From a bacterium (lineage in GTDB: Bacteria > Krumholzibacteriota > Krumholzibacteriia > JACNKJ01): a stretch of DNA of 35,798 nt. Of the stretch, positions 1 through 35,798 are shown piece after piece (position 1 is the stretch's first letter; every line of letters starts with the position of its first letter). The notes under the pieces were generated by a model that was given only the letters and a program-made list of their open reading frames with translations, was not told the DNA's origin and ran no database searches. Both the position numbers and the translations under genes were made by a program. The stretch covers positions 1-35,798 of the forward strand of contig VGXI01000009.1 in NCBI GenBank assembly GCA_016873475.1, written 5' to 3'.

Positions 1-1
1 G

Positions 2-982
2 GGGGGCCGGCTCACCCGCCTGCTCGGCTGGATCTTCATTCCCGCCTTCTTCCTGCTCTACCCGCTGAACGCCCTCTTCGGACCGCTGCTCGGGTACCTG
101 CGGCTGGGCGGCGGGCTCGAGTCGCTGGGGCCCCTGGTGTCGGCGCGCGACGTGCAGGACTTCGTCGAGCACACGGGCGGCGAGGACATCCTCGCCGAGG
201 GCGAGCGCGAGATGATCGCCTCGATCGTCGAGCTGCGCGATACGCCGGTGCGCGAGGTGATGATCCCGCGCATCGACGTCAAGGCGCTCGATGTCGAGAC
301 GCCCTTCGCCGAGGCGAAGGCCTTCGTCGCCCGCTGCGGCCACAGCCGCATCCCGGTCTACAAGGATTCGCTGGACCACGTCCTGGGTATCCTCTACGCG
401 AAGGACCTGCTGCGGCATGAACACGAGCACGCGCAGCAGCAGGGCGAGGGCCGCGTGGGCGCCCCGCCCGCCTTGCCCCTGATGGCCCTGATGCACAAGC
501 CCTACTTCGTGCCCGAGACGAAGATGGCCGCCGACCTCCTGCGCCGCTTCCAGGCCCTGCGCCAGCACCTGGCGATCGTCGTCGACGAGTACGGGGGCAC
601 GGCCGGCATCGTCACCCTCGAGGACCTGCTCGAGGAGATCGTCGGCGAGATCCGCGACGAGTACGATCGCGAAGAGCGGCTCTTCGAGCTGATCGACGCC
701 CGCTCGGCGCGCGTCGACGCCAAGATCGACCTCGAGGAGCTGGGCGAGATCGTCGGTCACACCTTCGTCGAGAGCGAGGAGGACTTCGAGAGCCTCGGCG
801 GCCTGCTGCTCTACCACTCCGGCCGCATCCTCAAGCCCGGCGACGAGCTGACGCTCGATCCCTTCACTTTCCGCGTCGAGAGCGTCCAGCGCCAGCGCAT
901 CGCCAAGGTGATCATGATCAAGGACGGCCTCGCCGCCGACGTGCAGGCCGAGGGCAAGGCGGGGGCGGGAGGGGAGTCGTGA
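2..982 (+). CDS. Hemolysin-family CBS/CorC membrane protein, 5'-truncated
   Basis: The reading frame is open from the first bases of the window, so the true start lies upstream. The visible N-terminal part holds the end of a DUF21/CNNM transmembrane domain (hydrophobic run [13 protein letters not shown]). A pair of CBS domains follows, about 75-240 codons into the visible frame ([31 protein letters not shown]), then a C-terminal CorC_HlyC domain. Proteins of this architecture are inner-membrane transporters or regulators linked to magnesium/cobalt efflux; CBS pairs bind adenine nucleotides. The GTG at 137 is internal, not the start, because coding sequence continues upstream of it. The stop overlaps the next start (GTGA, 979-982), indicating co-translation with the DUF502 gene. 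Family call is firm; the transported ion is not known. Confidence 0.93.
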
Positions 983-1590
983 TGCGCCGGCTGCGCCGCC
1001 ACCTGCTGACGGGCATCCTCGTCACGCTGCCGACCGTGGTGACGATCTGGCTGCTCTGGCGCATCGTCGCCGCCGTCGACGGCATCCTCGATCCGGTGCA
1101 GCGCCGGCTCTACGGCATGGACATCCCCGGGGTCGGCCTGGCCGTCGTCTTCCTCGTGCTGCTGGTGGCCGGCGCGGTCGGCGGCAACTACCTGGGCCGC
1201 AAGCTGGTCGGGCTCTACCACCTCTTCGTGGTGCGCGTGCCGCTCGCGGGCAAGGTCTATCGCGCGGTGCAGCAGATCCTCGACGTCTTCCTGCGCGACA
1301 ACACGCAGTCCTTCAAGAGCGTGGTCTGCGTGGAATTCCCCCGGCCGGGTGTCTGGGCCTTCGCCTTCGTCGCCAATACCACGCCGCCCGCCTGGGTGCC
1401 GGCCGACGGCCGCCGCTACCTGAACGTCTTCGTGCCGACGACCCCCAATCCCACCTCGGGCTTCCTGCTGCTCGTCCCCGAGTCCGAGGCCCGCGTCCTG
1501 CCCATCAGCGTCGAGGACGCCCTCAAGATCATCATCTCGGGCGGCGCCTGGGTGCCCGGCAGTCCCTTGCCTGCGGAGCCGCAGCCGTGA
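979..1590 (+). CDS. DUF502 family inner-membrane protein
   Basis: This 203-residue protein has two N-terminal membrane helices (about residues 9-30 and 48-70). It carries the DUF502 hallmark P-T-T-P-N-P-T-S-G-F-L-L-L-V-P near residue 155, followed by I-S-V-E-D-A-L-K-I-I-I-S-G-G. The biochemical role of DUF502 proteins is not established; they are conserved small envelope proteins in many bacteria. The start could be the GTG at 979, overlapping the upstream stop, or the ATG immediately after it at 982; the difference is one residue. The downstream gene again overlaps by GTGA (1587-1590). Lying between a CorC-type protein and MgtE, it belongs to a cation/envelope group ahead of recO. Confidence 0.93.
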   Translation: MMRRLRRHLLTGILVTLPTVVTIWLLWRIVAAVDGILDPVQRRLYGMDIPGVGLAVVFLVLLVAGAVGGNYLGRKLVGLYHLFVVRVPLAGKVYRAVQQILDVFLRDNTQSFKSVVCVEFPRPGVWAFAFVANTTPPAWVPADGRRYLNVFVPTTPNPTSGFLLLVPESEARVLPISVEDALKIIISGGAWVPGSPLPAEPQP

Positions 1591-2939
1591 GCGAGCCGGT
1601 GAGCAGCCTGCGCGAGCGCCTCGAGGCCCTGCTCACCGCCGGCCGTGAGGCCGAGCTGGCGGCCCTGCTCGCCGAGCAACCCTCGGAGGAGTTGGAGGAG
1701 ATCTTCACCGAGCTTGACAGCGACGAGCGCCAGGCCGTGCTGCGCCTGCTCGAGCCGGCCGCGGCCGCCGAGGTGCTGGGCGGCGTCGAGGAGGACATCC
1801 AGGAGGAGATCGCCGACGCGCTCAGCGAGCAGGAGCTGGCCGAGCTGGTCGAGGCGATGGACTCCGACGAGGCGGCCGACACGATCCGCCACCTCGAGCC
1901 GGCCGAGCAGGAGCGCGTGCTCGACCTGCTGCCCGCGGACACCGAGTCCGAAGTGCGCGGCCTGCTCCAGCACGAGGAGGACACGGCCGGCGACCTGATG
2001 ATGGCCGAGCTGGCGGCCATCAACGAGAACGCCCTCGTCGCCGAGGCGATCGAGGAGCTGCGGGCGAAGGCCGACGAGATCCGGCAGCTCTACTCGATCT
2101 ACCTCATCGACGGCGAGCGCCGCCTGCGCGGGCAGCTCGGCCTGCGCGAGCTGGTCATCGCCCGCCCGGGGATGCCGCTGAAGGCGCTGATGGAGCCGGT
2201 GCCCGTCACGCTGACGCCCGAGATGGACCAGGAAGAAGTAGCGGCGATCTTCCGCAAGTACGACCTCGTCTCGGCGCCGGTCGTGGACGCGGCCGGCGTG
2301 CTCGTCGGGCGGATCACCGCGGACGACGTCATGGACGTCCTCGCCGAGGAAGCCTGGGAGGACGCCTCGCGCTTCGCGGGCGTCGACAACCTCTCCACCC
2401 GCGCGCGCAACCTCTTCGCGGCGAGCGCGGGACGCCTGCCCTGGCTGGTCCTCGGCCTCGGCGGCGGGCTGCTCTCCGCGCGCATCCTCGCGCACTACCA
2501 GCTCGCGCTGAGCGAGGTGATCACCCTCGCCTTCTTCGTGCCGGTGATCACGGCGCTGGGCGGGAACATCGGCATCCAGTCCTCGACGCTCGTCGTGCGC
2601 GGCCTGGCCACGGGGGAGATCAAGCCCCACGCCCTGCCGCTGCGCCTGCTGCGCGAGCTGGGGATCTCCCTCTTCAACGGCCTGATCATCGGCCTGATCT
2701 CCTTCCTCGTCGTCTGGCTCTGGCTCGGCAATCCGGGGCTGGCGACCGTCGTCTCGCTCTCGATGCTGAGCGTGGTCATCTGGGCAACCACGACCGGCGC
2801 CCTCGTGCCCGTGCTCCTCGAGCGCTTCGGCCTCGACCCCGCCTATGCGACCGGCCCCTTCGTGACGACGACGAACGACATCGTCGACCTCACGCTCTAC
2901 ATGCTGGTCGCTCGCGCCCTGCGCTTCCTGCTGGTCTAG
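1587..2939 (+). CDS. mgtE: Magnesium transporter MgtE
   Basis: This 450-residue protein has the full MgtE layout. Residues 1-130 form the acidic, leucine-rich helical N domain (repeated L-x-x-L-x-x-x-E-x-A-A/E patterns). Residues about 130-255 are a CBS pair ([29 protein letters not shown]). From about 280 there are five membrane helices, with the pore signature [21 protein letters not shown]. MgtE dimers conduct Mg2+ across the inner membrane, and the N and CBS domains act as the Mg2+-sensing gate. The start is the GTG in the GTGA overlap with the DUF502 gene. Length is normal for the family. The neighbouring CorC-type protein makes a functional link to Mg2+ homeostasis likely. Confidence 0.96.
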
Positions 2940-2941
2940 CC

Positions 2942-3745
2942 GTGGCTCTGCTCGCGAGCCGGGCGCGCGTCCTGCGCTGCTACGCCCTCGGCGAGACGAG
3001 CCTGATCGCGGTGCTGCTCACCGAGGAGGCTGGGCTCCTGCGCGCCGTCGGCAAGGGCGCGCGCGAGCTGAGGAGCCGCCTGCGCGGACTGCTCGCGCCC
3101 GGCGCCGCCCTCGACGTACAGGTCTACCTGAGGCCGCGCGGCGGCCTGCACCTGCTGCGCGAGGCGAGCGGGCGCCGGCCGCTGCCGCGCGCCGAGGCCG
3201 GGCTGGCCCCCCTCTGCCTGCGCCTGGCCGCGCTCGAACTCGTGGCGGCGACCACCGAGGAAGGGGAGGCGATGGCGGGCCTCTTTCCCCTGCTCGAGGA
3301 ATTCCTCGCCCTCTACGAGACGGAAACGCCCCCCACGCCGGGCTGGAGCGCCTTCCTCGCCTTCGAGGCGGGCCTGCTCGCCCTGCACGGCGTCTCCGGC
3401 GGCGCCGACCTCGCGCGCTGCGGCCTCTGCGGCCGGCCGCTGGCGGCGGGCGAGACGCGCTTCCTGCCCGGCGAGGGCCTCTTCGCCTGCGGCGCCCACC
3501 CGGAGCCGGGAATGGCGCTTGCGCCCGAGGAGAGGGACTGGCTATTGTCGGTCTTCCGCGCGCAGCCCGCCGCGCTCGCCGCGCGGGAGATGCCGGAGGC
3601 CCTGCGCGTCCGCGTCGGCCGCGTGCTGCACCTCTCGCTCAGCCGCCACTTGCCCGGCTACAAGTCGCCGCGTTCGCTCGCGGTGCTGGGCAGTGCCCGG
3701 CGTGGAGACGCGGGTTCCCCCGCTGTCGAGGAGGAGGAGCCTTGA
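2942..3745 (+). CDS. recO: DNA repair protein RecO
   Basis: This 267-residue protein matches RecO. An N-terminal OB-fold ([22 protein letters not shown]) is followed by a helical C-terminal domain with a zinc-binding pattern. The visible metal ligands are C-x2-C (C-G-L-C) near residue 160 and C-x2-H (C-G-A-H) near 183, so the last ligand of the usual CxxC is a His. RecO loads RecA with RecR on SSB-coated gaps and anneals single strands. The GTG start lies two bases after the mgtE stop. Its own stop is within the TTGA overlap with glyQ. The last ~20 residues, after [10 protein letters not shown], look like an unconserved tail. Confidence 0.93.
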
Positions 3746-4638
3746 GCTACCAGGACATGATCCTGCGCCTGGCCCAGTTCTGGTCCGCGCAGGGCTGCAC
3801 GCTGCTGCAGCCCTACAACTCCGAGGTGGGGGCGGGAACCTTCAACCCGGCCACCTTCCTGCGCGTGCTCGGGCCGGAGCCCTGGCGGGCGGCCTACGTC
3901 GAGCCCAGCCGCCGGCCCAAGGACGGGCGCTACGCCGAGAATCCGAATCGCCTGCAGCAGTTCGACCAGTACCAGGTCGTGCTCAAGCCCGAGCCCCCGG
4001 ACGTGCAGGACCTCTATCTCGAGAGTCTGCGCACCATCGGCGTCGACCTCGATCGCCACGAGATCCGCTTCGTCGAGGACGACTGGGAGAGTCCCACGCT
4101 CGGCGCCGCGGGCCTCGGCTGGGAGGTCTGGCTGGACGGCATGGAGATCACGCAGTTCACCTACTTCCAGTCGGTGGGCGGCTACGAGCTGAAGCCGATC
4201 ACCGCCGAGCTGACCTACGGCCTCATGCGCATCGCGATGTACCTGCAGGGCGTGGACCACGTGCTCAACCTCGACTGGGGCGGCGGCCTCACCTGGGGCC
4301 AGGTCAACGCCTCATTCGAGCGCGACTTCTCCGCCTTCAACTTCGAGCAGGCGGACGTGCCGCTGCACTTCGAGCTCTTCGCGCGCTTCGAGGCCGAGGC
4401 CCAGCGCCTGCTCGAGGCCGGCCTCGTCGCGCCGGGCTACGACTACGTGATCAAGTGCTCGCACGTCTTCAACGTGCTCGAGGCGCGCGGCGCGATCAGC
4501 GTCTCCGAGCGCACCGGCTACATCACGCGGGTGCGCAACCTGGCGCGGCGCGCGGCGCGTGCCTATCTCGCCCAGCGCGAGGCGCTCGGCTTCCCGCTGC
4601 TGGCGCCGGCCACGGAGGGACGCGATGGCCAGGGCTGA
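3742..4638 (+). CDS. glyQ: Glycine--tRNA ligase alpha subunit
   Basis: This 298-residue protein has the conserved alpha-subunit blocks: an N-terminal F-W-x2-Q-G-C-x-L-x-Q-P-Y, then Y-V-E-P-S-R-R-P-x-D-G-R-Y-x-E-N-P-N-R near residue 53, and [12 protein letters not shown] near 110. With GlyS it forms the (alpha-beta)2 enzyme that charges tRNA-Gly; the alpha subunit holds the catalytic core. The start is TTG at 3742, overlapping the recO stop as TTGA. It is preceded by a very strong purine-rich site (GAGGAGGAG, 3730-3738), which supports the TTG choice. The reading frame overlaps glyS by 14 bases, as expected for subunits made in equal amounts. Confidence 0.97.
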
Positions 4639-6793
4639 CTTCCTGCTCGAGATCGGCTGCGAGGAGATCCCCGTCGCCTACATCGAGCCCGCGCTCGGGC
4701 AGCTCGCCGAGGGGCTGACGGCGCAACTGGCCGCCGCGCGCCTCGACCACGGCGCCGTGCAGCGCTTCGCCACCGCGCGGCGCCTCGCCCTGCTCGTCGA
4801 GAATCTCGCGCTCGCGCAGGTCGACCGCGAGGAGGAACTGACGGGTCCGCCCGTCGCCGCCGCCTTCAAAGACGGCTGGCCCACCCCGGCCGCCCTCGGC
4901 TTCGCGAAGAGCCAGGGCGTCGAGCTGGCGGCCTGCCATACCCTCGAGACCCCGCGCGGCGCCTACCTCGCCCTGTGCCGCCGCGTGCCGGGGCGGCCCG
5001 CCGCCGAGCTGCTCGCGGAGGGCCTGCCCGGCCTCATCCTCGGCCTGCGCTTTCCCAAGACGATGACCTGGGGCGACGGCGCGCTGCGCTTCGCGCGGCC
5101 CATCCGCTGGCTGGTCGCGCTGCTGGACGCGGAGGTCCTCCCGCTCGCGCTCGGCGGCCTGCAGGCCGGGCGCGTGAGCGCGGGGCGTCGCCAGACGGCG
5201 ACGCCCACCGTCGCGATCCCCCGCGCCGCGGGCTACGCCGAGGCGCTGCGGAGCGCGGGCGTCGAGCCCGACCCCGCGCGGCGGCGGGGGCAGGCCCTCG
5301 CCAGCGCCCGCGCCTGTGCCGAGGCGCTCGGCGCGCGGCTCGTCGAGGACGAGGAGCTCGCCGACACGGTCAACTACCTCAGCGAGTGGCCCGTCGCCCT
5401 GGCCGGCAGCTTCGCGCCCGAGCTACTCGCGCTGCCGCGCGAGGTCGTGACGACGGCGATGAAGGCGCACCAGCGCTACTTCTCCGTCGAAGACGCGGCG
5501 GGGCGCCTCGCGCCGCATTTCATCGTCATCCTCAACGGCGAGCGGCCCGATCCGGCGGAGCTCCGGCGCGGCAACGAGCGCGTGCTCGCCGCGCGGCTCG
5601 CCGACGCGCGTTTCTACTGGGAGGAGGACCGCCGCAGCGGGCTCGCGGGCCTGCGCGAGCGCCTCGACGCCGTCGTCTGGATCGAGGGCTTCGGCAGCCT
5701 GGGCGAGCGCAGCGAGCGCCTGCGCGCGCTCGCCGCTCGGCTGGTGGACGCGCTGCCCGCGCTCGCGCTGGACCGCGAGGCCCTCGACTGGGCGGCGCGC
5801 TTCTGCAAGGTCGATCTCGCCAGCGAGATGATCAAGGACGGCAAGGAGTTCACCAAGCTCCAGGGCCTGATGGGCCGCGAGTACGCCCTCGCCGAGGGCG
5901 CGCCGCCCGCGCGCGCGGCGCTGCTGTTCGAGCACGTCCTGCCCCGCCAAGCGGGCGACGGCCTGCCCGCCTCCCGCGAGGGCGCGCTGCTGGCGCTCGC
6001 CGATCGCCTGGACGCCGTCGCCGGCCTCTGGCAGGCGGGCTTCGCGCCCACGGGGTCGAAGGATCCCTATGCCTTGCGCCGCCAGGCCCTGGCCTGCCTG
6101 CGCCTGCTGATCGAGAAGGAGCTGCCGCTGCGCCTGGACGCCCTGATCGCCGCGGCCCTGGCGGGCTATCCGGCGGCCGACGCGAGCGCGCTTGCCCCGG
6201 CCCTGCTCGATTTCTTCCTCGGCCGCTTCGAGGGGCTGATGGAAGAGGCGGGCGTCGCTCCGGACGTCTTCAACGCCGTGGTGGAGAGCGGCGAGCTGCG
6301 GGTGCTGGACCTGAGGGCGCGCGCCCTGGCGCTCAACGCTCTGCGCGGCGACGCCGCGTTCGAGCGGCTGGTGATCGGCGCGCGCCGCGTCGTGAACATC
6401 CTCGCCAAGGAGGGCCAGGCGAGCGACGCCGGGGCCGCGGGCGCCGACCTCGCGACCTGGGCGGCCGGGGGGGGCGCCCTGCCCTACGGGTATCGCCCGG
6501 AGGCGCTGCGCGAGCCGGCCGAGCAGGCGCTGCATGCCGCGGTGGCTTCGGCGGCGCCCGCTCTCGCGGCGGCGGCCGCGGCCCGCCGCTACGAGGGCGC
6601 CTACCGAGATCTGGCCGGACTGAGCGGCGCCATCGCCGCCTACTTCGACGGGGTCATGGTCAATGCCGAGGATCCGGCCCTGCGGGCCAACCGGCTGGCC
6701 TTCCTGCACAATCTCGCCCAGCTGTTTCTCCACTTCGCAAACTTCGCCCGGGTCGTGCTCGAGGGGGAGCGGGAGAGCGTCCCGGGTCGCTAG
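4625..6793 (+). CDS. glyS: Glycine--tRNA ligase beta subunit
   Basis: This 722-residue protein begins with the family hallmark [11 protein letters not shown] and contains the conserved middle block [12 protein letters not shown] near residue 480. The C-terminal part is the helical anticodon-binding domain. The beta subunit recognises tRNA-Gly and pairs with GlyQ. ATG at 4625 was chosen because it is preceded by GGAGGGA and starts right at the conserved N terminus. The frame is open further upstream (from 4559), but that is glyQ sequence read in another frame. GlyS closes the housekeeping operon. In some bacteria I remember glyS being followed directly by ppdK, whereas here ~18 kb separates them. 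Confidence 0.97.
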
Positions 6794-6834
6794 GCGGCGG
6801 CTGCGGGCATGCATGGGAGGGGGAGGGCTGTCAA

Positions 6835-6853
6835 GCCCCTTGTGGGGCCCTTT
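6835..6853 (+). terminator. Possible weak terminator after glyS
   Basis: A short hairpin, GCCCC (6835-6839), loop TTGT, GGGGC (6844-6848), is followed by CCTTT. It lies 40 bases after the glyS stop and just before a strong promoter, where the end of the housekeeping operon would be expected. The T-run is poor, so termination may be weak or Rho-dependent. Confidence 0.4.
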
Positions 6854-6883
6854 GGCGTCCGACCGGCATTACCGCGCCGCGAC

Positions 6884-6913
6884 TTGACTTCGCAAACCCC
6901 GGACGCTTAGACT
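6884..6913 (+). promoter_or_regulatory. Sigma70-like promoter for secreted paralogue A
   Basis: TTGACT (6884-6889) is followed after 18 bases by TAGACT (6908-6913), in a locally AT-richer patch within very GC-rich DNA. Transcription would begin near 6920, giving a leader of about 265 bases before the ATG at 7185. The same TTGACTT plus 18-base spacing recurs upstream of lipoprotein B (13943). Confidence 0.6.
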
Positions 6914-6919
6914 ATTAGC

Positions 6920-7184
6920 ACTCGGATTGGGTCTTCGTGTCTGGACCCGTGATGCAGGTCGGGACTTGCCAAGCCTTCCTGAAGCCTGAGCGGCGGGGAC
7001 AGAGACTCCCGGAACTGGGGGCGGCCATCCTGCGGTGCCGCTGCAATTCCGGGCGGGGGCCCCCGTCCCGGGTCCCAACGGTCTCGGGGGAACGGAGTTC
7101 CAGGCCGAGTAGCCCCACGGGCCGGTCCGGATCTGGCCCGACTGAATCGTCTCGAAACAACCTTGCCTCAATTGGGGGGTAATA
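6920..7184 (+). promoter_or_regulatory. Long structured 5' leader of paralogue A
   Basis: The 391-base gap 6794-7184 has no gene. Its last ~265 bases would be the transcribed leader and contain consecutive stable hairpins. 7050-7070 is a GC-rich stem with a GGCC loop and one bulge. 7083-7109 has outer arms CTCGG/CCGAG and inner arms GGAAC (7089-7093)/GTTCC (7097-7101). 7118-7140 has arms CGGGCC/GGCCCG. The start codon is preceded by GGGGGG (7174-7179) and an AT-rich TAATA rather than a standard AGGAGG. I recognise no known riboswitch. The leader may stabilise the mRNA or control translation. Confidence 0.5.
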
Positions 7185-10100
7185 ATGAAGAGGATCCTCT
7201 CTCTGACCCTTAGCCTCGCGCTGGTGCTGACGGCGGCGAGTGCCGGGTTCGCGCGGGATGTCGCCAAGGACACCCGTCTGAACTTCGAGCATCTCGGCTC
7301 CCCGCTGGAGCCCATCTCGACCACGGGCATGCGGGCAGACACGTTCTTCCTGTTTGCTGGGTCGGGCCCGGGTTCCTACGGTTCCGCGGGCACCAACGCG
7401 CGTGGCTTCACCTTCGACAACGCCGGCGGTCCGGCCACGGCTGGGTGGACGACCGTGGACGTGACGGCGCAGCCGGATGCCTACTGGCACCTGCAGGCGC
7501 TGACCCTGAGCAACGGCCACGCCACGGACTTCCAGTCGGCGGCCGGCCTGCCTCCGACGGGCGGCCCGGGCGGCGATACCGTGAACGACTACGCCTGGTG
7601 GTGCGGCCGTGCGAACGTCTGCGGCTGGATCAACCCCACCGGTTACGGCGGCGGCTGGAACCAGTGGCTCGAGCTCACGGTCCCGGTGGCGGCGACTGCC
7701 GGCAGCCTCGAGTTCGACTACGTCGGCGACTTCGAGGGCGATGTCTACGACTTCTTCACGCTGTACTCGAAGACCGGCGCCAACGATCCCGTCGAGCTGC
7801 TGAGCAACGCGGTCAGCGGCGAGCAGATCGTGACCCACTACGGGCCGATCGCCTTCGGGAACATCGACAAGCTGATCTTCGCCTTCGTGTCCGACGGCGG
7901 CTGGTCCGACGAGGACGGTTCCTTCATCACCGACATCGGTGCCGTGTGGATCGACAACATCGAGATCGACTACACCGGTGCGACGGACGTCGCGTGGAAC
8001 TTCGAGAGCGGTAACGAGGCGGACTTCCCCGCGCTCGATGCCACCTTCCCCGCGGGTGCCGGCGCCTACGGCGCGCTGTATGCGAACCTGTTCTCCGAGG
8101 ACATCTGCATCACGAACTCGACCTACGCCTGGGCGTTCTTCGATCTGAACACGACGAACCCCGAGTACCCGATCCCGGTGACTCCCTACGGTCCGCCGTA
8201 CTTCGAGAACGGCATCCAGAGCCCGATGCTGGAGAAGGCGCACATGCTGGGCGACCCCGTCGGCATGAGCTTCAACGATGCCCACGGGTCGAACTCCCAG
8301 TTCGTGTTCAGCATCCTGGTCTACTGGGACATGCCGCTCAACACGCTGGTGTTCCTCCAGTCCGACGTGGCGGCGCGCACCGTCGAGGTGCCCTGCCTCG
8401 GCCAGTGGGCGAACAACAACATTGTGTACTACGGCGGCGGCATCACGGCGTGGCTGACCCATACCCGGGACTACACGCTGCAGCTGGCGACTTCGGCGGG
8501 GGCCGGCAACACCATCGATGGTGCCGTTCTCCGTCTGAAGACCCTCGACATGTGTCCCTTCTGGTGCAACGTCTACGGCGATGGTACCGGTCACACGCCC
8601 GCGCCCTACATGGATGTCATTTCCGCGCGCTTGATCAACACCTCGTCGATCGCCTGGGACATCGATGTCTTCCATCGCTTCCAGGACAACTTCCCCGAAG
8701 TGGGCGGCACGGTCCGGATCGACAGCGCCATCGACGTCCAGCCGGTCAGCGGCACGACCCTGGTCATCGGCGACTCCACGAAGATCAAGCTGAACATGGA
8801 CGGCAACGGCGGCATCAAGCAGGACCTCACGAGTGTTCCTGGCGAGACCCGTCCGAGCCTGTACATGCACTTCCGCGTGGCGGCCGGCCCGCACGCGGGG
8901 TCCACGAGCGCGTTGATGAGCGACCCGGATGCCACCGACGGCATCTACTCGCCTCGCATCGGCACGACCGTCGTGAACGGCGAGACCTGGAACGTCGCGG
9001 TTGCTGATACCGCGCGCTACCAGGGCACCATCAGCCCGGGCTCGTATGCCTTCGACCTCGCGGAGGACTACTTCGTGGCGGGCGATGTCATCCAGCTGTA
9101 CTACAAGGGCACCGCGGTCGACAACACGATGCAGACGCGTCCGGCTTGGGCCGAGAGCAGCAACCCCGATCTGCGTTCGTACTACATCGTGCGCTGCCTG
9201 CCGACGGCGGGTGCGACGATGCTGCTGTGCGACGACGATTTCGGGAATCAGCCCTGGTGGGACGAGGCGTTCCTGTACAACGGCTACGCCGGTTACGACG
9301 TCTACGCGACCCAGGCGCCGAGCTCCGGTCTGCACAACGGTCTCGGTGGCCGTGCGGAGGTCGGGGACATCGACCAGTACGACGTGATCGTGTGGGACAG
9401 CGGCGATCTGCCCAGCTACACGATCCAGAACGCGCTGCCCGACGACCTGACCTTCGACGACGTGCTGCTGGACGACTGGCTCAGGAACAGCGCCAAGAAC
9501 ACCTGCCTCTGGGTGATGGGCAACGAAGTGGCCAACGACCTCGATAACGAGGCGAGCTTCCTGAACATCAACCTGGGCGCGACGCACATCCTGGACGGTA
9601 GCCACTACAACGACGTGACCGGCATCCTGGTGCCGCAGGTGAAGTCGGTGCATCCGGCCCTGCTGATCGGCGGCCAGCAGCCCACCTTCCGGGTGGACGC
9701 CGGCTGTCCGTTCGTGCGCAACCTGGACCTCGTCGAGAAGAACGACGCCATGGCCGTCGATGCGATGGCCTGGAGCGTCGTCACGGGTGCTCCCACCTCG
9801 CGTGCGGGCATCTACAACACGGACCCGGATGGCAACGGCTTGATCACGAGCCCGGGCGGCTACACCAACCGGACGCTGTTCAACCCGTTCGGCTACTACG
9901 AGGTCTGGGACGAGGGCTTCGGCATTCCGCAGGGCTACGACTACGCGCGCCGTATGGTCGGCGACGTGCTGACGAACCTCTGTGGCTTCGAAGCCAACTC
10001 CACCCCGAACAACGCGGGTGAGGTGCCGGCGAGCTTCGCGCTCAAGGGCAACTTCCCCAACCCCTTCAACCCCAAGACCACGATTCGCTTCGCCCTCGCT

Positions 10101-10307
10101 GCCAGCGAGCACGTGCACCTGAACGTGTACGATCTCGGCGGCCGCCTGGTGAAGACTCTGGTTGACGAGCCGATGACGGCCGCCAACCACGAGGTGGTTT
10201 GGGACGGCACCGACAGCGGCGGCGCCAAGGTCGCCAGCGGCGTGTACTTCTACAAGCTCGTCGCGGGTGATTTCAACGCCACCGAGAAGATGGTGATGCT
10301 CAAGTAG
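7185..10307 (+). CDS. Secreted protein A with C-terminal sorting-type (FlgD-Ig-like) domain
   Basis: This 1,040-residue exported protein starts with a clear signal peptide (about 1-23, cleavage after G-F-A). Residues ~45-265 form an aromatic, Gly/Asp-rich beta module (repeated W-W, D-Y-V/T, D-N-I-E-I-D-Y) that looks like a jelly-roll. About 678-870 is a flavodoxin/GATase-like segment (A-T-M-L-L-C-D-D-D, V-I-V-W-D-S-G-D-L) with no catalytic set that I can identify. The last ~90 residues are an FlgD-Ig/type A sorting-type domain (N-F-P-N-P-F-N-P-K-T-T-I-R-F-A-L to a final V-M-L-K). Such domains direct export and surface attachment where a type IX system exists. Codons show more CGT/GGT than in neighbours, hinting at high expression (visual impression). 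It has its own promoter, leader and terminator, so it is probably a single-gene transcript. Molecular function unknown. Confidence 0.9.
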   Translation: MKRILSLTLSLALVLTAASAGFARDVAKDTRLNFEHLGSPLEPISTTGMRADTFFLFAGSGPGSYGSAGTNARGFTFDNAGGPATAGWTTVDVTAQPDAYWHLQALTLSNGHATDFQSAAGLPPTGGPGGDTVNDYAWWCGRANVCGWINPTGYGGGWNQWLELTVPVAATAGSLEFDYVGDFEGDVYDFFTLYSKTGANDPVELLSNAVSGEQIVTHYGPIAFGNIDKLIFAFVSDGGWSDEDGSFITDIGAVWIDNIEIDYTGATDVAWNFESGNEADFPALDATFPAGAGAYGALYANLFSEDICITNSTYAWAFFDLNTTNPEYPIPVTPYGPPYFENGIQSPMLEKAHMLGDPVGMSFNDAHGSNSQFVFSILVYWDMPLNTLVFLQSDVAARTVEVPCLGQWANNNIVYYGGGITAWLTHTRDYTLQLATSAGAGNTIDGAVLRLKTLDMCPFWCNVYGDGTGHTPAPYMDVISARLINTSSIAWDIDVFHRFQDNFPEVGGTVRIDSAIDVQPVSGTTLVIGDSTKIKLNMDGNGGIKQDLTSVPGETRPSLYMHFRVAAGPHAGSTSALMSDPDATDGIYSPRIGTTVVNGETWNVAVADTARYQGTISPGSYAFDLAEDYFVAGDVIQLYYKGTAVDNTMQTRPAWAESSNPDLRSYYIVRCLPTAGATMLLCDDDFGNQPWWDEAFLYNGYAGYDVYATQAPSSGLHNGLGGRAEVGDIDQYDVIVWDSGDLPSYTIQNALPDDLTFDDVLLDDWLRNSAKNTCLWVMGNEVANDLDNEASFLNINLGATHILDGSHYNDVTGILVPQVKSVHPALLIGGQQPTFRVDAGCPFVRNLDLVEKNDAMAVDAMAWSVVTGAPTSRAGIYNTDPDGNGLITSPGGYTNRTLFNPFGYYEVWDEGFGIPQGYDYARRMVGDVLTNLCGFEANSTPNNAGEVPASFALKGNFPNPFNPKTTIRFALAASEHVHLNVYDLGGRLVKTLVDEPMTAANHEVVWDGTDSGGAKVASGVYFYKLVAGDFNATEKMVMLK

Positions 10308-10308
10308 A

Positions 10309-10375
10309 GCGCTCGCCTGCATCCTCTCGCGCGCGAACAACGCGCGCGACCCGGATGCAAGCTCGCTTGCGAGGC
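10309..10375 (+). repeat. Structured intergenic element, copy 1
   Basis: This 67-base element directly follows the stop of A. It folds into a two-tier stem-loop. The outer arms are GCCTGCATCC (10315-10324) and GGATGCAAGC (10353-10362), with one mismatch. The inner arms are TCGCGCGCG (10327-10335) and CGCGCGCGA (10341-10349), closing an AACAA loop. It is an imperfect direct repeat of 10411-10476, and the base changes between copies preserve pairing. It lies just upstream of the terminator. Confidence 0.75.
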
Positions 10376-10380
10376 AGAGA

Positions 10381-10407
10381 GGGGGAGCCGCAAGGCTCCC
10401 CCTTTTT
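10381..10407 (+). terminator. Rho-independent terminator of paralogue A
   Basis: A perfect 9-bp stem, GGGGGAGCC (10381-10389) and GGCTCCCCC (10394-10402), closes a GCAA tetraloop and is followed by five T residues. It is the only textbook intrinsic terminator in the window. It separates the A transcript from A'. Confidence 0.92.
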
Positions 10408-10410
10408 CTT

Positions 10411-10476
10411 GCGCTCGCGCGCGCCCTCTTGCGCTCGAAACAACGAGCGCGACCCGGGGCGCGCTCGCTTGCGGCC
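10411..10476 (+). repeat. Structured intergenic element, copy 2
   Basis: This is a second copy of the 10309-10375 element, just after the terminator. The outer arms are GCGCGCCC (10419-10426)/GGGCGCGC (10457-10464). The inner arms are TTGCGCTCG (10429-10437)/CGAGCGCGA (10444-10452) around an AAACAA loop. Relative to copy 1, two outer pairs (A-T to G-C, T-A to C-G) and one inner pair (G-C to T-A) have changed on both sides, and one pair became G-U. The shared GACCCGG and GCTCGCTTGCG segments show common descent. Confidence 0.72.
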
Positions 10477-10513
10477 ATGCCGCAACGGCTTGGGCGGCAT
10501 CGGATTGCCGGGT

Positions 10514-10542
10514 TTGCCCAGGCGGCGGCGATGGGCTATGCT
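10514..10542 (+). promoter_or_regulatory. Sigma70-like promoter for paralogue A'
   Basis: TTGCCC (10514-10519), a 17-base spacer and TATGCT (10537-10542) give a reasonable sigma70-type promoter. It lies downstream of the terminator and structured repeat and ~60 bases before the A' start. It is weaker by eye than the promoter of A. Confidence 0.45.
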
Positions 10543-10602
10543 TAGCTGGCTTACCCCTGTAGCGCTCCCGCGGCGGCAGCCGCAGCCGATCGGGAGATGA
10601 AG

Positions 10603-13600
10603 ATGCGCCGTTCGTCGCTCGCGTTCGTCACGCTGTTTGCGATCGGGTTCGCCGCGCCGGGTCTGGGCCGGGAGCCGGGGCCCCAGGAGCGGATCTTCTT
10701 CACGAGCGAGCCGCCTCCGGTCGAGTCCGCGCCCGCCGACCTGCGCGCCGACACGCTCTTCCTCTTCGCCGCTTCGGGGCCGGGCGCCTACGGGACGCCG
10801 GGCACCAACGCGCGCGGCTTCTCGTTCGACGACGGCGCCGGCGGCCCCGCCGCGGCGGGCTGGACGCCGGTCGACGTCACGGCCCAGACGGACACCTACT
10901 GGCACCTCCAGGATCTCTACCTCAGCCACGGCCACGGGACGGACTTCGCCGCCGCCGACGACTTCGCCGACGGCGGCCCGACGGCCGGCAACGACTACGC
11001 CTGGTGGTGCGGCCGCTCGGGGGCCTGCGGCTGGGCGCATCCGATCGGATACGGGGACGGCTGGAACCAGTGGCTGGTCCTCGCGGTGCCGGAGGCGGCC
11101 ACCGGCGGCACGCTGGAGTTCGACTACGTCGCCGACTTCGAGGGGGACGTCTACGACTACTTCACGCTCTACGCGCAGAGCGCGGAGGGCGAGCTGAGCG
11201 AGCTGCTCGACAACCATGTCTCGGGCGAGCAGGATGTTCGCCACTACGGCCCCCTCGCCTTCGGCGAGGTCGCGGCCTTGATCTTCGCCTTCGTCTCCGA
11301 CGGGGCGTGGTCGGACGAGGACGGCTCCTACGTCTCCGATGTCGGCGCGGTCTGGCTCGACAACTTCGAGCTGGACTACACGGGCGCCCCGGACGTGGCC
11401 TGGGACTTCGAGAGCGGCGTCGAGTCCGATTTCCCGGCCCTGACGGCGAGCTGGCCGGCGGGCGCCGGCGCCTACGGCGCTCTCTACCGCAGCCTGTTCT
11501 CCGAAGACCAGTGCATCGTCAACTCGAGCTACGCCTGGGCTTTCTTCGATCTGGGCACGACGAACCCCGAGTATCCGATTCCCGTGATCCCCTACGGGCC
11601 GCCCTACGTGGACAACGGGATCGTCAGCCCGGTGCTGGACCGGGCGCACTCCCTCGGCGATCCGGTCGGGGAGCCCATGGACGATGTCTGGCACGGGCCC
11701 AGCCATCTCCTCGTGCGCTGCATGACCTACTTCGACCTGCCGCTGGAGGCGCTGATCTTCTGCGAAGTCGAGGTGCAGGCTGCCGTCAGCGAGTTTCCCT
11801 GTCTAGGCGAGTGGGAGTACGGTGGCGGCGTGTACTACGGCGGCGGTGTGGTCGCCTGGCTGAGTTGGACCCGCGACCGCACGCTGCAGCTGTTGAGTTC
11901 GGCGGGTCCGCACAACATCGTCGGCGCGCGCGTCAGGTATCGCGTGATGGACATGTGTCCCTTCTGGTGCAACGATTACGGCGATGGTACCGGTCACACG
12001 CCGGCGCCCTACTTCGACACGATCAGCGTGATGGTTATCAACGGCTCTCCGGCGAACTGGAGCGTGGACAGCTGGTGGCGCTTCCAGGACAACTTCCCGG
12101 AGGCGAACGGCAAGGTCCGCATCGACAGCGCCATCGACGTCCAGCCGTACAGCGGCACGACGTTGGTCATCGGCGACTCCACGCTGATCAAGCTGAACAT
12201 GAGCGGATACGGCGGCATCCGGGGCGACTACCTGAGCGTTCCGGGCCAGGTGCGTCCCAGCCTGTACCTGCACTCGCGCGTGGTCGCGGGCCCGAATGTG
12301 GGCAGCACGAGCCCGGCGATGGGCGATCCCGATGCCAGCGATGGCATCTACTCGCCGCGCATCGGCACCGCTGTCGTCAATGGCGAGACGTGGAACGTCG
12401 CGGTTGCCGACACCGCGCGCTACCAGGGCGCGATCAGTCCCCACTGGTATGCCTTCGACTTCGCCGAGGACTTCTTCATGCCGGGCGACATCATCCAGCA
12501 CTACTACAAGGGGATTGCTGTCGATAACACGGTGCAGACGCGTCCGGGATCGGCCGAGAGCAGCAACCCCGAACTCCGCAACTACTACGTCGTGCGCTGC
12601 CTGCCGACGGCGGGCGCGACCCTGCTCTTCGTCGAGGATGGCCGTCTGGTCAGCGGCTACTACCAGGGCGAACCGACTGCGGACCAGCGAATCGCCGGCT
12701 ACTGGCAGGAGGCCTTCCGCTACAACGGCTACTCCGGCTACGACATCTACACGACCCAGGCCCCCAGTTCGGGATTGCACAATGGTCTGGGCGGTCGCGC
12801 CGAGATCGGCGACATCGATCAGTACGAGGTGATCGTCTGGGACAGCGGCGATCTGCCCTCGTTCACGATCCAGAACGCGCTGCCCGACGATCTGGCCTTC
12901 GACGACGTGCTCCTGGACGACTGGCTCAGGAACAGCGCCCACAACACCTGCCTCTGGGTGATGGGCACCGAGGTGGCCAACGATCTCGATGACGAGCCGA
13001 GCTTCCTGAACGTGACGCTGGGCGCGACGCACATCCTGGACGGTAGCCACTACAACGACGTGACCGGCATCCTGGCGCCGCAGGTGAAGTCGGTGCATCC
13101 GGCCCTTTCGATCGGCGGCCAGCAGCCCAGCTTCCGGGTGGACGCCGGCTGTCCGTTCCCGCGCAACCTGGACCTCGTCGAGAAGAACGACGCGCTGGCT
13201 CAGGACGCGATGGCCTGGAGCGTCACCACCGGTGTCCCGAGCGCGCGGGCGGGCATCTACAACCTGGACCCGGACGGCGACGGCGAGATCACGAGCCCGG
13301 GCGGCTTCACGAACCGGACGCTGTTCAACCCGTTCAGCTACTACCAGGTTCGGGACGAGGGCTTCGGCGTTCCCCAGGGCTACGACTACGCGCGCCGTCT
13401 GGTCGGCGACGTGCTGTCGAGCCTCTGCGGCTTCGCGCCCAACGGCCAACCAGATGGTGCCGACCTCGCGCCTGCGCGCACGGCCCTGGCCGGCGCCTAT
13501 CCCAATCCCTTCAACCCGTCGACGGCGATCCGCTTCGCGCTCGCCCAGCCGGAACGCGTTCACCTGGAGGTCTTCGACCTTGGCGGCCGGCGCGTGCGGA

Positions 13601-13752
13601 CCCTGGTCGACGGGCCGCTGCCGGCGGCGCAGCACGAAGCGATCTGGGACGGCGCCGACGCAGTCGGCCACCGACTGCCGAGCGGGGTCTACTTCGCGCG
13701 GCTCGTGGCGGGGGACTACCGGGCCAGCGCGAAGCTGGTGCTGCTCAAGTGA
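10603..13752 (+). CDS. Secreted protein A', tandem paralogue of A
   Basis: This 1,049-residue exported protein is colinear with A over its whole length: signal peptide (about 1-22), jelly-roll-like N-terminal module, D-M-C-P-F-W-C-N middle block, flavodoxin/GATase-like segment from ~672, and a C-terminal FlgD-Ig/sorting-type domain (Y-P-N-P-F-N-P-S-T-A-I-R-F-A-L to L-V-L-L-K). ATG 10603 is preferred to the in-frame ATG at 10597 because GGGAG (10592-10596) is 6 bases from the former and touches the latter. The main difference from A is ~14 extra residues in the GATase-like segment (around L-V-S-G-Y-Y-Q-G-E-P-T-A-D-Q). Similarity to A is uneven at DNA level, highest in the C-terminal two thirds. 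It has its own promoter. Function unknown; probably a duplicated surface or secreted protein. Confidence 0.9.
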   Translation: MRRSSLAFVTLFAIGFAAPGLGREPGPQERIFFTSEPPPVESAPADLRADTLFLFAASGPGAYGTPGTNARGFSFDDGAGGPAAAGWTPVDVTAQTDTYWHLQDLYLSHGHGTDFAAADDFADGGPTAGNDYAWWCGRSGACGWAHPIGYGDGWNQWLVLAVPEAATGGTLEFDYVADFEGDVYDYFTLYAQSAEGELSELLDNHVSGEQDVRHYGPLAFGEVAALIFAFVSDGAWSDEDGSYVSDVGAVWLDNFELDYTGAPDVAWDFESGVESDFPALTASWPAGAGAYGALYRSLFSEDQCIVNSSYAWAFFDLGTTNPEYPIPVIPYGPPYVDNGIVSPVLDRAHSLGDPVGEPMDDVWHGPSHLLVRCMTYFDLPLEALIFCEVEVQAAVSEFPCLGEWEYGGGVYYGGGVVAWLSWTRDRTLQLLSSAGPHNIVGARVRYRVMDMCPFWCNDYGDGTGHTPAPYFDTISVMVINGSPANWSVDSWWRFQDNFPEANGKVRIDSAIDVQPYSGTTLVIGDSTLIKLNMSGYGGIRGDYLSVPGQVRPSLYLHSRVVAGPNVGSTSPAMGDPDASDGIYSPRIGTAVVNGETWNVAVADTARYQGAISPHWYAFDFAEDFFMPGDIIQHYYKGIAVDNTVQTRPGSAESSNPELRNYYVVRCLPTAGATLLFVEDGRLVSGYYQGEPTADQRIAGYWQEAFRYNGYSGYDIYTTQAPSSGLHNGLGGRAEIGDIDQYEVIVWDSGDLPSFTIQNALPDDLAFDDVLLDDWLRNSAHNTCLWVMGTEVANDLDDEPSFLNVTLGATHILDGSHYNDVTGILAPQVKSVHPALSIGGQQPSFRVDAGCPFPRNLDLVEKNDALAQDAMAWSVTTGVPSARAGIYNLDPDGDGEITSPGGFTNRTLFNPFSYYQVRDEGFGVPQGYDYARRLVGDVLSSLCGFAPNGQPDGADLAPARTALAGAYPNPFNPSTAIRFALAQPERVHLEVFDLGGRRVRTLVDGPLPAAQHEAIWDGADAVGHRLPSGVYFARLVAGDYRASAKLVLLK

Positions 13753-13764
13753 TTCGCTCCCCTC

Positions 13765-13776
13765 GCGGCTAGCCGC
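13765..13776 (+). repeat. Perfect 12-base palindrome after A'
   Basis: GCGGCTAGCCGC is a perfect self-complementary sequence 12 bases after the A' stop, flanked by CCTC and GAGG that can extend the pairing. There is no T-run. It may be a transcript-end structure or an operator. Confidence 0.4.
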
Positions 13777-13785
13777 CCGGGAGGT

Positions 13786-13818
13786 CTGCCCGCGGTCGCA
13801 ACGACGACCGCGGCGCAG
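13786..13818 (+). repeat. Third two-tier hairpin, downstream of A'
   Basis: Inner arms CCGCGGTCG (13790-13798) and CGACCGCGG (13805-13813) pair perfectly over nine bases around a CAACGA loop. Outer arms CTGC (13786-13789) and GCAG (13815-13818) flank them. Geometry and CAA-containing loop resemble the two elements after A, but the arm sequence is unrelated, so it is a structural analogue rather than a proven copy. The remaining gap (13819-13942) is GC-rich with weaker self-complementarity and no gene. Confidence 0.6.
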
Positions 13819-13942
13819 GTGCCCCGGGGCGCCGTTTCGCGCCGGGAGCCACCCCCCGTATCGCCCCCGACGCCCACCCGGCACGCTGCCCGACGCCCCC
13901 GGGTCGGGGCGGCGACCCGCCGGCGGGTTCCGGGCTTCGGGG

Positions 13943-13972
13943 TTGACTTTGAAACGGGCTAAAACCTATATT
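13943..13972 (+). promoter_or_regulatory. Strong sigma70-like promoter for the B-C-D-C' operon
   Basis: TTGACT (13943-13948), an 18-base spacer and TATATT (13967-13972) form the best promoter in the window. A start near 13979 would give a ~67-base leader before the ATG at 14046. No convincing terminator is visible between this site and the end of C', so the four genes probably form one transcript. Confidence 0.72.
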
Positions 13973-14045
13973 GCACACGCTTTACCCCACTCAGACCTGC
14001 CCCTGCCCTGAGTCTCCACCTGCCGTGTGGAAGGAGTGGACCATC

Positions 14046-16151
14046 ATGCTGGGGATCGACCGCCGCCTGCGGAGCGCTCTGCTCGTCGCCGCGGGCGTCG
14101 CGCTCGCCGCCGGTCTCGGCTGCCGTCGCGAACTGCCGGAGCTCTTCGACCGCAACAAGGCTCCGGAGACCTATGTGACCGCCGCACCGGTGGAGTCCCT
14201 CTTCGACGGCTTCCGCGTCAACCTCAGCTGGTACGGCCTCGACCCGGACGGGGAGATCGCCTACTTCCTCTGGGCTTGGACCGACTCTTCGCGCGCCTAC
14301 TTCTCGGCCTGGAATCCCGAGAATCGCGCCGAGGACCGCATCCTGCGCGAGGGCCTCTTCGACGCCACCCACCTGACGACGCGCAACGACTCGCTCTTCA
14401 CCATCCAGGCCAACGACAACGGCGGCACCTCGCGCGACGTGACGTTCAACATCACCGCCGTCGACGACCAGGGCAAGCGCGACCCGGTGCCCGCGCGCCT
14501 GTACTTCTTCGGCAGCGTCGACAGCCGCCCGCAGGTCATCTGGCTGCAGGAGCCGCCGGACACGCTCGACGCCGGCGAGTCCTTCGCCTGCCGCTTCACG
14601 GCCACGACGAAGAACGGCTACATACTGGGTTACAAGTGGGCCTCCGGCGCCGACCCCGCCTTCGAGCCGCGCAACAAGAGCGGCGACCAGATCTGGACCC
14701 ACCAGATCGAGGACGACTGTGCGAACGTGCCGGCCGAGTATTGCGGCTACCAGGATTCGACGGCGATCACGCTCAGCTTCACCAACGACATCGGTGGCGC
14801 CGACGCCGACATGGTCCAGTTCTACAAGTTCGGCACCTTCCTCATCAAGGCGAGGGCCGTCGACCTGGCCGGGGTCGAGTCGGAGCTGAACACGACCGTC
14901 GGCAGCCTGAGGGGAGCGGTCGCGCCCATCCTCAACCGGGACCCGGACACGCGCCTGCGGCCCTGGGACGGCGCCGAGGACTACCCGGTCTTCGTCCGCT
15001 ACAAGCAGACGAGCGATTCACCCTACACGAGCTACGGCCTCAACGCCGTGCTCGTCGACACGCTGCCGGACGGCAGCCCCGCCCCGCCCGGCTTCCACTA
15101 CGCCGTGCGCGAGACCGTGCCCTGGGGCGAGGCGACCTGGATCCGCTTCTTCTGGCAGGGCTGGGATTACGACGACCCGATCATCGCCGCCGATCCCGAG
15201 GACATCGTCGGCGCGGAACAGGACACGATCAAGACCCGCTTCCAGATGAGCTACGCCTGGACGAAGCTGAATCTGACGAACGGCTTCCCCTTCACCGCCA
15301 ACTCGAACGGGCGCTATCCCGCGGGCGGTCGGCTCGGCTATCCCGAGCAGCTCGAGTTCGCGGCCTTCGGCGAAGCGGGGAGCGACTTCGAGATGAACAT
15401 CCTGCCCGTGGACTACACGGTCTACGGCTATGCCCAGGACTACTTCGAGCGCGTCGACGGCACGCCGGTCTCCGTCACCTTCACCGGCGGCTACTCCTCG
15501 TTCGTCGACAGCATCCTGGTCGGCGCCGTGGGCTCCACCACGGCCGTCAATCTCACGACGCTGCCGGCGGGCGACCCAGTCCGCATCGCGCTGCATCCTT
15601 CGCCGATCCCCTTCACGGGGGAGCTGGTCACCTGGGATCCCGTCACGCGCACGTTCAGGCTCGAGCCGAGCGCGGTGAGTGGCACGTTCCCGAACATCAC
15701 GAACGAGTTCAACCTGACGCTGACCTTCTTCGGTCACGACGATCCTCGCAACGGCCAGTACGCCCAGCTCGGCCGCGGGCGCTGGGATCTGATCGACCCG
15801 GACTACCCGTTCAGCAGTTTCCAGTTCGTCCCCGATGTCTTCGAGCCGGCGAACCAGACGACCGTCCAGTTCTGGAAGGACGTCTTCCCGGGCAACGCGC
15901 TCCCGCCCGCGGAGGGCAGCTTCACGGTCCAGCTCCGCATCCGCGAGACCTTCTGGTTCGAGGCGCCGCCGACGCCGGCCTACCTCGGCCCGAAGACCTT
16001 CCAGGCGGAGTTCTGCAACACGATTCCCTCCCAGGTCGTCACCGAGCTGATCGAGGAATCGGCGCAGCGCCAGATCGGTCTGACCAACATCGGCCGGGTC
16101 AGCCGCCCGCTGCGCGCCCAGATCGACATCCAGTACGTGCCCTACCTCTAG
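14046..16151 (+). CDS. Lipoprotein B with DPDG-type beta module
   Basis: This 701-residue protein was assigned from ATG 14046, preceded by AAGGAGT (14031-14037) at 8 bases. The frame is open upstream, but that would start inside the -10 element. The N terminus has two Arg-rich turns, a hydrophobic run and a Cys at 26 (G-L-G-C), a slightly atypical lipobox. The first module has N-L-S-W-Y-G-L-D-P-D-G-E-I, like the opening module of C and C' (H-F-Y-W-H-G-Y-D-P-D-G). Further beta-rich stretches follow, with F-F-W-Q-G-W-D-Y-D-D-P near residue 370. No enzyme motif was recognised and there is no C-terminal sorting domain. Likely exported and anchored by lipid in the envelope; role unknown. Confidence 0.85.
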   Translation: MLGIDRRLRSALLVAAGVALAAGLGCRRELPELFDRNKAPETYVTAAPVESLFDGFRVNLSWYGLDPDGEIAYFLWAWTDSSRAYFSAWNPENRAEDRILREGLFDATHLTTRNDSLFTIQANDNGGTSRDVTFNITAVDDQGKRDPVPARLYFFGSVDSRPQVIWLQEPPDTLDAGESFACRFTATTKNGYILGYKWASGADPAFEPRNKSGDQIWTHQIEDDCANVPAEYCGYQDSTAITLSFTNDIGGADADMVQFYKFGTFLIKARAVDLAGVESELNTTVGSLRGAVAPILNRDPDTRLRPWDGAEDYPVFVRYKQTSDSPYTSYGLNAVLVDTLPDGSPAPPGFHYAVRETVPWGEATWIRFFWQGWDYDDPIIAADPEDIVGAEQDTIKTRFQMSYAWTKLNLTNGFPFTANSNGRYPAGGRLGYPEQLEFAAFGEAGSDFEMNILPVDYTVYGYAQDYFERVDGTPVSVTFTGGYSSFVDSILVGAVGSTTAVNLTTLPAGDPVRIALHPSPIPFTGELVTWDPVTRTFRLEPSAVSGTFPNITNEFNLTLTFFGHDDPRNGQYAQLGRGRWDLIDPDYPFSSFQFVPDVFEPANQTTVQFWKDVFPGNALPPAEGSFTVQLRIRETFWFEAPPTPAYLGPKTFQAEFCNTIPSQVVTELIEESAQRQIGLTNIGRVSRPLRAQIDIQYVPYL

Positions 16152-16204
16152 CCCCAGGGGAGGGCGACCGGCCCCTGCGGGGGTCGCAACGCGGGAAGCG
16201 AGCC

Positions 16205-18682
16205 ATGATCGGAAACAGGATCTTCGCCGTCTTCGCAGCCGCCGCGGTCGTGATCGCTGGGGTGGTGGGCTGCGACAATCCGGAGACGACCGAGAAGCCG
16301 AATCGGCCGCCGGAGGTCACGCTCTCGAGCGGTCCCGCCAACGGCGCCGGCAACGTCAACTACAAGGTGCACTTCTACTGGCACGGCTACGACCCGGACG
16401 GCCGCGTCGAGAACTTCGAGTACCTCGTCACGAATGACGAGGTGACCGGTTCCCTGATCATCGACGAGGACATCTACGAGCGGCTCGCCGCACTCGATGC
16501 CGCCTTCCCTGAGGTCGACTACCGCTGGCGCGCGATCGAGGTGCACGACACGATCCTCTCCGTGACCGCCGATTCGATCCCGGATCCCGGCGACGACGAC
16601 GACGCGATCTACTTCTACGGCGACGACCGCTTCCTCTTCCGCGCGCACCACACCTTCTTCATCCGGGCCGTCGACGAGGACGGCGCCATCTCGGAGCGGC
16701 CGGCGCACCGCACCTTCACGGCGACGACCATCGCGCCCGAGGTGAAGATCAACCATCCCTCGGACATCGGGGGCATCGGCGGCTACGATGACCTGCCCCC
16801 GGACGTTTTCTTCCGCTGGACCGGCAACGATTCGGTGGGGGACGGCACGGTGATCGAGCCGGACTCGACCCGCTTCGCCCTGCTCAAGCGCGGGGACCTC
16901 GGCCTGGACACCCAGTTCAGCGGCCGCCTGCTCGACTTCCCCGATTCGCTCTGGAGCGTCTGGCGCGGCTGGGACCAGGTCGACTCGCTCGACGAGAACA
17001 TCGGCGGCAGGCGCGCCCTCATCACGGGCCTGACCCCCTCCTCGCAGGGCGGCGGCGCCGGCCGCTATCTCTTCTTCGTGCAGGCCAAGGACGAGGCCGG
17101 CGCCATCTCCAGCCACTACGAGGACGGCAAGAACCTGCGCAAGTTGCGCATCGTCTCCAGCCTGGCGCCGCGGGTGACGATCAGCGAGCGCACCCTCGGC
17201 GTGCGGGTGAGCAGCATCAGCCAGAGCTACGACTACACGATCGCCGAGAACCAGCCGCTGCAGCTCAGCTGGTCGGCCTCGGCATCCGAGTACGGCAGCG
17301 AGATCACCGGCTACCGCTACGGCTGGGACATCCTCGACTCGGCCAACGACGAGGAGTGGAGCAGCTGGGCGCTGACCAACACGGCCACCCAAGCTGTCTT
17401 CGTCTCCGGCAGTCACAGCTTCTGGCTCGAAGCGCGCGACTACAGCGGCACGACGACCCGCATCGTCTACCGCTTCGTCATCGTGCCCTTCACGATGGAG
17501 CGCGAGCTGCTCTTCATCGACGACTACACCAACGTGCCCACGGAAAACCCGCTCCAGGGCTGGCCACTGGGCCAGCCCTACACCTGGGGTACCTTCCCGC
17601 ACAACAACGATCAGCAGAAGGCCTTCTGGGACACCATCCTCCCCGAGTACTCGGGCTACGATCCCGTCGTCGACTTCTTCCGGGTGACCACCGTCAACCG
17701 CGTCCCGCCCTTCGAGACGGTGGCCGTCTACAAGCGTCTGCTCTGGGAGGTGAAGGAGGTCCAGCCGACGGAGTCGGGCCTCGGTCGCATCTCGCGCTTC
17801 GTGGACGTCTTCCGGGTGAGCACGGTTCCCTTCGACTTCCTGTCGGCCTTCCTGGATCGCGGCGGGCAGCTCCTGCTCTGCGGGGGCAACCCCGTTCTCG
17901 CCATGCTGCCGACGACGGGCGACATGGGCAACGAGGACTACGAGCGCCGGATGCCGATGGCCTTCCTGAAGCACCTCGGCTACTCGCAGGGCTCGTCCAG
18001 CGAGTCGCAGGCCGCGGTCGGCCGCTTCCTGCCCTTCAAGCACTTCGGCCTCGATGCCGTGGTGAAGGGGACCGACCAGGACCCGCGTTCCTTCGACTGG
18101 GCCGGACCCGACTGGAAGACGAACCGCCAGTTCTGGGGCCTCTACGGCGCCGGCTACCCGGGCAATGAGCTCGCGCAGTTCCCCAACACCGTGGGCTGGA
18201 CGCCGGGCGACACCCTGCGCTTCCTCCCCCAGGTCTACCAGTGGTTCAACGCGGCGGGCCAGTTCTTCAACAGCTCCGACCCGTCCGCCGTGAATTGCAC
18301 GGGAGAGGTGTCGCGCGCCTTCGGCCTCAGCTCGGTCGAGATCTACAACTGGGACTTCTTCCGCGTCCAGTTCGAACCGCCCCTCAACTACCGGACGAGC
18401 AAGTACATCCCCCTGCTCACCTACGTGTCGGCCGACCCGGAGACGCGCTGGGGCGCGACGCCCAGCCCGGACATGTGCTATCTGACTCCCGGCGGCGAGC
18501 ACCACGATGAGGCGGGCTACGCGCTGACGCCGCCTGGCCAACACGCGATCGCGGTGGTCGGACTGCAGAACCCCGCGTCGCCGAGCGTGCTGATCGGTTT
18601 TCCGCCCTACTACCTGGCGCCGGACGAGGCCCAGGGTTTGATCGACCACATCCTCATCGACATGTTCGGGATGACCAAGTGA
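16205..18682 (+). CDS. Lipoprotein C with Ig-like modules and GATase-like domain
   Basis: This 825-residue protein starts at ATG 16205, 53 bases after B. A hydrophobic signal ends at Cys 23 (G-V-V-G-C). Residues ~30-180 contain a beta module with Y-W-H-G-Y-D-P-D-G-R-V. Middle Ig/FN3-like segments include F-F-V-Q-A-K-D-E-A-G-A and the repeated S-E-I-T-G-Y-R-Y-G-W-D-I. From about residue 437 a flavodoxin/GATase-like domain begins with L-L-F-I-D-D-Y and continues with F-L-D-R-G-G-Q-L-L-L-C-G-G-N. No catalytic Cys-His pair could be assigned. It is a close full-length paralogue of C' (20495). The much longer open frame from 14027 is an artefact of GC-rich DNA; the lipoprotein signal fixes the real start. 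Function unknown. Confidence 0.88.
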   Translation: MIGNRIFAVFAAAAVVIAGVVGCDNPETTEKPNRPPEVTLSSGPANGAGNVNYKVHFYWHGYDPDGRVENFEYLVTNDEVTGSLIIDEDIYERLAALDAAFPEVDYRWRAIEVHDTILSVTADSIPDPGDDDDAIYFYGDDRFLFRAHHTFFIRAVDEDGAISERPAHRTFTATTIAPEVKINHPSDIGGIGGYDDLPPDVFFRWTGNDSVGDGTVIEPDSTRFALLKRGDLGLDTQFSGRLLDFPDSLWSVWRGWDQVDSLDENIGGRRALITGLTPSSQGGGAGRYLFFVQAKDEAGAISSHYEDGKNLRKLRIVSSLAPRVTISERTLGVRVSSISQSYDYTIAENQPLQLSWSASASEYGSEITGYRYGWDILDSANDEEWSSWALTNTATQAVFVSGSHSFWLEARDYSGTTTRIVYRFVIVPFTMERELLFIDDYTNVPTENPLQGWPLGQPYTWGTFPHNNDQQKAFWDTILPEYSGYDPVVDFFRVTTVNRVPPFETVAVYKRLLWEVKEVQPTESGLGRISRFVDVFRVSTVPFDFLSAFLDRGGQLLLCGGNPVLAMLPTTGDMGNEDYERRMPMAFLKHLGYSQGSSSESQAAVGRFLPFKHFGLDAVVKGTDQDPRSFDWAGPDWKTNRQFWGLYGAGYPGNELAQFPNTVGWTPGDTLRFLPQVYQWFNAAGQFFNSSDPSAVNCTGEVSRAFGLSSVEIYNWDFFRVQFEPPLNYRTSKYIPLLTYVSADPETRWGATPSPDMCYLTPGGEHHDEAGYALTPPGQHAIAVVGLQNPASPSVLIGFPPYYLAPDEAQGLIDHILIDMFGMTK

Positions 18683-18686
18683 CTTG

Positions 18687-18743
18687 GACGGAGGGATGCC
18701 GCAGCATTCGGGAGTGGGACCTGAACACCGCGGCCCCTCCGTC
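18687..18743 (+). other. Long-range hairpin in the C-D spacer
   Basis: GACGGAGGG (18687-18695) is perfectly complementary to CCCTCCGTC (18735-18743), just after the C stop and before D. In RNA this would form a 9-bp stem with a ~39-base loop. It could protect the C mRNA end or tune expression within the operon. No T-run follows. Confidence 0.45.
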
Positions 18744-18794
18744 GCTCCATCGATGCTCGGCGGCGCGGCGGCCGGAGCGAGGGAGGACGAAGAC

Positions 18795-20447
18795 TTGAAG
18801 AGACACAGCGCGTGGCACACCCGTGGGGCGATCGGCGTCGCCCTCCTGCTCGTCCTGGCGGGGACGGCCCCGGCCCAGCTCTGCGATCCGGAGGACATGC
18901 CGCCGCCGGCCGCCTTCGCCGACACGCTGCTCCTGCCCGGTCCGGACTGGGAGATGATTCCCTTCTACCCGGTCGGCGGCACCCGCCTGGACGAGGTCGA
19001 CAACGCCCACTACACGGTCGAGACGGAATTCCGCTACTTCGGCATCCCCGCCGAGCCCGACGATACCGAGGAGATGCCGGCGCACTACTTCCTGCCCATC
19101 GGCTGGCGCACGCGCGACATGCTGAGCTTCCGCTGGGCGCGGCCGGCGAGCACGCAGATCGTGCGGGCGCCATCGCTGCGTTCCGGCGGCGTGTGGGTGC
19201 CCGATCCGGCGGGCAGCACGCCGGCGGACACCGTCCTCGTCTCGCCGCGGATGAGCGTCTACGGCCGGTACACGGGCAGCCGCGACCAGGTCTTCACCTT
19301 CGAGTACAGCTTCGGCGCGCGCTTCCAGGGCGATCGCGTGCTCAGCCCGCTCGATCCCGATCTGCAGGCCTGGAGCGCGAGCAGTCACACGGTGGGCGGC
19401 GAGCGCTGGTACGACACGCCCCAGTACTTCACGCCGATCGGCGGCAGCATCACGATCACGAGCATCCTGAGCTGGAAGGAATCCTACGGCCCGGACATCG
19501 AGCACAGCTACGCGCCGGGCGATGCCCGGCTCAGCGGACGCATCAACCTCTACTCCCGCTACACGCGCGTCGCCGCCGACTCGGTGCGGCTGGACGAGAC
19601 GAACATCCACTGCGCCCACGGGCTCTTCCCGGACGCCTGGTATCCGAGCGGCACCTGGAATCCCGAGACCGATCCGTCCGCCTACGGCCTCTACGTCTCC
19701 TTCTCGCCGGGCGTGATGGGCGATCAGTTCCGCTGGCGGCTCGTCGTCGAGGAGATCGACGGTTACCTCGTCTGGCGTGAGCTGGCGGGAAGCGGCGAGG
19801 GGTGGGTGAACATCTGGAAGATCTCCTACAACGAGGAGCGCGACAAGGAGTACTGGTGGTGGATCGGCGGGGAGTTCAGCCCCACGGCGCCGCCGCCTTA
19901 CTACGGCTACGATCCCGCCACCTTGACGCCGGTCTTCGCGGGCAGCGACGAGCTGCTCTTCCTCGACTTCGACGTGCACAACGGCTTCGCCTACAACTAC
20001 GCCATCACCACCTTCGATCGCGGTTTCCGGCCGAACAGCGGCGAGAACAACCACTACCTGCTCAGCAGCACGCCCAAAGAATCGCTGCACACGGTGGCGC
20101 AGAGCCTGGTCTTCAACAAGCCGGCCGACGACAAGCTCGAGCGCAGCGTCTACGCGGTACCCAACCCGCTGCGCTCGGGCAAGAGCGCCTTCGACGACCC
20201 GAACTACCACAACTTCCCGGGCGCCGTGGTGCGCTTCGTGGGGGTCACCGCCCAGACGACCCTCAGGGTCTACTCCCTCGCGGGCGACCTCCTGTTCGAG
20301 GCCGAGAACCGCGATCCGAGCACGTGCAACATCGTCTGGGACACGCGCAACCAGCAGGGCGAGCTGGTGGCGTCGGGGGTCTACCTCTACCGCGCCGAGG
20401 GCGCCGGGGACGACGAGGAGTACGGCCGGTTGGTGATCATCCGCTAG
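18795..20447 (+). CDS. Secreted protein D with C-terminal FlgD-Ig-like domain
   Basis: This 550-residue protein is assigned to TTG 18795, which is 8 bases after GGGAGG (18781-18786) and immediately begins a signal peptide (basic start, then G-V-A-L-L-L-V-L-A-G-T-A-P-A-Q). Starts further upstream would put a long charged segment before the signal. The body is beta-rich and aromatic, including E-I-D-G-Y-L-V-W-R near residue 320. The last ~95 residues look like an FlgD-Ig/sorting-type domain (V-Y-A-V-P-N-P-L-R, L-R-V-Y-S-L-A-G-D-L, I-V-W-D-T-R-N-Q-Q-G, final I-I-R). The N-P-L-R-S-G variant is less canonical than in A and A'. Lies between the C and C' lipoprotein genes. Function unknown. Confidence 0.84.
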   Translation: MKRHSAWHTRGAIGVALLLVLAGTAPAQLCDPEDMPPPAAFADTLLLPGPDWEMIPFYPVGGTRLDEVDNAHYTVETEFRYFGIPAEPDDTEEMPAHYFLPIGWRTRDMLSFRWARPASTQIVRAPSLRSGGVWVPDPAGSTPADTVLVSPRMSVYGRYTGSRDQVFTFEYSFGARFQGDRVLSPLDPDLQAWSASSHTVGGERWYDTPQYFTPIGGSITITSILSWKESYGPDIEHSYAPGDARLSGRINLYSRYTRVAADSVRLDETNIHCAHGLFPDAWYPSGTWNPETDPSAYGLYVSFSPGVMGDQFRWRLVVEEIDGYLVWRELAGSGEGWVNIWKISYNEERDKEYWWWIGGEFSPTAPPPYYGYDPATLTPVFAGSDELLFLDFDVHNGFAYNYAITTFDRGFRPNSGENNHYLLSSTPKESLHTVAQSLVFNKPADDKLERSVYAVPNPLRSGKSAFDDPNYHNFPGAVVRFVGVTAQTTLRVYSLAGDLLFEAENRDPSTCNIVWDTRNQQGELVASGVYLYRAEGAGDDEEYGRLVIIR

Positions 20448-20494
20448 CTTCCGGGGCGCGGCTCGGGGCCCCGGCCGCTGGCCGAGGAGGATCG

Positions 20495-22963
20495 ATGGCG
20501 AGCGTTCGGCGTCGGTGGCGCAGCGTGGAGCCGCTGCTGCTGGCGGTGGCGATCGCCCTGGCCGGCTGCAGCGCCGAGTACGACGACGTCCCGCTCGCGA
20601 ACCGGGCGCCGATCATCCACCTCTCGAGCGGCCCCCTCGAGGGGGAGCCGGACGCCAACTACCGGGTTCACTTCTACTGGAACGGGCACGACCCGGATGG
20701 GCGCGTGGACCGCTACCAGTTCCTGATCACCGACGATGAGATCACCGGGTCACTGCTCATCGACGAGGACATCTACGCACGCCTGGCGGCTCTGGGCTAC
20801 GAGTGGCAGGACGTCTGGGCGCACGACAGCATCTTCTCGGTGACGGCGGACTCGATCCCCGATCCGGCCAGCAACCCCGCGGACTCGATCTACCTCTACG
20901 GCGACCGCTTCCTCTTCCGCGCCCAGCACACCTTCTTCATCCGCGCGGTCGACGAGGCCGGCCTCTGGTCGCGGCTGCCCGAGCACCGCAGCTTCACGGC
21001 GACGAACATCGCGCCCGAGGTCAAGATCGTCTTCCCGCTCGATCTGGGCGGGGTCGGCGGCTACGACGGCCTGCCCCCGGACATCTTCTTCCGCTGGACG
21101 GGCAACGACTCGGTGGGCAACGGCACGGTGATCGAGCCCGATTCGACGCGCTTCGCGCTGCTCCTGCGGGGAGACCTCGGCCTGAACAACCAGCAGAGCG
21201 GCCTGCTCCTCGAATTCCCGCCTGCCCTGTGGAGCCCCTGGCGCCACTGGAACGAGGTCGACAGCCTCAATCCCGCCATCGGCGGCCGCCAGGCGCTCGT
21301 CGAAGACCTGACGCCGGTCTCGCAGGGCGGCAATGCCGGCTACTACCTGTTCTTCGTCCAGGCCAAGGACGAGGCCGGCGCCATCACGAGCCACTTCCAG
21401 GACGGCAAGAACCTGCGCAAGCTGCGCATCGTCGGCAGCCTGCAGCCGCGCCTGGTGATTCGCGAGGCCTCGCTGGGCACCAACGTCTCCAGCCACGACA
21501 TGACCTGGGACTACAGCATCGCCGCCGACCAGCCGCTGAACCTCACCTGGTCGGCGTCGGCGGGTGAGTACGGCAGCGAGATCACCGGCTACCGCTATGG
21601 TTGGGACATCCTCGACGTGAGCAATGACGAGGAGTGGTCGAGCTGGTCGCTCGGCAACACGGCGACCGCGGCGAGCTTCCCCAGCGGCACGCACAGCTTC
21701 ACCCTCGAGGCGCGCGACTACAGCGGGCGGGCGACGCGGATCGTCTACCGCTTCGTCGTGGTCCCCTTCACGATGGACTACGACCTGCTGCTCGTCGACG
21801 ACTACGACAACACGCCCGTTGCCAATCCCTACCAGGGCTGGCCGCTGGGGCCGCCCTTCACCTGGGGCACCTTCCCGCACGACAACGCGCAGCAGCTCGC
21901 GTGGTGGGAGGCGATCCTCGGGGAGTACCCCGATTTCGTGGTCGGGCGCGATTTCTTCCGCGTGACGATCGTCGACCGCGCGCCCTACATCCAGGTGCTG
22001 GCCGCCTACCGGCGCGTGATCTGGGAAGTGCGCGAAGGGGAACCCGGCGCCTCGGGGTTGGCGCGCATCGCGGCGATGATCGACCCCTACACCGTGCAGG
22101 GCGCGGTGCCCTTCGACTACGTCAGCGCCTTCCTCGAGCGCGGCGGACAGCTCCTGCTCTGCGGCGTCTACCCCGTCTTCGCGATGCTGCCCCTGCCGAG
22201 CCAGATGCAGACCGGCAACTACGAGCGCAAGTCGCCGCTCGCCTTCCTCAAGCACCTCGGCTACTCGGGCGGCTCGGTGAACGAATCGACGGCGGCCGTG
22301 CAGCGGTTCCTGCCCTGGCGGCACCTCGGTCTCGACGCGGTGACGAAGGCGGTCGATCCCAATCCGCGCTACTACCCGGGCGCCAACGTGGACCTGCGCA
22401 ACACCCGCACCTTCTGGGGGCTGACCGGGCTAGGCTACGCGGGCGAGGAGCAGGCGGACTATCCGATCAGCACCGGCTGGGTGCCGCCCGACACCCTGCG
22501 CTTCCGCCCCGAGGTCTACGCCTGGTTCGCCGCGGCCGGGCCCATCTTCAACAACCCGGACGACTGGGAGGACCCGAGCGGCGCCAACCACGTCGAGTTC
22601 GGCATCGGCGAAGGCGAGATCTACAACTGGGAGCGTTTCGCGGCGGCCTACGAGCCGCCGCTGGTGCTGCGCAGCGGCCAGTATCGGCGCCTGCTCAACT
22701 ACATCCCCGCCGACTCGACGACGCGCTGGGGCACCGCTCCCAGCGCCAGCCATCCCTTCCTGCGCAGCGACGGCACCCATTACAACGAGGCCCACTACAG
22801 CCTGGGCCCGAATCGGCCGCAGATGAACGGGCTCGTCAGTGTCGTCCACCCCGAGACGCCCAGCGTCGTGCTCGGCTTCACGCCCTACTTCCTCGCCCCG
22901 GCCGACGCCCGCGGTCTCTTCGACCACATCCTGGTCGACATCTTCCACCTGACGAAGCGCTGA
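20495..22963 (+). CDS. Lipoprotein C', paralogue of C
   Basis: This 822-residue protein starts at ATG 20495 after GAGGAGG (20484-20490), with a textbook lipobox L-A-G-C at Cys 25. It is colinear with C along its length: Y-W-N-G-H-D-P-D-G-R-V module, F-F-V-Q-A-K-D-E-A-G-A, S-E-I-T-G-Y-R-Y-G-W-D-I, then a GATase-like domain starting at L-L-L-V-D-D-Y and containing F-L-E-R-G-G-Q-L-L-L-C-G. The C-terminal third diverges more than the middle. The open frame upstream (from 19802) runs over D and is not coding. Its position last in the B-C-D-C' operon suggests duplication with D or another partner. Likely lipid-anchored in the envelope; function unknown. Confidence 0.89.
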   Translation: MASVRRRWRSVEPLLLAVAIALAGCSAEYDDVPLANRAPIIHLSSGPLEGEPDANYRVHFYWNGHDPDGRVDRYQFLITDDEITGSLLIDEDIYARLAALGYEWQDVWAHDSIFSVTADSIPDPASNPADSIYLYGDRFLFRAQHTFFIRAVDEAGLWSRLPEHRSFTATNIAPEVKIVFPLDLGGVGGYDGLPPDIFFRWTGNDSVGNGTVIEPDSTRFALLLRGDLGLNNQQSGLLLEFPPALWSPWRHWNEVDSLNPAIGGRQALVEDLTPVSQGGNAGYYLFFVQAKDEAGAITSHFQDGKNLRKLRIVGSLQPRLVIREASLGTNVSSHDMTWDYSIAADQPLNLTWSASAGEYGSEITGYRYGWDILDVSNDEEWSSWSLGNTATAASFPSGTHSFTLEARDYSGRATRIVYRFVVVPFTMDYDLLLVDDYDNTPVANPYQGWPLGPPFTWGTFPHDNAQQLAWWEAILGEYPDFVVGRDFFRVTIVDRAPYIQVLAAYRRVIWEVREGEPGASGLARIAAMIDPYTVQGAVPFDYVSAFLERGGQLLLCGVYPVFAMLPLPSQMQTGNYERKSPLAFLKHLGYSGGSVNESTAAVQRFLPWRHLGLDAVTKAVDPNPRYYPGANVDLRNTRTFWGLTGLGYAGEEQADYPISTGWVPPDTLRFRPEVYAWFAAAGPIFNNPDDWEDPSGANHVEFGIGEGEIYNWERFAAAYEPPLVLRSGQYRRLLNYIPADSTTRWGTAPSASHPFLRSDGTHYNEAHYSLGPNRPQMNGLVSVVHPETPSVVLGFTPYFLAPADARGLFDHILVDIFHLTKR

Positions 22964-22968
22964 GCTCG

Positions 22969-23349
22969 ATGCCGTCGGCCCCCTGGCAGAACCTGGCAGT
23001 GCTCACGCGCGGCGACTGGCCGGAGTCTCGCCACGCCGGCGCCTGGCGGCGGGGCCGCCCCCGGCGGGCCTGCCCAGGCCCGAGCTGCCCTAGGCGGCGG
23101 CCCTGGCGCGCCTGCGCGGCGCCCTGGCCGCCCACCCCGAGCTCGTGGGGGGCAGCCGCCGGCGCCGAGCGCGTCGTGCCGCCCCTCGTCTGCGCCCTGC
23201 TCGCGCGCTGGGGAATTCTCGACGCAAAAGCGCTTGCCGCGCTGGCGAGTTGGCGGGATCCTGCGCAAGTTAACGCGGCCGGGCGGGTGACGGGAGCGCT
23301 CAGCGTCCTGCCGGAGGCCTTGCCACCGGCCGTGCCGGTCCTGGACTAG
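22969..23349 (+). pseudogene. Remnant of a type II L-asparaginase (PF06089-like)
   Basis: Three pieces of an Asparaginase_II-family protein survive in order but in different frames. 22969-23040 reads L-A-V-L-T-R-G-D-W-P-E-S-R-H-A-G, the family N terminus. About 23067-23162, one frame over, reads G-L-P-R-P-E-L-P, a TAG stop (23091-23093), then A-L-A-A-H-P-E-L-V-G-G. 23161-23310, back in the first frame, reads E-R-V-V-P-P-L-V-C-A-L-L and A-S-W-R-D-P-A-Q-V-N-A-A-G-R-V-T-G, the C terminus. A working member is ~330 residues; here about two thirds is deleted. A 126-codon frame remains open across it but its middle is Arg/Pro/Trp nonsense. It fills the gap between C' and tnaA. Identification is from remembered family motifs. 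Confidence 0.75.
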
Positions 23350-23362
23350 TCTGGAGGTTGGG

Positions 23363-24763
23363 ATGGAGCGCTACATCGAGCCCTTCAAGGTGAAGGTCGT
23401 CGAGCCGATCACCGCCATCAGCCGCGAGGAGCGGGCGGCGGCGATCGCCCGGGCCGGCTTCAACCTGTTCAAGCTGCGCGCGGACGAGATCTACATCGAC
23501 CTTCTCACGGACTCCGGCACCAGCGCGATGAGCGACAACCAGTGGGCCGGCATCATGCTCGGTGACGAGTCCTACGCCGGCAGCCGGAACTACTTCAACT
23601 TCGAGACGGCCGTGCGCGAGATCTTCGGCCTCGAGCACGTGATCCCCGTCCACCAGGGCCGCGTGGCGGAGAACCTGCTCTTCTCGACCGTCCTCGAGCC
23701 GGGGATGGTCGTCCCCAACAACAGCCACTTCGACACGACACGCGCGAACGTCGAGGTCCACGCCGCCGAGGCGCTGGACCTCCTCTGCGCCGAGGGCAAG
23801 GACCCGCACCTCAGCGCGCCCTTCAAGGGCAACATGGACGTGGCGGCCCTGGAGGCCCTGATCGCGCGGGTCGGCACGGCGCGCATCCCGCTCGTGATGC
23901 TGACGGTGACCAACAACAGCGGTGGCGGCCAGCCGGTCTCGCTGGCGAACATCCGCGCGGTCAGCGCCGTCTGCCGCGCCCACGGGCTGCCGCTCTTCTT
24001 CGATGCCTGCCGCTTCGCCGAGAACGCCTACTTCATCAAGACCCGCGAGCCGGGCTACGCCGGGCGCAGCATCCCGGAGATCGTCGCCGAGATGTTCGGC
24101 TACGTCGACGGCTGCACGATGAGCGCCAAGAAGGACGGCATGGTCAACATGGGCGGCTTCCTCGCCATGCGCGACGGGGAGCTGGCCGAGCGCATCCGCA
24201 ACCTGCTCATCCTGGTCGAGGGCTTCCCCACCTACGGCGGGCTCTCGGGCCGGGATCTCGAGGCCATCGCCCGCGGCCTGCGCGAGGTGCTCGACGAGCG
24301 CTACCTGCACTTTCGCGTCAGTCAGGTGGCCAACCTCGGCGAGCAGCTCGCGCAGGGGGGCGTGCCCATCCTGCAGCCGCCGGGCGGGCACGCCGTCTAT
24401 CTGAATGCGGGCGAGTTCCTGCCCCACATTCCGCCGGCGGCCTTTCCCGGGCAGTCGCTGGCTGTGAACCTCTACATCGAGTCCGGCGTGCGCGGAGTGG
24501 AGATCGGCACCCTGATGTTCGGCGGCAAGGACCCCGCGACGGGCGCCGAGCGCACGGCGCGCCTGGAGCTGGTGCGCCTGGCCATCCCGCGCCGCGTCTA
24601 CACGACGATGCACATGAACTACGTGGCCCAGGCGATCCTGGACCTCTACCAGAAGCGGGCGAGCCTGCAGGGCATGCGCATCGTCAAGGCGCCGCCCTTC
24701 CTGCGCCACTTCTCGGCCACCCTGGACTTCGTCGGCCGGCCCGAGCGCGCCCAGGCCATCTGA
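23363..24763 (+). CDS. tnaA: Tryptophanase (L-tryptophan indole-lyase)
   Basis: This 466-residue PLP enzyme splits tryptophan into indole, pyruvate and ammonium. Family blocks are I-D-L-L-T-D-S-G-T near residue 50, [13 protein letters not shown], and M-S-A-K-K-D with the PLP lysine at 257. Three positions separate it from tyrosine phenol-lyase: Asp 124 (F-D-T-T; Thr in the lyase), His 449 (L-R-H-F; Phe in the lyase), and Ile in V-E-I-G where tyrosine phenol-lyase has the substrate-binding Arg. All three read as tryptophanase. The start ATG follows GGAGG (23353-23357) by 5 bases. There is no tnaC-like leader peptide or boxA that I can see. It is 22 bases from ppdK, so the two are probably co-transcribed. 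Confidence 0.92.
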
Positions 24764-24785
24764 AACTGCGAGGAGAGAGCGAAGC

Positions 24786-27538
<2,753 letters not shown>

Positions 27539-27542
<4 letters not shown>

Positions 27543-28387
27543 GCGGGGAGCGGAGCCTGCGCGCCGCCAGCCGCAGGGAGCGGTCGGCGGCGCCCTGCGT
27601 TCCGCCCGCCGGGCCTGCCGCGCCGCGCCTCGATCTGCCGGCGCTGCGCCGCTCGCTGCGGCGCACGCTCCTGGTCGCCCTCGCCGCCCAGGCGGCGCTG
27701 GCCCTGCTGCTCGCCCGCTGGCCGGGACCGCCGCGCCTGGGCGCCGGCTACTTCGCCCTCGCTCTGCCCTGGGGCCTGGCCGTCGGCGCCGTCTTCACCC
27801 GCGGTCTGCACCTGCTCTACAGCGATGCGGGGCGCCCCCTCGCGCGTCTGAACCTCGCGACGAAGATCACCTTGCTGCGGCTGCTCGCGGTGCCCCTCGT
27901 GATCAGTCTCGTGCTCGCGGGCCGGCTGGTCATGGCCGGGGCCGTCGTCCTCCTGGCGGCGCTCAGCGACTGGCTGGACGGCGCCCTCGCCCGGCGCCTG
28001 GACGAGGTGACCCAGCTCGGCCGCGTGGCCGACCCGAGTATCGATGCGCTCTTCTGCGGCAGCGCGCTGGCGGCTCTCGCGCTGGCGGGCGCGCTGCCCG
28101 GCTGGGTCGTCGCCCTGGCGGGTCTGCGCTACGCCCTGCTGGCCGGCGGCGCACTCGGCTTGCGGCTCTTCGCCGGCTACCTGCCCGTGCGCGCCACCTT
28201 CGCCGGCCGCCTCTTCTACGTGCTGCAGTACGGCCTCCTCGTGTTGCTGCTCCTCCTCGGTTCGGGCGAGGGCGCCGCCGCGCTGCGGCGCTGGATCCCG
28301 CCCGCCCTCGGCGGGCTGCAGGTGCTGGTCAGCCTGCAACTCGCCTTGCTCGGCCGGAACCTCTATGCTGAGCTGCGGCGGGCTTGA
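27539..28387 (+). CDS. CDP-alcohol phosphatidyltransferase, probable CTG start
   Basis: The CDP-alcohol phosphotransferase signature D-x2-D-G-x2-A-R...G-x3-D-x3-D is complete; the first Asp codon is at 27968. These integral membrane enzymes join a CDP-diacylglycerol-type donor to an alcohol such as glycerol-3-phosphate or inositol phosphate; the acceptor cannot be read here. The first ATG/GTG/TTG codon is TTG 27872, but coding sequence clearly extends upstream (two hydrophobic segments around [15 protein letters not shown] and [12 protein letters not shown]). It contains no ATG/GTG/TTG back to the ppdK end. The best start is CTG 27539, which overlaps the ppdK stop as CTGA and follows a purine-rich GGGAGTGGGGG. 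This gives 282 residues. The start is an inference; the family is firm. Confidence 0.82.
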
Positions 28388-28451
28388 GCGGCGACCCGGC
28401 CCGGCGCCGGGCAGCGATCCCGGTGGGCCGCTGCGCGAAAGGAGCTCCGGC

Positions 28452-28835
28452 ATGCGCCCGATCCTCCGCTTCCTGCTCATCGCCGGGCTGGCCGGGGTAG
28501 CCTGCGCGCGGCCGGCCCAGGCCCCCCTGACGATCTGGGCGGGCGATGCGGCGGCTGTCCGCCTCGAGTACCGGGGCGAGGCGCTGGCCGTCTACGCGGC
28601 GGGGGACTTCAACGACTGGAACCCCCAGCGCCATCCCTTCCGGCGCCTGGAGGACGGCCGCTGGGAACTGACGCTGAGGCTCGCGCCCGGCGAGTACGGC
28701 TACCTACTGGCCGTGGAGGACAGCGGCGGCTGGACTCTGCGCCTGGACCCGGCCAACCCGCTCCGGCGCGACGACGCGGCCGGCCGCGGCCTCTCCCTGC
28801 TGCGCGTCGGGAACGACAAGGCCGGCGACGACTAG
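28452..28835 (+). CDS. Small exported CBM48/AMPK-beta-like domain protein
   Basis: This 127-residue protein starts at ATG 28452 after AAAGGAG (28438-28444) at 7 bases. Residues 1-18 form a signal ending at a Cys (A-G-V-A-C), probably a lipoprotein with a non-ideal lipobox. The rest is one Ig-like domain resembling the glycogen-binding domain of AMPK-beta/CBM48: A-G-D-F-N-D-W-N-P near residue 55, D-G-R-W-E-L-T-L-R-L-A-P-G-E-Y-G-Y, and L-D-P-A-N-P. Such domains bind alpha-glucans or act as general E-set partners. No catalytic domain is attached and no glycan enzyme is nearby, so carbohydrate binding is only a possibility. The frame open upstream (from 28044) is not coding. Confidence 0.82.
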   Translation: MRPILRFLLIAGLAGVACARPAQAPLTIWAGDAAAVRLEYRGEALAVYAAGDFNDWNPQRHPFRRLEDGRWELTLRLAPGEYGYLLAVEDSGGWTLRLDPANPLRRDDAAGRGLSLLRVGNDKAGDD

Positions 28836-28845
28836 ACCGCGCACC

Positions 28846-28886
28846 GACGCCTCCAGGCGTCACCGCACCATCCGGAGGCGACGGAT
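28846..28886 (+). other. Hairpins in the spacer before the VWA gene, one holding the ribosome site
   Basis: GACGCC (28846-28851)/GGCGTC (28856-28861) form a 6-bp hairpin. Then ATCCG (28870-28874)/CGGAT (28882-28886) can enclose most of the GGAGG ribosome-binding site (28874-28878) in a 7-base loop, with its first G paired. The start GTG is at 28890. This may modulate translation, but short GC-rich stems arise easily by chance. Confidence 0.3.
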
Positions 28887-28889
28887 CCC

Positions 28890-30992
28890 GTGGCACTCGA
28901 GACCCACCTGGCCGCTCCCCTGTCCGCGCTGATCGCCGCGCTCGCGCTCTGCGGCTGGTCGGTCTGGTCCTACCGGCGCAGCCTGAGTCCGCTGGGCGCC
29001 GGCCAGCGCCGCCTCCTGCTCGCGCTTCGCCTGGCGGCATCCCTCTTGCTCGCGCTCATGCTCGGGGGCCTCGATCTCGTGCTCGATCGCCAGCGGAGGG
29101 AGGCGCCGCTGCTGCGCGTGCTCGTCGACGCCTCGGCGAGCATGCAGCGCCCGGTGGGAGCGAGCGGCGGCAGTCCGAGCCGCTACGCCCGGGCGCGGGA
29201 GCTGCTGTCGGCGCTGGGCGAGCGCTACGGCGAGCGGCTGCGCCTCGCCCCCGTGGCCTTCGGCGCTGGGCTGCTCGCGGGCGAACTGCCCGCCTCGGCC
29301 GTGGCGCCGGTGACGGACATCGGCGCCGCGCTGGCGGGGCTGCCGCCGGCCGAGCCGGGCGAGGCCCTGCTCGTCATCAGCGACGGCTGCGACACCGAAG
29401 GCGGCCTCTGGGCCGGCGCTCTGCGCGGCGGCCGGCCGCTGCACGGGATCGTTCTCGGCGACAGCGTGCCGCCTGCCGACCTGCGCCTGGATCGGGTCGA
29501 GGCGCTGCCCGTGCTGCGCAAGGGCGCGCGCCTGCCGCTCGCGGTCGAGATCGTCGCCACCGGCGACGCGCCGCGTGCGGGCCGGCTGAGCGTCCGCGAG
29601 GGCGAGCGCCTGCTCGCCGACACGGAGTGGCTGCTCGAGCCCGGCGACACGCGAGCGCGCATCGAGCTGCCGCTCGCGCTCGAGGGCGTTGGCGAGCACC
29701 TGCTGACGCTGGCGATCGAGCGCGCGGGCAGCCCCGACGCCGCGCCCGCCAACGACCGGCGGCTGCTCGCGGTGCGCGTCGTCGAGAGCCGGCTGCGCGT
29801 GCTCGTGCTCGCGGGCCGGCCCGACTGGGATCTCGGCGCTCTCCTCGACGGCCTGCGCGGCGAGGAGTCCCTCGAGCTGGTCGCGGTGACGCCGGGCCCG
29901 ACGGGCGCGCTGCGCGAAGCGGCCACGGGGCGGCCCTGGTCGCCCGCGACCGAGGAGTGGCACGGCCTGGTCCTGCACTCCTGGCAGGCGGGCTGGGCCC
30001 CGGACCTGCTCGAGCGCTTGCGTTTGCGCGGCGGGGCACTGGTGCTCGGCGGCTTCCTGGAGCAGGCCGGCAGCGCGCGCTTGCCCGAGCGCTGGCAGCT
30101 GGCGCTGCCGCGCGCCGGGCGCGCGGCCGGCGCCGAGCTCGAGCCGCGGCTGCGCTGGGGCGCCGACGCGGCGCACCATGCGGCCCTGCAGGGCGCCCTT
30201 GCCCTGGGCACGGATCCGGCGGCGCTGCCGGCCATCGAATGCGCGAGCGCGAATCCGCTCGCCGGGGGCCGTGAGCTGCTGGTCGCCGCGGCGGGGCCGC
30301 TGCTCGTCGCGCGCGAGCTGGGCGGCCAGCGCATTGCCGTCTGCAGCGGCCGCGGCCTCTGGCGCTGGCCGCTGCACGGAGAGACCGGCGCGCCGCTCTA
30401 CGAGGAGCTGTTCTCGGGCCTCCTGCGCTGGCTCGCGCGCGAGGATCCGCCGGCGCGCCTGGTGGTGGACTGGGGCGAGGAGCCGCTCGCGGCCGGACAG
30501 CCCGGCCGCCTGCGCGCGGAGGTCTTCGATCCGGACTTCCGGCCCCTCGCCGATGCCGAGCTGGACTGGAGCCTCGCGCGGCCCGCGGGCGACAGCCTGC
30601 TCGCGGCGGGGCCCTTCGCGCGCGCGGGCGCGGCCTTCGCGGCCCAGCTGCCGGCGCTGCCCGAAGGGGTCTACCGCCTCGCGCTGCGCGCGCGCCTGGC
30701 GAGCGGCGAGACGCTCGCGCGCAGCCTCGAGCTGCCCGTGCAGACGCCGCCGCGCGAGCTGCTCGAACTGGCTGCCCGCCCGGAGACCCTGCGCTGGCTG
30801 GCTGGGCAGACGGGCGGCCGCCTGATCGCCGCCGAGGACCTGGGCGCGCTCGAGGCGGCGCTCGACTTCACGCCGCGCTCGAGCACGAGCCGGCGGATCC
30901 TGCGCCTGTGGCAGCACCCCCTGGCCTTCCTCCTCCTTCTCGCCCTCCTCGGCAGCGAGTGGGGGCTGCGGAAGCGATTCGGCATGGTCTAG
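28890..30992 (+). CDS. Membrane-bound VWA / GATase-like domain protein
   Basis: This 700-residue protein has two N-terminal membrane helices (about 8-27 and 42-62), then a VWA-like domain whose metal site is visible as D-x-S-x-S (Asp 80, Ser 82, Ser 84) with later T-D-I-G and I-S-D-G-C-D. A middle part from about residue 300 resembles the GATase-like region seen in similar proteins (V-L-V-L-A-G-R-P-D-W-D-L). A final membrane helix lies near 675-695, followed by a basic tail. Proteins of this build occur beside BatA/MoxR-type ATPases in other bacteria, with poorly known envelope functions. No MoxR ATPase is present here. The GTG start follows GGAGG (28874-28878) by 11 bases, slightly long. Confidence 0.85.
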   Translation: MALETHLAAPLSALIAALALCGWSVWSYRRSLSPLGAGQRRLLLALRLAASLLLALMLGGLDLVLDRQRREAPLLRVLVDASASMQRPVGASGGSPSRYARARELLSALGERYGERLRLAPVAFGAGLLAGELPASAVAPVTDIGAALAGLPPAEPGEALLVISDGCDTEGGLWAGALRGGRPLHGIVLGDSVPPADLRLDRVEALPVLRKGARLPLAVEIVATGDAPRAGRLSVREGERLLADTEWLLEPGDTRARIELPLALEGVGEHLLTLAIERAGSPDAAPANDRRLLAVRVVESRLRVLVLAGRPDWDLGALLDGLRGEESLELVAVTPGPTGALREAATGRPWSPATEEWHGLVLHSWQAGWAPDLLERLRLRGGALVLGGFLEQAGSARLPERWQLALPRAGRAAGAELEPRLRWGADAAHHAALQGALALGTDPAALPAIECASANPLAGGRELLVAAAGPLLVARELGGQRIAVCSGRGLWRWPLHGETGAPLYEELFSGLLRWLAREDPPARLVVDWGEEPLAAGQPGRLRAEVFDPDFRPLADAELDWSLARPAGDSLLAAGPFARAGAAFAAQLPALPEGVYRLALRARLASGETLARSLELPVQTPPRELLELAARPETLRWLAGQTGGRLIAAEDLGALEAALDFTPRSSTSRRILRLWQHPLAFLLLLALLGSEWGLRKRFGMV

Positions 30993-31046
30993 GCCCCGCG
31001 CGAGCGCCGGCGACCCGGCCCGCCGCGGCGGGGTCGGGAGGTCGCC

Positions 31047-32699
31047 ATGGACAGCGGGCTCGTCGCGCGCCGTCTGCTCCTTGTTCTCTTCCTGCTCGCG
31101 CTCGTGCTCTGGTTCCTGCTTGATAAGCCCGCCCGCGCGGGCCTCGTCCTCAACGAGGTGCTCTACGATCCCGAAGGCACGGACGGCGACGGCGAGTTCG
31201 TCGAGCTCTTCGCGGCCGGCGCCGAGAGCCTCGCCCTCGCGCCGGTGCGCCTCGAGTTCTGCAACGGCGCCAATCCGGGCGCCTGGGAGCTGCTCTGGAG
31301 CGGCGAGCTGCGCCTGGCGCCCGGCGCGCTCTTCCTGCTGGCCGAGGCGGGCGTGCCCGGCGCGGACGTCGTGCTCGCGCTCGATCTGCAGAACGGACCC
31401 GAAGCGATCCGCCTGCGCCTGGGCGGAGAGACCCTCGACCTCTTGGGTTACGGCGACGGGCTGGACCCCGCGCTCTACGAGGCCTGGCCGGCGCCGGACC
31501 CGACGGGGCTATCCCTGGCGCGCCAGCCCGACGGCGTCGACACGAACCAGAACGCCCTCGACTGGTTCGCCGCGCCGCCCAGCCCCGGCGCCCTGAACCT
31601 GCCCGCCTTCCGCGCCGCGCTCGAGGCGGTGACGCCGCCCTGGCTGCCGATCGCGCCCGGCGCGCCCTGCAGCCTCACGGTGCGCGCCGCGAACACCGGG
31701 GCCGCCGCCTGGCCCTCGTCGCTCGTCCTCGCCGTGGACGGGCAGGCGCGCGGCGCGCTGCCCGCAGCCGCCGCGGGGGAGCGGGCGAGCGCGCGGATTC
31801 CGCTGCCTGCGCTGCCGGCCGGCGAGCACGCGCTCGCACTCGTGCTGCAGGACCCGGCGGGAGCGGCGGCCGACAGCCTCAGCCTGCCCCTGCGCGTGGG
31901 CCTGGGACCGCTCGTCCTCGACGAGGTGCTCTTCGCGCCGCTCACGGGCGCGAGCGAGTGGGTGGAGTGCCGCGCGCGCGAACCCATCAGCGGGTTCGAG
32001 GACTTCCGGCTCGCCGACCTCGGCGGCAGCGAGGCGCGCTTCCGGCCGCCGCCCCTGGCCGCGGGCGAGCGCCTGCTCCTCTGCGCGGATCGCGAGGCCC
32101 TGCTCGCGGCGGAACCGGGGCTCGATCCCGGACGCGTGCTCGCGCTCTCGCCCTGGCCCAGCCTCGCCAACGCCGGCAGCGCGGCGCAAGCCCCCGGTTG
32201 GACCGATGGCCTGCGCCTGGACAGCCCCGACGGCCGGCGCGCGGATGCGCTGCTCTACCGCGGCGACTGGATCCCCGCGCGCGGCGTCAGCCTCGAGCGC
32301 GTCGTCGATTTCGGCGCGGGCGGCTGCGCACCCTGGGCGCCCTGCCCGGTCGGCGCGAGTCCGCTGGCGGGCAGCGGCGCTCCCGCGCCGGCCGCGACCG
32401 CCGGCCTCCGTCTCGCGCCCAATCCCTTCGATCCCGATCGCGAGCGCCTCTGGGTGGACCTGCGGGCGCCGGGCGAGGCGCTCGAGCTGCGCATCTTCGA
32501 TGCGGCTGGGCGTCCCGTGCAGGCGCTGTCCGGCAGCCTGGGCGCCGGTCTCGCGCGCCTCGTCTGGGACGGGCGAGACGCGCAGGGTCAGGCCCTGGCC
32601 GACGGCGCCTACCCGCTGCTCGCGCGCTGGCAGGACGCCGCCGGCGCGCGCCGCGAGCAGCGCGCCGTGATCGGCCTGCGCCGCGCGGTCCTGCGGTGA
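31047..32699 (+). CDS. Lamin-tail-domain exported protein with FlgD-Ig-like C terminus
   Basis: This 550-residue protein starts at ATG 31047 after GGGAGG (31036-31041). Residues ~9-27 are a hydrophobic export signal or anchor. Two lamin-tail (LTD) domains are seen: ~32-185 (L-V-L-N-E-V-L-Y-D-P-E-G, G-E-F-V-E-L) and ~290-445 (L-V-L-D-E-V-L-F-A-P, S-E-W-V-E-C). A CARDB/Ig-like stretch lies between them (V-R-A-A-N-T-G-A-A-A-W). The end is FlgD-Ig-like (L-A-P-N-P-F-D-P-D-R, L-R-I-F-D-A-A-G-R-P-V, L-V-W-D-G-R-D-A-Q-G-Q-A-L-A-D-G). Bacterial LTD proteins are extracellular, often with nucleases or adhesins; no nuclease domain is present here. Its stop overlaps the next start (GTGA). Confidence 0.88.
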   Translation: MDSGLVARRLLLVLFLLALVLWFLLDKPARAGLVLNEVLYDPEGTDGDGEFVELFAAGAESLALAPVRLEFCNGANPGAWELLWSGELRLAPGALFLLAEAGVPGADVVLALDLQNGPEAIRLRLGGETLDLLGYGDGLDPALYEAWPAPDPTGLSLARQPDGVDTNQNALDWFAAPPSPGALNLPAFRAALEAVTPPWLPIAPGAPCSLTVRAANTGAAAWPSSLVLAVDGQARGALPAAAAGERASARIPLPALPAGEHALALVLQDPAGAAADSLSLPLRVGLGPLVLDEVLFAPLTGASEWVECRAREPISGFEDFRLADLGGSEARFRPPPLAAGERLLLCADREALLAAEPGLDPGRVLALSPWPSLANAGSAAQAPGWTDGLRLDSPDGRRADALLYRGDWIPARGVSLERVVDFGAGGCAPWAPCPVGASPLAGSGAPAPAATAGLRLAPNPFDPDRERLWVDLRAPGEALELRIFDAAGRPVQALSGSLGAGLARLVWDGRDAQGQALADGAYPLLARWQDAAGARREQRAVIGLRRAVLR

Positions 32700-33469
32700 G
32701 CGCGGCCCCGGTCCGCCGCCCCGGCGCGCGAGGCCGGCGTCCGGCCCTCGCGCTCGCAGCGCTCCTCGCGCTCGCACTCGGCGCCCGGCCCGCCCGGGCC
32801 CAGCTCTTCAGCCTCTTTCCCGAGCGCTCCCCGCGCGACGCCCAGGCGGCCCTGGACGGCCTCGCGCCCTGGCAACCGCGCCTCCTGCTCGGGAGCTGGC
32901 GCCCGCACGGCCTGCCGGCCACGGTGCACGAGCTGGAGCTGGCCGCAGCGCCCGGCGGCTTCCGGCTCGCCCTGGCCGCGAGCCGCCAGGACTGGGGACC
33001 CGTCGGGGCCTGGCGCCTGGGCGCGCGGGCGCTGAGGCCACTGGGGTCCGGCCTGGTCCTCGGGCTTGCCGCCGGCAGCGAGCAGCTGGACGCCGGGCGC
33101 GCCGCCGGCGAGCTGTCGCTGCTGGCCGCCCTGGGGCGGCGGCCCGTGCTCAGCCTGAGCGCCCGCCTCGCAGGGGCGCCGGGCCCCGGCCTCGCTCCGC
33201 GCTCGGCCGGCACCCAGCTCGGCCTCAGCCTCGCCGAAGGGCCCTGGACCTTGCGCCTCTGGCGCCGCCCCGGCGGTCCCCTCGGCGCCGAGGACGGCCT
33301 CTCGCTCGAGCGCCGCCAGGGGCCGCTCGAGATCGCCCTGCTGGCCAACTGGCCGGGTTGGCAGGGGCTGGCCCTGCGCTGGGGCGGTGAGCGCTGGGGG
33401 CTGGCTGTCGAGGAGCGCTTCCACGCCGAACTGGGCGCGAGCCACGGCCTGCGCTTCCTGGTGCGCTAG
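32696..33469 (+). CDS. Exported protein of unknown function, possibly beta-barrel
   Basis: This 257-residue protein starts with GTG 32696 inside the GTGA overlap with the lamin-tail gene. It has an Arg-rich N terminus, an Ala/Leu signal core and an A-R-A-Q cleavage site near residue 35. The mature part alternates G-L-x-L-x-L stretches and ends in aromatic/Arg (G-L-R-F-L-V-R), a pattern compatible with an outer-membrane beta-barrel. No family was recognised. The frame stays open far upstream (from 31958) only because of GC bias. Translational coupling to both neighbours suggests a joint function. Confidence 0.78.
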   Translation: MSAAPVRRPGARGRRPALALAALLALALGARPARAQLFSLFPERSPRDAQAALDGLAPWQPRLLLGSWRPHGLPATVHELELAAAPGGFRLALAASRQDWGPVGAWRLGARALRPLGSGLVLGLAAGSEQLDAGRAAGELSLLAALGRRPVLSLSARLAGAPGPGLAPRSAGTQLGLSLAEGPWTLRLWRRPGGPLGAEDGLSLERRQGPLEIALLANWPGWQGLALRWGGERWGLAVEERFHAELGASHGLRFLVR

Positions 33470-34936
33470 ATGAAGTCCATTCCACGACTTGCTCTCATGC
33501 TTGCACTTGTGGCGGTCGTCCTGGCGGCGCCCGGCGCCCGCGCGCGGGCGGAGGAGGCCCTGCCCCTGGAGGCGGAGGCGCCGCCCGAACTCGGTGCCCT
33601 GCCCGGCCGGACGGGGCTCAGCCTGGGCGGGGGACTGGACGGCGAGGGCTGGCGGCCCGCGCGTCTCGGGGCCAGTCTGGCCCTGGGCAGCTGGCGCCTG
33701 GGTCTCGCGGGCACCCAGGGGCAGGGCCGGCCGCGGGGGGCCCTCGCGGCCGGGGAGGGCCGCTGGCGCCTCGTGGCCGGCGGTCTGGGCGGCGACTGGG
33801 GCAGCGGTCTGCTGCTGGGCCGGCGCGGGCGCGCCGGCCTCGGCAATCCACGGCCGCCCAGCGCGCGCTGGCTGCCCCTGGCGCCCTCGACGCAGCGCTC
33901 GCCGCTGGCCGCGGGCCTCTACCTTGCCCACGCGGGGCGGAGCCGCGTGGCGGTGGCCGTCCTGGCGCCCGCGGCCGTGGGCGAGGCCCCCCGCGGCCTG
34001 CTGGGCCTGGGCTGGCGCGCGCTCAGCCTCGACCTGCTCGCGGCGCCGGCGGCGCCGGGGCTCGCGGCCGGCCTTGCCCTCCCGCGGCGCGAGGGCAGCG
34101 CCGGCCTGCAGATCGAGGCCGGACTGCTCGCGCCTCCGGCAGCGCCGCTGCGCCGGGCGCTGGCCTGGCGGCTCGCGCTGGCGCCCGCGACCAGCGCTCG
34201 CGGGCTCGCGCTCGGCGTCGAGGGGCTCCTGCTCGGCGGGCCGCAGCCGCGGCCCGCGCCGAGCGGGTGGCTGGGCGGAGCGCCGGGCGAGGAGCTGCAC
34301 GCTGCGCTCGCGCTCACCGGGCCGGGCGACTGGCACTGGCGCCTCGCCCGCCGGCTGCGGCAGGGGCTGGGGCTCGCGCCCGGCCTGCGCCGCAGCGAGA
34401 GCGCGCTCTGCCTCGAGCAGACGGGCCGCCTGGCCCCCCTGCGCCTCGCCCTGGAACTGCGCCAGGTCGAGGAGCGCCGCACGGAGGCGATCCCCGCCGC
34501 GCCCGGCTTTCCGCGCGCCGTCTCGCGTCTCGCGCTCCGCCAGGAACTGGCGGTGAACCTCGAGAGCGCGGGCGGCCGCGCGCTCGCCTGGCGGCGTCGC
34601 TTCGGCGAGCAGGGCGTGGGCAGTCTCTTCCAGCTGCGAGCGCCGCTGCCGGGACTGCCGCGCCTGCGGCTTTCGCTGCTGCGCCACGAGCTCGAGCCCG
34701 GCGCGCCGGCCTTCCTCGTCGCCAGCGGGAGCGACGCCGCGCCCGGACTCGCGGCCGAGAGCGAAACGCGGGCGCTCGCCGGCAGCGGCTGGCAGCTCGC
34801 GGCGCGCCTGCCCGTGGGCAGTGCCGGCCGCCGTCTCCTGCTCAGCGCACGGGGCGCGCGGCGCGATGATGGCCGTCTGAGCGGCGCGCTCTGGGTGGAC
34901 CTCGCGCTCGCGCGCAGCGCGCAGGCCCGCGATTGA
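33470..34936 (+). CDS. Exported protein of unknown function, probably beta-rich
   Basis: This 488-residue protein starts at ATG 33470, immediately after the upstream stop, with zero spacing (TAGATG), so ribosomes probably re-initiate. The N terminus is a good signal peptide (M-K-S-I-P-R-L-A-L-M-L-A-L-V, cleavage near A-R-A). The mature protein is dominated by short G/A/L/R-rich amphipathic strands (L-R-L-A-L-E-L-R, W-H-W-R-L-A-R-R-L-R), like an outer-membrane barrel, with Arg-rich turns. No known family or enzyme motif was recognised. Together with 32696-33469 it may be an outer-membrane pair serving the lamin-tail protein. Confidence 0.78.
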   Translation: MKSIPRLALMLALVAVVLAAPGARARAEEALPLEAEAPPELGALPGRTGLSLGGGLDGEGWRPARLGASLALGSWRLGLAGTQGQGRPRGALAAGEGRWRLVAGGLGGDWGSGLLLGRRGRAGLGNPRPPSARWLPLAPSTQRSPLAAGLYLAHAGRSRVAVAVLAPAAVGEAPRGLLGLGWRALSLDLLAAPAAPGLAAGLALPRREGSAGLQIEAGLLAPPAAPLRRALAWRLALAPATSARGLALGVEGLLLGGPQPRPAPSGWLGGAPGEELHAALALTGPGDWHWRLARRLRQGLGLAPGLRRSESALCLEQTGRLAPLRLALELRQVEERRTEAIPAAPGFPRAVSRLALRQELAVNLESAGGRALAWRRRFGEQGVGSLFQLRAPLPGLPRLRLSLLRHELEPGAPAFLVASGSDAAPGLAAESETRALAGSGWQLAARLPVGSAGRRLLLSARGARRDDGRLSGALWVDLALARSAQARD

Positions 34937-34967
34937 CAGCCCTCGCGATCGATGCTCACATGCCCGC

Positions 34968-35798
34968 ATGTCACGCTTCAGCGGCAGCGGGGAGTGGACC
35001 GTCCTCGGTCTCATGTGCGGCACGAGCCTGGACGGCCTCGACGGCGCGCGCCTGCGCCTGCGCTGCGGCGCGGCAGGGCTGGAGGCCTGGGAGCTGCTGG
35101 ACCATCGCGAAACGCCCTATCCGCCCGCGCTGCGGGCCGAGGCGGAGGCGCTCATCCGGGGCGAGGCGAGGAGCGCCGCGGACTTCGCCGCCCTGCACGT
35201 CGGCCTCGCGCGCGCCTTCGCGGACTTCGTGCGCGCGGTCTTCCCCGCGCCCATCGCCGACCTTGCCGGCTTCCCGGGCCAGACCCTCTGGCACGATCCC
35301 GAGGGCGCCGGCCTCAGCTTCCAGATCGGCAGCCCGGCCGCATTCGCTACCCTGAGCGGCCTGCCGACGGTGGGCGAGTTCCGCCTGCCCGATGTGCTCG
35401 CGGGCGGCCAGGGCGCGCCGCTGGTGCCGCTCGCCGACGCGCTGCTCCACCGCGACGCGCGCGAGACCCGCGTCCTGCTCAACATCGGCGGCATTGCCAA
35501 TCTCACGCTGCTGCCGCCGGGTCGCGGCGTCGAGGGGGTGCGCGCCTGGGACACCGGGCCGGGCAACACCCTGCTCGACAGCCTCGCGCGCCTGGCCACG
35601 GGTGAGCCCTGCGATCGGGACGGCCGCCTCGCCGCGCGTGGGCGCGTGCTGCCCGACCTGCTCGCCCAGTGGCTGGCCGAGCCCTGGTTCCAGCGGCCGC
35701 CGCCGAAGTCGACGGGACGCGAGCTGTTCGGCGGCACCTTCCTCGGCCCGGCGGCTCTCGCCGCGCTACGCCGTGCGCATGCGGACGCCGATCTCGCC
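34968..35798 (+). CDS. anmK: Anhydro-N-acetylmuramic acid kinase, 3'-truncated by window end
   Basis: The frame from ATG 34968 is open to the last base, giving 277 residues of a protein usually ~370 long. AnmK phosphorylates and hydrates 1,6-anhydro-MurNAc to MurNAc-6-phosphate in cell-wall recycling. Visible motifs are the phosphate loop L-M-C-G-T-S-L-D-G-L-D (most homologues have M-S-G-T-S), G-Q-T-L-W-H, E-F-R-L-P-D-V-L-A-G-G-Q-G-A-P-L-V-P with the catalytic Asp, N-I-G-G-I-A-N, and D-T-G-P-G-N. No clear ribosome-binding site was found in the 31-base gap upstream. Its presence supports peptidoglycan recycling in a cell with a murein wall. Confidence 0.93.
   Translation, partial: MSRFSGSGEWTVLGLMCGTSLDGLDGARLRLRCGAAGLEAWELLDHRETPYPPALRAEAEALIRGEARSAADFAALHVGLARAFADFVRAVFPAPIADLAGFPGQTLWHDPEGAGLSFQIGSPAAFATLSGLPTVGEFRLPDVLAGGQGAPLVPLADALLHRDARETRVLLNIGGIANLTLLPPGRGVEGVRAWDTGPGNTLLDSLARLATGEPCDRDGRLAARGRVLPDLLAQWLAEPWFQRPPPKSTGRELFGGTFLGPAALAALRRAHADADLA

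Follow-up and report, generated by a model that had tools for sequence, protein, structure and literature searches.

Copies A and B, the two hairpins on either side of an intrinsic terminator in the window (the whole stretch of 35,798 nucleotides that was analysed), are members of a previously unnamed dispersed palindrome family with about 28 copies in the host genome. The copies share a paired hairpin structure, typically lie just past a stop codon and are associated with one class of genes, those ending in an FlgD-like or sorting domain (here FlgD-tail genes). The AAACAA form of the family is restricted to its own genome, and a sister genus has an analogue. The reading that we prefer, with slightly less than even confidence, is that A and B are lineage-specific REP-like 3'-UTR palindromes, found chiefly behind FlgD-tail genes and acting as stable mRNA 3' hairpins.

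The earlier note had described two copies of about 66 bases around the terminator, each with a two-tier fold and an AACAA or AAACAA loop. This is borne out by their alignment (88% mean column identity), by folding energies of -37.8 kcal/mol for A and -41.8 kcal/mol for B, and by fold z-scores against dinucleotide shuffles of -2.8 and -3.2, respectively. Each copy consists of an outer stem, an asymmetric internal loop (TC / CCC), an inner stem and an A/C-rich loop (Table 1). The paired changes that had been noted between the copies, including the G-U, are present: an inner G-C becomes T-A, a C-G becomes a T-G wobble and outer pairs are altered on both sides, with pairing preserved. The outer stem of A starts 6-7 nt past the stop codon of gene 1. 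The C-terminus of gene 1 matches the FlgD Ig-like C-terminal domain (Pfam FlgD_ig PF13860, 36 bits), and scores 24.2 bits against Por_Secre_tail, under that profile's cut-off. The terminator between the copies has a z of -5.4, and terminators like it are also found 3' of the members C13, C36, C55 and C299. In the third, divergent member of the window the inner stem is identical to that of member C56a. Further along, the window contains large open frames at 14027-18682 and 19802-22963 without a Pfam match at E<=0.001.

Table 1. Positions of the features in the window.
Feature	Position	Strand	Description
Gene 1	7185..10307	+	Open frame, start codon uncertain; protein end ...SGVYFYKLVAGDFNATEKMVMLK*
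Hairpin copy A	10309-10375	+	Outer arms 10315-10324 / 10353-10362; inner arms 10327-10335 / 10341-10349; loop AACAA at 10336-10340; internal loop TC / CCC
Intrinsic terminator	10381-10407	+	GGGGGAGCC-GCAA-GGCTCCCCC-TTTTT
Hairpin copy B	10411-10476	+	Outer arms 10417-10426 / 10456-10464; inner arms 10429-10437 / 10444-10452; loop AAACAA at 10438-10443; 3' of the terminator
Paralogous block	10412..13265	+	79-95% identical to part of contig C31; contains copy B, the promoter region and most of gene 2
Gene 2	10597..13752	+	FlgD Ig-like C-terminal domain; PF13860 28.7 bits
Divergent third member	13767-13837	+	3' of gene 2 stop; apex GGTCG-CAACGA-CGACC

In the host assembly (3.64 Mb) the 17-base core AACAACGNGCGCGACCC is matched exactly at nine places and with one mismatch at none, so that the likeness of A and B is far above chance. 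A covariance model built from these nine matches (R1) found 27 places in the host genome at E<0.05, one pair of which represents the two strands of a single element. With two divergent members taken in by eye through their loop context (window 13767-13837 and C13:5776-5846), the family comes to 28. A scan of approximately 2.04 Mb of the host genome gave no further convincing members beyond the R1 places, and the rates given here come from these 2.04 Mb together with the model searches of the whole genome. In the 28-member alignment (A5), 87.7% of stem cells are paired, compared with 71.6% after shuffling, while slid controls do not exceed 55.5%; double changes occur at 15 of the 19 pairs. The earlier note had named as the outcome that would count against it a lack of further copies, with pairing broken as often as kept; these figures show the opposite. 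The arms, which in some members are as long as about 20-30 bp, vary widely in both length and sequence yet stay complementary, and the apex CG-AAACAA-CG (the loop and its closing pairs) is near-constant, with copy A short of one A and about five members carrying other loops. An unbiased hairpin scan of the 2.04 Mb gave a similar picture: among hexaloops with a stem of 9 bp or more AAACAA was the most frequent, and the family accounted for 12 of 17 two-tier hairpins.

Nearly all of the 28 copies are located 3' of the stop codon of an open frame, and none was recognised within a gene. The preceding gene encodes a C-terminal FlgD-like/sorting domain in 22 cases, with the element in sense in 19 and with its apex inverted in three. 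The other six are found behind non-FlgD genes, including an acetyl-CoA synthetase-like gene (C70), or in ambiguous contexts. The host genome (3.6 Mb) has at least 150 FlgD_ig matches, an estimated 5% of its genes, and on this estimate the excess of FlgD-tail neighbours is large. Approximately 25 of the 28 copies are in sense relative to the assigned upstream gene, the assignment for C1 being ambiguous, and many outer stems start 2-11 nt from the stop codon. Under a strict scan, about half of the sense copies have a terminator-like stem, 10 bp or longer, 6-22 nt on their 3' side; longer-loop terminator-like stems were noted by eye behind C70 and C243a, and no clear terminator follows w2, w3, C31 or C209. 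The elements themselves have no T run directly 3', as an intrinsic terminator (hairpin plus U tract) would. Since it is placed between stop codon and terminator, the hairpin is probably transcribed, yet usually not itself the terminator. The palindrome TTGCCACGTGGCAA has eight occurrences in the 2.04 Mb (e.g. C25:13374, C36:19286 and C299:812), sometimes immediately 3' of the terminator of a family element, and another 3' UTR, TATGGAACGGCCGGTGTCAAGCCGGCTCATGATCTCCGGCCCGGG, is common to two FlgD-tail genes of the host genome (C42:911(-) and C86:10836(+)).

The origin of the compensatory changes bears on whether the family is maintained as RNA or as DNA. Selection on the sense RNA would predict more G·U than A·C mismatches. 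Neutral alignment of the arms gives 19 G·U and 24 A·C in the host family (25 and 24 with fixed columns), and the family of the sister genus has six G·U and 19 A·C. As G·U is not in excess over A·C in either family, selection on the sense RNA is rejected as the sole source of the covariation. Furthermore, C13i and C261 each have an inverted apex followed by the leftover right half of an ordinary element. Template switching between the arms of a palindrome homogenises the arms and inverts the spacers (PMC8604942). Given the strand-symmetric wobbles, the remnant halves and this process, RNA selection is not required for the paired changes between A and B, and arm complementarity may be kept at the DNA level, by template switching without RNA selection. 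The proposal in the earlier note of selection on a folded RNA or a cruciform is supported as far as pairing is conserved; as worded, it is not supported in making RNA selection the cause of the double changes. Maintenance of the arms at the DNA level does not exclude a role of the resulting hairpin as RNA, and some function, or a mechanism linked to gene ends, is still needed to account for the position, the sense orientation and the near-constant apex. Since template switching in DNA can yield compensatory changes, the family is a clear case in which striking changes of this kind in a hairpin are by themselves no proof of RNA function, and its strand-symmetric wobbles and remnant inverted halves render the template-switching idea testable.

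The twin layout around a terminator does not form a functional unit of the family, since most copies are single and placed 5' of the terminator, and B marks the edge of a duplicated block. Contig C31 carries a paralogue of gene 2 (74% amino acid identity over 890 aa) with a homologue of copy B upstream. The similarity between the window and C31 starts at 10412, within the first bases of copy B, so that the left boundary of the duplicated block is the 5' end of B. It follows that B probably belonged to the 3' end of an earlier upstream neighbour of gene 2, and that gene 1, copy A and its terminator were probably joined in front of it; the arrangement of A and B therefore looks like a rearrangement. 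On a wider scale, blastn comparison of 3' ends showed that element-bearing genes usually share a stretch from about -20 to 0 relative to the stop until about +95, comprising element and terminator. In most pairs the coding tails of these genes are no closer to each other than are those of other FlgD genes, and some element-bearing pairs align deeper into the coding region. A tree built from 99 tails is poorly resolved; on it the element label requires 16 changes, where shuffling gives 18.5 and as low a count in 29 of 500 cases, which only argues against one simple series of duplications. Simple duplication of FlgD genes together with their 3' ends was rejected: the similarity mostly ends close to the stop codon, and element-bearing genes are scattered over the tail tree, weak though this tree is.

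In agreement with the earlier note, which knew of no named family of this form, Rfam 15 gave no match at the gathering score in the window, and only sub-threshold matches, none credible at E<=1, at 10280-10500. Like REP and BIME elements, the 28 copies are dispersed, imperfect palindromes in intergenic DNA, with stems that are altered but complementary, and are sometimes paired. They differ in size (a two-tier hairpin of about 66-70 nt, against 20-40 bp), in the part that is constant (the apex rather than the end) and in their placement directly behind the stop codons of one gene class. A cognate RAYT is not necessarily present with every REP family. The Y1 transposase profile PF01797 has no match at E<=0.1 in the host genome (assembly 95.6% complete), while control genomes were positive. 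For REP/BIME with RAYT transposases, roles in mRNA stability, termination and supercoiling have been proposed (PMC2817692, PMC3733652, PMC3116915). A defining feature of REPs is a GTAG or CGTC tag that is left unpaired at one of the ends (PMC3733652); in A5 the ends of the elements read GCGCTCGC... and ...CTCGCTTGC, with no constant tag. On both the tag and the RAYT the family fails as REP proper, and the best reading is to file it under extragenic palindromes, as REP-like but not REP proper.

Two further systems place hairpins at gene ends. The attC sites of integrons have the core consensus GTTRRRY, and the targets of diversity-generating retroelements (DGRs) include a GC-rich hairpin at the 3' end of genes for surface or secreted proteins. 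The present family resembles attC in its imperfect hairpins, which lie at the 3' ends of genes, contain an internal loop and vary in their arms. However, attC has constant outer core sites where this family has a constant apex, the genes here lie outside cassette arrays, and AAACAAC/GTTGTTT misfits GTTRRRY. By inspection of A5, core boxes (GTTRRRY / RYYYAAC) are absent, as the outer arms are variable and the apex GTTGTTT does not fit, and the best match to the integron integrase profile TIGR02249 in the host genome is 71 bits, against a cut-off of 265. An origin from attC was rejected for want of both integrase and core boxes. With a DGR target the family shares its GC-rich hairpin at the 3' end of secreted-protein genes, but PF00078, which would detect the reverse transcriptase of a DGR, group II intron or retron, has no match at E<=0.01 in the host assembly, and this reading was also rejected.

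The covariance-model search of relatives that the earlier note had proposed gave no credible copies outside the host genome, with R1 in 37 relatives, and a second model, R2, run on an 80-genome phylum set, found the AAACAA form in none of the 79 other genomes, three of which are other genera of the same taxonomic family. Inspection of the 3' ends of FlgD-tail genes led to a parallel family in the sister genus G003 (L289-L300 and L238), in which long stop-proximal hairpins have GGCTCCGCTTCGAAGTCGCC as their constant apex, with arms that are different in almost all copies. A pattern search gave 12 places. Of eleven inspected copies plus one relative (L238), six lie in sense behind an FlgD-tail gene, within about 25 nt, and as two of the six had been located via FlgD-tail genes the unbiased count is 4 of 10. 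A model of this type (R3) found 16 places in G003, four in the host genome and two in G002, and nothing in the remaining genomes of the phylum set. The host copies of the GGCTCCGCTTCGAAGTCGCC type include C2:54981-55062 and hairpins adjoining AAACAA members on C19 and C122, and the arm motif GGGGACCTTCCCC is common to both families (L293, C122d). Since it was found after the fact, this parallel family counts for us as a lead and not as a test. That extragenic palindromes should be tied to a single class of secreted proteins, and again so in a sister genus under another apex, is unexpected and points to an unstudied biology of 3' ends, or to their exchange, in a bacterial group that has received little study. 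It is conceivable, though quite doubtful, that each genus of this bacterial family has its own constant apex behind the stops of sorting-tail genes which is read in the mRNA by a dedicated putative factor; if true, tail domain and 3' UTR would form a joint secretion-and-expression module.

According to the reading that we prefer, the hairpin would sit in the mRNA as a stable 3'-terminal structure, blocking 3'-5' decay and possibly aiding pausing or termination. The element would have spread among FlgD-tail genes through copying of 3' ends or recombination at the elements, and template switching from arm to arm as the DNA is synthesised would be largely what holds the arms complementary. Counting against this are the wobble test, in which RNA-level selection left no positive sign, a loop that is more constant than a mere decay barrier would need, the six copies in other or ambiguous contexts, the poor resolution of the FlgD-tail tree and the copies without a clear terminator. 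A loop and closing CG pairs that are near-constant while the stems vary would suit a putative protein that binds AAACAA in the 3' UTR and co-regulates or localises FlgD-tail messages, as would the sense orientation, the tight distance to the stop of one gene class and the different constant apex of the sister genus. We nevertheless consider such a signal rather improbable, as three FlgD-linked copies present UUGUUU in the message, five have other loops and G·U is not in excess over A·C.

It is possible, if unlikely, that the elements are miniature mobile DNA, recognised as a single-stranded hairpin, moved by a putative enzyme and tolerated just past stop codons. Neither a Y1 (RAYT-type) transposase nor a reverse transcriptase is found in the assembly, no target duplication was recognised, and the strong sense orientation and closeness to stop codons do not favour mobility. 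The dispersal of the copies, the AAACAA form confined to one genome, the few copies behind unrelated genes and the conserved asymmetric internal loop and apex between strand-symmetric arms are, however, consistent with it. That the palindromes mark or promote sites at which FlgD-tail genes are exchanged along with their 3' ends is decidedly improbable: the block with gene 2 begins exactly at copy B and element-plus-terminator modules are common to unrelated coding regions, but the case involves one breakpoint, no integron integrase is above the family cut-off and homologous recombination between any repeats could look alike. It seems very improbable that the copies are functionless relics, made complementary by template switching alone and carried along with paralogous gene ends. 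Strand-symmetric mismatches, remnant halves and variable arms would be expected of such relics; a near-constant apex across very different stems, sense orientation close to stop codons and an element label not clearly clustered on the gene tree would not.

In a scan of the contigs of other genomes, several copies of the core were seen only in Nakamurella, and the others look like single chance matches. The palindromes of Nakamurella silvestris (L068, L069, L071, L073, L074 and L075) are REP-like and resemble the present family in having the apex CG-AAACAA-CG on a GC-rich inner stem and long complementary arms that differ between copies, some of them near stop codons. They differ in belonging to another phylum, in their outer arms and in that a link to FlgD was not seen. 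Two viral contigs (L224 and L225) each contain one exact match to the inner core GCGCNCGAAACAACGNGCGC.
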